The notes under the pieces are model-generated. The model was given only the letters and a program-made list of their open reading frames with translations, searched no databases and was not told the origin of the DNA. A program made the translations under genes and the position numbers. A DNA stretch of 64,000 nt from Erinaceus europaeus (Eukaryota; Chordata; Mammalia; Eulipotyphla; Erinaceidae): contig NC_080175.1 of NCBI RefSeq assembly GCF_950295315.1, forward strand, positions 85,811,566 through 85,875,565, given 5' to 3'. Shown here in pieces: positions 1-64,000 of this stretch. The first letter of the stretch is position 1. Each line of letters begins with the position of its first letter.

Positions 1-190
1 TTTATTTATTATTGGCTAGATACAGAAACTGAGAGGGCAAGGGGAGACAGGAGGAGAGACCGAGCAATACCTGCAGTCCTTCTTCACCACTCATGAAGCT
101 ATCCCCCTGTAGGTGGGGACCAGGGGATCGAATCAGAGTCCTTGTGCATTGTAGCATTTGCACTCAACCAGATGCGCCACCACCCATCCC
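1..190 (-). mobile_element. SINE-B, cut by window edge
   Basis: On the minus strand this reads as a tRNA-derived SINE. The head (CACCACCC in plus orientation) lies near 180, the B-box-like segment near 130, the GAAGCT/GTGAAG core near 90-100, and the A-rich TTTATTTATT tail at the left edge. The left end is outside the window, so the tail and left target duplication cannot be seen. Confidence 0.85.
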
Positions 191-519
191 CAAAAGGAAA
201 TTTTTAAAAATTTCTGTATACTAAATTATCATTGTGACAATATAGTTCAAACTTATATTTATAGTTTGAGGAACTTGTTTCAATATAGGAAAATCCTCTA
301 CTTTGTTTCTCAAAGTTGTTTCTCACAAAATCTCACTATAAATAAAGAAGTTATCAGTCCTCCTACAGACCAGTTCAGATAAAATTTCCTCATAAGGATG
401 TTATTTGCCCAAAACTTGTACAAAAAAAAAAAAAAAAAAAAACCAAAAAAACCTCTCCCATAGAAAATCTTTAAGGACGTCAGAATGTTAGGATACATTT
501 ATCATTGAAGTGCTTTTTA
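191..519. other. Unannotated DNA with A20 tract
   Basis: AT-rich sequence with no recognisable repeat or gene. It contains a run of about 20 A (421-442). Short open frames on both strands show no domain or codon signal. Confidence 0.5.
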
Positions 520-651
520 TAAGTATTTATTTACTTACTTATTTGTTTATTTTCACAGAGAGACATTGAGGGGAAGTGGAGGTAGACAGGAGAGACACCT
601 GCCACTGCTTTACTGCTCATGAAGCTTCCCTTTCACAGGCAGGGAAGGAAA
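520..651 (-). mobile_element. SINE-B, truncated
   Basis: The reverse-complement tail (ATTTATTTACTTACTTATTTG) and the pyrimidine-rich and GAAGCTT core of SINE-B are present. The tRNA head is missing after about 650, so this is a 5'-truncated or decayed copy. Confidence 0.7.
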
Positions 652-940
652 ACCTTTTCATAATTCACTTCCTCTGTACCCTGAAAGAATCCAGAGAAAT
701 TTTTTCTACATACAACTGTAATAAACACATTTGTAAAGGCAACCTCAATCTACCTGAGAAGTTCTGTGATAACTAATATATACCAGAAATGACTAGAGGA
801 ATTGCTATTATCCAGAAAAATGGTTCCCTAAATTCAAAAAGGACAATGGTATCCCAGAGTGGAATAGACGAGCAAGTGGCAATACCGGGGAACTGAACAC
901 GATTACCATGTTGGACAACAGAATTAAAGTTACTATTAGA
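652..940. other. Unannotated DNA
   Basis: I see no repeat family, splice structure or sustained coding frame here. Confidence 0.4.
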
Positions 941-1156
941 GGCCGGGCAGTGACATTACTGGTGAAGTGCACATATTACTGTGCACAAGGACCTGGGTTC
1001 AAGCCCCCAGTCTCCAACTACAAAGGGAAAGCTTCATGAGCAGTGAAGCATGTCTGTCTCTTTCCCTCTCTCTGTCTTTTTCCCTCTCTACTCCCCTTCC
1101 CTCTCGATTTCTCTGTGTTCTATCAAATAAAATAAAGTTAAAAATTTTTTAAAAAT
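941..1156 (+). mobile_element. SINE-B
   Basis: The copy starts GGCCGGGCAGTGAC. A B-box-like GGGTTCAAGCC follows near 997, then GAAAGCTTCATGAGCAGTGAAGC, a CT-rich stretch and an A-rich tail ending in TTTTTTAAAAA. It is close to full length. Confidence 0.85.
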
Positions 1157-1676
1157 GAAGTCAGAATCAGAATTCCTTTCATACATTTAATCAATTGATC
1201 ATGAAGTCTCCATAGTCTGAATAGATAATTGAATTAAGTTTTCTTTGATTCATATAAACATTAGAATTATAGGTCTGATGAACAGAAGTCTGACTTCTTC
1301 AACAAACTGGAAAGTTACATTACTTTTACCACTTCCCACAGATTTTTGCAGCTTACAGACTCAAAGCTCTTTAAATAAAAATGACGCAGAGCCTTCCTGG
1401 GGATATCCTGCTATAATAATAATAAAAAAAAGATGCGTACTGTAAATTTTCATTCCCAACTTTTCCTAGAGAAGTCTATAAATGATAACTTATACTGAGG
1501 TGGTAGAATATAATAGAAATTTTCTGTTTTCTCATAGCAAAGAAGCAAACTAAGCTGAACTAAATCAAATACTTGAATGCTAACTATAGAACAGGGTTCT
1601 TCTTGGGGGGAGGGAGGGGGGGAAGTAGGATGCAAAAGCAAAGGGTGGATGTAAGAGCAAATACTATAAACATATA

Positions 1677-1682
<6 letters not shown>
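1157..1682. other. Unannotated DNA
   Basis: AT-rich sequence with no recognised repeat and no credible exon. A G-rich run (GGGGGGAGGGAGGGGGGG) lies near 1604-1622. Confidence 0.4.
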
Positions 1683-1710
<28 letters not shown>

Positions 1711-1736
1711 ATGAGAGAGAGAGGAAGGGAGGGACG

Positions 1737-1773
<37 letters not shown>

Positions 1774-1793
1774 AGAGAGAGAGGGAGAGGAGT
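1683..1793 (+). repeat. (TG)n then (GA)n microsatellite
   Basis: A TG dinucleotide run (about 1684-1710) passes directly into an imperfect GA/GGGA purine run (about 1712-1792). Long open frames that overlap it on the minus strand are low-complexity products of the repeat. Confidence 0.95.
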
Positions 1794-1821
1794 CTGTGAT
1801 GAAGTTGAGCAAAATGCCTTC

Positions 1822-2410
1822 TTTTAAAAAATGTTTTTATTCGGGGAATTATTGTCCACAGTAAATTGAGTTGATGGTACATTTGCAAACTTTCTTGTTT
1901 TTCTACAAAACACTCTCAACCCTGGCCCACATCTTTCTCTACCATAATGCACCAGGACCTGAAATCCCCCTTCCTCTGAGTCCTTCACTTTGATATAATG
2001 CACCAAATCCAGTCCAAGTTCTACTTTGTGTTTCTCCTTCTGTTTTTATTTCTCAACTCCTGTCTTTGAGTGAGATCATCCCATATTCATCCTTCACTTT
2101 CTGGCTAATCTCACTTAACATGATTCCTTCAAACTTCATCCAAGATGAGGTAAAAAAGGTGAATTCACCTTTTTTAATAGCTGAGTAGTATTCCATTGTG
2201 TATATATACCACAACTTAGTCAACCACTCATCTGTTATTAGACACATAAGTTGCTTCCAGGTTTTGGCTATCACTCAGCCACTTGTCTATTGTTGGCCAT
2301 GAAGGCTGCATCCAAGTTTTAGCTACTGAAAATTACGCTGCTATAAACATTAAGATCTTTTGGGTTGGGTGTGTTTGATTCCCCAAAAGAGGAATTGCTG
2401 AGTTATGGGT
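1822..2410 (-). mobile_element. L1 3' end, 5'-truncated
   Basis: On the minus strand this is the C-terminal end of L1 ORF2 followed by a 3' UTR. The reverse frame 2053-2274 carries the conserved L1 block around [13 protein letters not shown] and ends ...KDEYGMISL. The poly(A) side lies at about 1822 (TTTTAAAAAATG). It is divergent from the L1 at 40.8-46.9 kb, so it is an older copy. Confidence 0.88.
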
Positions 2411-2429
2411 TAGTTCCATTTCTAGCCTC

Positions 2430-2815
2430 CTATCTCTCCCTGTTTCTTTCTCTCTATTTCTCTGTTTCTATAGAAAGAAAAAAAGAAATGAAGGAAGGAA
2501 GGAGGGGAAGTAGGAGGGGAGAAAGGAAGGAATCAAGGGAGAAAAAGTGTAAAGTGATTGTGTCAGGAGCAATAGATCTGTTATGTAGGCACCACATCCC
2601 AGTGATAATAACCATGGAAACAAACAAAACAAAAAAACAACTCATTTCTCTCTGTCCTATCCAACAACAATGACATCAATAACAACAATAATAATAACCA
2701 CAAAAAGGATAAACAATGAGGGCAACACAAGGGGAAAAAATGGCCTCCAGGAGCAGTGGGTTCATAGTGCAGGCACCGAGCCCCAGCAATAACCCTGGAG
2801 GCAAAAAAAAAAAAA
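2430..2815 (+). mobile_element. SINE tail fragments, nested
   Basis: A CT-rich SINE tail (2430-2480) is followed by GA-rich sequence and two copies of a distinctive 3' module. That module is an AGCAGTGG/GTGCAGGCACC segment followed by an AATAACCCTGGAGGC-like segment and poly(A). The second copy (about 2640-2815) also keeps the TCCTATCCAACAACAATGACATC block typical of SINE-A. The head of neither SINE is present. Confidence 0.65.
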
Positions 2816-2825
2816 GTACTTAACA

Positions 2826-3022
2826 GGGGGCTGAGTGGTGACACACCTGGTTAAATACACATTATCATTCACAAGGGCCTGGTTTCAAGCCCCTGGTCCC
2901 CACCTCAGAGGAGAAGTTTCCCAAGTGGTGAAGCAATGCTGGAGGTGTCCCTATTTCCTTGTTTATCTCCCCTCCCTTTCAATTTCTATGTCTCAAACCA
3001 CAATAAATTAATTTAAAAATAA
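2826..3022 (+). mobile_element. SINE-B
   Basis: The copy begins GGGGCTGAGTGGTGACACACC. It keeps the B-box-like GGTTTCAAGCCCC and the GTGGTGAAGCAATGCTGG core, and ends AATAAATTAATTTAAAAATAAG. It is full length but moderately diverged. Confidence 0.85.
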
Positions 3023-3835
3023 GTCATGGGCTCCTTGGAATATACCTAAAGTAAACTTCTTAGCTTTTTCCCATACAAAGACCCTTAGTTCTATCTGCTC
3101 TATTCTTACTTATAGGTTCCTGGTTATTAAACCTTTTGTTCTGCCATATATATTCCTTTTCAGCCGCCAAGTTGTAGATGCTACCATGACACCAACTTGA
3201 CTTCTGTGGGCAGACAGCCTCACCAGTGTGTCCTGGAACCCTATCTCCCTAGAGCCGTGCCCCACTAGGGAAACAGGCTGGGGGGTATAGATAGGCCCGC
3301 CATAGCCCACATCCAGCTGAGAAGCAACTACGAAGACAGACCTTCCACCCCCTGCACCCCGTAAACAGTTTTGGTCCATATTTTCAGAAAGATAAAGAAT
3401 AAGGAAACTTGCAATGAAGGGGTTGGGATAAGGAACTCTGGTGATAAAATATATGGACTTGTACCCCTCTGTTTTTAAATATGTATTTATTTATTTTCCC
3501 TTTTGTTGCCCCTGTTGGTTTTTATTGTTGTGGTGGTTATTATTGTTGTTGTTGTTATTGATGTCGTTGTTAGATAGGACAGAGAGAAATGGAGAGAGGA
3601 GGGGTTAGACAGAGGGAGAGAGAAAGATAGACCCCTGCAGACCTGCTTCACCGCCTGTGAAGTGACTCCCCTGCAGGTGGGGAGCCGGGGGCTGGAATCG
3701 GGATCCTTATGTCGGTCCTCGAGTTTTGAGCCAGGAGCGCTTAACCCACTGCTCTACCGCCCGACTCCCTGGAATTGTACCCCTCTTATCCTACAACCTT
3801 GTTAACCATTATTAAATCACCAATAAAAAATAAAA
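3023..3835 (+). mobile_element. LX retroposon copy, 3' part
   Basis: This matches the LX repeat seen at many places in the window. It includes the CTAGGGAAACAGGCTGG-type segment, the ACAGACCTTCCACC segment, a CAGAAAGATAAAGAATA segment, and the end TTGTACCCCTCTTATCCTACAACC with an A-rich tail. A minus-strand SINE-A at 3471-3769 interrupts it. It is more diverged than the LX copies at 8.1 or 33 kb. Confidence 0.8.
3471..3769 (-). mobile_element. SINE-A inside LX
   Basis: A full-length reverse-oriented SINE-A, from a T-rich tail complement to the terminal CCCGACTCCC. It is flanked by a 17-bp target duplication, TGGACTTGTACCCCTCT at 3454-3470 and TGGAATTGTACCCCTCT at 3770-3786, with one mismatch. 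It therefore postdates the LX copy. Confidence 0.95.
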
Positions 3836-3896
3836 TAAAACTTAGCAGATCCATTGAGGTCATTAACTTCATCATTCTACTTCCTGAGTATATTTT

Positions 3897-4159
3897 ATCC
3901 CCCCTTTTTGTTACCCTTGTTGTTTTATTGTTGTTGTAGTTATTGTTGTTGTTGTTGTTGATGTCATCGTTGTTGGATAGGACAGAGAGAAATGAAAAGA
4001 GATGGGGAAGACAGAGAGGGAGAGAGAAAGACAGACACCTGTAGGCCTGCTTCACCTCCTGTGAAGCGACTCCCCTGCAAGTGGGGAGCAGGGGCTCAAA
4101 CCGGGATCTTTATGTCAGTCCTTGCGCTTTGCGCCATGTGCGCTTAACCCGCCAGTCCC
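3897..4159 (-). mobile_element. SINE-A
   Basis: A reverse-oriented SINE-A with the GTTGTTGTTG tail complement, the CCTGCTTCACC core and the CGCTTAACCCG head. A 14-bp duplication, CCTGAGTATATTTT, flanks it at 3883-3896 and 4160-4173. Confidence 0.95.
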
Positions 4160-4199
4160 CCTGAGTATATTTTCTAATTATTTTAAGATAAAAACTATT

Positions 4200-4431
4200 G
4201 GGAGTCGGGTGGTAGTGCAGCGGGTTAAGCGCACGTGGCATAAAGCGCAAGGACCAGCAGCTTCCCAGCTGCAGTGGAGTCGCCTCACAAGTGGTGAAGC
4301 AGGTCTGCAGGTGTCTTCTCCTCCTCTCTCCATTTCTCTCTGTCCTATTCAACAACGACGACATCAGTAACAACAAGAATAAAAAATAACAAGGGGAACA
4401 AAAGGGAAAATAAATATAAAAAAATAAAATT
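4200..4431 (+). mobile_element. SINE-A
   Basis: It starts GGGAGTCGGGTGGTAGTGCAG with a clear A-box. The B-box region is altered. The CAACAACGACGACATCAG tail block and an A-rich end are present. A 9-bp duplication, AAAACTATT, lies at 4191-4199 and 4432-4440. Confidence 0.93.
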
Positions 4432-4440
4432 AAAACTATT

Positions 4441-4822
4441 AATATTAAAAAAGCATATTATCCTATCTCTGGATTTATTCGTTAGACAAGTTAGGGGCCA
4501 GAAGAAATGATGCAACACTCAAATTGGTTTGGACTGGCAGTGAAAATCCAGTCAGACAAACATAGAGGTCAGTGTCCAGAAGTTTTTCAAAAGTCTCATG
4601 TCTAAACTCTACAAGTAATTGTTTGGTAGCAAAAATATAAGATAAAAAGATGGCCTCGTTATGTAAAGACTAGAGGAGTATTTAAGAAGATGGTATTTGG
4701 AATTTCAAATAGGCAGAAATTTGATTATGGAAATAGTATATATGCATAACAGATGCAAAGCTACCAGGACTGCACGACCAAATGCTGGCACCCAGAAATT
4801 TATTCTAAAGAAGAAAGGTTAT
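4441..4822. other. Unannotated DNA
   Basis: Apparently single-copy sequence between two SINE-A elements. No exon or repeat was recognised. Confidence 0.4.
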
Positions 4823-4836
4823 GAAACTAGTTTGTC

Positions 4837-5119
4837 TGGAGTCTGGCGGTAGCCCAGCCGGTTAAGCGCACGTGGTGCAAAGCACAAGGACTTGCGTAAA
4901 GATCCGGGTTCCAGCCCCAGCTCCCCTTCAGGAGCTGTGAAGCAGGTCTGCAGGTGTCTGTCTTTCTCTCCCCCTCTCTGTCTTCCCCTCCTCTCTCCAT
5001 TTCTCTCTATCCTGTCTAACAATGATGACATCAATAACAATAACAATAATAACTACAACAATAAAAAGACAACAAAGGCAACAAAAGGGAAAATAAATAA
5101 ATAAAATTTTTTAAAAAAA
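4837..5119 (+). mobile_element. SINE-A
   Basis: A SINE-A with its head near 4840 (GGAGTCTGGCGGTAGCCCAG), core and AATAACAATAACAATAATAAC tail. A 14-bp perfect duplication, GAAACTAGTTTGTC, flanks it at 4823-4836 and 5120-5133. Confidence 0.95.
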
Positions 5120-5133
5120 GAAACTAGTTTGTC

Positions 5134-5404
5134 AGAGTGAAAAAGGAAACAGACTGGAGTTCACCAGATGTGTTTATCAGGACAGCGCATTGTCTATAAT
5201 GGAGAAGCCCCAAATTAATAAAATTCAACAAATTAAAGAATGCCACAGGCCAGGCATTCTTTAATGTAATTATTTCTGAATAAAACCACCCCACTTACAT
5301 TTTGATACATTATTCTTTTTATATAACTAGATTGTCAGGCTAGCGATGAGAGAGAGATGACCCAGGAACCATACTCTTGTCAGTAAGGCAATTCAAATCA
5401 TCCA
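5134..5404. other. Unannotated DNA
   Basis: No recognised repeat or gene. A short inverted motif, AAAGAATGCC...GGCATTCTTTA, occurs near 5236-5262. Confidence 0.4.
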
Positions 5405-5880
5405 AGCACCCCAGGCTGTAGCACACCTGGTTAAGCCACATGGCACAAATCGCAATGGCTGGCTCAGCCTCCTGGTCTGCCCTTAGCAACTTCCTTAGTA
5501 ACTGTTGCTAGGGGTTTAACTGGTAGGATTAATAATACCCTGTGGGGAATTAGGAAGGAGACCTTTAGTCATTTGTAAGACAAAGCAGAAGATTGATATG
5601 TAGGTAATAAAAGGAGAAAGAATAGTATCAAGGAATGCAGGGTGGGGCAGGGGGTGCTGGCTTAAAGTCTTAAGGAATGCTGGGCTCCTGGAGGCAGGAA
5701 AATGCAGGGTGCTTTGTAAGGCAGGGAGTCTGATATGAGGTGGCAATCCTTTGGGGTTCCCATGTCCCCCTCGCTCAACATCTCCATAGAGAGAGAGACT
5801 AACAGGATAGACACAACCCTCAGGTCAAGCCCTGCCAGGCTCTACCATATCCTCACAATTTCCCTAAACTAGATTTAAAG
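5405..5880. other. Degraded SINE head plus unclassified segment
   Basis: The first about 75 bases resemble a decayed plus-strand SINE head (GCACCCCAGGCTGTAGCACACCTGGTTAAG). The following 400 bases are less AT-rich than their flanks and contain repeated GGAATGC and GCAGGGTG motifs. The reverse frame 5516-5746 has no stop for 76 codons but matches no family I know. It could be an old LTR or another repeat. Confidence 0.35.
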
Positions 5881-6137
5881 TATTATTTTATAAGTATTTA
5901 AATGTGTATAAAATGTTCAATAATAATTACTCTTTAATACTAAATATGATTTTATTTCTAAATAAATAGTGATTGTTATTTCTCTGGTCAGTAGGGGCAG
6001 GTGGCAAGGTAATAATGATGTTGATATTTAGGAAGAGTCCATTTGACTTTCTTACTTGCCTCTATTGTATGCCATTTTTTTTCACCCATTCACCCCCCTT
6101 ACTTAAAGTATTTAAAGTATTAGTACTTAAAGTATTT

Positions 6138-6290
6138 CTTTTTCTTAATTGTATTAATTTATTAATGAGAGGGATAGGAGAGAGAGAAAGAACCAGACAT
6201 CACTCAGGTACATGTGCTGCTGGGGATTGAACTCAGGACCTTATGCTTGAGAGATCGACGTTTTATCCACTGTGCCACCTCTCAGACCAC
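6138..6290 (-). mobile_element. SINE-C
   Basis: Reverse-oriented tRNA-like SINE. Its complement starts GGTCTGAGAGGTGGCACAG and includes a B-box-like GAGTTCAATCCC. A 9-bp duplication, AAAGTATTT, lies at 6129-6137 and 6291-6299. Confidence 0.9.
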
Positions 6291-6299
6291 AAAGTATTT

Positions 6300-6771
6300 G
6301 TTTACTTCTAATTCCTGGTTGACTACATGTCTGAGCTGGAATCACAGATTGTCTATTCTAGTTCTTTTTTCTTTACTATGTAAATGTTTAAGCTTGAAAT
6401 TTTTCCATTAAATTGGCATTAGTGATACCCCACAACTTTTGGTTTGGTACATATTTTATTATTGTAACACAATTAAAATTTATTATGAATGGTCACAACA
6501 GCCTAAAATAACCAAATGTTGTTCCTGATTTCTGACAGATTCCTTGTGCCCTCAGGACATATTGTTTCAAGTATTTTTATTAAGAGTTTTTAATTAGGAT
6601 GTCAAAATAGAAAGAAATTCACTTCAACACTTCCATTTCTTTAGCTATCAGTAATCTAAATAAACTCATGAAAAGATAAACTGAGTGGACAAAAACCAAG
6701 ACTCACTGCATGCTATCTATAAGAAATCCACATATACTATAGATACATTAAGACCAAACTGGAATTAACTA
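6300..6771. other. Unannotated DNA
   Basis: AT-rich sequence without a recognised repeat or coding exon. Confidence 0.4.
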
Positions 6772-6935
6772 TAGTTGTGTATCACCTATTGACATTTCAG
6801 TTAATGACAAACCTTATATATGATAGTGTTCCCAATAGGCTATATTATACTGCCTACATTTGCAGTAAGTCATACCATTTCGGCTTGTGTAATCACATTC
6901 TGTGACATGCACTCAGTTATGAAAACACTAACAGT
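6772..6935. mobile_element. Possible ancient Tigger/MER2-like DNA element
   Basis: The string of segments GTGTATCACCTATTGACATT, TTCAGTTAATGAC, ATATATGATAGTG, ATAGGCTATATTATA and GCTTGTGTAATCACATTCTG has the order and wording I associate with MER2/Tigger-type mammalian MITEs. I see no clean terminal repeats, and the assignment rests on recollection of the family. Confidence 0.4.
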
Positions 6936-7315
6936 TTTTCTTGAAACATTTCCTTATTTTTATCAATAAATGTGTAGAGATGAAGAAAAATATCATGCAG
7001 CCACTAATCAAAGAATTGGAACCAGAATATAGCTTAACAGTAGCACACAGGACATACATGTGACAGTTGTCAAGTTTATTCTCTAACACTATCAACAACA
7101 TGAATTGAGTCTTGTTCTTATGCCACATACACACACAAAAAAAATTTTAACAACTGGAAAGTTTGGATAACTGTCTAAAAAATGAACAAAACAGACAACA
7201 ACAAGGAAGTGATGAGGGATTCAGAGAAAAAGAAAGATGAGTTTAGTGAATCTGTTTCACCCAACACTGTAATGGTACACACGTGACATTAAACTTGGTC
7301 AAAACTCATAGAATG
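6936..7315. other. Unannotated DNA
   Basis: No recognised repeat or exon. Confidence 0.4.
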
Positions 7316-7485
7316 GAGCCAGGAGATAGTTCAGCTGGTAGGGTGTGTGCCTTAACATGCTCATGGCTAGGATCAAGTCCTAGCACAATACAGGAATGCT
7401 GTGGTACTGGGAAGCTCCAGCTCCAGTCTATCTCCCCAATACTCTGCCTTTCTCTATCTTGTTCTCTCTATATCTGAAATCTAAG
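7316..7485 (+). mobile_element. tRNA-derived SINE, fifth type
   Basis: A tRNA-like head (AGCCAGGAGATAGTTCAGCTGGTAGGGTGTGTGCC) carries an A-box, and TAGGATCAAGTCCTA is at the B-box position. An AATACTCTGCCTTTCTCTATC tail follows. It differs from SINE-A to -D. A similar, reversed copy may lie at 52528-52700. Confidence 0.6.
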
Positions 7486-8083
7486 AAATGAGGGGGAGAA
7501 AAAAGGACAACTCAGAAGCAGTGAAATCATGCATGTATGTGACCCAAGTGTCACCAAAAAGAAGGTATAACACAGATAAGTTAATTAATATAATTCTAGA
7601 CTTCATCCCAATAATGTTCCAGTGTTGGCTTATCAAATGTAACAAGTATAGAATTGGAATTCTAGATGCCAATGGAAACAGTCATTGTACTAGAGACTTC
7701 TGTTTCTAGTTCAGAATAACACAAGGGACCCCAAACTGGAGTTCCTTGTGGAAAAGTCAGACTTAAAGGACTAATCTGCCTACACAGAGAGAGAAATGAG
7801 TGCATCACTCTGGAATATGAGGAGAAGAAATCGAACACACATCTCAAATAGGCCAACCCTGTCTTCTACCACTGAGTCACCTGCTAGACCACAGAAACTA
7901 TTCATGGAATAATCCCTTAAACCGGAAGAAGCCATGGTTTCATGACTTCAGATCCCAAACATGCTCTTCAATCTGCAATAAATATGACAACATAATTTTC
8001 AAATAGTCTAATGAACACATCAGATGTAAACGCTTATGTCTCAGTATTTAGTGACAAATATACATGCCATCACCCCCTGAGTT
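7486..8083. other. Mostly unannotated; reversed tRNA-like fragment near 7775-7892
   Basis: Most of this is unassigned. The reverse complement of 7775-7892 starts GGTCTAGCAGGTGACTCAGTGG and has a GTTCGATTTC B-box-like motif, suggesting another decayed tRNA-derived SINE. Confidence 0.4.
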
Positions 8084-8093
8084 AAAGAACATG

Positions 8094-8809
8094 AGATGAA
8101 ACTAGAGTGTACTATAAAAGGAAAGGTCTCACCCGAGTAATGAAGCTGAAGGGTTGTCATTCCACATGTGAAGTCTCTGGACACAGTCTGAGGTACACTC
8201 TAATTTCATCTCAGGTGGTTCACTTTCTAACAAAGTCCCAAAACCTAGATATACACCAGTTTCTGTGAGAGAGAGCGTATGTTCACAGGTATCCATAAAC
8301 TAGTGCAAAATATATTCCTGAAAGCAGAAGTACACTAGAGTTTGCAGTGAGTACCCCCCTAACACTTCCTCTCCACTCTTCCAAGCTTTGGGTCCATGAT
8401 TGCTCAACAATTTGTTTGGCTTTGTATGTTAACTCTCTTTTCAATCACCAGGTTCCAGATGCCACCAGGATGCTGGCCAGGCTTCCCTGGACTGAAGACC
8501 CCACCAATGTGCGCTGGAGCTCCACTTCCCCAGAGACCCACCCTACTAGGGAAAAAGAGAGGCAGACTGGGAGTATGGACCGACCAGTCAATGTCCATGT
8601 TCAGCGGGGAAGCAATTACAGAAGCCAGACCTTCTACCTTCTGCAACCCACAATGACCCTGGGTCCATGCTCCCAGAGAGATAGAGAATGGGAAAGCTAT
8701 CAGGGGAGGGGGTGGGTTATGGAGATTGGGTGGTGGGAATTGTGTGGAGTTGTACCCCTTCTACCCTATGGTTTTGTTAATTAATCCTTTCTTAAATAAA
8801 ATAAAAAAA
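8094..8809 (+). mobile_element. LX retroposon with 5' inversion
   Basis: A 10-bp duplication, AAAGAACATG (8084-8093 and 8810-8819), encloses the whole element. The first about 100 bases (8094-8193) are LX sequence in reverse orientation. The rest is direct LX ending in an A-rich tail. The two arms overlap by about 20 bases of LX sequence (TGAAACTAGAGTGTA against TACACTCTAATTTCA). This is the signature of twin-primed L1 integration. An open frame of 145 codons (8347-8784) lies in the direct part. Confidence 0.93.
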
Positions 8810-8839
8810 AAAGAACATGCATGAATGGCTTGAAGGGGA

Positions 8840-9065
8840 AGAGAGGACTGCATCTAGAAGAAAAAGGGGGCAATTATGCATAAGTGTAGACAGAGAGTTA
8901 GAGGTGATGGTTGGCCCATGTCTACAACCTTAAGGGAAATGTAGTGGCTTGCAGTGGGGAGACTGAAGGTTCAGAACTCTGGTGGTGGGAATGGTGTAGA
9001 ATTATACTCCTGTTGACATGTAATTTTGTAAATCATTATTAAATCACTAATAAATTTTTTTTTAA
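8840..9065 (+). mobile_element. LY retroposon 3' end
   Basis: This is related to LX but distinct. It contains GGTTGGCCCATGTCTACAAC, a GAACTCTGGTGGTGGGAATGG segment, and the end TAAATCATTATTAAATCACTAATAAA. The same sequence occurs in reverse at the right edge of the window. No target duplication was resolved. Confidence 0.75.
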
Positions 9066-9216
9066 ATAAAGGATGTTTTACTTCTTTTAAAAAATTGCAT
9101 TCCACTGTGCTTACCTCAACTAAGGTTTCAATATGTAAGTGTAGCACACAATTTATAATTATAATGATTTGATTTCTATATTGTGATTTGTCTTTATCAA
9201 TAAAATATAATATTTA

Positions 9217-9437
9217 GGGACTGGGTGGTGGCATACCTGGTTGAGTGTGTATGTTACAATGCACAAGGACCCAGGTTCAAGACTCTGGTCCCCAGCTACA
9301 GGGAGAAAGCTTCACGAGTGGTGAAGTTGGGCTGTAGGTGTCTTTCTGTTTCTCTCCCTTTCTATCTCCCCCCTCCCTCTCGATTTCTTATTGTCTCTAG
9401 CCAATAAATAAATAAAGATAGTAGAAAGAAAGTTTAT
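9217..9437 (+). mobile_element. SINE-B
   Basis: Full-length SINE-B (GGGACTGGGTGGTGGCATACC...CCAATAAATAAATAAAGATAG). It is flanked by similar A/T-rich duplications, AAAATATAATATTTA at 9202-9216 and AAATATATAATATTTA near 9439-9454. Confidence 0.92.
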
Positions 9438-9462
9438 AAAAATATATAATATTTAGACAAAT

Positions 9463-9626
9463 AAGGCAGAGGGTAGATAGCATAATGGTTATGCAAAGAG
9501 ACACTCATGCCTGAGGCTCCAAAGTCCCAGGTTCAGTCCCCTGCACCACCATAAGCCAGAGCTGAGCAGTGCTCTGGTAATAAATAAATAAATAAATAAA
9601 TAAATAAATATAAATAAATAAATAAG
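9463..9626 (+). mobile_element. SINE-D with (AAAT)n tail
   Basis: A tRNA-like head (TAGATAGCATAATGGTTATGC) and a B-box-like CCAGGTTCAGTCCCC are followed by AGCCAGAGCTGAGCAGTGCTC. The tail has expanded into an (AAAT)n microsatellite (about 9580-9626). Confidence 0.85.
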
Positions 9627-9741
9627 TCATTTCTCTTGTTTTAATGTGTTGACATTCTGAGCTCATTGACGAATGCTTTTTATGCTGTGAAGTCTTGCTT
9701 ATTTTCAGAGGAAAGGGCAGTAACAATATAAGAACAGAACC

Positions 9742-9954
9742 TTTTTTAAAAAAATTTATTATCTTTATTTATTGGATAGAGACAGCCAGAAATTGAGAGG
9801 GAAGGAGATGATAGAAAGAGAGAGAGAGACACCTGAAGCTCTGCTTCACCTCTCACAAAGCTTTCCCCCTACAGGTAGGGGCTGGGGGCTCAAACCCAGG
9901 TCCTTACGCATTGTAATACGTGTGCTCAACCAGGTGTGCCACCACCCGGCCCCA
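9742..9954 (-). mobile_element. SINE-B
   Basis: Reverse-oriented full-length SINE-B from the TTATCTTTATTTATTGGATAG tail to the CACCACCCGGCCCC head. It contains a GA-rich stretch. Confidence 0.9.
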
Positions 9955-10099
9955 GAAAAACAGAATCTGGTGGTGCTGTGTATAGATGGGAAGAAATCCT
10001 TAGTGGTGAACCTAATTCTCAGTGCTAACAAGTTTCTTCTTCTGTCATAAAACACGGGAGAAAAATGATTAAATAAACAATATGTGGTTTTAAAAGTAC

Positions 10100-10499
10100 A
10101 TAAATAAATGGCAAGAGTGGGTGGAGCTGAGAACTCACTGGGTAGAGTGCATAGATTGTCATGCTCCAGGTCCCTGCGCAAAAACAAATGACAAGAAAAT
10201 AAATATTTGTACAGTAAAAAAGAAAGTGAGAGAGGTAAAAAGAGCTAAAAGTTTATTTTACAGTGTTCTCCTTTTATTTTATGTATGGCACAAGGAGAAA
10301 ATTGTGTGCAACTTCACTGCTCCTGAATGAATATTTCGTTCTCTCTATTTCAGGTAGTGAAGGAGACATTCCACTGCAGAAGTGATTTCCCAGGGCGACA
10401 GTACTCCCATGTGGTGTCTGGGCTGCACACATGGCTAATCACACACCCAAATAGATGAGTTATTTTCCAGCCCCCCTCTCCAAATGTCCTTTTGTGTGT
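10100..10499. other. Degraded SINE head and unassigned DNA
   Basis: 10110-10205 looks like a decayed plus-strand tRNA-like head with an A-rich end. About 10370-10445 shares the wording CCCATGTGGTGTCTGGGCTGCACACATGG with a diverged stretch near 34870-34910, so both may be an old, unnamed repeat. Confidence 0.4.
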
Positions 10500-10776
10500 T
10501 TTTTAAATATTTATTTATTTCCCTTTTGCTGCCCCTGTTGTTTTGTAGTTATTATTGTTGTTGTTATTGACGTCATCATTGTTGGAAAGGACAGACAGAA
10601 ACTGAGAGAGGAGGGGGAGACAGAGGGGAAGAGAAAGATACCTGCAGACGTGCTTCACTGATTGTAAAGCGACTCTCCTGCAGGTGGGGAGCCAGGGGCT
10701 CCAACCGGGATCTTTACTCTGGTCCTTGGTGTTTTGCGCCATGTGCACTTAACCCCTGTGCTACCTCCCGACTCCC
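10500..10776 (-). mobile_element. SINE-A
   Basis: Reverse-oriented SINE-A from the AAATATTTATTTATTTCCC tail to the CCGACTCCC head end. T-runs on both sides obscure the target duplication. Confidence 0.92.
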
Positions 10777-10793
10777 TTTTTTTTTTTTTTCAG

Positions 10794-10910
10794 CATTATT
10801 ATCCAGCCTTAAACTGTTTGATCAGAAGACATTTCCAGATTTATAAAAGGACAATGGCCCTGAAGGAATTGCTTTCTTGCTGGCTCATCCTCACATTTAT
10901 GATGGTGCAG
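10794..10910 (+). other. Candidate 5' coding exon with signal peptide (tentative)
   Basis: A pyrimidine run and CAG (10777-10793) form a plausible 3' splice site. ATG at 10854 has A at -3 and G at +4. It opens 19 codons reading MALKELLSCWLILTFMMVQ, a charged start followed by a hydrophobic core like a signal peptide. The frame then meets CAG|GTCAGT at 10910/10911, a fair 5' splice site. Against this, the T-run adjoins a SINE junction, the segment is short, and I found no second exon. I do not recognise the protein. It could be the first coding exon of a secreted or membrane protein, or chance. Confidence 0.25.
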
Positions 10911-11019
10911 GTCAGTGAAAGGACACACCAGACTCTCAGTTAAACTCACAAATCTAGTCTCACTGAGTGATCTTTGGGCCTCCTGTGTCTCCAGCCCCAA
11001 CAATGCGACAATTTCAGAC

Positions 11020-11272
11020 TGTGTGGTGAGTCAGCTGATAGAATGCAATTGCAGCTGCAATTCCTACCATATGAGATGACCTAGGTTCAAGTCTCATTTG
11101 CAGAAAGAAGCTTCATAAATGGTGGGACAGTGCTGTAGATGGATCAAACCTTCTCTCTCTCTCTCTCTCTCTCTCCTTCTCTTTCTCTTTCCATGAAGAA
11201 TCACAATTTGTGCAGACATTAAGTCCTAGTTATAATTCTGGTGGCAAAAATAAATCGGTAAACAAAATGAAC
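11020..11272 (+). mobile_element. Diverged tRNA-derived SINE with (CT)n
   Basis: A tRNA-like head (GTGGTGAGTCAGCTGATAG) and a B-box-like AGGTTCAAGTCTC are followed by GAAGCTTCATAAATGG, a (CT)n run (about 11152-11176) and a tail resembling the CCTGGTGGCAA module seen on other SINEs. Confidence 0.65.
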
Positions 11273-11649
11273 AGTACTAAAATGTTCAATATGACATTAA
11301 AAGATGCAGTTTGTCTATTGATTTAAACGGGGGGGGGGTTAATTTGAGGAACTACTTTCTTGTATATGTATGATTCTTACCACTGCAGGCTGGTTTTTAT
11401 TCAGGTAGAGAGATGAGAGATGTCACAGTGCTAGAACTTTCACCAGTGTCATTGCACTTCCCACAAGGTACCAGACAAGTCTGCAGAGTCCAGTCAGACA
11501 GACACACAAATGTCTGCTAGAGCTTGTCAGAGCAACTCCTCTAATTGAATGTAGACAGAACTACATACAGAACTACATACATTTCAAACTCAAACTGCCT
11601 CCTTCTTTTCTCTGATTAGCAAATAAGATAGCCTCAATACAGAAAATGT
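11273..11649. other. Unannotated DNA
   Basis: No repeat recognised. It contains a run of about ten G near 11329-11338. Confidence 0.4.
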
Positions 11650-11812
11650 CAGAAGACCAGCAAGACAGCCCACCTTGACAGTGCGCTGCTTTGCCTTGCA
11701 CATAACCCAGGTTCAAGTCCAGCTCACATCAAATTAAAAGAAGGTACTGTGCAGTCCTCTCTTCCCTTTCACTCTGTTCCTCTCTATCTAAAAAAGAAAG
11801 AAAGAAAATGGG
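11650..11812 (+). mobile_element. Old tRNA-like SINE
   Basis: A B-box-like AGGTTCAAGTCC and a CT-rich stretch ending in an AAAGAAAGAAAG tail suggest a decayed SINE. The head is poorly preserved. Confidence 0.45.
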
Positions 11813-13016
11813 ACACATACTGAAAAGTATTAGTAAACAGCTAGCATAAACTCTAATTCAACCACCCAGGGAAAACCACCCAGTGCTAATAGTCTGAGAC
11901 TCCTTGTCAGATTGTCTCTATCAAACCATAGGATCTGGGGTAGAAAATTGGGAGTGAGTCATCTACTCTAAATCACTTCTCCCACCCACTTGCAAAATGC
12001 AAGGCGTGCCTCTGCAATTTTTGCCTTTTATCTTATTTTGTAGTTATCCATATACGAATGATGACACAGTACTTCTATAAATTACTTAATATTTCAATTG
12101 AGTCTTTCTAGAAACCATATTATTTCCATCAGATGGTTGGTTTTCTCAATTCTACCCAGATCTATTATGTGTTTATTTTATATTGTATGCCTCAAGTATT
12201 TTTTTTTCAGGTGTTGGGATGGCTGTCCAGTGAGGAATATTTCTTTCTTTTTTTGTTTGCTTGTTTTATTTTGCTTTGATGCTTTCCCTATAAGCCATAT
12301 TTTACCAATGCAACTGCTGAGTATAAGAGATCATTGGACTAGCTCACTGATGAGTACATTCCTGTGGTAGAATTAGGACCCCAAATTTCTCATCTCAAAT
12401 TTAGTGATTTCACTCAAACCTCTTGAAATTTCTTTTCCATGTCATGGTAGATATGAGGAAAACCCACAAAAACAAGAGTTATTCCAAGGTTGTGTGAGAA
12501 TCGAAATGAGTAAGAAGTCACTATCTTCTAGAAAGACTCATTTCAGAAAAGCACACCTGCTGATTAATAATAAGAGACCAAAGACCCCCTAGATTTTCTG
12601 AATGACAGACTAATAAAATGTATCCAGATCAAAGCCTATGTTTCTTTTCTGGAATATTGGTCATTCTAATTCAAATCCTGCAGAGTCATTAAAACCGCTG
12701 AGAAGCAGCCAGCCCTCCCTCAAGGTTTTAGAAACCTAAAACCTCATAGCCACATTAGGGTGGTTCGGTAAATTCTGAGAATGAGAAGGTTCTGCTGTGA
12801 TTAATTTACCAATCATATAAACTAACAACATAATCTCATACTAACAAATTTTTGCAAATATGTAAGGGAAATATTTACAACGCCCCTGTACATTTTAGGA
12901 AGTATCAAGTTTGACAATAAAAAATTAAATTGGAATGCTTCTTGCTTTTACCATTTGTTGACACTTTAATTTAAAAAGAATGGATAAAGATATTTTGACA
13001 AAATAGAAGAGTAAAG
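11813..13016. other. Unannotated DNA
   Basis: About 1.2 kb of apparently single-copy sequence. No repeat, domain or splice-bounded frame was recognised. Frames at 12098-12370 and 12404-12592 show no coding signature. Confidence 0.4.
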
Positions 13017-13300
13017 GGGGGCTGGGTGGTCATGCACCCAGTTGAGCTCATAGGTTACTATGTGCAAGGCCCTGGGTTTGAGCCCTTGCTCCCTACCTGC
13101 AGGGAGTACTCTTGAAGAGTGATGAAGCAGGTCTGCAGGTGTCTCCTATCTCCTTCTCTATCACCACCCTCTTCCCCTCAATTTCTCTCTGGCCAATAAA
13201 TAAGGTGGAAAGGAAAAACAAACAGCCACCTGGAGTAATGGGTTCATAATGCTGGCGTTAATCCCTAGCAATAATATTGGTGGCAATAAGAATAGATAAA
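13017..13300 (+). mobile_element. SINE-B with extended tail module
   Basis: SINE-B head and core (GGGCTGGGTGGTCATGCACCC, then CAGGTCTGCAGGTGTC) are followed by CCAATAAATAAGG. A further module (CCACCTGGAGTAATGGGTTC, then AATAATATTGGTGGCAA) matches the tails near 2.8 and 50.5 kb. Confidence 0.8.
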
Positions 13301-13968
13301 AGGATGCTTATAAAGAAATATTACAGTTCTCTAAAGAAAATGTAATTTGGAAAATGCTTTTACCCACACTACTTTTAAAGCTGATGCAACACTACACAGA
13401 TTAAGAGTATCAATAGATATTTGCACAAAAGGAGCAAAGAGGTTTTACTCTTCTGACAGGAAAGCCCAAATCTCCAACTCCTATACAGAGCCAGAGTCCA
13501 TGCACTTGCTCACTACTTTTAAAGTTTTATCTACTATTCCTCCATGGTAAGACTCGAGTGAGCGTCTCCTGTTTAAATTTTAGCAGAGTATTCCTTTATC
13601 CCACACACAAAAAAATCTCCTGTTTATTTTTCTATCCAGAGTTCCTAATAGGTACAAAAAATAATTTTATCTCAATACAATCAATTCCTTATAACTAATC
13701 ATTACTTATGACATATTTATAACTTTATGTAAATTATGAAAGAGGTGTTGAAATTACAAAACTTGACTTTAATAAATATGCCCAATAATTGAAAGCGCTC
13801 ACTTCTGACCCATATCATAATTAAGAAAAAAAGAATAAAAATAAAGAAGTAAGGATAGGAGAAACAAGAAAATTACACTGAAAAGTGAAGTGAGAGAAAT
13901 TAAAGAAGCAGGGTAAATAAGAAATGAGAAATCATCCAAGGAATGGAAGGAAAGAAAATAGATACAGA
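13301..13968. other. Unannotated DNA
   Basis: AT-rich sequence with no recognised repeat or exon. Confidence 0.4.
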
Positions 13969-14178
13969 GGGGGCCCGGTGGTGGCACACCTTACTGAGTG
14001 CATAGGCTGTAATGAGCAAGAATCCGGGTTCAAGCCCAAGTCCATACCTGCAGGGGGAAAGCTCTGTGAGCAGTGAAGCAGTATCGCAGGTGTCTCTCTG
14101 TCTCTCTCCCTCTCAATGCTTCCCTGCAAACTAGATTTCTGGCTGTCTCTATCAAATAAATAAAGATAATAAAAGGAA
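13969..14178 (+). mobile_element. SINE-B
   Basis: Full-length SINE-B starting GGGGGCCCGGTGGTGGCACACC and ending TCAAATAAATAAAGATAATAAAAGG. The B-box-like GGGTTCAAGCCC is intact. Confidence 0.9.
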
Positions 14179-14539
14179 ATTTAAAAAATGATTTTAATCA
14201 TTAGAATGTTTGGGAAAGAACCATATTTGTGGAGACGGGTAAATACTGCTACCAGACAAATCTTAAATATTCAGAAGCAAACCAGTCAAGGCAGCTTTAT
14301 GGGTACCAGAGGGACTTCTTATTCTCACCTACAGAAACTTGGCTTCCTTTTCATATCAGTTGTTCCTGACTCTGAGTAGGACTTTACAGGTTGCCTGTGT
14401 CCTGTTCCTCTGTTCTTAGCAGTTCTTCCTATGTTCACATGTTGCAAGTTTCCCGTGTGATTCCTCTGCATCTCCTTCTTTGATACTTCTCACGTTTTCT
14501 ATAATTTCCCTTCTGGTCAAGAAGATCAGGGTCCTAAGA
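14179..14539. other. Unannotated DNA
   Basis: No repeat recognised. The 63-codon frame at 14188-14379 has no recognisable domain. Confidence 0.4.
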
Positions 14540-14655
14540 GATTTCTTATGAAGGGAATGGGGACACAGAATTCTGGTGGTACAAACAGTCTGGAATTACA
14601 CCCCTGTTCTCTCATAACTTTATAAATCAATATTAAATCACTAATGAAATGTAAA
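14540..14655 (+). mobile_element. LX/LY 3' end fragment
   Basis: ACAGAATTCTGGTGGTAC, then GGAATTACACCCCTG and AAATCAATATTAAATCACTAATG match the terminal part of the LY/LX family. Only about 110 bases remain. A (TTA)n run follows at about 14673-14690. Confidence 0.65.
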
Positions 14656-14793
14656 AAAAGAAAAATTAATTCATTATTATTATTATTATTTTAAAGACTT
14701 ATTGGTTAGAGTTTCCCCCAGCTTGCCTTCATGCAGCATCTTGGCTCTGCCCTTGGTAGTTTATCCAGACTCTTCTTAAGAATGCCTAGTTCC

Positions 14794-15099
14794 GGGAGTC
14801 GGGCGGGCGGGTAGCGCAGCGGGTTAAGCGCGCACGTGGTGCAAAGCGCAAGGACGGCGTTAAGGATCCGGGTTCAAGCCCCCGGCTCCCCACCTGCAGG
14901 GGAGTTCACCTGCAAAGGGGGTCGCTTCACAGGCGGTGACGCAGGTCTGCAGGTGTCTATCTTTCTCTCCCCCTCTCTGTCTCCCCCTCCATTTCTCTAT
15001 GTTCTGTCTAACAATGACGACAACAATAATAACTACAACAACAATGAAAAAACAACAAGGGCAACAAAAGGGAAAATAAATATTAAAAAAGTATTAAAA
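14794..15099 (+). mobile_element. SINE-A
   Basis: Full-length SINE-A (GGGAGTCGGGCGGGCGGGTA) with retained CpGs and a partial internal duplication of the CACCTGCAGGGGAGT region. The 16-bp duplication AAGAATGCCTAGTTCC (14778-14793) and AAGAGTGCCTAGTTCC (15100-15115) flanks it. Confidence 0.96.
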
Positions 15100-15115
15100 A
15101 AGAGTGCCTAGTTCC

Positions 15116-16511
15116 CTCTTTACCAGTTTGGGCAGTATAGCTCACCTGCCCTCCAGGGAGGGCAGTTCATCAAGTGCAGGAGTCAAACAAGCACTGTACA
15201 TCTTTTATTTGTTTTTTTTTTTCCTCTGAACAGTATAACAACTCTACCGACACTGAATTGTTAGAACATATTCCTAGGTAATATCATATAGCTATTGATT
15301 TTTCAGATGTATGTGCTGATAATAGTCAGATCCCCACTGGGATCTTTCTGTTTTAAAAGAATGCTAATATGTGCAAAGACATTGTAAGATCAAGGACTGT
15401 ATCTCTACTCTGTAAACTCTCGCTATGGTTCTAGAATACAGTTTAAGACTCCCAGTTTGAACAGACTTGGGATCTGATTGCTGGTAAAGAAAACATGAAG
15501 AGCAAACACAGATTTTGTCAACTTCAATCTTGCTAAGTAAATTGTTTTATTGTTAACAGTGAAAATGTAGTATTTGACTCTCCTTGTCTACTGGTACACA
15601 CCGATCTGCAGATGAAGTCTCAAATAGATAGCTATGATGGCTTCACAAACCCCACAGAATCTGGTCATCAACTGGCTTTCTGGAATTTCTCTGCATATAA
15701 CCTTCTGTTCTTTTCAGATCTGCTCAAGAAACATTTGCAGGATTGCATTTCCCCACAAAATAGCTTTCATTCTTTTTTCCATGTTAGTTTACACTGACCA
15801 CTCTATATACCATTTCATAAAATTAGAAATATTACTTCATCCTCAAACTTATTTTTGCCTAGATAAAATGGGCTCCCTGGATTGTATGATCTGGCAAAAC
15901 TATCTAATTTTCAGTACAGAGTGGTATATGTGACTGTGTCTGAGATTATCATGTTGTTTCTCTAGAGTATAAAATCCATGAAGAATGAAAACAAGTGAGA
16001 TTATTTTATTATTATATTACATGTTATTATATGCACCTCAGAACAATATACAGATGATATTTATGTACTTGACATTATTCTAAGAACTCTCCTCTTTAGA
16101 GATTGACATATCCCAGATATAAGGCATAACAATTTCACAAGAATGCATATATACTAAAAGAGTGCCTATATATATACGTATATATATAACTTGAAATGGC
16201 ATAGAAACCAATTTTTATTGATATAGGATCCTGCTTCCTAGTGATAAGGGCCATATATAAATCTTCTCAGTTTCTAGCAGTAGGTAAATGTAATTTTGCT
16301 CTGAAAATATTAGTTGCTATCTTAGACTAGCCTCATGTGAGGGTGCTGTTTTATCTTGTGACTTGGTACTAATAGTTACAGTGTGCATTTATTGATTGTG
16401 TTAGTTGTCAGTGGTATGTGGTTACCACTGGAGAATTGGAGTGCTCAGCCTTAAATATGGATTTCTATAGAGAAATGAATTCAAGTCCTGGACCGAAAAA
16501 TGATATAAAAT
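15116..16511. other. Unannotated DNA
   Basis: About 1.4 kb of AT-rich, apparently single-copy sequence with a TA-rich patch near 16146-16190. The overlapping frames at 15612-15933 have no recognisable domain. Confidence 0.4.
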
Positions 16512-16703
16512 GGGGCCAGTCCATGGAGCACCTGGTTGAGTGCTCACACCACAATTCACAAGGGCCCAGGTTCAAGTCCCTGATCCCCAGATGTAAGGGA
16601 AAAGCTTCACAAGCAGTGAGGTAGTGCTGCAAATATCTTCCCTTCTCTGTCTCCCTTTTCTGTCAATTTCTACCTCTATCCAATAAAAATAAATAAATAT
16701 TTT
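16512..16703 (+). mobile_element. SINE-B
   Basis: SINE-B core with CAGGTTCAAGTCCC and GAAAAGCTTCACAAGC and an A-rich tail. Similar AAATGATATA strings on both sides suggest a target duplication. Confidence 0.85.
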
Positions 16704-17372
16704 TAAATGATATAGAGAAGTATTTAGTAATATGCCAGCATATAGTTCTCAAGAAAATTACCAAAATATGTATTGCATGTAGTTACTGTTCTACTCCTCA
16801 TTTTGGTTTTTCTACAGTTGTTAAACTGACCAAGAATTGACTAAAATCTACTAGGATTTGATGATTTGAGCCAAGTGAAACTACCTTGTAATGACACAGT
16901 TTTTACTGACATCATATCTTTAATGTTTGAAAATGTTCAGACATCATATAACAACTTAGGGAAACCTAAAATGTGCACATGTGCTTCTAAAATATATAAC
17001 AGCTGAGGAAGGAGAAAAAGGGAAGGGATGTAGATGGCATTGGAACCCTGGCACATGGTAAACAAAAGGGCCTAAGTTTAGAGCTCAAGTATTCTGCAGA
17101 CATCTATCATATGGAAAGGAGAGACTGCACACAGATGCCAGCAACTGTACAGTGAACCATTATCTCTCCCCCCCCACCGATAACATGATACAAAATTAAA
17201 TTAATAAGGTACAGAAGGTCACTTGTGTTTATTGTCAAATACATGTAGAATAAAATACCATGAGTATTAGATATTATTCAAATAAGTGGTATTTCTTACA
17301 TTAAAAAAATGATCACTTTATTATCTGATTTATTCTGGAAACGGCATTGTTTTTGGATTTAGGTGTAACATT
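16704..17372. other. Unannotated DNA, possible decayed SINE near 17000-17200
   Basis: 17000-17200 contains CACATGGTAAACAAAAGGGCC and a CT/C-rich end that could be a very old SINE. The rest is unassigned. Confidence 0.35.
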
Positions 17373-17387
17373 TTCAGAAGATCTTTT

Positions 17388-17611
17388 TTTTAAATTTCTT
17401 TATTGGGGAATTAATGTTTTACATTCAACAGTAAATACAAAAGTTTGTACATGCATACCATTTCTAAGTTTTCCATATAGTAATACAACCCTCACTAGGA
17501 CCTCTGTCATCCTTCTTGGACCTATATTCTCCCCATGCACCCATCCCAGAGTCTTTTACTTTGGTGTAATACACCAATTCCAGTCCAGGTTCTACTTGTG
17601 TTTTCTCTTCT
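17388..17611 (-). mobile_element. L1 3' UTR, severely 5'-truncated
   Basis: The reverse complement matches the short 3' UTR of the L1 at 46.7-46.95 kb, including the CAATAAAGAAATTTA end. A perfect 15-bp duplication, TTCAGAAGATCTTTT, flanks it at 17373-17387 and 17612-17626. Confidence 0.95.
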
Positions 17612-17626
17612 TTCAGAAGATCTTTT

Positions 17627-18423
17627 ATACATTTAGAATAACTACCCAAAAATACGTGAAAGATGCCTAATATTTAGAGATTTGTAACAGTCATGTCTTA
17701 AATATCCAAACAAACCATTAGGATGCAAGTAGCACACTGCAATTCGGAGCTAAAAAGGACAAGAAATAATTCTAGAAATCTATCCTTTTATCACATGAAA
17801 GGTTCTTTAATGTATCTGTATGTTGCACTTCCATGAATATATAATTATTTTAATAGAATTTCTATGGATTTTGAGTAGCAATAAGGTGACATCAGTGACT
17901 GCAATGTGCCCACAAGTTGGTATTTTTGATCACTGAATGAGCAGTATTTTCTTCCATTGATATTTAGTATTCAGTTCCTGTCTTGACACCGTGGCTCTTG
18001 CACATTTTATTTCACATTCTGCATGGACTTTCTCATAAAAAAAACTTCATAAAAATAAAGGTTTTTATGGATTCTTCTCGGATTGGATAAGTAATAAAAA
18101 CAGCACCAGACAGATTAAAGTAGTCAAAACAACATTAGCCAGCATGGGAAAAATCAATTTAAGATAGTGCCTGGTTATGTGGAATGCAATAATTATGCAA
18201 GTCTAGCACAAGTAGAGTGAGAGAGGGATTTTATGTTCAAAATTAAGGCCTCGGGGAGCTGAAGACAAAACAAACGGCTCAGGAAATATCAGACAGAAGA
18301 GAGTAGGAGAAAATCATAGTGATGACAACCGAGCCTTCTCTGTCAGTCAAGTCAGAGATTCTGAGACCTCATCTCAGCAGAGATGAGCAGCAGGCTTATG
18401 AAGTTGTCTCCAGACAGTTGAGG
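17627..18423. other. Unannotated DNA
   Basis: No repeat or exon recognised. Confidence 0.4.
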
Positions 18424-18590
18424 TTTTATTTTTATTATTATTGAGAGGGTTAATGATTTACTGTGCCATCATTGACATGTGCATACAATTTCATTATATA
18501 ATAGGCCCCCAGAGTTTTTTTCCTATTCACCCTCTCCCTTCCTCCTCCAGCCCAGAGTCCTTCATTTTGGTGCAATACACCATGTCCAGT

Positions 18591-18660
18591 GGGATGCATT
18601 GGATCGACCTTCTCGTGGTGCATCCTGTGAGTACCCATTCATTGGGGAAACTGACGATCC
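18591..18660 (+). ncRNA. Putative HDV-like self-cleaving ribozyme (HZ copy 1)
   Basis: The first 70 bases fit the nested double pseudoknot. P1: 18591-18597 (GGGATGC) with 18620-18626 (GCATCCT), 7 bp with a G-U first pair. P2: 18601-18606 (GGATCG) with 18655-18660 (CGATCC), 6 bp. P3: 18607-18609 (ACC) with 18617-18619 (GGT), with a 7-base L3 (TTCTCGT). P3 runs straight into P1 as in the family. P4: 18634-18637 with 18643-18646. J4/2 ends CTGA at 18651-18654, fitting C-N-R-A, with C18651 as the likely catalytic cytosine. Weak points: P1.1 has only one clear pair, P4 is short, and J4/2 has four extra bases (GAAA). Cleavage would fall just before 18591, the exact element boundary. Confidence 0.7.
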
Positions 18661-18787
18661 TTCCTAGCCGACTGAATCCACATGGATCCCAGTCACTTTC
18701 AAAGCCAGCAACAAGCAGCTCCTGACAGCTTTCAACCTGACCTGTTGACTGGCTATGGAAGAAGGGCAAACGCTAGAAGAAGAAGAA
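18591..18787 (+). mobile_element. HZ element, copy 1 (197 bp)
   Basis: A discrete 197-bp element starts GGGATGCATTGG and ends AACGCTAGAAGAAGAAGAA. It sits inside an L1 3' UTR between perfect 11-bp duplications, CCATGTCCAGT at 18580-18590 and 18788-18798. It is about 98-99% identical to copies at 21907-22103 and 60053-60250 and keeps several CpGs, so it is young. I see no tRNA, 7SL or 5S promoter and no poly(A). The tail is (AGA)n. The duplication does not start with the TT/AAAA-type site typical of L1-driven SINEs. The 5' end folds as an HDV-like ribozyme. Best reading: a non-autonomous, internally deleted derivative of a non-LTR retrotransposon, perhaps RTE-like. The family assignment is inference. 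Confidence 0.85.
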
Positions 18788-19264
18788 CCATGTCCAGTCC
18801 ATGATTCACTTTGTGCTCTCCCTCCCTGCCCCTATTTTATTAAGTCCCACAGATAAGTGTGAGATCATTTTTCTCCTTTTGGCTTATCTAACTCAACATA
18901 ATGTCCTCAAGTTTCATCCAAGAGGATGAAAAGGGAACAACCGCATTACTTTTAACAGCTGAGTAGTACTCCATCATGTATATATACCACAAATCTTTTT
19001 AACTACTCGTCTGATGTTGGACATCTGGGTTGTTTCCAGGTTCTTGAAATTACAAACTGTGCTGCTATAAATTTAAGTTTACAAGGATCTTTTCTGACAG
19101 GTGTTTCTGTCTCCTTCAGGTGAATTCCCAGGAGAGGAACTGCTGGGTCATAGGGTAGGTCCATTCCTAGTGTTCCAATAAGTCTCCAAACTGCTTTCCA
19201 CAGTTGGACCATTTTGTACTCCCACCAGCAGTGAAAAAGTATCCCTTTTTCTCCACATCCTCTC

Positions 19265-19372
19265 CAACATTTGTCCTTTCTTTCTTTCCTTTTTCCTTCC
19301 TTCCTTCCTTCCTTCCTTCCTTCCTTCCTTCCTTCCTTCCTTCCTTCCTTCTTTCCTTCCTTCCTTTCTCCC

Positions 19373-19450
<78 letters not shown>

Positions 19451-19452
19451 TA
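19265..19452 (+). repeat. (CCTT)n/(CT)n/(CTTT)n pyrimidine microsatellite
   Basis: A block of CCTT repeats (about 19290-19366), a short CT run and a CTTT block (about 19390-19448) form a nearly pure pyrimidine strand. It joins an L1 end on the left and an LX tail on the right. Long open frames on both strands here are repeat artefacts. Confidence 0.97.
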
Positions 19453-19454
19453 AT

Positions 19455-19640
19455 TACAGAAGACAGACCTTCCACATTCTGCACCCCATAATGATCCTGG
19501 GCCCATGCTCCCAGAGAGATAAAGAATAGGAAAGCTTTCAAGGGAGGGGATAGAATACAGAACTCTGGTCGTGGGAATTATGTGGAATTGTACCTCTCTT
19601 ATCCTACAGTCTTGTTGATCATTATTAAATCAATTTTTTA
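19455..19640 (+). mobile_element. LX retroposon 3' end
   Basis: AATTACAGAAGACAGACC, AGAGAGATAAAGAATAGG, then TTGTACCTCTCTTATCCTAC and TCATTATTAAATCAA identify the terminal LX segment with an A-rich tail. Confidence 0.85.
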
Positions 19641-21747
19641 AAAAGCCACTTTTTCAAGTGCTGCCCCCAAGATGACAGTGAGTTTCTATAATACTATTAA
19701 ATATCATTTTACACTAAGACCACTTTCAATGCTGCTAAATATATTGGAGTATATGTTCAGAAAGTTCAATCTGAGGCAACAAGAAGAGAAGTTTTAAAAT
19801 AAGGAATAATTGGAAGTGAATCTTTTTAAAAGGAAAAGAAAAAGCAATGGTTGTAGGGAAATAGTGTATCTTAAATAATGGGATTTTAAAACCTGATTGT
19901 AGATTAAATAAACTGTTTTTTTTTTTTGAAAGCTTAGGAAAGCTTAATTTCACAAAATTCTAGAAAGATATGGCAGAAAAGTTGAAAATATCCTGAAAGA
20001 GAGTGACGTAGAGTTAAGGAGATGCTACAACAAATAAAAAAAAATTGAACTATTTTAGTCTTCATGTTCAAGAAAAATTAATAAGGAAAATATTCTCAAT
20101 TTTATTTGGCTCTTTAATGTAGTCAATAAATTATACAAAGGATGATGGTGTCTTATTTAAATGCCATCAACTGTACTCCTCTTAGAAAGCCCTTGTCTGC
20201 TGACCTCACATCTGAAAGTGATAATCAGTCTGCCACCAGATGATCAATCATCTCCCATTACTCAGTCTAGATTCCTCAGGCACTAGCTTCCCACAGATTA
20301 GTTACTCATCTTAAACAAAATGCTTATCTGATAACTGATATAATTTAACCCAACACCAGGCCTTAATTGCTAATAATATCAAAATAGAAAAAAAAAAGCC
20401 TCGCAGTAAAAATTTGTGGGAAAATCAGCATATAGTCAAAGCATTCCATAATAATCAGTGTATCTTCAACTACTAGTATCAAACTTCAGATCAGATTTTT
20501 TATTCTATTTTATCCTCTTTGTTCTAATCCCCAACCCCTGTCCAAATTAAAAAAAATGTTTTTCTGTTCTTTCTCAATTCTCACAAAGGAGTAAGATGAC
20601 TCATCTTTCTTTAAATACTTAATACAACATCTTTAAAAGTAGTCCTTGAGGGCAAATCCATTTTTCATTGGAGTTGAAGATTTTATGATGAATCATTGTA
20701 GCTTAAACTGAGTATTTAGCTATTATATTTAAATATTCATAATTTCCCCCAAAGATATCCCAAAGAACTCTTAAGGATATGATCTAATTTGACAATCACT
20801 CAGAAATTTAGCTCTATAAATGATAGTTCTCCCTTAGTAAAAATAATAATAATAGTAAGTCTACTAAATGCATTGCTTTAATTTAGAAAAAAAGGGATTT
20901 TTTTCATGTTAAGCTATATAATTGAAATAACTAGTTGTTCAGTAGTTTACTAACCAGTATGTACAGCAAGTGCAGATATTTATTTAGTGAATGCCTTTTA
21001 TCAGTGAGAAGTCTCTTAGTAATATTCCATATGCAACAAGATAGCTCTCAGTAAGAGTAATGTCCTCAAGTATACAATAAGGAAATCAGAATGTTCTTAT
21101 GGTTTATAGTGCTCTTAATTTCTGTCAGGAATGACTGATAATCTGTGTAGTGCCAGAAGAAGGGTTCAGTTTTCAGACGGTCGCACCAGTGATTTCAGCT
21201 GCTGCAGGTCAATGGCATGATGCTGAAATTGCAGTAGCTATAAAACTGTTGACAACAGAACTCCTGTTTATCACCCTCACACTCCAGAGTGAGCACATCA
21301 GGAGTAGATTAACCAGTTGCATCCCAGTCTGTAGACTCTCTGACCAGAGATTGTCATGATATTTCGACATTTTATCCATTTTTTTTTTCATTTTATGGGA
21401 ATAACAGATCATTTTCCTAAGTGCTTGTGTGTCAAGGAGCATTCCAGTTTTTTCTATATTTTTATTATGGTCCACAGATAAAAAATTAGAACTCAGAGAA
21501 AATAAATAATCTCCAAACCCTAAATCATCTTCCCCATTTACACAATGATTTAAATTGATACATTAAACCGGAACCCACATTCCATTCCATTCTTCCTCCA
21601 CAAAGTGAGATGGCCATTAGATCAGTAGAAATCACACCACTTGGGAGCTTATGAATCTCAGATACTACCCTACATCAACTGGATCAAGTCTGTGCTTTAA
21701 TAAATTCCTAATCAACCTTAAGCATATTCAACTTGTGAAGCGTTGTA
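19641..21747. other. Unannotated DNA
   Basis: About 2.1 kb of AT-rich, apparently single-copy sequence. 21150-21360 is slightly richer in GC and CpG and has frames on both strands, but no domain or splice structure that I can support. Confidence 0.4.
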
Positions 21748-21756
21748 CCATGTCTT

Positions 21757-21885
21757 TTTTTTTAACTTATTTTTTTTTTATTTAAGAAAGGAGACATGAA
21801 CAAAACCATAGGATAAGAGGGGTACAGTTCCACACAATTCCCACCACCCGATCTCCATATCCCATCCCCTCCCCTGATAGCTTTC
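21757..21885 (-). mobile_element. LX 3' end, short insertion
   Basis: Reverse-oriented terminal LX of about 110 bases plus poly(A), flanked by CCATGTCTT at 21748-21756 and 21886-21894. This shows that LX 3' ends are inserted by target-primed reverse transcription with severe 5' truncation. Confidence 0.92.
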
Positions 21886-21906
21886 CCATGTCTTATTGAA
21901 AAAAAT

Positions 21907-21976
21907 GGGATGCATTGGATCGACCTTCCTGTGGTGCATCCTGTGAGTACCCGTTCATTGGGGAAACTGACGATCC
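21907..21976 (+). ncRNA. Putative HDV-like ribozyme (HZ copy 2, altered L3)
   Basis: P1 (21907-21913 with 21936-21942) and P2 (21917-21922 with 21971-21976) are intact, as is P3. L3 carries a TC-to-CT change at the positions where the family is usually most conserved, so this copy may be weaker or inactive. Confidence 0.55.
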
Positions 21977-22103
21977 TTCCTAGCCGACTGAATCCACATG
22001 GATCCCAGTCACTTTCAAAGCCAGCAACAAGCAGCTCCTGACAGCTTTCAACCTGACCTGTTGACTGGCTATGGAAGAAGGGCAAACGCTAGAAGAAGAA
22101 GAA
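21907..22103 (+). mobile_element. HZ element, copy 2 (197 bp)
   Basis: Same start, end and length as copy 1. Differences: two adjacent bases in L3 (TTCTCG becomes TTCCTG), one A-to-G in P4 that leaves a G-U pair, and little else. Flanks are A-rich (TGAAAAAAAT on the left, TGGAAAAAAAAT on the right), so a target duplication is possible but imperfect. The (AGA)n end matches copy 1. Confidence 0.85.
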
Positions 22104-22469
22104 TGGAAAAAAAATTCCAGAGACCCTTACGGTTTTCCTTTATCTCACTAATGAATTAAAATCAATGATTTCCAAAATGTAGCATTCATACTTTCAGGTT
22201 TAACTACTGTTCAAATTTAGAGATTGGTCTTAAGAGAAAGAAGCATGATGAAGCTCGTTATTTGGAATTAAGGATTATCAGTTTGTTCTAGTTGAACTTC
22301 AAAAGGCATTTCATCATTTATAAATTAATGCTCAAATCTCACAAATATGATTTTTGCCAACAGGAACAATTATAGCAATAGTCACACTACTGACAATATG
22401 TTCATCATGTGCTCATTTATCTGTTCAGAAAGCACTTGCTAGATGCAGACAAGTGTAGACTCTACTTTA
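22104..22469. other. Unannotated DNA
   Basis: No repeat or exon recognised. Confidence 0.4.
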
Positions 22470-22851
22470 TTATTTTTTTTTTAGCCTTCAGACTTATTGC
22501 TGGGGCTTGGTGCTGGCACTATGAATCCACCGCTCCCCACTCCCCGTTTTTTCCTTTTTTTTTTTTCTTTTCATTTTATTTCAGTCTGTGGGGGAGAAAG
22601 CTTTGCAAGAGGTGAAGCAGTGTGCTGGAGTCTCTCTTTCATCTCCACTCCCCTCTGAATTTCTGGCTGTCTCTATCCAATAAATAAATAAAGATAGTTA
22701 AGACTTTGAAAGAGAGAGATATATCTGAAGACCTGCTTCACCACTATGAAGCATTCCCTTCCCTTTCAGGTGGAGAGCAGGGGCCTGAACCCAGGTCCTT
22801 GCGCTTGGTGATATGTATGTTTAACCGGGTACGTCACCACCCAGCCCCCAG
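22470..22851. mobile_element. Cluster of three SINE fragments
   Basis: A reversed extended-tail module lies at about 22470-22570 (GCCTTCAGACTTATTGCTGG, then GGTGCTGGCACTATG). A plus-strand SINE-B lacking its head follows at about 22580-22700. A reversed SINE-B lacking its tail lies at about 22708-22851 and ends in the CACCACCCAGCCCCC head complement. Confidence 0.7.
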
Positions 22852-24640
22852 AGTCTAGCTTTTAACTCACACCAGAATTATCTAAAGGGTAAGGGGCATG
22901 TTAAAACACAGATTTCTGAGTTTTAACCCAGTTTCTGATTCAATGCATGTCTATCAAATAAAGAAATGGTTTTATGCTTGTAGTCCAATACCTACACTTT
23001 AAGTTAACACTCGCTTTGAATTTGCTAAGCTTTGCTCTGGTATTAGGAAGACTATGATGATGAACTAAAAACTGTTTCTTTCCTTTATACTCCTGTCCTC
23101 TTGGTGGGCAGATATAATGACTATAGAAATGTGTAGGGAAGGCAGGGAAAATAAAAAAGTTTTTTTTTTAAAAAAAGATATGATTGCTACCATCTGGTTA
23201 AGTGGATTATCAGCTTAGCCATGAGAAATCATTCAAAAATGGGTCAAAAAATTAATAGGGTAGAAATTTGTTTAGGAAAAAGTAGAAGCACACATTTCAC
23301 AGAAAGAGTATGGACTAGCTCAAGGGTAAACAACAGCTGTTTCTGAACTTTATGGAATTTGAAATAATAAGGATAAAGGAAATAACACAAACCTTATTTC
23401 CACTAAGTATTAATGGAAAGAATAATGTACATGAGATTGTGGTCTAGGGGCCATATATGCAGATAAGAGAAGTAATTGCCTATTTGTTTGATCTAAGGAT
23501 AGTGGAGGAACAGGGTAATTGTTCAGTGTTCCTCTGTAGGACAGTGGAGACGTGCTTAATTCAAAGTGTTTTAAGCATTTCAGAAAGATTCAAAAATCGG
23601 GGGCTGGGAATTAGTATCGTCTGAGACTTTTAGCCTAAAAACAGATTCAGTCAAACCAAGAGTTTGCTGAAAGTCACTAAGGTAGTTAATTATTAATCAT
23701 GGGTACTCATTCTTTCAGAGATATAGTCTGCACTTTATGGAGAAGCCAGAGCTAGAGAGTTAAAGAGCCTAAAGACATTCAAGTGGTTATTTTAAATATA
23801 GAGTGCATTTCCCCCCTTTTCTTATTAGTAGAGCTTTTCTATGGCTCCATGTTGGTCCCTATATTCTCCTGTCTCCTTTGATGGAGCAGACTCTGACCAT
23901 CATGTTGGATTTCTTTGTCTTTAGTCAATAGCTTGTTTATCTCCACGTAACCATTTCTAGTGATTTCCCATTACTTCATGATGCAGTTCTTCTCCTCTCC
24001 CCACATATAATTTGCCTTCTTCACTATGATATTCAAAACACAATACATTACTTGCATCTGAAAGATTAATGTGGAACTCGGGAGGAACGGATATTTTAAT
24101 TGTAACAAACTGTGGGTAGAATTTGGATTAAATAATTTTTAAGGAAAAGTTTCATGGGGTAAGCTATCAGAAGGTATAAAGTGAAATACAGAAATATAAG
24201 ACTATAAAAGAGAGAATAGCTACTTAACCTAGCACATTTTTTTGTCAGAATGGGAAATGTAGGAATAAGATTAGAGAAAAAAAAATGGGCTGCAGGCAAG
24301 AAATGAAACGTAAAAATATGTACGCTAGATACATGAGAATTCAAGTGCTAGTTATACTTCAAAAGAGAAGAAATACAATCATTCCTATGTTCAAGGAAAT
24401 TTAGACCATTTTGTCCAAATTTCTAAAGTTAATATGTTCCAGAGGTAATATTCTTAAATACTAGTTGCTCTAAGTCCAGAAGCATCTTTGTATATTCCTC
24501 CATTTTCCAAATATTTTAGGGAAATAAATAAAAATGAAAAAATGGCAACTAAATGTAGTAAGTTCAAGGGAAGAATGAGTTCATAAACTAGATAGGCAAT
24601 AGATAGTAGGTAGAGGGAGGGAAAGATAAAAAATACTAAG
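22852..24640. other. Unannotated DNA
   Basis: About 1.8 kb of AT-rich, apparently single-copy sequence. No recognised repeat and no credible coding frame. Confidence 0.4.
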
Positions 24641-25466
24641 TATAGAAGAGATCCAAAAGGCCGAGAAACACATTAAAAAATGCTCCAAGTCTAATTGTCA
24701 GAGAAATGCAAATAAAGACAACAGTGAGATACCACTTCACTCCTGTGAGAACATCACATATCAGAAAAGGTAACAGCTGCAAATGCTGGAGAGGGTGTGG
24801 GGTCAAAGGAACCCTCCTGCACTGCTGGTGGGAATGTCCAACCCCTGTGGAGAACAGTCTGGAGAACTCTCAGAAGGCTAGAAATGGACCTACCCTATGA
24901 TCCTGCAATTCCCCTCCTGGGGATATATCCTAAAGAACCCAAAACACCCATCTGAAAAAGATTTGTGTATACCTATGCTCTTAGCAGCACAACTAGTAAT
25001 AGCCAAAACCTGGAAGCAACCCAGGTGTCCAACAACAGATGAGTGGCTGAGCAAATTGTGGTATATATATCTATATATAAATGGAATACTACTCAGCTAT
25101 TAAAAAATGGTGACTTCACCATTTTCAGCCAATCTTTTGTGGTCCTTGAACAATTCATGTTAAGTGAAATAAGTGAGAAACAGAAAGATGAGTATGGGAT
25201 GATCTCACTCTCAGGCAGAAGTTGAAAAAACAAGATCAGAAGAGAAAACACTAAGCAGAATTTGAACTGGAGTTGGTGTATTGCACCAAAGGAAAAGGTC
25301 TGGGGTAGGTGGGGGGAGGAAGAGTACGGGTCCAAAAAGGATGGCAGAGGACCTAGTCGGGGTTGTATTGTTATGTGGAAAACTGAGAACTGTTGTGCAT
25401 GTGCAAACTATTGTGTTTACTGTCAAATGTAACACATTAATCTGCCAGTAAAGAAATTAAAAAAAA
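24641..25466 (+). mobile_element. L1 3' end, 5'-truncated
   Basis: It aligns by eye with 46120-46940 of the near-complete L1: the end of ORF2, including the Cys-rich block [18 protein letters not shown] at about 24775-24840, and a short 3' UTR ending AAAGAAATTAAAAAAA. Frameshifts break the ORF2 frame near 24685 and 24895. The poly(A) of about 11 is short. It belongs to the short-3'-UTR subfamily. Confidence 0.93.
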
Positions 25467-25508
25467 AAATAGAGTTAGAGCCCTAAAAATAAAAGGACTA
25501 AGTATGTT

Positions 25509-25809
25509 TTTTTCTTTTCTTTTTTTTTTTTTTACTTTTTTTAAAATTAAAAAATTTTTTTTTTAATTTATAAAAAGGAAACACTGACAAAACCATAGGA
25601 TAAGAGCTGTACAACTCCACACAATTCCCACCACCAGATCTCCGTATCCCATCCCCTCCCCTGATCGCTTTCCTATTCTTTATCCCTCCGGGAGTATGGA
25701 CCCAAGGTCATTGTGGGATGCAAAAGGTGGAAGGTCTGGCTTCTGTAATTGCTTCCCCACTGAACATGGGCATTGACTAGTCGGTCCATACTTCCAGCCT
25801 GCCTCTCTC
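25509..25809 (-). mobile_element. LX retroposon 3' end
   Basis: Reverse-oriented LX from a T-rich tail complement through ATAGGATAAGAGCTGTACAA, CTGATCGCTTTCCTATTC and GGTCCATACTTCCAGCC. Similar flanks, AGGACTAAGTATGTTT (25493-25508) and AGGACTAATATGTTT (25810-25824), are the target duplication with a one-base difference in length. Confidence 0.9.
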
Positions 25810-25924
25810 AGGACTAATATGTTTATAGATTGAAGGTGAGAAGATGAAAAACTTGGAAATAAATTAGATAGTATGTAGTAGTTAAAAAGACAAGAAAGAA
25901 GAACAGTGATACAAGTGACCATAA

Positions 25925-26185
25925 GGGAATGCGGCAGTAGTGCAGGGGGTTAAGCGCACGTGGCTTGAAGCACAAGGAACCGAGTAAATATCCCTGTTCA
26001 AGACCCCAGCTCCCCACCTGCAGAGGATCGCTTCAGCTAGCTGTCTTTCTCTCCAACTCTTTGTCATCCCCTCCTCTCTCCATTTCTCTCTGTCCTATCC
26101 AGCAACAAGGACATCAGTAACAACAACAATAATAACTACAACAAGGGCAACAAAAGGGAATAAATACTAAAAAAAAAAAAAATTT
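25925..26185 (+). mobile_element. SINE-A, diverged
   Basis: The head GGGAATGCGGCAGTAGTGCAG, AAGCGCACGTGG, a core shortened near 26030, and the CAGCAACAAGGACATCAG tail block with A13 are present. Confidence 0.88.
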
Positions 26186-27714
26186 AGAAAAAGAAGTTTG
26201 AAAGCAAGAAGAACTAAACCTGCATAAATTATTGTACATGTATTACATCTAGTAGTCTATGAAAACCACCTATTTATAGATCTATCTTTATGGGTCTATC
26301 ACCACTGGAAGTGCTCAGGACAAAACTAGGTGACTATTTGCAAAATTTGTTCAAGAATGAATTCATGTGTCTGGAAAATAGTGCTCAGAGTGGATCATTA
26401 TTTTCCAATTTTAAAGTCAGCAATTTTGAAAGCCTTTATTCTACACTGCAGATAAATACTTAAAATAGAATTTCTTCAAATCTGTTCTTTTTATCCACCA
26501 GTAACTCATTTCCCTCGCAATTTAAGTACCTTCCACTAGCTAAGATCTTACAACTGAGGAATTGAACAGAATTTATTGCATTTACATAGAGATAAGATTG
26601 TCAGTGACCTTATTTCTTTCCATATTTTACTTTGTTCTACTCAAGGAAACTTTGTATAGTGCTTCCAATTTTTCCCTTTAAAAACTGCAAAACAACAGCC
26701 ATATAAACCAATCCTGTAACATTTCATGAAAAATTAAGAAATGAAACTAAATGAACACAGAAATATCAACAGAACCTGAGAATCAAAAGTAAGTTCCCAG
26801 AACCTCATATAACATGTATTGCAAGTTTGATTGGAGTCATATGATAATGAAATATGGCTTCACTTGTACAAAAAAAAAGTCTGCTTAAGATTCCTAGCAG
26901 CTTTCCAAAAGATCTACATCGCCACCACAGATGAAATATCTCTGCCAACTACTTCAGATTGATTGGAGGAAAAACATATCCAAGTGCCAAATTGCATTCC
27001 CTAATGAATTCTCTTAGCAAAGAAATCCAAAAAGAATAGCAAAATGAATTTTAAATTGATGCCATGACTGAGGCGGACAACTAAAGAATGGGAATTAGAG
27101 GTTGGAGGTGTCAGATAGGGATAGAAAGGTATGAGTGCTCTGATGAATGATTCAATAAAAAAAGAAAAATAATAATGAGTCATGGTGAAAGGTCAAAAAA
27201 TTACCAGAAAAAAAAAAGTTTCATTCATTGTGATGGCTGGAATAAAAAAGTATTTCTATTATGTTTCACCATCAGGTACTTTTAATCCCATTCTATCTGA
27301 TTCACTTATTGATAGTATCCCATAGTTATTTAATCTTTTGATTGCAATAGCTCAGATTTATCAAACAGAAATAATAGAAATTATCTGATACTTCCTCTGT
27401 ATTAGAGGGAAGGCTGGTATCCTCATAATGTTACTTTTGTTCATGTTGATTGAAGAAGAACTGATTTTCCAAAAGAAGATGTAAGTTAATCAGATATTGT
27501 ACCTTAATACTTTTGAAGATATTTTGAAAGATTTGACATAAAATAGTAAGCTTCTCAGAATATGCTGGTCTGTATAAAAAGAAAATAAAAGTTTAAGAGG
27601 CACTACCATCTATTTTACCAAGAAAGAGGGCATATACACTGAAATCTGTAAGATACTGTTGGAAGAAGAGAGAAATAAACAAAAAAATACATTCTATAGT
27701 CACACATCAGTAGA
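26186..27714. other. Unannotated DNA
   Basis: About 1.5 kb of AT-rich sequence with no recognised repeat or exon. Confidence 0.4.
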
Positions 27715-28925
27715 GTCAATGTTATCAAAATGGTTGTTTTACCTAAAGCAATACAGATGCAATGAGGTGTCTATTAAGGTGACTGGTAACTAGCCTAAAA
27801 CCCTGAGAAATTCTAAGTAATTCTTTCTTAATAAGAAAAAAAAAGAGGTACTGTGATTCCCGACTTAAAGCTACTTCAAAGCTACAGTAATCAAAACAGC
27901 TTGGTATTAGAAGAGAAACAAGCAAACAAACCAATAGAAAGGAATACATATATACAATAGAATATTATGCAGCTATGAATAACAGTGAACCCACCTTCTA
28001 TGACCCATCTTGGATGGAGCTGGAAGGAATTATGTTAAGTGAGCTAAGTCAGAAAGACAAAGACAGAGTATGGGATGATCCCACTCATCAACAGAAGTTG
28101 AGAAAGAAAAACAGAAAGGTAAACTCAAAGCAGGTTTTGACTGAATTTGGAGTAGGAGACTTTACCAAAATAAAAATCTCTGGATTGAGGACAAGGGTGG
28201 AAGTTCAACTTCAATGAGAGGGAGGGAGAGGGAGGGGGTGAGAGGATGGGATGGGGCACAGAGTTTTGGTGGTAGGAATGGGGAATGATGTTTATATACA
28301 CTCCTATTAATTTGTCATAGGAGTCATATAAATTTCTATTAAATAATATGAGAGGAGAAAATTGAATGTCTCAACCTTTTTAATGCACAGACCATAGGTT
28401 GAGTCTTTGATATGTTGACTCTCTTAAAAGCTTAGACCACGGAGAACAGAAGCAACCAGTAGCACAGCTATATACAAATAGTGTCAAAGGACATAAATTA
28501 TGGTGATGTTGTGTATGGTACAACAAATCCTAACAAAGAGATACTTCAAAGTTAACCCAATTGATAGATAATGTGATTATAGCAATAACTATTGTCTTCT
28601 TAAATCCTAAGACAGCAGGAACCTCACACTTCCTCTATAGAGCCTATATTTCCCCCAGTCCTGGAACCTCTAGGGTGGGGCTTACTTTCCTGCATGCTTC
28701 TCTCAATTCATACCAAATGATACTGCATCTGTTATCCCAACCTAATCACGCAACAAGTACCACCTCAGCATACTTCATTCACTTCAGACTGTGTCCAGAG
28801 ATGTCAGTCATGGAATGTCAACCCTTCAACCTCATTACTCAAGTGAGACCTTTCTTTTCATAAGATTCTCTAATTCCTTTTCAGGTGGCTCACTTTCCTA
28901 ACAAAGTCCCAAAACCTAGTTTTTT
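27715..28925 (+). mobile_element. Older L1 with LX-type long 3' UTR
   Basis: The left part matches L1 ORF2 near its C-terminus (TATCAAAATGGTTGTTTTACC, then ATTATGCAGCTATGAATAAC and the MLSELSQKDKD-like block at 28040). An internal deletion is likely near 27930. After the ORF2 end, a G-rich spacer (about 28215-28260) is followed by the first half of LX up to AAAGTCCCAAAACCTAG. This physically links LX to L1. No A-tail typical of the full LX end is present. Confidence 0.82.
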
Positions 28926-29313
28926 TTAAAAAAAAGGAATATAGATATCAGAAGTAAAACCAAAAATGGACAAATAGTGCACAGAAAAGAAATCAAGAGC
29001 ACACAATAGAGAAAAGTTTCTTCAGTGAATGGATGTCAATATCCAAAGGGAAGGGATAGAAGGGAGGAGAAAGGAATTGAATTCAAGGGAGGAGATGGGA
29101 AGGGAGGGGATGGATCATAACTGTTTCACAAATAAAGCTAATTCAAGATATATTGAAGACTTTATATGAAACTAGAAAGCATAAAACACAGAGAAGAAAA
29201 CATAAGTGACAAGCACTTTACAATTAGTGAGGTCTGCAGGTTTATCTTCAACAGTAAGGGAAACAGAAGAAAATATAAATAAGTGAGACTATATCAATCT
29301 AAAAACTCACCAA
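28926..29313. other. Unannotated, purine-rich DNA
   Basis: A stretch of GGGA-rich sequence (about 29040-29110) with no recognised repeat family. Confidence 0.35.
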
Positions 29314-29500
29314 GGGCCAGGCGGTAGTGCAACCAGTTAAGTGCACAAGAACTCAGGTTCAAGCCCCTGACCCCTACCTGCAGGGGGGAAGCTTCACTAG
29401 TGGTAAAGCAGGGCTGCAGGAGTCTCTCTCTTTCCCTTTCTATCTCCTCTCCCTTCTTGGTTTCTTCTTGTATCAAATAAATAAATAAATAATAATTAAA
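29314..29500 (+). mobile_element. SINE-B
   Basis: GGGCCAGGCGGTAGTGCAACC head, CAGGTTCAAGCCCC B-box-like region, GAAGCTTCACTAGTGG core and a TCAAATAAATAAATAAAT tail. The head is short by about 15 bases compared with other copies. Confidence 0.87.
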
Positions 29501-29534
29501 AATTAAAATCTCATCATAAGAAAAGGATAGGTGT

Positions 29535-29807
29535 GGGAGGATCTCACTCACAGACAGAAGTGGAAAAACAAGATCAGAAGAGAAAACACTAAGCATAACT
29601 TGGACTGGAGTTGGTGTATTGCACCAAAGTAAGAGACTGGGGTTGGGGAAGGGTTCATGTCCTGGAACATGATGGCAGAGGAGGACCTAGTAGGGGTTGA
29701 ATTGTGATGTGGAAAACTGGGAAATGCTACACATAAGCAAACAATTGTATTTTGTTGTTGGCTGTAAACCATTAACCCCCCCCCCCAAATAAAGAAATTA
29801 AAAATAA
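29535..29807 (+). mobile_element. L1 short 3' UTR
   Basis: GATCTCACTCACAGACAGAAG through CAAATAAAGAAATTAAAAATA matches the last about 260 bases of the short-3'-UTR L1 type. The C-run at about 29776-29786 is expanded. SINE-B copies abut both sides. Confidence 0.9.
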
Positions 29808-29995
29808 GGGGCCAGGTGGTGGCGCACCTGGTTAAGCACACACATTATAGTGTGCAAGGTCCCGCGTTCAAGCCCCTGGTCCCCACCTGCAGGGGGAAAG
29901 CTTCATGAGTGGTGAAACAAGGCTGTAGGTATCTCTCTCCCCTCTCTATTCCCCCCCCTCAACTTCTCTATATCAAATAAATAAATAAAAATGAA
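29808..29995 (+). mobile_element. SINE-B
   Basis: Full-length SINE-B starting GGGGCCAGGTGGTGGCGCACC. It is inserted at the A-rich end of the L1 fragment and has an AAATAAATAAATAAAAATG tail. Confidence 0.92.
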
Positions 29996-30180
29996 AATCT
30001 TACCATATGAATTCATCATTAAAATCATCTCACTTATGGGTGGAACTTAGGAAATAAAGACAGAGAAGGAAAGCACAGGGCAAGATTTGCACTGAGCTGA
30101 GCATAGAACATAGAACCAGAAAACAGAGCCGAGCAGTGCCCTATGTGTATCTTTCTCCTTGTCATTAAAAAAATAAATTT
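29996..30180. other. Unassigned, possible SINE-D tail
   Basis: CAGAGCCGAGCAGTGCCC near 30125 recalls the SINE-D end. The preceding 120 bases are not assigned. Confidence 0.3.
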
Positions 30181-31056
30181 GAAAAATATTCAAATAATAA
30201 TAATAAAACAAAGCTGGAAAGTAAATAATGTCTGGTTATTAAAATCAAACTTTAACAAACACATTGGATATTCTTTTGTTTGCACTGTCAAGAAATATGA
30301 AGCATTGTCTGTACATTATATATTATAGAGGTATGTAAGATCTCCCAGAGAAGTCATCAGTCCAATGTAGCACCCATAATCTCTGACAATAGATAAGCAA
30401 ATCACTGAAATTTAATTATTCTAATTCACTTTATACTTTATAAAATCTGAAAAGTCGGCCATTTTCAAACATATCACAAGCAAGTATGCATCTAGAATAA
30501 AAAACTGTATTACTGTGTACATCATGACAAAGATGATGATAAAGTTTTTTTTTTCTTGAGCTATTTCAAGGATGTCATGGCAGTTAATGCAGGCAGGTGG
30601 AAATATATATATTTCTAATAGTGATTTAATCTCACTGGTTTGTAAAGCATGACTGTCAGCAATCTGAAAACTACTCATCTCACACACCTTTCCTCAAATC
30701 AGTTACTCTGTAGGTAACAAAGTTTCTCATAACTCATATACAAAGCAAAAGTGCCTACTAGATGCTTCTTTTATTTTTTTAATTGATGCCATAATTCTCA
30801 GGGATAATTGCTACTCACCAGATACAGATACTTACAAGCAAAGATAATGGAGAAGCTTTTTCACACAGGCAACTGTTGTGTTCAAGGAAGAACTCCTTTT
30901 TAAATCTGGTTTTCCACTCTGCTAAAGAGAATCTCAAAGCTTTGATGTTTATGCACCTAAATTTTAGAGAGATTTACTAATTATTCCTCTGCAATTAGGA
31001 CTCAGTTGCAAGTAAGTCCTAAGTGAAGTATAAATGATAGAAAATGCAGTGATGGG
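30181..31056. other. Unannotated DNA
   Basis: AT-rich, apparently single-copy sequence without a recognised exon or repeat. Confidence 0.4.
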
Positions 31057-31265
31057 GGTCTGGGCAGTGGCACACCCAGTGAAGTGCAAATAGTACCACC
31101 CACACGCCTCAGCAAGGACTAGGGTCGACCTTCCACTCCCCACCTGCATCAGGGACGCTTCGTGATTGGTGAAACAGGTTTGCAGGTATCTATCTTTCTC
31201 TCTCCCTATCTCCCACCTCCACTCTCAGTATCTCTCCATCTTATCAAATGGGAAAAAAAAAAAAA
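31057..31265 (+). mobile_element. SINE-B, diverged
   Basis: GGTCTGGGCAGTGGCACACCC head, GGTGAAACAGGTTTGCAGGT core, CT-rich stretch and an A13 tail. Confidence 0.82.
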
Positions 31266-31340
31266 AGAAACTGCAGCACTACAAATTAACAGATACACTT
31301 TTTAGTGTTGGGGTGGCTAATGGTTTACTCTATAGTCTTT

Positions 31341-32345
31341 TATTTTTTTATTATGGGAATTAATGGTTTACAGTAGATACAGTTATTTGGTACATGTGTC
31401 AAATTTTCGTTTTATGCAAAATACTCTCGCCCCCAGCTCAGGTCCTCCTCTGCCATCATGTACCAACCTGGAAAGCTACCCCCAGCCCTCTCCCTCTCCA
31501 GAGTTCTTTACTTTGATGCAATACACCAAACCCAGTCCAAGGCCTACTTTGTGTTTTCCTTTTCTCTACTTATTTCTCAATCTGTGCCCGTGAGTCAAAT
31601 CATCCTTCTCTTTTTGGCTTATCTCCTTAACATGATTCCTTCAAGTTCCATCCAAGATGAGGTGAGGAAGGTGAATTTATCATTCTTAATAGCTGAGTAA
31701 TGTTCCACTGTGTATATAGACCACAACTTACTCAGCCACTCAGCTGTTGTTGGATACTTAAGTTGCCTCCAGGTTTTCGCTATTACGAGTTGTGCTGCTA
31801 TGCACATAGATATACACAGATCTTTTATGATGGGTGCATTTGATTCCTTAAGCTATATCCTCAGGAGAGGAATTGCAGGGTCATAGGGAAGGTTCATTTC
31901 TAGATTTCTCAGAGTTTTCCAGACTGCCCTCTACTGGGATTGGACCAATTGACATTCCCACCAGCAGTGCAGAAGGGTTCCATTGCCCCCCACAACCTCT
32001 CCAGCACTTGTGACTGTTCTTTCTGATGTATGACAGTCTCACAGGGGTGAAGTGGTATCTCATTGCATTTTATTTGCATTTCTTTGCAATGCCTTGGAGC
32101 ATTTTTTCCTATATCTGTTGGCATTTTAGATCTCTTCTTTGGTGAATATTTTGTCCACATCTTCTCCCCATTTTTGGATGAGGTCACTTATTTCCTTGTT
32201 GTTGAGTTTGATAAGCTCTTTATGCATTTTGATTATTAGCCTTTTGTCTGATGTATGGCATGTAAAGATCTCTCATTCTGTAAGGAGTCTCTGGGTGTTA
32301 GTTTCTTTTGCTGTGCTGAAACTTTTCAATTTGATGGAGTCCTAT
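31341..32345 (-). mobile_element. L1 3' end (about 1 kb)
   Basis: On the minus strand the end of ORF2 (frames 31619-31807 and 31881-32187, including a YHFTPVR block and the Cys-rich block) and a 3' UTR. TATAGTCTTT at 31331-31340 and 32346-32355 is the target duplication. Several frame breaks show it is dead. Confidence 0.92.
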
Positions 32346-32355
32346 TATAGTCTTT

Positions 32356-32613
32356 AACACATAGGCACAACCTTTCAACTCCCCTTGACTGGAGGGCCCC
32401 AGTGTCCCTTCACCTTGTCCCTTTCTCTCCTATCCTAGAGTCACTTGCTTTGGTGCAATATACAACATGCTGTTCAAGTTTCACCTTATCTTTTTTCCCC
32501 TTACTGTTCTTTTTTCTTAAATTCACTTATAAGTAATCTCATTTGGTATTGGCCTTTCTCTTTCTGGATTATCTCACTCAACATGATGCTTTTGAGTTCT
32601 TATTCCCAACTGT
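32356..32613 (-). mobile_element. Older L1 3' end, host of the 31.3-kb L1
   Basis: The sequence continues an older reverse L1 3' region that also appears just left of 31331 (GGGGTGGCTAATGGTTTACTC). It includes GGTGCAATATACAACATGC and GGATTATCTCACTCAACATG. The younger L1 at 31341-32345 splits it. Confidence 0.78.
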
Positions 32614-32629
32614 AAAAAGCAGATTTTCC

Positions 32630-33960
32630 TGCCGCTACTAGGAACAGTGAACTCAACTTCTCTGACCCATCTTGGTCAGAGGTAGAAGGTATTATGTTAA
32701 ATGAGTTAAGTCAGAAAGATAAAGATGAGTATGGGATGATCCCACTCATCAACAGAAGTTGAGAAAGATTAAAAAGGAAAACTAAAGGCAGGATCTGACT
32801 AAAATGAAAGTAGGGAATCAAAGTAAAAACCCTTTGGTGAGCGGGAGGGTAGGCATGCAGCTTCCTGGACCAGTGGGGGTGGGGTGGGGGGGATGGAACA
32901 CGATATTTTGGTGATGGGAATGGTGTTTATGTACACAGCTATTAAATTGTAGTAATATAAATCACTATTTAATTAATATGAGAGGGAGAAAATTGATTGT
33001 ATTTCTAACAAAGGGACTTTTCAAAGCTAACCCAATTACCAAATAATGTAATGTTAACAGTAACTATCCATTGTCTTCTTGAACCCAAAGACAGCAGGAA
33101 CCTCACATCTCCACTATAGAGCCTAAACTTCCCCCAGTCCTAGGACCCTAGGGTAGGACCCACTTTCCCGTATGCTTCTCCCAGTTCTTATCAAATAATA
33201 TTACATCTGATGATTGCAACCTAATCAACGCAACGAGTGCCACCCCAGCATGCTTCACTTCAAACTGTGTCCAGAGACTTCAGGTGTGGAACGACAACCC
33301 TTCAGCTTCATCACTTGGGTGAGACCTTTCCTTTCATAGTATTCTCTAATTCCATCCCAGGTGGTTCATTTCCTAACAAAGTCCCAAAACTTAGATATAG
33401 ACCAGGTTCTGTGAGAGAGAGCATATGTTTATAGGTATCCATAAACTGGGGCAAATATATTCCTGAAAGCAGCAGTACACTAGAGTTTGCAGTGAGTACC
33501 CCCCCCCCAACACTCCATCTCTACTATTCCAACCTTTGGGTCCATGATTCTTCAACAATTTGTTTGGCTTTGTATGTTGACTCTCTTTTCAGCCCCCAGG
33601 TTCTAGATGCCATCAGGATGCTGGCCAGGCTTTCCTTGACTGAAAACCTCACCAATGCATCCTGGAGCTCAGCTTCCCCAGAGACTGACCCTACTAGGGA
33701 AAGAGAGAGGCAGACTGGGAGTATGGACCGACCAGTCAATGCCCATGTTCAGCAGGGAAGCAATTACAGAAGCCAGACCTTCTATCTTCTGCAACCCACA
33801 ATGATCCTGGGTCCATGTTCCCAGAGGGATGGAGAATGGGAAAGCTATCAGGGGAGGGGATGGGATATGGAGATTGGGTGGCGGAATTGTGTGGAGTTGT
33901 ACCCCACCATCCTATGATTTTGTTAATGTCTCCTTTCTTAAATAAATAAATTAATTAAAA
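32630..33960 (+). mobile_element. L1 ORF2 end with full LX 3' UTR
   Basis: 32630-32770 matches the final codons of L1 ORF2 (ATTATGTTAAATGAGTTAAG, then GAGTATGGGATGATCCCAC). A G-rich spacer follows (about 32875-32895), then about 1 kb of LX with an A-rich end at 33940-33960. This is the best evidence here that LX is the extended 3' UTR of one L1 lineage. The LX part holds an open frame of 141 codons (33492-33917) similar to that at 8347-8784. Confidence 0.88.
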
Positions 33961-34619
33961 AAATAGCAGCAACAAATGTGGGGAGGCTGTGGGGACAAAG
34001 GAGCCATCTGCACTACTGATGGGAATGTAAATTGTTTCAACTCCTGTAGAGAGCAGTCTGGAGAACTCTCACAAGGCAATGACCCTGCAGTTCCTCTTCT
34101 GGGGATATATCCTAAGGAGCCAAACATACCCATCCAGAAAGATTTGTTCATCGCAGCATAATCTGTAATAGCCAAAACCTAGAAGCAACCCATATGTCCA
34201 ATAGCAGATGAACTGCTGAGCAAGTTGTGGTATATATGCACAATGGAATGCTACTTAGCTATTAAAAATGGTAAATTCACCTTCTTTACCTCATTTTGGA
34301 TGGAGCTTGAAGAAACCCTGTTAAATGAGATGAGTTAGAAATAAAAGAATTAATATGGGATGATCTCACTCATAGGCAGAAGTTGAAAAACAAGATCAGA
34401 AGAGAAAACACAAAACAGAATTTGGACTAGAGTTGGTGTATTGCACCAAAGTAAAAAAACCTTGGGGTAGGGTTCACATCCTGGAACATGATGGCAGAGG
34501 AGGACCTAGTGGGGGTTGAATTGTTACGTGGAAAACTGATAAATTTTATGCACATACAAACTATTGTATTTTACTGTAGACTGTAAATCATTAATCCTGC
34601 AATAAAGAAATTTAAACAA
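33961..34619 (+). mobile_element. L1 3' end (short-UTR type) joined to LX tail
   Basis: It begins abruptly in ORF2 at the segment matching AGCAGCAAATGCTGG and runs to a short 3' UTR ending GCAATAAAGAAATTTAAAC. A perfect 16-bp duplication, AAAAAGCAGATTTTCC, lies at 32614-32629 and about 34620-34635, so it encloses this fragment and the preceding L1-LX fragment together. Confidence 0.9.
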
Positions 34620-34635
34620 AAAAAGCAGATTTTCC

Positions 34636-35689
34636 ATAAACACAAATAATATGATACACAGTGTAGGTCCATGTATTTAATCTGTGTATCAGACATGATA
34701 TCACATGAGACTAGCATAATATGAGGAGTATATTAAACTTATAAAGTATTTATTTATGGAACTGGGCCCTTGCTAGTGTGTGATCTCACCACTCCCAGGA
34801 AAGCTTTGTTTGTTTGTTTTGCTTCACATTCAGATTGCAAGTCACAGAAAAAGAAAGGAGTCATGTCACTTCCATGTGTTGCCTAGGGCTGCACACATTG
34901 TAAGGCATTTACTCTAATCAGAGAGCTGTCTCTCATTCTTAGTAAATCTTACTGATATTCAAAACTCATGCAGGTAGAAAGGTAAGCCTTCACAGTTAGA
35001 CAAGAATTTAAAACTCCTTCCCCCACTCCAAACTCCTGTCATATATACAAACACACAAATGCAAAGCAGAAATTCTTATGAAAAAGGTCTTTTCATTTAT
35101 ATGCCATGATTTGAAAGAAGGGAATATGTCTTTCATCTCTCAGTTTCCCTCAAATCAAGTTCCAGTGTTTAGCTTCAGCTGTGATAAGCTTTTACAGCTC
35201 CTGTTATACTGAGTATGAAGTGATAAGAGTACTTTGAGCTATTGTAGTCAAAAAAGGATGTTTAAAAAACGTACAGAGAAGAGTGATGTCAAGCATGGGT
35301 TAGCTTGAAGAGGTATACTTTTTGCTCTACAAAGTTGAGTCAGAAGATATATTTCCTGCAAGCTTGCTAATTCTAAGGTGTGGTAGAAAGCAGAGGCAGT
35401 GGCCAGAGGTCACAGAGCACCTAGATAAAGTAAAAAGATCACACTTGTGATTTAAACAGAGACAAAGTCCCTTCAGTGAAACATGCATAGGGCATTTTTC
35501 AAAGCAAATTGGAGAGAGCAAATGTCCTCTGGATTTCCTCAGAAAAAAACATTAGCATTTAAAAATGAACTTTGAAATTCTGCCCTAAATGACACAAAAA
35601 ATGTCGCTTTCTTAAAAATTCAATAGATCTACAGTAAAGAGATTTTAAATATATAATGTGATAAGCATGAAGGAAGAGCAAAGGATAAA
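34636..35689. other. Mostly unannotated DNA
   Basis: Apparently single-copy sequence. 34760-34935 includes TTCCATGTGTTGCCTAGGGC, similar to a stretch near 10410, and may be an old repeat. Confidence 0.4.
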
Positions 35690-36165
35690 AGAGAAGACAG
35701 CGGCAATAACAAGTGATTAACACAAAATAGCCTACCATGCATAAGGACCTGGGTTCAAGCCCCTGCTCTCCACAAGCAGTGGGACATTTCACAAGCAGTG
35801 AAGCTGAGCTGTCGGTGTCTATCTTTCTCTCTCCCTTTATTTTCATATATATATATTTATTCCCTTTTGTTGCCCTTGTTGTTTAATTGTTGTAGTTATT
35901 GTTGTTATTGATGTCGATGTTGTTGGATAGAACAGAGAGAAATGGAGAGAAGAGGGGAAGACAGAGAGGGGAAGAGAAAGATAGACACCTGCAGACCTGC
36001 TTCACCATTTGTGAAGTAACTCCCCTGCAGGTGTGGAGCCAGGGACTCGAACCAGGATCCTTACACTGGTCCTTGCGCTTTGCGCCAAGTACACTTAACC
36101 TGCTCTCTCCCTTTCTATCTCCCCCTCTCTTTCAATATTTCTCTGTCCTGTCAAATAAAAAAAAA
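35690..36165 (+). mobile_element. SINE-B interrupted by SINE-A
   Basis: SINE-B head and core (GGACCTGGGTTCAAGCCCC, GCAGTGAAGCTGAGCTG) run to 35838 and resume at 36103 with CTCTCTCCCTTTCTATC and an A-tail. The interruption is a reversed SINE-A. Confidence 0.88.
35839..36102 (-). mobile_element. SINE-A inside SINE-B
   Basis: Reversed SINE-A whose head is cut at ACACTTAACCTG, lacking the last about 20 bases. The 12-bp duplication CTCTCTCCCTTT at 35827-35838 and 36103-36114 comes from the SINE-B body, which fixes the relative ages. Confidence 0.93.
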
Positions 36166-36185
36166 ATAGCCAAGGAAATATAACC

Positions 36186-36454
36186 TTATTTTTTTTTATT
36201 TTATTTATTAATTTATTGGATAGAGATGGAGAGAAACTGAGATGGAAGGAGATAGAGAGGAAGAGGGAGAAAGATACCTGCAGATCTGAGATGGAAAGAG
36301 ATAGAGAAGAAGAGAGAGAAAGATACCTGCAGATCTACCTGTTTTACTATTTGTGAACCTCCCTGGCACCACCACGAGTGAGGACTGGAGGCTTGAACCC
36401 AGGTGCTTGCACACTATATCATGCACTCAATCGAGTACACCACCACCAGCCCCA
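36186..36454 (-). mobile_element. SINE-B with 49-bp internal tandem duplication
   Basis: Reversed SINE-B. The segment starting GAGATGGAAGGAGATAG is present twice in tandem with a 49-base period (36239-36287 and 36288-36336), each unit ending ACCTGCAGATCT. Confidence 0.9.
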
Positions 36455-36997
36455 ATATATAACCTTAATTCCGCAAGGGATAAAAATCTGAGATAAATTC
36501 CAGTTTAATACCATAGAATGCTCTACGTGTGTCATGGATCTATAGCACCAAAGAGGTACTTTTTGATTAAGACTGAATGAAAGTTGTTTAAGTAGCACTT
36601 AGACTTCTTCATACTCAGGTAAAGTCACCTGCTTCCTAGATTTCTTCACACACGTTGCTTTTTCTAGATATTTGTAAGAGAGAATGTAATGAAGAGAATC
36701 ACTGTCCGGTTGGATAAGCATGTTCAGTGGTCTCTCTCGAAACAAAAGAATTCATGGAAATGAGCATCATGAATGTTAAATATTGAGGATGCCAGCTCCC
36801 TCCTACAATTTGATGATGAAAACACTAAAGTCAAACTAGAGTCTCTGCATAAATGACTAGGAAAATTTTGCTCTGCCTACAAATTTTCTCCAGAAAAATC
36901 TCACAGGAGAGTAAAATATCTAATATATATATATATTTATGTAGTGTATTTGCAGATATTTCTCATCTACGTTATCTTAAAACAAGGTTTTTTGAAA
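36455..36997. other. Unannotated DNA
   Basis: No repeat or exon recognised. A short (TA)n patch lies near 36922-36936. Confidence 0.4.
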
Positions 36998-37150
36998 AGT
37001 TCAAGCCCCTGGCCCCTTCCTGCAGGAGGAAAGCTTCACAAGTGGTGAAGCAAATCTGCAGGAGTCCCTCTGCCTCTCTTTCTCCCTCTTTATCTCCCCC
37101 TTCCTCTCAATTTCTCAGTTTTTACCAATAATTAATAAATAAAAAATATT
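36998..37150 (+). mobile_element. SINE-B, head missing
   Basis: It begins at the B-box-like TTCAAGCCCC and continues through GAAAGCTTCACAAGTGG to the A-rich tail. The first about 60 bases of the SINE are absent. Confidence 0.85.
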
Positions 37151-37414
37151 TTTAATTTAAATTTATATTACCATAATTTGTTTTTGTTTCAAAGAAAATA
37201 CATCAACCGTAATTCAACCAAAAGAGCAAATACATGTGTATACATAATATTGATTCATTTTACTTCATTTAACGTATTATAAATATAGGCAGTGTACTGT
37301 TATATATTGCTTACTATATTACACATTAACATATATATTTATTACATGTGTATACATACTTTATATACTTACATGACATTAATTCCTTAGTAAATCCACG
37401 TGTGGCCTACATTA
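37151..37414. other. AT-rich unannotated DNA
   Basis: Strongly AT-rich (TATATA patches) with no recognised feature. Confidence 0.4.
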
Positions 37415-37555
37415 ACAAAACAGGAAATGGTAAGTGCTGAGGAGCACGTGGAGAAGAAGAACTTTGGTGTACACACTCAGGTGGGACTGCAGACTGGCAC
37501 AGACCCTCTGGAAAATGCAGAGTCTCTAAAGGTTTGACAGGTATAGTGTTCCCAT
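37415..37555 (+). mobile_element. Ancient L1 ORF2 fragment
   Basis: AACAGGAAATGGTAAGTGCTG, GGGACTGCAGACTGGCAC and GGAAAATGCAGAGTCTCTAA follow the order of a conserved L1 ORF2 stretch, but the copy is badly decayed. Confidence 0.5.
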
Positions 37556-37609
37556 TGGTGTGATGCCACAGGAACTCTGCTGGTTAGTGCAGTGAATTGT
37601 GCACACAAA

Positions 37610-37611
<2 letters not shown>

Positions 37612-37653
<42 letters not shown>
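37612..37653 (+). repeat. (CA)n microsatellite
   Basis: About 20 CA units with one interruption near the right end. Confidence 0.97.
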
Positions 37654-37654
<1 letters not shown>

Positions 37655-37813
37655 ACACACACTGCTCCTAAAATCTTGTAGTCTTAAAACCTATGTTAAA
37701 TCAATCAATAATGTTAATAGGTAAATAAAAATTTTGTCACAAAAATAATTAGAAAATAAAATACTGCTGTCTTAGGGTTCAAAAAGACAATGGATAGTTA
37801 TTGTTATCATCAC

Positions 37814-38105
37814 CTCACCAATGTTTCCTGGAGCTCTGCTTCCCCAGAGACCCACCCTACTAGGGAAAGAGAGAAGCAGACTGGGAGTATGGACCGACCA
37901 GTTAATGCCCATGTTCAGCTGGGAAGCAATTACAGAAGCCAGACCTTCCACCTTCTGCAACCCACAATGACCTTGGGTCCATACTCCCAGAGGGATAAAG
38001 AATGGGAAAGCTATCAGGGGAGAGGATGGGATATAGAGAGCTGGTGGTAAGAATTGTGTGGAGTTGTACCCCTTCTATCCTACGGTTTTGTTAATGTCTC
38101 CTTTC
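37814..38105 (+). mobile_element. LX retroposon 3' end
   Basis: Direct LX from CCTCACCAATGTTTCCTGG to TTTGTTAATGTCTCCTTTC. The frame found in other LX copies is open here up to 38050. Its A-tail has become a (GAAA)n array. Confidence 0.9.
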
Positions 38106-38106
38106 T

Positions 38107-38108
38107 GA

Positions 38109-38176
<68 letters not shown>

Positions 38177-38178
38177 AA
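38107..38178 (+). repeat. (GAAA)n microsatellite in LX tail
   Basis: About 17-18 GAAA units directly follow the LX terminal sequence, so the array probably grew from the retroposon A-tail. Confidence 0.97.
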
Positions 38179-38180
38179 AG

Positions 38181-38565
38181 ACCTCACATTGGTGGGGTCG
38201 TCTGCCCAGGGAAATCCGGTTGGCATCATCTGGAACCTGGTGGCTGGAAGTAGATGAGGAGGGAAGTATGTGAGGAGAGTGTCTAGGTCTAAGTAGAAAC
38301 TATTTCATTAGGTACTTTGTGGTTTTTTTGTTTTTTTTTTTTAGGTCTTTCTACTTGCTTGCTTCATTTATTGACTCACTGCAAACTACTGTGCACTTTT
38401 GCTTGCAGAAATATATTTTGCCCTAAATTAATGGATACATGTATATATATGCCCTATCTCATTGGACCTGGTCTATATCTAGGTTTGGGGGCTTTGTTGG
38501 GAAGTGGACCAATATTTATATGCTTTTCCCATATTTGGGAGCTAATCTCTTCTCTAATGCAGAAG
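38181..38565 (-). mobile_element. LX, rearranged copy
   Basis: 38181-38500 is reversed LX (CACATTGGTGGGGTCGTCTG, then TAAGTAGAAACTATTTC and TAGGTTTGGGGGCTTTGTTG). 38505-38565 is direct LX (CAATATTTATATGCTTTTCC, then GGGAGCTAATCTCTTCTC). The orientation flip indicates an inversion at integration or later rearrangement. Confidence 0.75.
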
Positions 38566-38798
38566 ACGATGAATCATTAACTTATGTTATATAACAATGG
38601 ATATACAACTGGATATATGCTAAAATATCAACTCAAAACATTCTTATAAAATTTATTTCAAAGGTCCCCCAAAACACCACACAAGTGCTAAAGGTAATTT
38701 CCCTTTAATCTTGCACTAACCACACTTCCTGAAGCAAGTTTTCATGCTGTGGTTTTCTCTCTCTCTCTCTCTCTCTTCTCAGAAATTGGCCTTGAGGC
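38566..38798. other. Unannotated DNA with (CT)n
   Basis: Unassigned sequence ending in a CT run at about 38756-38776. Confidence 0.4.
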
Positions 38799-38915
38799 AA
38801 GGGAGATAGCATAATGATCATGCAAAGAGGCTCTCAGACCTGAGGCTCCAAAGGTCCAGGTTTAATCTCCCATTATCACAATAAACCAGAACTGAACAGT
38901 GCTCTTATAAAATAA
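38799..38915 (+). mobile_element. SINE-D
   Basis: GGGAGATAGCATAATGATCATGC head, ACCTGAGGCTCCAAAGG and CCAGAACTGAACAGTGCTC identify a moderately diverged SINE-D. Confidence 0.82.
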
Positions 38916-39242
38916 CAAATCAATTAGCCTGGTGATGATGAAAAAAAAAAAGAGGGGGTGGTATTAGAGAAGAAATTATTTCTTCCTCAGCCAAAGAAGA
39001 AAAAGGGAGAGTGCATACTCAAAAAATACCTTTCTTCTCCCGGCAACCCCAAAGTGACAGAACAACGAAGTCATAGTAATTCTACAGCTATGGGACATAA
39101 TATTTATCATTTCCTTGGGGTCCTGATGAGCATGTTCGAGAATTCAGGTACTACTTCCAAACTTTGGCACCTGGTATTTAAGTAACGTGACATCATGACT
39201 ACTTAACATTGCTGTGAGAGGAGTATTGTTAAGAGGACTAAA
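38916..39242. other. Unannotated DNA
   Basis: A11-12 tract near 38941 and no other recognised feature. Confidence 0.4.
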
Positions 39243-39655
39243 TGGTCAACAATTTGTTTGGCTTTGTATATTAACTCTCTTGTCAACCACCAGGTTCCAG
39301 ATGCTAGCAGGATGCCAACCAGACTTCCCTGGACAGACGACCCCACCAATGTGTCCTGAAGCTCCACTTCCCTAGAACCCTTCCCTACTAGGGAAAGAGA
39401 GAGACAGGCTAGGAGTATGATCAACCTATCAATGCCCATGTTCAGCAGGGAAGCAATTATAGAAGCCAGACCTTCCACCTTCTGCACCCCACAATGATCT
39501 TGGTTCCATACTCCCAGAGGGATAAAGAATAGGAAAGCTATCAGGGGAGGGGGTGGGATACGGAGGTCTGGTGGTGGGAATTGTGTGAAGTTGTACCCCT
39601 CTTACCCTATGGTTTTGTCAATGTTTCCTTTTTACAAATAAAAAATTAAAAATTA
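39243..39655 (+). mobile_element. LX retroposon 3' end
   Basis: Direct LX from GTCAACAATTTGTTTGGC to GTTTTGTCAATGTTTCC and an A-rich tail. Less diverged than the copy at 3 kb. Confidence 0.9.
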
Positions 39656-39682
39656 AATAAAATAAATGCAAAGCAGCACACC

Positions 39683-39683
39683 A

Positions 39684-39724
<41 letters not shown>
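39683..39724 (+). repeat. (CA)n microsatellite
   Basis: About 20 uninterrupted CA units just after an LX tail. Confidence 0.97.
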
Positions 39725-39726
<2 letters not shown>

Positions 39727-40526
39727 GAATTCTCAACACAATGAGTTTTTTTTTCTTCTCCTTTTATTTTATGTATGTGAGATAATGAATATATAAGGGA
39801 GGAAAATTTCACTTTTCATCTAGCCTGTTTGGATGATCTAGTGATTAAATCAACATCAGGCAGATTAATAGGGGAAAAACAAATTTAATTTCATACATGG
39901 GAGCCCCAAAGATATGAGACTTAAGGGCAGTCAGGTAAATGAGGCTTATATACCAGTCTAGGTTAAAAAAGTCAGTAATCTGAGACTTCAAAAGGGAGAA
40001 GATGATTCATGGGAAAATAGAAAATAAATGTTTGTGAGAGAAATGTTTGCCATGCCATGCAGATAAGTCTTTCTAAAATAAAAATGCATCTCTGATGTTA
40101 CATCTCCCCTTGCAGGCAAAAAAAAAAAAAAAAGCATATATCTATATATATTAAGGAGTTAAAACAGATGTAAATTAATACATAAATAAACAACCTTTTG
40201 CAAGTCTTCTGGGTGCTGATTCCTTTCAGCACAAAATAATCTATATGCTGAAGTAGGATTTTTTGGAAACGTGTATTATCTTCCTCCTCAGATGTTAGCT
40301 GGAACTATTATGTCATTTTTCACAACTACCAAGTCATTATGCTGTAAGACTTATATAGTGATATGTATCAATAATTTTTCAGAAAAAAAACTAGACATGA
40401 AACTCATGAAAAGAGGAGAGGGGTAAGTTTAAGAAAGAAAGAGAAACAGAGGGGAGGGGAGAGGGAAATAGAGGTGTGAGCAGGACCCACACTTGGGCCT
40501 TTCAGGTTCTTATTCACTCCACCTAA
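39725..40526. other. Unannotated DNA
   Basis: About 800 bases with an A15 run near 40119-40133 and a short GA-rich patch near 40425-40470. No gene or repeat family recognised. Confidence 0.4.
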
Positions 40527-40812
40527 GTTTGGCTTTGTATGTTAACTCTCTTTTCAGCCATCAGGTTCCAGATGTTAGCAGGATGCCAACCAGACTTCCC
40601 TGGACAGACAACCCCACCAATGTGTCCTGGAGCTCTACTTCTCCAGAGACCCCACTCTACTAGGGAAAGAGAGAGACAGGCTGGGAGTATGAATCAAACC
40701 GCCAACGCCCATGTTCAGTGGGGAAGCAATTACAGAAGCCAGACCTTCCACCTTCTGCATCCCACAATAACCCTGGGTCCATACTCCCAGAGGGATAAAG
40801 AATAGGAAAGCT
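40527..40812 (+). mobile_element. LX fragment abutting L1 5' end
   Basis: Direct LX from GTTTGGCTTTGTATGTTAAC to AAAGAATAGGAAAGCT. It stops within LX exactly where the L1 5' UTR starts. LX does not resume after the L1 at 46955. The junction could be a target deletion at L1 integration or an older fusion. Confidence 0.88.
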
Positions 40813-41558
40813 GCTGGAGGCGGAGCTACGAGCAGCAGATCGCTTTCTCTCCTCTCCTCTCCTCTCCCTGATCAACTAGGAATACCAAAGGAGACCACCC
40901 AGGACCGAAACAAGACAGGACTAGAATGACCACAGGAACCCAGTAAATCACCCGTGAGTACAAACACTCGTGGCTGGTGACAGAGAGGAGAGAGGGGCCT
41001 AAGGAGAGATTAAGTGACTGCTAACAGTTTGTCAGTGAAGACACCACCTCCAGTCTGCTCCACAACAAGGGGACAGCTGAAGGGAGGAAAGGACTCCCCA
41101 GAGACTCACCAAGTGCTACTCTGAGTCTCCATTGCTACTACCCTCAGAATCTGGAGCAGCAACAGGGAGGGACACCAGGGGACAGAGATCTAACCGGGAA
41201 ACTCAGGAGAAGACCTATACCTCCGTGGCATAGCTGAGGGGCTGTGAAAGTCTCTTTGTCTTTGCATAACCACTGGATTATCTCTGCCAGACCCTGCTTT
41301 ATCTCTTGGTCAGGAGTCAGTGATTAAGCTAAGAAGCCTATTGATAGTTTAAAAGCCCTCAGGCTCCCATAGCCTACAGGGAAGAAAAAAAAAAGAGGCT
41401 TTTACATCATTGAGCTCCAACTCAGGGATTGAAAAAACTGTTAACTTCCACCATGGTAAACCCTTTAATTTAATTACTTAGACACAAGTCAATCCAGGCA
41501 ATAGTGATCAATAATTTGAAAAGTACTGATAAAGGGAACTCATAACATAATATATAAA
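40813..41558 (+). promoter_or_regulatory. L1 5' UTR with internal promoter region
   Basis: It starts GCTGGAGGCGGAGCTACGAGC and is GC- and CpG-richer near its start than the flanks. In L1 elements this region holds the internal Pol II promoter that drives the full-length transcript; I infer that role from position and cannot identify specific factor sites. A CTCTCCTCTCCTCTCC tract lies near 40847-40868. Confidence 0.75.
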
Positions 41559-42530
41559 ATGGTTAAAACAACAAGAAAAAATATTGGAGACTCGAACCAG
41601 GACAAGAGTCCAGCTAAAAGTCCTCCAGAGGGTGAAGCACAAAACGAGTTCAACATCCAAACATTAGCTAAGGAAATAATAACAGGAGTGAGTAAAGAAT
41701 TTGAAAAAATTGTAATCAGAAATGCAGGAACAACAAATGAGAATATGGAAGAAAATTCTAATTATCTCATGGTTATTAGAGAGCTGAAAGCTGAAATCGC
41801 TGAGCTAAGAAGGCAACTAGCTGAATAAGCTAAAACAGTATCAGAGCAGGGCAACAAAATAGATGAACTCCAAAAAGCAGTAGAGGGCAGAGAGAATAGA
41901 ATCTATGAGGCTGAAGACAGAATTAGCAAGATTGAGGATGAATTAGAGACAACTAAAAAAGAAGTAAGAGATCTCAAAAAGAGATTAAGAGATGCTGAAA
42001 ACAACAACAGAGTCCTATGGGATGACTTCAAAAGAAACAATATACACATTATTGGCTTACCAGAGGAAGAAAGAGAAGGAGAGGAAGAAAGCATTCTCCA
42101 GGCCATAAGAGCTGAAAATTTCTCTAGTCTAGACAACACCAAAGACATAAAGATTCAAGAAGCCGAGAGGGTCCCAAACAGAACTAACCCAGACCTAAAG
42201 ACACCAAGACATGTCATACTTAGAATGGAAAGGAATAAGGATAAAGAAAGGATCCTCAAGGCTGCAAGAGAAAAACAAAGAGTCACCTACAAAGGAAAAC
42301 CCATAGGATTAGCAGCAGACTTCTCCATACAAACACTACAGGCCAGAAGAGAATGGCAAGATATCTATCGAGTGCTCAATGAGAAAGGCTTTCAGCCAAG
42401 AATACTATATCCTGCTAGACTGTCATTCAGACTAGATGGAAGCATCAAAACCTTCTCAGACAAGCAACAGTTGAAGGAAGCAACCATCACCAAGCCTGCC
42501 CTGAAAGAAGTTCTGAAAGGTCTCCTATAA
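41559..42530 (+). pseudogene. L1 ORF1 protein, one premature stop
   Basis: ORF1p is the RNA-binding chaperone that coats L1 RNA as a trimer. The frame spans 323 codons plus stop, close to the 338-residue human protein. A basic N-terminus is followed by a heptad-rich coiled coil (codons about 60-150, for example IRELKAEIAELRRQLAE and EDELETTKKEVRDLKKRL). Then comes an RRM-like core (NNIHIIGLPE, near codon 160) and a C-terminal domain (HVILRMERNKDKERIL, then VTYKGKPIGLAADFS). Codon 90 is TAA (41826-41828), inside the coiled coil; the same frame continues without another stop to 42530. ORF2 follows after 56 bases, as in other L1s. Confidence 0.96.
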
Positions 42531-42586
42531 ACAACCAGACCACCACAAATAGGACATATATCAAAACACTCTAAAACTCTACAAGA

Positions 42587-45500
42587 ATGGCGTTAAAATG
42601 TCTTCAATCTTTGATATCAATAAGTGTCAATGGCCTGAATTCACCTATTAAAAGACACAGAGTAGGAAGATGGATCAGAAAACACAACCCAACAATATGT
42701 TGTCTACAGGAAACTCACCTAACTCAACAAGACAAACACAGACTTAAAGTGAAAGGATGGAAAACTATCATTCAAGCCAATGGCCCACAAAAAAGGGCAG
42801 GAACAGCTATTCTCATATCTGACATGATAGACTTTAAAAGAGATAAGATTAAAAAAGATAGGAATGGACACTACTTAATGCTCAGAGGATCAGTCAATCA
42901 AGAGGACTTAACAATTATTAATATCTATGCACCCAATGAGAAGCCATCTAAATACATCAAACTTCTACTGAAAGAGCTACAGCAATATATTAACAGTAAC
43001 ACAATCATAGTAGGGGACTTCAACACCCCACTATCTCAACTTGACAGATCATCCAGGAAGAAAATCAGTAAAGACATAAGGGAGCTAAATGAAGAGATAG
43101 ATAAACTAGAACTATTGGACATTTTCAGAGTCATTCATCCCAAGAAACTGGAATACACATTTTACTCAAATCCACATGGATCATTCTCAAGGATAGACCA
43201 TATGTTAGGCCACAAAGACAGCATCAGCCAATTCAAGAGCACTGAAATCATCCCAAGCATCTTCTCAGACCACAGTGGAATTAAACTAACACTTAACAAT
43301 CAACAAAAGATTAGTAACAGTCCCAAAATGTGGAAGCTCAACAGCACACTTTTTTTTTTATTTTATTTATTTATTCCCTTTTGTTGCCCTTGTTGTTTTA
43401 TTGTTGTAGTTATTATTGTTGTTGTTGTTGGATAGGACAGAGAGAAATGGAGAGAGGAGGGGAAGACAGAGAGGAGGAGAGAAAGACAGACACTTGCAGA
43501 CCTGCTTCACCGCCTGTGAAGCGACTCCCCTGTAGGTGGGGAGCCGGGGTTCGAACCGGGATCCTTATGCCGGTCCTTGTGCTTTGCGCCACCTGCGCTT
43601 AACCCGCTGCGCTACAGCCCGACTCCCAACAGCACACTTCTTAACAACTTCTGGGTCAAAGAGGAAATCAAGGAAGAAATCAAAATGTTTCGAGAGTTCA
43701 ATGAAAATGAAGACACAAGCTATCAAAATATTTGGGACACAGCTAAAGCAGTCCTAAGAGGGAAGTTCATAGCTATACAAGCACACATTAGGAAACAAGA
43801 AAAGGCACAAATAAACAGCCTGATTGCACATCTTAAAGACCTAGAAGAAGAACAACAAAGGAATCCTAAAGCAACCAGAAGGACAGAAACAACTAAAGTT
43901 AGGGCAGAAATAAATAACATTGAGAATAGGAAAACCATACAAAAGATCAATGAAAGTAAATGTTGGTTCTTCGAAAGAGTAAACAAAATTGACAAACCTT
44001 TAGCCAGACTCACAAAACAAAAAAGGGAGAAGACCCAAATAAATCGGATAGTAAATGAAAGAGGAGATATCACAACAGACACTGCAGAAATTCAACATAT
44101 CATGCGAGGCTTCTATGAACAACTATATGCCACCAAGCTAGAGAACCTGGAAGAAATGAATGATTTCCTAGATACCTACCAACTTCCAAAACTAAGTAAA
44201 GAGGAAGTGGATAACATGAACAGGCCCATCACAGCTAATGAAATTGAAACAGTTATCAAAAATCTTCCCAAAAATAAAAGTCCTGGACCAGATGGTTTTA
44301 CAAATGAATTCTACAAAACTTTCAAAGAAGAACTAATACCTCTACTTTTAAAAGTCTTCCAGAAGAGTGAAGACACTGGAATACTCCCTGCCAGCTTCTA
44401 TGAAGCGAACATCACCCTGATACCAAAAGCAGACAGGGACATAACCAAAAAAGAAAACTACAGACCAATATCTCTGATGAACATAGATGCGAAAATATTG
44501 AACAAAATTCTAGCCAACTGGATACAGCAGTATATCAAAAAGATTCTTCATCATGACCAAGTGGGGTTTATCCCAGGCATGCAAGGTTGGTTTAATATAT
44601 GTAAATCAATCAGTGTGATCCACCACATCAACAAAAGCAAGACCAAAAACCACATGGTCATATCAATAGATGCAGAGAAAGCCTTTGACAAAATACAACA
44701 TCCCTTTATGATCAAAACACTACAAAAAATGGGAATAGATGGAAAATTCCTGAAGATAGTGAAGTCTATATATAGCAAACCTACAGCCAACATCATACTC
44801 AATGGTGAAAAACTGGAAGCATTTCCCCTCAGATCAGGTACTAGACAGGGCTGCCCACTATCACCATTACTATTCAACATAGTGTTGGAAGTTCTTGCCA
44901 TAGCAATCAGGCAGGAGCAAGGAATTAAAGACATACAGATTGGAAGAGAAGAAGTCAAACTCTCCTTATTTGCAGATGACATGATAGTATACATGGAAAA
45001 ACCTAAGGAATCCAGCAAGAAGCTTTTGGAAATCATCAGGCAATACAGTAAGGTGTCAGGCTATAAAATTAACATTCAAAAGTCAGTGGCATTCCTCTAT
45101 GCAAACACTAAGTTAGAAGAAATTGAAATCCAGAAATCAATTCCTTTTACTATAGCAACAAAAACAATAAAATATCTAGGAGTAAACCTAACCAAAGAAG
45201 TGAAAGACTTGTATACTGAAAATTATGAGTCACTACTCAAAGAAATTGAAAAAGACACAAAGAAGTGGAAAGATATTCTATGTTCATGGGTTGGAAGAAT
45301 TAACATCATCAAAATGAATATATTACCCAGAGCCATCTACAAATTTAATGCTATCCCCATCAAGATCCCAAGCACATTTTTTAGGAGAATAGAAAAAATG
45401 CTACCAATGTTTATCTGGAACCAGAAAAGACCTAGAATTGCCAAAACAATCTTGAGAAAAAAAGAACAGAACCGGAGGCATCACACTCCCAGATCTCAAA

Positions 45501-46700
45501 CTGTATTATAGGGCCATTGTCATCAAAACTGCTTGGTACTGGAACATGAACAGAGACACTGACCAGTGGAATAGAATTGAGAGCCCAGAAATGAGGCCCC
45601 ACACGTATGGACATCTAATCTTTGACAAAGGTGCCCAGACTATTGCATGGGGAAAGCAGAGTCTCTTCAACAAATGGTGTTGGAAACAATGGGTTGAAAC
45701 ATGCAGAAGAATGAAACTGAATCACTGTATTTCACCAAATACAAAAGTAAATTCCAGGTGGATCAAGGACTTGGATGTTAGACCAGAAACTATCAGATAC
45801 TTAGAGGAGAATATTGGCAGAACTTTTTTCCACATAAATTTTAAAGACATTTTCAATGAAACGAATCCAATTACAAGGAAGACTAAGGCAAGTATAAACC
45901 TATGGGACTACATCAAATTAAAAAGCTTCTTCACAGCAAAAGAAACCACTACCCAAACCAAGAGACCCCTCACAGAATGGGAGAAGATCTTTACATGCCA
46001 TACATCAGATAAGAGTTTAATAACCAACATATATAAAGAGCTTGCCAGACTCAACAACAAGACAACAAATAACCCCATCCAAAAATGGGGGGAGGACTTG
46101 GACAGAATATTCACCACAGAAGAGATCCAAAAGGCCAAGAAACACATGAAAAAATGCTCCAAGTCTCTGATTGTCAGAGAAATGCAAATCAAGACAACAA
46201 TGAGATACCACTTCACTCCTGTGAGAATGTTATACATCAGAAAAGGTAACAGCAGCAAATGCTGGAGAGGGTGTGGGGTCAAAGGAACCCTCCTGCACTG
46301 CTGGTGGGAATGTCAGTTGGTCCAACCTCTGTGGAGAACAGTCTGGAGAACTCTCAGAAGGCTAGAAATGGACCTACCCTATGACCCTGCAATTCCCCTC
46401 CTGGGGATATATCCTAAGGAACCCAACACATCCATCCAAAAAGATCTGTGTACACATATGTTCTTGGCAGCACAATTTGTAATAGCCAAAACCTGGAAGC
46501 AACCCAGGTGTCCAACAGCAGATGAGTGGCTGAGCAAGTTGTGGTATATATACACAATGGAATACTACTCAGCTGTAAAAAATGGTGACTTCACTGTTTT
46601 CAGCCGATCTTGGATGGACCTTGAAAAAATCATGTTGACTGAAATAAGTCAGAAACTGAAGGATGAATATGGGATGATCTCACTCTCAGGCCCAAGTTGA
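42587..46700 (+). pseudogene. L1 ORF2: endonuclease and reverse transcriptase, disrupted
   Basis: ORF2p nicks target DNA and copies L1 RNA into it. Without the 288-base SINE insertion (duplication included) and one extra base, the length is 1274 codons plus stop, against 1275 residues in human L1. Endonuclease motifs: NGLN, LQETHL, IYAPN, GDFN, RIDH and SDHS. RT motifs: [27 protein letters not shown] and the catalytic FADD (44969-44980). The C-terminal Cys/His block, KCWRGCG to WWEC, is at 46260-46313. Lesions: SINE-A at 43352-43627 introduces a stop at 43433-43435, and the frame shifts at the A7 run 45457-45463, ending the first frame at 45511. The chosen start is the first ATG before the NGLN motif. 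Confidence 0.97.
43352..43627 (-). mobile_element. SINE-A inside L1 ORF2
   Basis: Reversed full-length SINE-A with intact-looking A and B boxes and an excellent match to the copies at 57.0 and 59.3 kb. The 12-bp duplication AACAGCACACTT at 43340-43351 and 43628-43639 comes from ORF2. Element plus duplication add 288 bases, a multiple of three, so the ORF2 frame is unchanged on the far side, though a stop inside the SINE ends translation. Confidence 0.97.
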
Positions 46701-46954
46701 AAAACAAGATTAGAAAAGAAAACACAAGTCGAACCTGAAATGGAATTGGAGTATTACACCAAAGTAAAAGAATCTGGGGTGGGTGGGTGGATGGGTGGGG
46801 AGAATACAGGTCCATGAAAGATGATGAATGACATAGTGGGGGTTGTATTGTTAAATGGGAATCTGGGGAATGTTATGTATGTACAAACTATTGTATTTAC
46901 TGTTGAATGTAAAACATTAATTCCCCAATAAAGAAATAAATTATTTTAAAAAAA
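46701..46954 (+). other. L1 3' UTR and A-rich end
   Basis: A G-rich stretch (GGGGTGGGTGGGTGGATGGGTGGGG, 46776-46800) lies in the 3' UTR, as is common in L1. AATAAA lies at 46927-46932, followed by a broken A-rich tail ending about 46954. Confidence 0.9.
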
Positions 46955-47115
46955 TGCTTGGAATTGCTAGATGATCTCCACAGTCTCCTGGTGGTTTAAA
47001 GTAGGACTCGACTATAAATAAGGCTTCATACATAGCTTTAGTGGAGCTGTGCTGACCTGCTTTGTGATTGCTTTCTATAGTTTGCTTCACCTCTTGGACA
47101 CCTCTGATAGACTTC
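46955..47115. other. Unannotated DNA
   Basis: Flank between the L1 and the next LX copy; no feature recognised. Confidence 0.4.
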
Positions 47116-47136
47116 AAAAATCTAGGTTGACGTGTC

Positions 47137-48234
47137 AGATAAAGTATGGACTACAAAAGCTGGTTAAGGGCAAGAGACTGGCACACTTTAATGATGACCC
47201 TTTTGGTCACTACCAGGCCACCCCATCATCTGGGGCCCTAGTTAGGGAATCTTGGGATTCCTACACAGACTTGATGGGCCTAGACTCCTAACAGATCCCT
47301 CTCTCCATTGTCACTGGGCATCTCCATCAGAACCAGCATCATGGACTCTCCCGTGGGCCTTTACAGGACCTTGTCCTTAATGCAGAACAACAATGGTAAG
47401 GACTGCCCCATTCTACAAAGGGAGGCTGGGTCAACATACTCTGCCACCCGAGGAAGACGGGTCTTGAAATGAATGCAGCCGAGAATGTTCCTAGCCATGA
47501 CCATGAAATGTGAGCTCAAACCTACAGGGATGCAGAGACTACACAGGCTCCTGTGCTGAATATGGGCCCCAGATAAGATCATTGGGTTTTACAGTTAACA
47601 ATATTTATATACTTTTCCCATATTTGGGAGCTACTCTCTTCCCTGATACAACTTTCTAGTCCTATTTCCAACCTTGACACCATCTCTCCAGACAATACCT
47701 TTAGCTCATCTGTATGTTAGCTGTTGGGCCAGGTAAAAATTAGTAAAGTCATGGGCACCTTGAAATAGACCTGAAATAGACCTACGATGTTTTTCCAAAA
47801 TGGAGACCCCTGATCTCATCTGCTCTATTCTTGCCTTTAGATTCCTGGTGATTAAACTATTTGTTTTGCTTTTTATCTTAATGCATTTTTAGCCACCAAA
47901 TTGCAGATGCTATTATGATGCCAACCTGACTTCCCTGGGCAGACAACCTCACCAATGTATCCTGGAACCCCACCTCCCCAAACCTCTGCCCCACTAGGGA
48001 ATAGAGAGAGATAGACTGGGAGTATGGGTCGACCTGCCTATGTCCATGTTCAATGGAGAAGTAATGACAGAAGCCTGACTTTCTACCTTCTGTACCCCTG
48101 GGTCCATGCTCCCAGAGGGATAAAGAATAAGAAAGCTTCCAATGGAGGGAACAAGAACTCTGATGGTGGAAATTTTGTGGACTTGTACCCCTCTTATCCT
48201 ACAGTCTTGTCAATCATTATTAAATTTAAAAAAA
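47137..48234 (+). mobile_element. LX retroposon, long-form 3' part
   Basis: It contains the long-form LX middle (AGGCCACCCCATCATCTGGG, GATGGGCCTAGACTCC, TACAGGGATGCAGAG, CCCATATTTGGGAGC) and the common 3' end. It is bounded by TCTAGGTTGACGTGTC (47121-47136) and TCTAGGTTGACTTGTC (48235-48250), a 16-bp duplication with one mismatch. An A-rich tail precedes the right copy. Confidence 0.93.
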
Positions 48235-48250
48235 TCTAGGTTGACTTGTC

Positions 48251-49086
48251 TATGGGTGAGTTAAAAAAATTTTTTTTTAATTAAGAAGTTTAACCTCAAT
48301 AAGGGAAGCCAAGACACTGGCTATATTTTTAGTACACTGGAAACCCCAATAGCCATGGCAGGTAAAAGACGGTAAATTAAAGTGCATCTAGGCATTTTGA
48401 TTTTATTAAGATTCTAGTTATTAAGTGAAAAACTAGGTCAAAATAAGCATTAGTTAAGACTGATAACTGTGTCTATTAACTGTGTCTCAAGTTTTAATCA
48501 AGAAGCTCTATGTTCTTTGCTGTTTTGGACCAGCAACATAACTCATGTGAGCAAGCGTCTGAATTGTCATGTCTTCAACCCAGGTTGGAGACTGACCAAC
48601 CCACCACTAGGGGAAGATTCTGATGCTGTAGTATCTTGTTCTCTGTCTCCCTCTGTGTGTGTGTGTCTCTCTCTCTCTTTTTTTACATGAAAAAAAATGA
48701 CTTGAAGCATTTACTTTCCTATGAAAACGACAAATAAATGATTTGATGCTTTGAGACTTGGTAATTTCTGATAAACGGGTGATTCCTTATTTTGTTTGTT
48801 TGCTTTTTAGTATATTGTATTTTATTAGTTCAATTACTAATATGTCATATTAGACTAATTATATTAGACCAATATTAGGACAAAATAATATTAGGCATCA
48901 GTTTTTGTGCCTAGTTAGATCCTAAATGCCAGATAAGAATGCATATTCATTTTTTTCTGTAGTTTAAGGATTTTAACATGTTCTACTTTGTGAGTCACTG
49001 AGTTTATGATTTCTAGAAAAGGGAAACTAAATCTATGGGGTCACTACTTAGCTTTGCCAGTGCTGATGCAAAGTAGGAACAGGATG
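48251..49086. other. Mostly unannotated DNA
   Basis: About 830 bases. A GT/CT-rich patch near 48645-48685 may be the tail of a decayed SINE. The rest is unassigned. Confidence 0.4.
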
Positions 49087-49226
49087 GTCTGGAAGGTGGC
49101 ACAGTAGATAAAACATTGTACTCTCAAGCATGAAGTCCTGAGTTCAGTCCCTGGCAGAACATGTACCAGAGTGACGTCTGGTTCCTTCTCTCTCTCCTCC
49201 TATCTTTCTTGTTAAAAAAAAAAAGG
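49087..49226 (+). mobile_element. SINE-C
   Basis: GGTCTGGAAGGTGGCACAG head, GAGTTCAGTCCC B-box-like region, GTACCAGAGTGACGTCTGG and an A11 tail. Confidence 0.9.
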
Positions 49227-49959
49227 TAGAAACAGGTACACACTTAAAGGATTCAGGCTTTTTTAGGAGACCCTATATTCTGGTGAAGACGTTGTCAAAC
49301 TCAAGCAAACTTCAAAAATCAAGTTTTCAACAAAAGCATTTTTAAAAAGTTAGTATTTTCTGAGACTTCTATGATTTCTGAAAGTTAACCTATCCACCTT
49401 GTAAAAAATATAAATAAGAAAAGAATGCACTTTTTTTTAACTGAAGAACTTTCATAGACATTTAACAATATTTTATTCCCACTTTCTCTTTAAAAGTAAG
49501 AGATGAAAAATTAAAGAAAATTAAAATGTAACAGTAAATCTCAGGGAGGATTTCATTAATTTGCAAAGCAAAGATATAATAAGTCTATTTCCCTATACTA
49601 GAGACATATTTAATTTTATTTTTAAGATAAGAATGCCAATAAGTTAAAAAAAAACAATGATTATGTAAAAGTTATGTCATGACTCATCATGCCAATAAAA
49701 ATTAATGAAGAGATACTTAAGATGTCTGTGATTTAGATCAGTATGAGTTATTAAATTCTGAAATAATATATTAAAGTCTCACTACATGGCACCTAACTTG
49801 ATATTATTAGGAAATTGAGCAGTACTGAGTAATAATGCTGTCATTTATTTTATTCATGAATTTTTCATTTGACCATGTTTTATATACTGAAAACGTTTGA
49901 GTCATAGTCACATTTATTTTACTTCATATAAGAAAAATGTTCTTTTAGTGATAATTATT
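49227..49959. other. Unannotated DNA
   Basis: AT-rich sequence with no recognised feature. Confidence 0.4.
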
Positions 49960-50370
49960 GGCAAGATTGTGGGATAAGAGGGGAACAATTCCACATAGTT
50001 TTTACCACCAGAGTTCCATATCCCATCCTTTCCATTGGAAGCTTCCCTATTCTGTATCCCTCTGGAAGTATGGACCAAAGATCTCTATGGGGTACAGAAG
50101 GTGGAAGGCCTGGCTTCTGTAATTGCTTCTCCATTGGACATGGACGTTGGTATGCTGATCCATACCCCTAGCCTATTTCTATCTTTCCTTGGTTGGATAG
50201 GACTCTGGGGAGATGGTTTCAGGACACATTGGTGAGGTTGTTTGCCCAGGGAAGTCAGGCTGGGGTCATGGTAGCATCTGCAACTTAGTGGCTGAAAAGC
50301 AGTAAGATATAAAGCCGAACAAATTGTTTAATAGTCAGGAACCTAGAGGTAAAAATAGAGCAGATGAGAT
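49960..50370 (-). mobile_element. LX retroposon 3' end
   Basis: Reversed LX from GGGATAAGAGGGGAACAATTCC through GGAAGTATGGACC, GACACATTGGTGAGG and AACAAATTGTTTAATAGTC. The terminal A-tail complement is lost at the left. Confidence 0.87.
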
Positions 50371-50374
50371 GTGT

Positions 50375-50525
50375 GTGTTCCTTTTTTCCTCTCTCTCCCC
50401 TCTCCTCTCAATTTCTCTCAGTCCTGTCAAACAAACAAACAAACAAAAAAGGAAAAATAATGAAAAAGGAAAAAATGATCCGGAGGGCAGTGGATGAGCC
50501 CTGGCAATAACCCTGAGGCAATGCA
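50375..50525 (+). mobile_element. SINE tail with extended module
   Basis: CT-rich tail, a CAAACAAACAAACAAAC run and the GGCAATAACCCTGAGGCAA module seen near 2.8 and 13.2 kb. The head is absent. Confidence 0.7.
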
Positions 50526-50689
50526 AAATATGCTCATGCTTATAACATTATCAATACTTCCATGATAAATGCTTAAGTCTGTATACTTATTTATTTACTG
50601 TTTTAAGTATTCTTCACCCTTTTGGAAATTTATGTTATATGGAAATATATCTCTTGAGATCTTGGTCACTTTATTTAAATTTTTCAGCA

Positions 50690-50772
50690 ATTTTTTTTTT
50701 TTTTTTTTACCAGAGCACTGCTCAGCTCTGGCTTATGGTGATGCTGAGGACTGAACTTTTGGTGCCTCAGGA
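50690..50772 (-). mobile_element. SINE-D, truncated
   Basis: Reversed SINE-D with a T18 tail complement, ACCAGAGCACTGCTCAGCTC and CTGAACTTTTGGTGCCTCAGG. The head is missing. Confidence 0.82.
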
Positions 50773-50818
50773 ATATTTTGTATAACCACTATTCTCACCA
50801 TCCCCATAAATTGCCACC

Positions 50819-51000
50819 ACCTCCTCCTCCTCCTCCTTCTTCTTTTCCTTCTTCTTCTTCTTCTTCTTCTTCTTCTTCTTCTTCTTCTTCTTCTTCTTCT
50901 TCTTCTTCTTCTTCTTCTCCTTCTCCTTCTCCTCCTCCTCCTCCTCCTCCTCCTCCTCCTCCTCCTCCTTCTTCTTCTTCTTCTTCTCCTTCTTCTTCTC
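50819..51000 (+). repeat. Long (CTC)n/(CTT)n pyrimidine triplet tract
   Basis: About 180 bases of almost pure pyrimidine on the plus strand: a CTC block, then about 23 CTT units (about 50849-50917), CTTCTC interruptions, a second CTC block (about 50930-50967) and mixed CTT/CTC to 51000. GAA/TTC tracts of this kind can form triplex DNA. Overlapping 70-110-codon frames are poly-Arg/Glu/Lys/Ser artefacts. Confidence 0.98.
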
Positions 51001-51164
51001 CAAACATCCACCCCAACATACACTATTCTACTAGGTTATTAAACAGGCTTAAAGGGGCAATGAGATTTTTAGATAATCAGCAGTTAAAGAAATTCATTAC
51101 CAATAAATTGACTCTGTAATAAATAGCAAAGGTGCTGATATAAAAGGAAAATAAAGAATGATCT

Positions 51165-51330
51165 CACCTACTCATGCATACATTATAGTATGCAAGGACT
51201 CAGGTTCAAGCATCAGGTCCCTACTTTCAGGGAAGGAGCTTCATGAGTGGTGAAGCATTGCTGCTGTTGTCTCTCAGTCTCCCCTCCCCCCTCAATTTCT
51301 GTCTCTACCCCCCAAAAATGATATAAAAAG
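51165..51330 (+). mobile_element. SINE-B, head missing
   Basis: ACTCAGGTTCAAGCATC, GGAGCTTCATGAGTGGTGAAGC and a CT-rich segment ending CCCCCCAAAAATGAT. Confidence 0.8.
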
Positions 51331-51429
51331 GAAATCAAGTGAGAAGGACCAGACTGCAAGGGCACGTGGTGTTCAGTGAACTTTGGTGGAGGAATATTGT
51401 CACTTTGGTGGAGGCTATATATATATTTT

Positions 51430-52520
51430 TTATTTCTATTTATAAAAAAGAAACACTGACAAAAACCATAGGATAAGAGGGTTACAACTTCACACAGTTC
51501 CCACCACCAGAACTCTGTATCCCGCCCCCTCCCCTGATAGCTTTCTTATTCTTTGTCCCTCTGGGAGTATGGACCCAGGGTCATTATGCAGTGCAGAAGA
51601 TGGAAGGTCTGGCTTTTATAATTGTTTCCCCACTGAACATGGGTGTTGGCAGGTGGATCCATACTCCCAGCCTGTCTCTCTCTTTCCTTAGTGGGGCAGG
51701 ATTCTGGGGAAGCAGGGCACCAGGACAGATTGGTGGGGTCATCTGCCCAGGAAAGTTCTATTGCATCATGTTAGCATCTGGAACCTGGTGACTGAAAAAA
51801 GAGTTAACATACAAAGCCAAACAAATTGTTGACTAATCCTGAATCTAAAGGCTGGAATATTACAGATGAAGATTTGGGATCTCCATTTTGTAGATAGCTA
51901 GTAGGCCTATTTTAGTTATCTCCCATAGGGCCCATGACTATACCAGTTTTTTTTTTTTCCTGAGTTGATATCAGATATGCTGGTGGACCCAAGTTATTGT
52001 CTGGGGTGATGATGTCATAGCTGAAAAAGGTCTAGAAAACTGGATCAGGGAAGAGAGTAGCTCCCAAATAAGGGAAAGGTATATAAATAATGTTGACTAT
52101 AAACTCCAGCAATTTGATGACGCTTTAGTTACTATCAGGCCACTCCATCATTGGGACCCTAGTCGGGAAGTCCTGAGATTCCCAAACAGACATGATGGGC
52201 CTAGACCTCGAATAGATGCCTCTCTCCATTGTCACAGGCCATCTCCATCAGGAACAACACAATAGACCTCCTTTGTGGGCCCCCATAGGACCTTGCCCTC
52301 AATGTGGATCAACAACGGTAGAGAATGTTCCATCCTCCAAACAGAGGCTGGATAACATACTCTGTACTACACCTGAGGAAGATAGGTCCTGCAATTGGGG
52401 CAGCTTGGAATGTTCCTACTCATGACCACAGAATGCAAGCTCAGACCTACAGGGATGCAGAGGTCAGGCTCCTAAGCTGAACATGGGCCCCAGATCAAAT
52501 CGGAAGTTATAGTTTAATAA
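51430..52520 (-). mobile_element. LX retroposon with 5' inversion
   Basis: In its own (minus) orientation the 3' part is 52090-51430, ending in an A-rich tail at the left. The 5' part, 52091-52520, is flipped to plus orientation (AGGCCACTCCATCATTGGG, CATGATGGGCCTAGACCTCG, CCTACAGGGATGCAGAGG). This is again the twin-priming structure. It carries the long-form middle section. Confidence 0.9.
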
Positions 52521-52527
52521 TATTCAG

Positions 52528-52700
52528 TTGTTATTGTTTCTAGGGCTTCATTGCTCTAAGCAGACTTCGCATGGATACATAGGGGAGAGAGGGAAATACT
52601 CCATAGCATTGTTTCTTCCAATGTGGTGGTGTCTGGTATTGAACCTGGCCATACGTATAGTAAATCAAGTATATTATCCAAATGAACTAACCTTCCAGCC
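52528..52700 (-). mobile_element. tRNA-like SINE, diverged
   Basis: The complement starts GGCTGGAAGGTTAGTTCATTTGG and has a GGTTCAATACC B-box-like motif. It resembles the SINE at 7316-7485. Confidence 0.5.
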
Positions 52701-53582
52701 CTGTAACATATTTTAAGGATCTGTGAAATTATGCTTTAAAAAGTCTTGTAAACCAAAGCTATCTAAAGAAGAAATTAAGAAAAAATGAGGATAAAATCCA
52801 CTGTTTCATCGCATATGACTTCTAAGTCAGATGAAGACAGCTCTGTAAAGAGCTGTTTTGACTTCAGGGCCCCTAAATTTGAAATTGTTATCTTTTAAAT
52901 CAATTATTCCCTCAAGTGATATTACTCTATAAAAATATAAAATGCAAGTACCATTTTGTTTTTCCCACTTATCTGAATCACTAGTGATCAGTTCTATTTT
53001 AGAATCCTTCCTATTCAAAAGTTAACACTCTTCTGCGACACACCAACTCTCTTTGGAAAACAAACGTCATTTCAAAGCATCAATTTGTCTCGAATATTCA
53101 TTACCTGTGTTTATTACTGTCCTAGAAAATTATATTACAATTTTCTTTTAATTATCTTCCTGAGGATATACCTCATTTCCTGATGTTGGCTGGAAACCAT
53201 CCAAATAACTCCCAGCTATAATTACATGTTACTAATTCAGAAGCTTCTGTGGCTTCAGTCACTAAGTGTTTATTAACTTCAGTTTCATATTGTGATATTT
53301 TCCTAACCTTGTCTATATAGATGAGAATATATCATCTGCATTTGGAAACTGATTAATTTATTATTATTTCAGAAATTGCTTTGGTTTTTTTTTCAGTGAT
53401 TTACAGCCTTCATGAATAATTTATACCTATATAAAATATAATATAAATATGTAGACTCAGGGAAGGACTGAGGCTGTCATTTCAATAATGATATGAGGTA
53501 TTATAGGGAAATAAGCATATAACTGGTTAAAGAAATACTACTTCCATAGAACCTTGGATATTTCTCTGTGTAAAAGAAAAGA
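52701..53582. other. Unannotated DNA
   Basis: AT-rich, apparently single-copy sequence. No exon or repeat recognised. Confidence 0.4.
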
Positions 53583-53835
53583 ACCTGAGGATAGAAACAG
53601 GCTGAGTGTATAAATTGACCTGCCATTGTTCACATCCAGAAGTCAGAACTCCCACCTTCCACACCCCAAAAAGAATTTTGGTCCATACTGCCAGAGGGAT
53701 AAACAATAGGGAAGTTTCCAGTGGAGGAGATGGGACGCAGAACTCTGGTGCTGGGGACTGTATGGAATTATAGCCTTATTACAATTATAACCCTTACAGT
53801 CTTATAAATCAATAATAAGTCACTAATATAAAAAC
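53583..53835 (+). mobile_element. LX retroposon 3' end, diverged
   Basis: AACTCCCACCTTCCACACCCC, CAGAGGGATAAACAATAGGG, CAGAACTCTGGTGCTGG and TAAATCAATAATAAGTCACTAATA match an older LX/LY-like end. Confidence 0.8.
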
Positions 53836-54114
53836 TGCATACTTAAAAATAAATAAATATTTATAAGATAAAACAAAACAAAAAATTAAAGAACCATTAA
53901 AATGTATTAGATTAAGAAAAATAGCATGATAGGGAAAGATTATAAGGATTTCCTATTATTGAGAAATTAGAGACTTTGATGTGTTCTCAGGCTTTGAATT
54001 AAATAACTGGCACACAATGCCACATATTTGAAGAGGCCAGAGGCTAACAGAGAACTTTTTCAAATATTAGAATATCCAGCCACATGAATTGGTGAGTCTG
54101 AGTGTGGCAGTATA
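53836..54114. other. Unannotated DNA
   Basis: No recognised feature. Confidence 0.4.
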
Positions 54115-54455
54115 TGTGCTATAGGTCAAGGAAAAGTCCAGACAGAATCGAACCACAGTTGCAGGAGTTTTATTACTTAAATGCATGAGAAAAGTGTTTT
54201 TATGATTTTAATGTATCATATCAATTCATCAGGCTAGTACACATCGTGTTAGCTCTTAGGAGAAACTGATGTGCTTGACAAGATTTCCTGGAGCAAATGT
54301 AGCTATTGGGTAGTTCCAGCAGGGGGAAGCAGACCCCTTTGCAGTGGGAGTGGCTGATTTCAAAGCTATCCTGTCTAGACTAGAAGAGAGCAGAGTTGGC
54401 TCATTGGCTTCCTAGAGTTGTCATTATCAGAACATAACTATTATAACATACCCTG
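54115..54455 (-). mobile_element. Possible LTR, boundaries unresolved
   Basis: On the minus strand an AATAAA (complement of 54169-54174) is followed by a GC-richer 60-base segment, as in the R-U5 part of an LTR. The upstream 250 bases could be U3 and the complement may begin TGTTATAATAG. I could not find matching short target duplications, so this is tentative. Confidence 0.3.
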
Positions 54456-54657
54456 TCTTTCCTCTTTGGTATGTATTCCTTCAAGACATATTCCTTTATC
54501 TATGAAGGAGGCAATAGATACTCTGTCATACACAAAAATACAAAATAATTTTTATATGATTTAAACATCAACAAATGTATTACTCGAATTCTGTCCATAA
54601 CACAGTGAACTGATAGTACATCTTTGGGAATCTTTACTTAGTCTGGAGTCAGGTTCT

Positions 54658-54960
54658 TTTTTTTTTAAATATATTTTTAAATTTATTATATAGTTATTTT
54701 CCCTTTTCTTGCCCAAGTTGTTTTTGTTGTTGTTGTTGTTGTTATTGATGTTGTCATTGTTAGATAAGACAGAGAGAAATGGAGAGAAGAGGGGAAGACA
54801 GAGAGAGGGAGAGAAAGACAGACACCTGCAGACCTGCTTCACCACCTGTGAAGCGACTCCCCTACAGGTGGGGAGCTAGGGGGGGCTTGAACCGGGATGC
54901 TATGCCGTCCTTGTGCTTTGCACCATGTGCACTTAACCCGCTGCGCTACCGCCTGACTCC
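54658..54960 (-). mobile_element. SINE-A
   Basis: Reversed full-length SINE-A with duplications CTGGAGTCAGGTTCT (54643-54657) and CTGGAGTCATGTTCT (54961-54975), one mismatch in 15. Confidence 0.96.
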
Positions 54961-54975
54961 CTGGAGTCATGTTCT

Positions 54976-55328
54976 AACCCAGGCCCCACTGTACTGGAAG
55001 AAACTGTGGTATGGTACTTTTCCCTTTCTCTACTTGTGTGTCTATTTCTCTTTTTCTATCTGAAACAGGCCAGTCAGTTCCAAATGGTGAAAATCTCTCA
55101 TTTGCTGAACAAGTGAGTATTTCCTTTGCCTCATCACTTTTGTAAAATAAATTAGCCATTTTGTTTTGTCCTAATTTCACTTATGTTTCAAGATTCCACT
55201 GCTTCTTCTTACCAACACTTGTAATCAATTTGGCTAGAAGTGATTTCTCCCCATGGTTTACATTAATCCTTTGGAGTTTTGTTGTTGTTGTTTTGGTTGG
55301 CTTTTGGCTTTTACATTTTACAGAACTT
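54976..55328. other. Unannotated DNA
   Basis: No recognised repeat or exon. Confidence 0.4.
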
Positions 55329-55345
55329 ATATCACTTAACATTTC

Positions 55346-55503
55346 TTTTTTTAAAGAGTTTATTTATTTATTCATGAGAAAGATAGGTGAAGAGAGAGAA
55401 AGAACCAGGCAACCCTCTGGTACATGTGCTACCAGGGATTAAACTCAGAACTTCATGGTTGAGAATCCAATGCTTTATCCACTGCTCCAATTCCCAGACC
55501 ACG
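55346..55503 (-). mobile_element. SINE-C
   Basis: Reversed SINE-C flanked by ATATCACTTAACATTTC (55329-55345) and ATATCACTTACCATTTC (55504-55520), a 17-bp duplication with one mismatch. Confidence 0.94.
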
Positions 55504-55520
55504 ATATCACTTACCATTTC

Positions 55521-56084
55521 CTATCAACATTGATGTGTACTTTATTTCCTCTTGCATGGTTTATTTCCCAGAAATTTTGTTATTTATATTTCAAATGCCT
55601 TTAACACATGGTACAAACGTTGTAGGTTTTACATATTTTTTTTGTGACTAGTTAAGTCGTAAGGATGTGAAAAAAGATCGGCTACATTTTTTTCTGATCT
55701 GTTGGCATTTTTCTCATGTTTTCAATTTTCTCCTAAGATTTTTGATAAAAATTCCCAATAATTCATACTACATGGTTAATAACTGTCTCGCCTAGCATGT
55801 TTCTAGCACATTTAAAGAGAATTCTCTTGCGATCTGCAAGGCCAAAGAAGAGAGTAACAGTACAGGGAAAATCTGATATGCCAACGAACAAGTTTGACAT
55901 TATTAACGATTTCTTCTCAGAGCTATAAAACATGTTTCCTTTTTAACATATTTCCCTCTTTGTATGGCATTCCTAGAATAGAAGGAAAGAAAGAAAGAGT
56001 AGACATTTAGAGAAAAGAAATTTGTATAAAAACTTACCTCAGAAGGAAACAATGAAGGGATAGATGTACTTTCCTTTTTTCTAT
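55521..56084. other. Unannotated DNA
   Basis: No recognised feature. Confidence 0.4.
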
Positions 56085-56185
56085 TTTTGTTTTAAATTTT
56101 TTATTTATAAAAAGGAAACATTGACAAAACCATAGGATAAGAGGGGTACAACTCCACACAATTCCCACTATTAGAACTTCGTAGC
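56085..56185 (-). mobile_element. LX 3' end, very short
   Basis: T-rich tail complement followed by ATAGGATAAGAGGGGTACAAC and AATTCCCACTATTAGAAC. Only the last about 70 bases of LX plus tail are present. Confidence 0.85.
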
Positions 56186-56611
56186 TTTTTTTTTTTTTTT
56201 TATTTTGGAGAAAGAAAGAAACTATAGACCAGGAACCATGTAAAATACGAAGCATTCTTACATTCTTTATTTGAAAACTATTGTCTGTGGAGATCTGTCT
56301 TCAAGCCATTAAGATGGACAAATAAAGTCTGGCTAACAGAGAACAAATCTCACCTGTTTTTGCAAAATGTTTGGGAAACATCAATTCCTTAAACTAAGGA
56401 AAAATCAAAAGGTTCAATATTGTAGTTTATTTTTAATTGTATTAATATCATTAGTGGGAATCAGAGAAGAAATTTAGATTCTAAATATATTCATGAATGA
56501 AATTTCATTGTGTATTCAAATATGCAAGTGTTGATTTCATATTAATTATTGGCTTGTCAGTCTTCCCATTAGGCATCAATTTGTTCGAGAATTTACAACA
56601 ATTTTTTAAAA
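56186..56611. other. Unannotated DNA
   Basis: A T17 run near 56186 and no other recognised feature. Confidence 0.4.
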
Positions 56612-56805
56612 AATCATTGTTTATTGGATGAACGCAGCTTGAAATTGTGTGGGAAGGGTATGACAGAGAGGGACAGAGAGATACCTGCAACACTGCCTCA
56701 CCGCTAGCAAAGCTTTCCCGTGTAGGTGAGGACTAGGGGTTCAAACCCTGGTCCTTGTACATTGTAACATGTGCACTCAACCTGTTGTCTCACTCCCTGC
56801 CCCCC
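56612..56805 (-). mobile_element. SINE-B
   Basis: Reversed SINE-B from ATCATTGTTTATTGGATG to CCCTGCCCCCC. Similar flanks AGAATTTACAAC and AGAATTTATAGC suggest the target duplication. Confidence 0.87.
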
Positions 56806-56987
56806 TAGAATTTATAGCAGTTATTTTTTGTCATGTGAGGGGACACCCAATGAATATTTAGTAAATGTAGAAATGTGTAATTGGAAATCATGATTAGAGG
56901 TTTCATAGAGGAAATGATATATGAGACCCAATTCTCAGAGAGATATTTTCATAGCTTTTGTTCTATCCCTTTAAAAAAATGAATGCT

Positions 56988-57264
56988 GGGAGTCGGGCTG
57001 TAGCGCAGCGGGTTAAGCGCAGGCAAAGCACAAGGACCCGCATAAGGATCCCGGTTCGAACCCCGGCTCCCCACCTGCAGGGGAGTCGCTTCACAGGCGG
57101 GGAAGCAGGTCTGCAGGTGTCTATCTTTCTCTCCTCCTCTCTGTCTTCCCCTCCTCTCTCCATTTCTCTCTGTTTTATCCAACAACGACAACAACAATAA
57201 TAACTACAACAATAAAACAACAAGGGCAACAAAAGGGAATAAATAAATAAAAATAAAATAAAAT
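56988..57264 (+). mobile_element. SINE-A, young
   Basis: Begins GGGAGTCGGGCTGTAGCGCAG, with a CCCGGTTCGAACCCCGG B-box region that keeps its CpGs. The 11-bp AAATGAATGCT at about 56977-56987 and 57265-57275 is the target duplication. It shares sequence changes with the copies at 43.4 and 59.3 kb. Confidence 0.96.
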
Positions 57265-57275
57265 AAATGAATGCT

Positions 57276-58290
57276 ACCTTGATGGGGGTGATATTAAATC
57301 TGTATGTGACTCTGCTTCTGGTGGTCATTTTGATGATACTAATTATTCCAAGAGCAAAGGGTATCTTTTTATTTCTTTTTATCACTTTCTATTTCCTTGA
57401 AATGTGACCATGTTCATTGTACAAGTCTTTTACTTTCTTTGCTAACTGTATCCCTAAATATCTTATTAATTTTGCAGCTATGGCAAGAGGTATTGATTTA
57501 TGGATGCTTTATTTTTTATTTAATTACTATTGACTAGAGACAGAAATTGAGAGGGGGAGATAAAGAGGGAAAGAGACAGAAGACTGCAGCCCTGCTTCAC
57601 CACTTCACCCCTGCAGTGGGGACTAGGGACTTGAACCTGGGACCTTACACACTGTAATGTGTGTGTTTAACCAGGTGCTCCACTTCCTGGTCACTAGATA
57701 CTTGCTTTTTTCTAGTCAAGTGTTTGCTTAGAGGAATGCTTCTGATTTTTGTATATTGATTTTGTAGCTTTCTACTTTACTACCTTCTTCAATAATTTCC
57801 AGGAGTTTTGGAATGAGTTCTTTGGGATTTTTTTTTTTTTTTTTTTTATGTACTGTCAGATCACATCATCTGCAAATAGTAACAGTTTTACTTCTTCTCT
57901 TTCAATCTGAATCCATTAAACTGGTTTTTTGCTTAATTCTAAATTCTATGGTGAGAACTTCGGTAGGGTGTTGAAAAGTGCTGATGATAATGGGCAGCCC
58001 TGCCTTGTACTTGACCACAGTAAGAAAACTTTCAGTTTCTCACAATTGAGTATGATGTTGGCTGCAGGTTTACTGTAGATATACTCAACGAGTTCGAACA
58101 ATTCTCATCTACCCCCATTTTTTTCAATCATGAAAGGATGCTGGTCTTGTCAAAGGCTTTTTCTACATCTATTGAAATAATCATGTGGTTTTTAGATTCC
58201 CTTTTGTTGACATGGTGAATCACATTTACTTATTTACATATATTTAATTAGTGTTGTATCCCTGGAATGTTGACTTCATAGAAGGTACTT
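57276..58290 (-). mobile_element. Older L1, ORF2 reverse-transcriptase region
   Basis: The complement covers the RT and downstream part of ORF2, including the segment encoding FADD (complement of about 57866-57876, CATCATCTGCAAA). The region before it corresponds to the GQ/LEAFP..QGCPL area. Many frameshifts; a reversed SINE-B splits it at 57510-57700. It lacks both ends of L1. Confidence 0.88.
57510..57700 (-). mobile_element. SINE-B inside L1
   Basis: Reversed SINE-B (TTTAATTACTATTGACTAGAG tail, CCTGCTTCACCACTTCACC core shortened, GTTTAACCAGGTGC head). Confidence 0.88.
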
Positions 58291-58303
58291 AAAGAGTATT
58301 CCT

Positions 58304-58388
58304 GGGGACCGGGTGGTAGCATAATGGATTAAGCACACATGGCACAAAGCTCAAGGACCAGCCTAAGAATCCTGGTTACCACCTGCAA
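58304..58388 (+). mobile_element. SINE head fragment
   Basis: GGGGACCGGGTGGTAGCATAATGG, AAGCACACATGGCACAAAGC and CCTGGTTACCACCTGCAA are a SINE-A-like 5' half. It stops at an LX junction, so its 3' half was lost or never copied. Confidence 0.75.
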
Positions 58389-59720
58389 GGCCCACAAAGT
58401 GGTCTATTGTGTTCCTGATAGAAATGACTGATAACAATGGAGAGAGGATTTTACTCAAGGTCTAGGCACATCATGTCTGTTTGGGAATCTCAGGACTCCC
58501 CAATTAGGGCCCCAGCTGATGGGGTGGCCTGAGAGTGACTAAAGAGTCATCGTTAAAGTATGCCAGTCTCTTGCCCTTATTCAGCTTTTGCAGTCCTTGC
58601 TTAGATGAGGTTAGCTTTGGAATGAGTGAGGCAACTATAATAGGAAGTAGGTGAGGAGGGTATCTAAGTCTAAGTAGACTCTATTTCATTATGATTTTGA
58701 TACTGACTCACTACAGACTATTGTGTATTTTTGCTTTCAGGTATATATTTTGCCCTAATTTATGGATACATGTGAACATATATGCTCTATCTTATGGGAC
58801 CTGGTCTATATCTAGGTTTTGGGACTTTGTTTGGAAGTGTACTTCCTAGAATGGAATTAAAGAATCCTATGAAAGGAAAGGTCTCACCAGAATAATGAGG
58901 GTGAAGGGTTGACATTCCATGCCTGATGTCTCTGGACACAGTCTGAAGTGAAGCATGCTGAGGTAGTACTCCTTGTGCTGATTATGTTGTGATCGGTGGA
59001 TGCAATATCATTTGGTATGAATTGAGAGAAGCATGCAGGAAAGTAAGCCTCACCCTAGAGGTTCCAGGATTGGGGGAAATAATAGGTTTTATAGAGGAAA
59101 TGGGGGTCATATAAGTCATTATTTAATTAATAAGAGAGGGGAAAATTGATTGAATGTCTCAAACTTTTTAAATCACAGACTGAGTCTTTTTTTTAAATAT
59201 TTATTTTATTTATTTATTCCCTTTTGTTGCCCTTATTGTTTTATTGTTGTTGTCATTGTTGGATAGGACAGAGAGAAATGGAGAGAGGAGGGGAAGACAG
59301 AGAGGAGGAGAGAAAGATAGACACCTGCAGACCTGCTTCACCGCCTGTGAAGCGACTCCCCTGCAGGTGGGGAACCCGGGTTCGAACCGGGATCCTTATG
59401 CCGGTCCTTGTGCTTTGCGCCACCTGTGCTTAACCTGCTGCGCTACAGCCCGACTCTCTGACTGAGTCTTTTTAATACATACGCTGAGTCTTTGATATGT
59501 TGACTCTCTTAAAAGCTTAGACCAGGGAGAACAGAAGCAACTGGTCGCACAGATATATACAAATAATGTCAAAGGACATAAATTATGGTAATGTTGTGTA
59601 TGATACAGCAAATCCTAACAAAGGGATATTTCAAAGTGAATCCAATTGCCAAACAATGTGATTATAGCAATAACTGTCTATTGTCTTCTTAAACCCTCAG
59701 ACAACAGGTCTTGAGCATTC
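58389..59720 (-). mobile_element. LX with inverted 5' segment
   Basis: 58389-59095 is reversed LX including the long-form middle. 59096-59720 is direct LX that lies further 5' in the element (TCATTATTTAATTAATAAG, then CTCTTAAAAGCTTAGACC). In the minus orientation this is a 5' inversion. The LX 3' end is missing at the left, next to a SINE head. A SINE-A interrupts the direct arm. Confidence 0.85.
59192..59459 (-). mobile_element. SINE-A, young
   Basis: Reversed SINE-A nearly identical to the copy in L1 ORF2. GACTGAGTCTTTTT at 59178-59191 and 59460-59473 is the 14-bp target duplication taken from LX. Confidence 0.96.
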
Positions 59721-60052
59721 TTACATGTGAGTGGATTTGCTTTTATAAGATTCCTTTTGGTATTTCCTGTAGAATTGGATTGGCTGTAATTCTTTCAGTT
59801 GTTATTTTTCTGAAATGTCTTTATTTCTGCATCCAGTTTGAATGATTCTTTAAGAATTAAAAAAAAATCTACTTCAGAAAGAAACTCTAAATAAAACTGA
59901 AGAGAAAACTATTTCATTATCATATTTTCCCAGTCAAAGTATGAATTTTGGGTTCATGGAGTATGAGTGCAAGGCTGTGGACTTTGAGATGCAAATCAGA
60001 AAATGTAAATATCTGACTGTTTTCCCTTATTTTTCCTTATATTTCCTTATTT
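59721..60052. other. Unannotated DNA
   Basis: No recognised repeat or exon. Confidence 0.4.
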
Positions 60053-60122
60053 GGGATGCATTGGATCGACCTTCTCGTGGTGCATCCCGTGAGTACCCAT
60101 TCATTGGGGAAACTGACGATCC
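60053..60122 (+). ncRNA. Putative HDV-like ribozyme (HZ copy 3)
   Basis: P1 60053-60059 with 60082-60088, P2 60063-60068 with 60117-60122, P3 and L3 (TTCTCGT) as in copy 1, J4/2 CTGA at 60113-60116. The only change in the core is T to C at the last P1 position, which turns the terminal G-U into G-C, so pairing is kept. Confidence 0.68.
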
Positions 60123-60250
60123 TTCCTAGCCGACTGAATCCACATGGATCCCAGTCACTTTCAAAGCCAGCAACAAGCAGCTCCTGATAGCTTTCAACCT
60201 GACGCTGTTGACTGGCTATGGAAGAAGGGCAAACGCTAGAAGAAGAAGAA
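60053..60250 (+). mobile_element. HZ element, copy 3 (198 bp)
   Basis: Same ends as copies 1 and 2, with a one-base gain (GACGCTGTTG against GACCTGTTG) and two or three substitutions. Flanks share at most TTT, so I cannot show a target duplication. Orientation is again plus. Confidence 0.85.
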
Positions 60251-60577
60251 TTTGACCTCACTATTACCTCACTGGACCATCATCACTAATTTGCCTGGTA
60301 GAATTACTCTATACATTTAGCAATCTTTAGAATCATTTTTTCCAGGTAATGGTTATTATAAAACTACACACTTGTGATTCAAAATCTTATCAATTAACTT
60401 ACTAAGTGCTATGTCTAAAACTAGGCACAAGCAGTTCTCAATTCAATTGTAAGATTCAAATGAACATAATCCTACATACCACCCCATTCTGAAACTTCCT
60501 CCCCCCCAATTTATTTATAAGTTTGAGAGGGGAGGGGCATTTTATGGAAACTGATTTCAGGAAGTCCAAATGCTCTT
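60251..60577. other. Unannotated DNA
   Basis: No recognised feature. Confidence 0.4.
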
Positions 60578-60611
60578 AGAAAGTACTGTGCATGTACTAT
60601 TCTAGCCTTTA

Positions 60612-61026
60612 TGTTGGGAAATTGAGCAGTCATATCTGCCATGTTGTCCCCTCGGGCTATTGCTAGTTCCCACGAGAGTTGGGACATTCTCGGAGCTCCT
60701 GTTCCACCATGTTGTGCCCTCAGGGCATTGTCTATTTCCCCGCCATAGTTGAAGTGCTTTGGTTACTCCTCCCCCTTCCCATTCTCGTGAAAGCTACTCC
60801 TATAAAAGCCCTTCTTCTTCCGCACCTCACTCTCTTGCCAGGGCTTCATTCCAGTGTTCAGAAGCAGGAAAGCTTACTGCGTGAGGCGGCCATTTTCGCT
60901 ACCTCCACGTGGCCCAACCTGCCTCTCTAGCACCCAACTCTGAGGTGCCAGCGCAAATAAAGATTTGTGTTTCCTCTTCGCTCCGGACCCCCTCTCTCTC
61001 TTCTCCGTGGCCTGTGCACAACAACA
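60612..61026 (+). mobile_element. Solo endogenous retrovirus LTR (415 bp)
   Basis: It starts TGTTG and ends CAACA, with CCTTTA duplicated on both sides (60606-60611 and 61027-61032). Inside are a TATA box (TATAAAA, 60801-60807) and AATAAA (60956-60961), giving a U3-R-U5 order on the plus strand. U3 holds a 24-base direct repeat (60639-60662 and 60707-60730) that may be an enhancer duplication. A 6-bp duplication is typical of betaretrovirus-like (class II) ERVs. No internal retroviral genes remain, so LTR-LTR recombination probably removed them. Retained CpGs suggest moderate age. Confidence 0.9.
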
Positions 61027-61434
61027 CCTTTAGGTTCATGATTAGTCAACAATTTGCTTGGCTTTATGTGATAACTCTCTTTTCAGCCACCAGGTTCCAG
61101 ATGCTAGCATGATGCCAACCAGACTTCCCTGGACAGACAACATCACCAATATGTCCTGGAGCTCCAATTCCCCAGAACTCTACCCCACTAGGGAAAGAGA
61201 GAGGCAGGCTGGGAGTATGGATCGACTAGTCAACGCCCATGTTCAATGGGAAGCAATTACAGAAGCCAGACCTTCCACCTTCTGCAACCCACAATGACCT
61301 TGGGTCCTTACTCCCAGAGGGTTAAAGAATAGGAAAGCTATCAGGGGAGGGGATGGGATACGGAGTTCTGGTGGTGGGAATTGTGTGGAGTTGTACACCT
61401 CTTATCCTATGTTTTTGTTAGTGTTTCCTCTTTT

Positions 61435-61708
61435 AAAATTTTTTTATATTTGTTTATTTTCCCTTTTGTTGCCTTTGTTTTTTATTGTTTTTGTAATTAT
61501 TTTGTTGTTGTGATCAATGTCGTCGTTGTTGGATAGGACAGAGAGAAATGGAGAGAGGAGGGGAAGACAGAGGGGGAGAGAAAGACACCTGCAGACCTGC
61601 TTTACCGACTGTGAAGAGACTCCCCTGCAGGTGGGGAGCCAGGGGCTTGAATCAGGATCCTTACACTGGTCCTTGCACTTCATGCCACGTACACGTAAAC
61701 CGACTCTC
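61435..61708 (-). mobile_element. SINE-A inside LX
   Basis: Reversed SINE-A flanked by similar TAGTGTTTCCTCTTTT (61419-61434) and TAGTTTTTCCTTTTTA (61709-61724), a diverged target duplication. The copy is moderately old. Confidence 0.9.
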
Positions 61709-61767
61709 TAGTTTTTCCTTTTTACAAATAAAAATAATAATTAAAAAAGGAGAAAGTACTGTGCATG

Positions 61768-62565
61768 CAAGTAAAATCCTATTGGAACATTTGATGATGT
61801 TTCTTAAGCAAGACTTTTTAGTTTTCAGTGCATATAGACAAAATATACCCTGCAGGTTTAATTTGTGGTACACCTCACACTTACATTAATTGAAAATGAC
61901 TACAAGAATTGTATGATTAAATAATACTGATAAAAACATAGTTAAAGCTTCCATTAATAATCTTTTAATTTAGCTATAGCAGCTTTAAACCAACCCCACT
62001 AAGTGATTACTTTTTTGTAATTCATAATTATTCCCTTATAATATTTGGTGTTTGCCTTTATAAGCTTTTGAAGTGATTTAATAATGTTTAATTATTTCTC
62101 ACAATAGGGGACCCACTCTGTTGCAGGCTTAAGTGTTCCTTGCCTTGTTATATGAGTTTGGGAGAGAGGATTATGTGTGTTTTCATGTAAGGTGGACACA
62201 GTACAAGTGATTTAATTAGTGGGATCATTACAGTGTTATGTTGCCTGCACTTATCTTTTTTTTATTTATTCCAGAATTGTAAAATTTCTTTAGCTATTGA
62301 ATTAGCTCATTTAATTGGTTTGTTAATGGGCATGTAGTTTTTATGGAACTCAAGTACTGAGAAACATCTTTTGCTCCATCATTATTGAAGACAAAAAAGC
62401 ATTGTGAGGCGCCTGCTTTACATTGCAAGACCCAAGTTTGGTAATGGTCACTACTATTCTAAGGAAAACTTTGGTGCTTTAGACTCTCAATTTCCATCTT
62501 TATCGTTGTTTATATGATAAAAGTCAGACCAGAGCAATGAATATAAATCTCTCTCTCTGGTGCAG
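61768..62565. other. Unannotated DNA
   Basis: AT-rich sequence without recognised features. Confidence 0.4.
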
Positions 62566-62602
62566 GGTAGGAGGAAGGGAGGCAGGGAGGGAGGGAGGGA
62601 GG

Positions 62603-62650
<48 letters not shown>

Positions 62651-62655
62651 GAGAG
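62566..62655 (+). repeat. (GGGA)n/(GA)n microsatellite
   Basis: GGGA units (about 62575-62608) followed by about 15 GA units and a GAAAGA end. Confidence 0.96.
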
Positions 62656-63364
62656 AATGAATATGAGTTACTGGAATCCAGCCCAGAGGAATTTTCCTTT
62701 GCTCTTTGAGAGAGAAGAGTACTAGACCACCTCATCAAATTTCTCTGTCCTGTGGAAATATAACAAGTATTTTTCTCCCGTGAATTTTACTTCTGTTCTG
62801 TAGTCTTTCAGTAAGATATTTATTTACTAACTAGGGTTTCTCTTATTATTTCAGATACTTCAGAGATTGCAGTTATTATAAAGCCATTAATGAATAGCAA
62901 GTAAAACTATTACAGAATTATCTTCAATAAAAACAAAACCTCTGAAAACCTTACAGATAGTTATGAGGTACTCAGTTATTGCCATACAATAGAGAACTAT
63001 AAGAAAAATAAGAATTTATTGACTTTTACCTTAAGTAAAAACACGTCATCTTTCCTTGGAACACCATACAGCACTCCTTATTTTCCTTACAAGGTTTTAT
63101 GATCACTTTCAAAATTTGCCTTTTTCCTCACCTTCACCAAAAAATGACTCTTAATGATATTAAGATTTTATTTCAAAATTTTATTCTTTCAGGTTATTTT
63201 TATCAGTTCTGTTATCTAAATATTTTTATGTAAGTACAGCAGGCTAGTTTGAAACTCAAAGTGAAGTAGAAACACTTAGAATCTTCCATCATAAAGAAGA
63301 AATAATGAAATGAAGATTTTTGTCTATCTGCATATCTCCGTACTAAAGTAGGGAGACATTCTTC
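62656..63364. other. Unannotated DNA
   Basis: AT-rich sequence without recognised features. Confidence 0.4.
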
Positions 63365-63598
63365 AAATCATCTGGTATTTGTCCTTCTCTTTCTGGCTTA
63401 TCTCATTCAGTAGGATACCTTCAAGTTTTTTCCAAGATATGGGAAAGGAGATGACTGTGTAATTTTAACAGCTGTATTGTATTCCATTAAATAATATATG
63501 TCACAACTTTCTTAGTCACTCATCTGTTTTTAGGCATCTGGATTACTATTAAATTTGAGCTATTAAAAATGAACATAGGTGCACATGGGTCTCTTTTA
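63365..63598 (-). mobile_element. Old L1 ORF2 C-terminal fragment
   Basis: The complement matches the end of L1 ORF2 (CTTTCTGGCTTATCTCATTC, then GTATTCCATTAAATAATATATG and CACTCATCTGTTTTTAGGC). Decayed, with no open frame. Confidence 0.8.
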
Positions 63599-64000
63599 TT
63601 TTATTTTTATTACAGAATTACATGTTGACAGGAGTTTGAAGCCTCACCATTCCCACCACCAGAGTTCTGAATCTTCACTCTCCCCCCTGCAATCCATCAC
63701 AGTTCCCCTAAAGTTGTAGACATGGGCCAACCATCTTCTCTACAACTATCTGTCCACACTGACACATAGTTGCCCTTTCTTTTTCTGATTCACTCCTCAC
63801 TTCTCCTCTAAGCCACTCATAACATTGTAGCTACCTCCATATGTCCCTCTCCTTTTCCTTCTCTCTCTCTGGATGCTGATGGAACTGGAGTGCAGAGCCC
63901 TCTTATCTTCATCCAATCACTTCTCCCCTGCTGGGAGTATGGATCAAGGTTGTTTATGGGGAGCAGAAGGTAGGAGTTTTGGCTTCTGTAGCTGCTTTTT
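63599..64000 (-). mobile_element. LY retroposon, cut by window edge
   Basis: Reversed LY: ATTACATGTTGACAGGAG, CATTCCCACCACCAGAGTTC and GACATGGGCCAACCATC match 8895-9030 in reverse. The element continues past the right edge with LX-like CTGGGAGTATGGATC and GGCTTCTGTAGCTGC segments. Confidence 0.82.

Follow-up and report, generated by a model that had tools for sequence, protein, structure and literature searches.

HZ, a young 197-base element present in three copies in a 64,000-nucleotide stretch of the genome of the hedgehog Erinaceus europaeus (the whole stretch analysed, here called the window), is a deleted copy of a LINE of the same genome. The 70 bases with which both begin are predicted to fold as an HDV-like ribozyme that, in our judgement quite probably, cuts read-through transcripts before nt 1, and the RNA freed in this way would then be copied by the LINE protein.

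Layout of the predicted ribozyme

With HZ numbered such that nt n lies at window position 18590+n, the following features were assigned at the 5' end of the first copy.

18579..18590, + strand: 5' copy of the target-site duplication, 12 bp (ACCATGTCCAGT), abutting nt 1
18591..18660, + strand: HZ nt 1-70, predicted to fold as an HDV-like ribozyme that would cut between 18590 and 18591
18591..18597, + strand: P1 5' strand (HZ nt 1-7), pairing with 18620-18626
18601..18606, + strand: P2 5' strand (HZ nt 11-16), pairing with 18655-18660, 6 bp
18607..18619, + strand: P3 (18607-18609/18617-18619, 3 bp, HZ nt 17-19/27-29) and L3 UUCUCGU (18610-18616, HZ nt 20-26)
18620..18626, + strand: P1 3' strand (HZ nt 30-36), completing a P1 of 7 bp with G1-U36 as first pair
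C18612-G18627, + strand: putative P1.1, one pair only, by analogy with HDV
18634..18646, + strand: P4 hairpin CCCA/UGGG (strands 18634-18637/18643-18646)
18651..18654, + strand: J4/2 word CUGA (HZ nt 61-64), with 18651 as candidate catalytic cytosine by analogy
18655..18660, + strand: P2 3' strand (HZ nt 65-70)

The first-pass annotation of this DNA had drawn an HDV-like fold with a P1 of 7, a P2 of 6 and a P3 of 3 bp, an L3 loop, a P4 and the word CUGA, and the sequence, the coordinates and the pairing all agree with that drawing. A pairing check of HZ nt 1-70 found P2 and P3 contiguous and P3 leading straight into the 3' strand of P1. The features of the HDV-like class, a nested double pseudoknot built of P1, P2, P3, P1.1 (one pair) and P4, are thereby predicted for HZ, and self-cleavage would occur 5' of the first P1 base, the insertion boundary at nt 1 being an indirect sign of it. 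The HDV consensus words are U..CG in L3 and, in J4/2, the catalytic C and, after two more bases, an A. Both words occur in HZ and in the LINE-type 5' ends, the majority sequences being UUCUCGU/UUCCCGU in L3 and CUGA/CUAA in J4/2. We take C18612 and G18627 to be P1.1, and 18651 to be the candidate catalytic cytosine, by analogy with the HDV structure.

Two weak points named in the annotation, the single P1.1 pair and four extra bases in J4/2, are both real. The extra bases, GAAA at 18647-18650 (HZ nt 57-60), lie opposite AGUA at 18630-18633 (HZ nt 40-43), so that P4 may rest on a symmetric internal loop with four bases on each side. In R2 ribozymes, according to PMC3774820, P4 is highly variable and little is constant except four positions and the catalytic C; the P4 of HZ with its AGUA/GAAA loop therefore falls inside the known range. 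A nearest-neighbour fold free of pseudoknots gave a competing extended P1-like hairpin of -24.0 kcal/mol versus -16.7 kcal/mol for P1, P3 and P4 together, the 6-bp P2 being counted in neither value.

Covariance-model scores and chance expectation

The annotation had proposed to scan the region with the HDV-like models of Rfam. In a permissive scan of 18571-18690, HDV_ribozyme came out at the top of 4227 families with 26.6 bits (E 0.019 for this 120-base search), and the alignment placed the first P1 base of the model on 18591, in exact register. The score fell short of the gathering cut-off of 50. HDV_ribozyme was also the best family, and aligned in the same register, for the three of 42 LINE-type 5' ends that were scanned (25.2, 24.4 and 26.3 bits). 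As all four scores lie below 50, the sequences are not assigned to Rfam RF00094 (HDV_ribozyme). No match at gathering level is listed over the whole window, and the HDV match was absent from a permissive scan of the whole window (E up to 10), as expected, since the same score scaled to the window gives an E of about 10.

A double-pseudoknot descriptor, likewise proposed in the annotation, recovered 18591. In its strict form (P1 of 7, J1/2 of 1-4, P2 of 6 and P3 of 3, G-U pairs allowed, L3 TNCNCG, and CNRA before the 3' strand of P2) it matched the window at 18591 and 60053 only, with none on the minus strand, and gave 8 chance matches when 2.008 Gb of random sequence with the first-order composition of the window was scanned on one strand. 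A looser form (P1 of 6-8, P2 of 5-7, J1/2 of 1-5) matched 276 times in a one-strand scan of 504 Mb of uniform random sequence, that is, about 0.07 per two-strand window; the ranges of both forms were picked with HZ known, so these figures understate chance. The active-site words in the descriptors are HDV features, and the agreement with the insertion boundary was not built into them. Shuffling the mononucleotides of HZ nt 1-100 gave the topology alone, anchored at base 1, in 446 of 5,501,541 sequences. Unanchored and stripped of the active-site letters it is common in the window: the plus strand has 10 matches, three of them the HZ copies, and the minus strand 77, none of which contains CNRA.

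Insertion boundaries

The predicted cut had been claimed to coincide with the boundary of the target duplication, and indeed the 12-bp duplication stops at 18590 and nt 1 is 18591. The flanks upstream of nt 1 vary between copies. Duplications of at least 8 bp, with one mismatch allowed from 10 bp, were searched in 43 copies (41 HZ and the derivatives L060 and L065) by a test that had no shuffle control and whose hits include a few of low complexity; one was detected in 25 of the 43 copies, and by the same test none was found in the other 18. The duplication reaches nt 1 in 15 of the 25 (three share one G with the element and one shares three bases), and the remaining 10 have 1-5 extra bases before nt 1, T making up 12 of the 22 extra letters. 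An earlier exact-match test had found duplications of at least 8 bp in 21 of 41 copies, nine of them ending at nt 1. R2 elements whose cleavage site lies at their own 5' end likewise give variable 5' junctions (PMC3774820), and we count the HZ junctions in favour of the ribozyme.

T immediately precedes nt 1 in 33 of the 43 copies, as it does in 30 of another 39 copies of the LINE type. In 10 of the 11 copies with a duplication ending exactly at nt 1, the T belongs to the duplicated target. Whether a target or a second-strand preference, it is not fully explained by any reading offered here.

HZ is an internal-deletion derivative of a LINE

The rest of HZ and the other copies in the window comprise the following features.

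18682..18735, + strand: start of the LINE reading frame kept in HZ, ATG at HZ nt 92
18732..18787, + strand: LINE 3' end in HZ, with the last codons, the TAG stop at 18774-18776 and the (AAG)n tail
18787..18798, + strand: 3' copy of the target-site duplication, after the (AAG)n tail
21907..22103, + strand: second HZ copy, L3 UUCCUGU
60053..60250, + strand: third HZ copy, U36 changed to C, first P1 pair G-C

The second copy is predicted to be inactive because of its L3. A long CCTT/CTTT microsatellite (19267-19450) lies just downstream of the first copy.

The annotation had regarded HZ as SINE-like. It is not a stand-alone element but an internally deleted form of a LINE of 3.08 kb that the same genome contains: nt 1 to about 145 of this LINE are joined to about nt 3029-3082, the last 54 nt or so, and the junction lies inside a short TCAA overlap. 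HZ nt 142-197 are accordingly the 3' end of another repeat, the LINE, and both ends of one LINE are joined through an internal deletion, as is the mark of SIDE-type elements. An origin of HZ nt 1-70 in a LINE 3' region was considered and rejected.

Nor is the ribozyme sequence peculiar to HZ, for it also heads the LINE and further deletion derivatives, all of which have their 5' end in common with HZ. L060, L065 and L083 derive from the same LINE by internal deletion at other breakpoints, with HZ nt 1-149 joined to the LINE tail; in these 5' 149 nt the identity is 95-97%, and L060 continues into the start of the endonuclease.

A genome search with HZ returned 855 first-look candidates, and the best 40, which were scored, were 98-100% identical to the query, indicating recent amplification. 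Searches with four stretches gave 855, 578, 778 and 202 first-look candidates, which are not total copy numbers, and 40 were scored for each; nearly all copies studied here are the best-scored of their searches or adjacent to these. A genome search with the 3' half returned nothing, which has no bearing on rarity, as very common words are skipped in such searches. Around HZ nt 151, an extra G is found in 12, an extra A in three and neither in 26 of 41 copies, and nt 166 is C in 17 and T in 24 copies, suggesting several source copies of HZ.

The parent LINE

A contiguous copy of the LINE was found in L147, on the reverse strand at nt 422-3503, measuring 3,082 nt from ribozyme to tail. Its ATG at nt 92 opens a frame of 993 codons whose protein matches the endonuclease domains PF03372 and PF14529 and the reverse transcriptase domain PF00078 (RVT_1), and no RNase H match was obtained in this frame at E up to 0.1. 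L147 differs from HZ at six of the first 145 positions. In its own ribozyme the putative P1.1 pair is lost (G37 to A) and the second P1 pair is G-U. The stop codon stands directly before the short repeat tail, leaving almost no 3' UTR, and the tail is (TAG)n, not (AAG)n.

Two LINE loci have 1.26 kb in common at 94.8% identity, and RVT_1 was matched in three of six translated pieces from four longer loci. A search with another LINE stretch gave 778 first-look candidates, of which the 40 scored were 99-100% identical to the query, indicating that the LINE is young too. Copies with an inverted 5' part beside a forward 3' part were seen in L143 (296-1404) and L094 (42-1936), the inverted part of L143 extending to nt 1. 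A 5' inversion of this type is known for L1 as twin priming.

Variation among copies

In nt 1-70, HZ and the LINE-type majority differ only at positions 23 and 36. The former is the N of UNCNCG in L3, and the latter belongs to the first P1 pair, which is G1-U36 or G1-C36. Position 63, the purine of CNRA, varies within the LINE-type ends (CUGA in 24 and CUAA in 18 of 42) and gives CUGA in 41 of 41 HZ copies. The majority sequences of both lineages retain P1-P3. The differences at positions 23, 36 and 63 thus fall at sites that the predicted fold would tolerate; by our own estimate about 30 of the 70 positions are tolerant, so three in three at such sites is suggestive only.

The annotation had held that substitutions breaking the helices should be rarer than others among the copies. 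The ribozyme region is not better conserved than the rest among 41 HZ copies and 42 LINE-type ends, and at face value this comparison counts against the ribozyme. In HZ, 26 of 2870 cells are changed in nt 1-70 versus 29 of 4674 in nt 71-185, where nt 166 and the indel column are not counted, and in the LINE-type ends 48 of 2898 (nt 63 excluded) versus 20 of 2940 in nt 71-140. By our count, 11 of the 26 and 29 of the 48 changes in nt 1-70 lie at CpG sites or in nt 1-3; when these are left out, the LINE-type ends have 19 changes in nt 1-70 and 11 in nt 71-140, again without a sign of extra conservation. Compensatory double changes in P1-P3 were seen in none of the 41 HZ and 42 LINE-type ends, copies too young for such changes to be informative. 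P1-P3 and six core letters (G37 uncounted) are intact in 34 of 41 HZ and 23 of 42 LINE-type ends. As inserted copies decay freely and no selection is expected after insertion, conservation at the level of copies cannot, in our view, decide the matter, and we read it as neither support for the ribozyme nor its refutation.

Proposed mechanism and alternative explanations

We propose that HZ and LINE RNAs arise inside longer host transcripts by read-through; the Pol III boxes found are no better than those of shuffled sequences. Self-cleavage before G1 would free an RNA with a 5'-OH. With the start codon 21 nt past the last ribozyme base, the cleaved LINE RNA would serve as messenger, and the RNA released from HZ would carry only the two LINE ends. 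The LINE protein would bind the common 3' end and nick the DNA, and target-primed copying would run to the cleaved first base, so that full-length copies would begin exactly at G1 or after a few added bases. In this manner the ribozyme would restore a uniform 5' end in every cycle without a promoter of its own. On balance we also incline to the wider view that an intact mammalian LINE and its many short derivatives begin with a functional family of HDV-like ribozymes, that each sense insertion in a host gene is a potential cutter of RNA in cis, and that the LINE spreads without a promoter, freed from host transcripts.

The 70 nt might instead be some other signal, such as a promoter, a protein-binding hairpin or a translation leader, kept for transcription or packaging and resembling HDV by coincidence or secondarily. 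The lack of covariation in P1-P3 and of excess conservation among copies would suit such a signal, as would the stable competing hairpin (-24.0 kcal/mol), and a promoter role is plausible given that the Pr77 5' region of trypanosomatids is reported as both promoter and ribozyme. We nevertheless regard it as unlikely, since chance would seldom bring P1, P2, P3, L3 and the J4/2 word together in exact register at nt 1, HDV_ribozyme was the best of 4227 families in all four short stretches scanned, though below the cut-off, and the lineage differences lie at tolerated positions.

Alternatively, the sequence could be a true HDV-like ribozyme by descent that is now weak or dead, the 5' ends being produced by a promoter or by template jumping. 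A helix or core letter is broken in 7 of 41 HZ and 19 of 42 LINE-type ends, L147 has lost P1.1 in spite of its open frame of 993 codons, and the loop contains extra bases. The predominance of intact copies in HZ by the same test (34 of 41), the near identity of the 40 scored among the 855 candidates, which were recently amplified, and the retention of P1-P3 in both majority sequences make present inactivity decidedly improbable. Finally, the size and repetition of HZ recall an ordinary Pol III SINE moved by L1, a reading to which we give hardly any credence: a tRNA search of the window found none, the best A-box and B-box matches (consensus boxes only) were equalled by 1410 and 1551 of 2000 shuffles, and HZ shares its 3' end with the LINE, the tail being (AAG)n instead of poly(A). 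A tRNA-type SINE was rejected on the same tRNA and Pol III results.

Relation to known ribozyme-bearing elements

Ribozyme-headed non-LTR elements are known from insects, other invertebrates and trypanosomatids. An HDV-like ribozyme at the 5' end of a non-LTR element and of its deletion derivatives is therefore a known kind of arrangement, and a mammalian case is new to us and was not found in the openly licensed papers searched. The parallel with such elements, drawn in the annotation, is supported by two papers. The R2 SIDEs of Drosophila combine a 5' ribozyme with the 3' end of a LINE (PMC3414825), and the Ingi/L1Tc clade bears HDV-like ribozymes with the Pr77 hallmark (PMC4035085). Like the R2 SIDEs, HZ joins an HDV-like ribozyme (predicted for HZ) to a LINE 3' end and would be propagated by the protein of its parent. 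Unlike HZ, R2 and the R2/R1 SIDEs are described at fixed sites in rRNA genes and as cut from rRNA, whereas the copies of HZ are scattered through a mammalian genome and their parent LINE has an endonuclease of the Exo_endo_phos type. In L1Tc, NARTc and SIDER of trypanosomatids, a LINE and its short non-autonomous derivatives likewise share a 5' HDV-like ribozyme; they differ from HZ in their protist hosts and in a ribozyme activity shown in vitro, that of HZ being predicted. The R2 SIDEs are the direct precedent, and L1Tc and its derivatives the clade precedent, for the mechanism proposed for HZ.

The Vingi clade is defined by an endonuclease and a reverse transcriptase without RNase H, the composition found for the LINE here (no RNase H match at E up to 0.1). 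The LINE is probably the Vingi of hedgehogs, kin of the ribozyme-bearing Ingi/L1Tc elements, Vingi being the sister of the Ingi clade. In 2011 Kojima, Kapitonov and Jurka reportedly described Vingi-1_EE, a hedgehog LINE with endonuclease and reverse transcriptase and no RNase H, and are said to have noted short derivatives of it formed by internal deletion, such as Vingi-1N3_EE. The LINE and its internal deletions fit these traits, a likeness by description and not by sequence. To our knowledge no ribozyme has been reported on Vingi, and the CC0, CC BY and CC BY-SA literature searched yielded no such report for Vingi or hedgehog elements. The name Vingi-1N3_EE appears in PMC3183009.

The mammalian HDV-like ribozyme described in PMC4908430 is that of CPEB3, with one or two P1.1 pairs. 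Like it, HZ would have an HDV-like fold (predicted) with few P1.1 pairs in a mammal; the CPEB3 ribozyme differs in being an intron ribozyme of one gene, not part of a mobile element. Self-cleaving RNA within mammalian LINE sequence has been described for the human LINE-1 and OR4K15 ribozymes, which are reported to be twister sister-like, unlike the HDV-like sequence of HZ (PMC11620745). If true, our reading would show how a young LINE that has hundreds of candidate copies is expressed in a mammal without a promoter, and would extend the Ingi/L1Tc ribozyme story to vertebrates; it also raises the practical question of whether sense copies within genes cut host transcripts.

Reverse transcriptase relatives in viral contigs were looked for, and none was confirmed. 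Relatives of the LINE protein (protein hits P0122-P0148) were found in public contigs of 2-5 kb at 52-58% identity, one 97% piece apart, and in arthropod and tunicate records at 40-44%. Over the 120 listed of 194 related contigs the protein identity is 38-58%, again apart from that piece, and the 5' ends of the elements in these contigs may carry related ribozymes.
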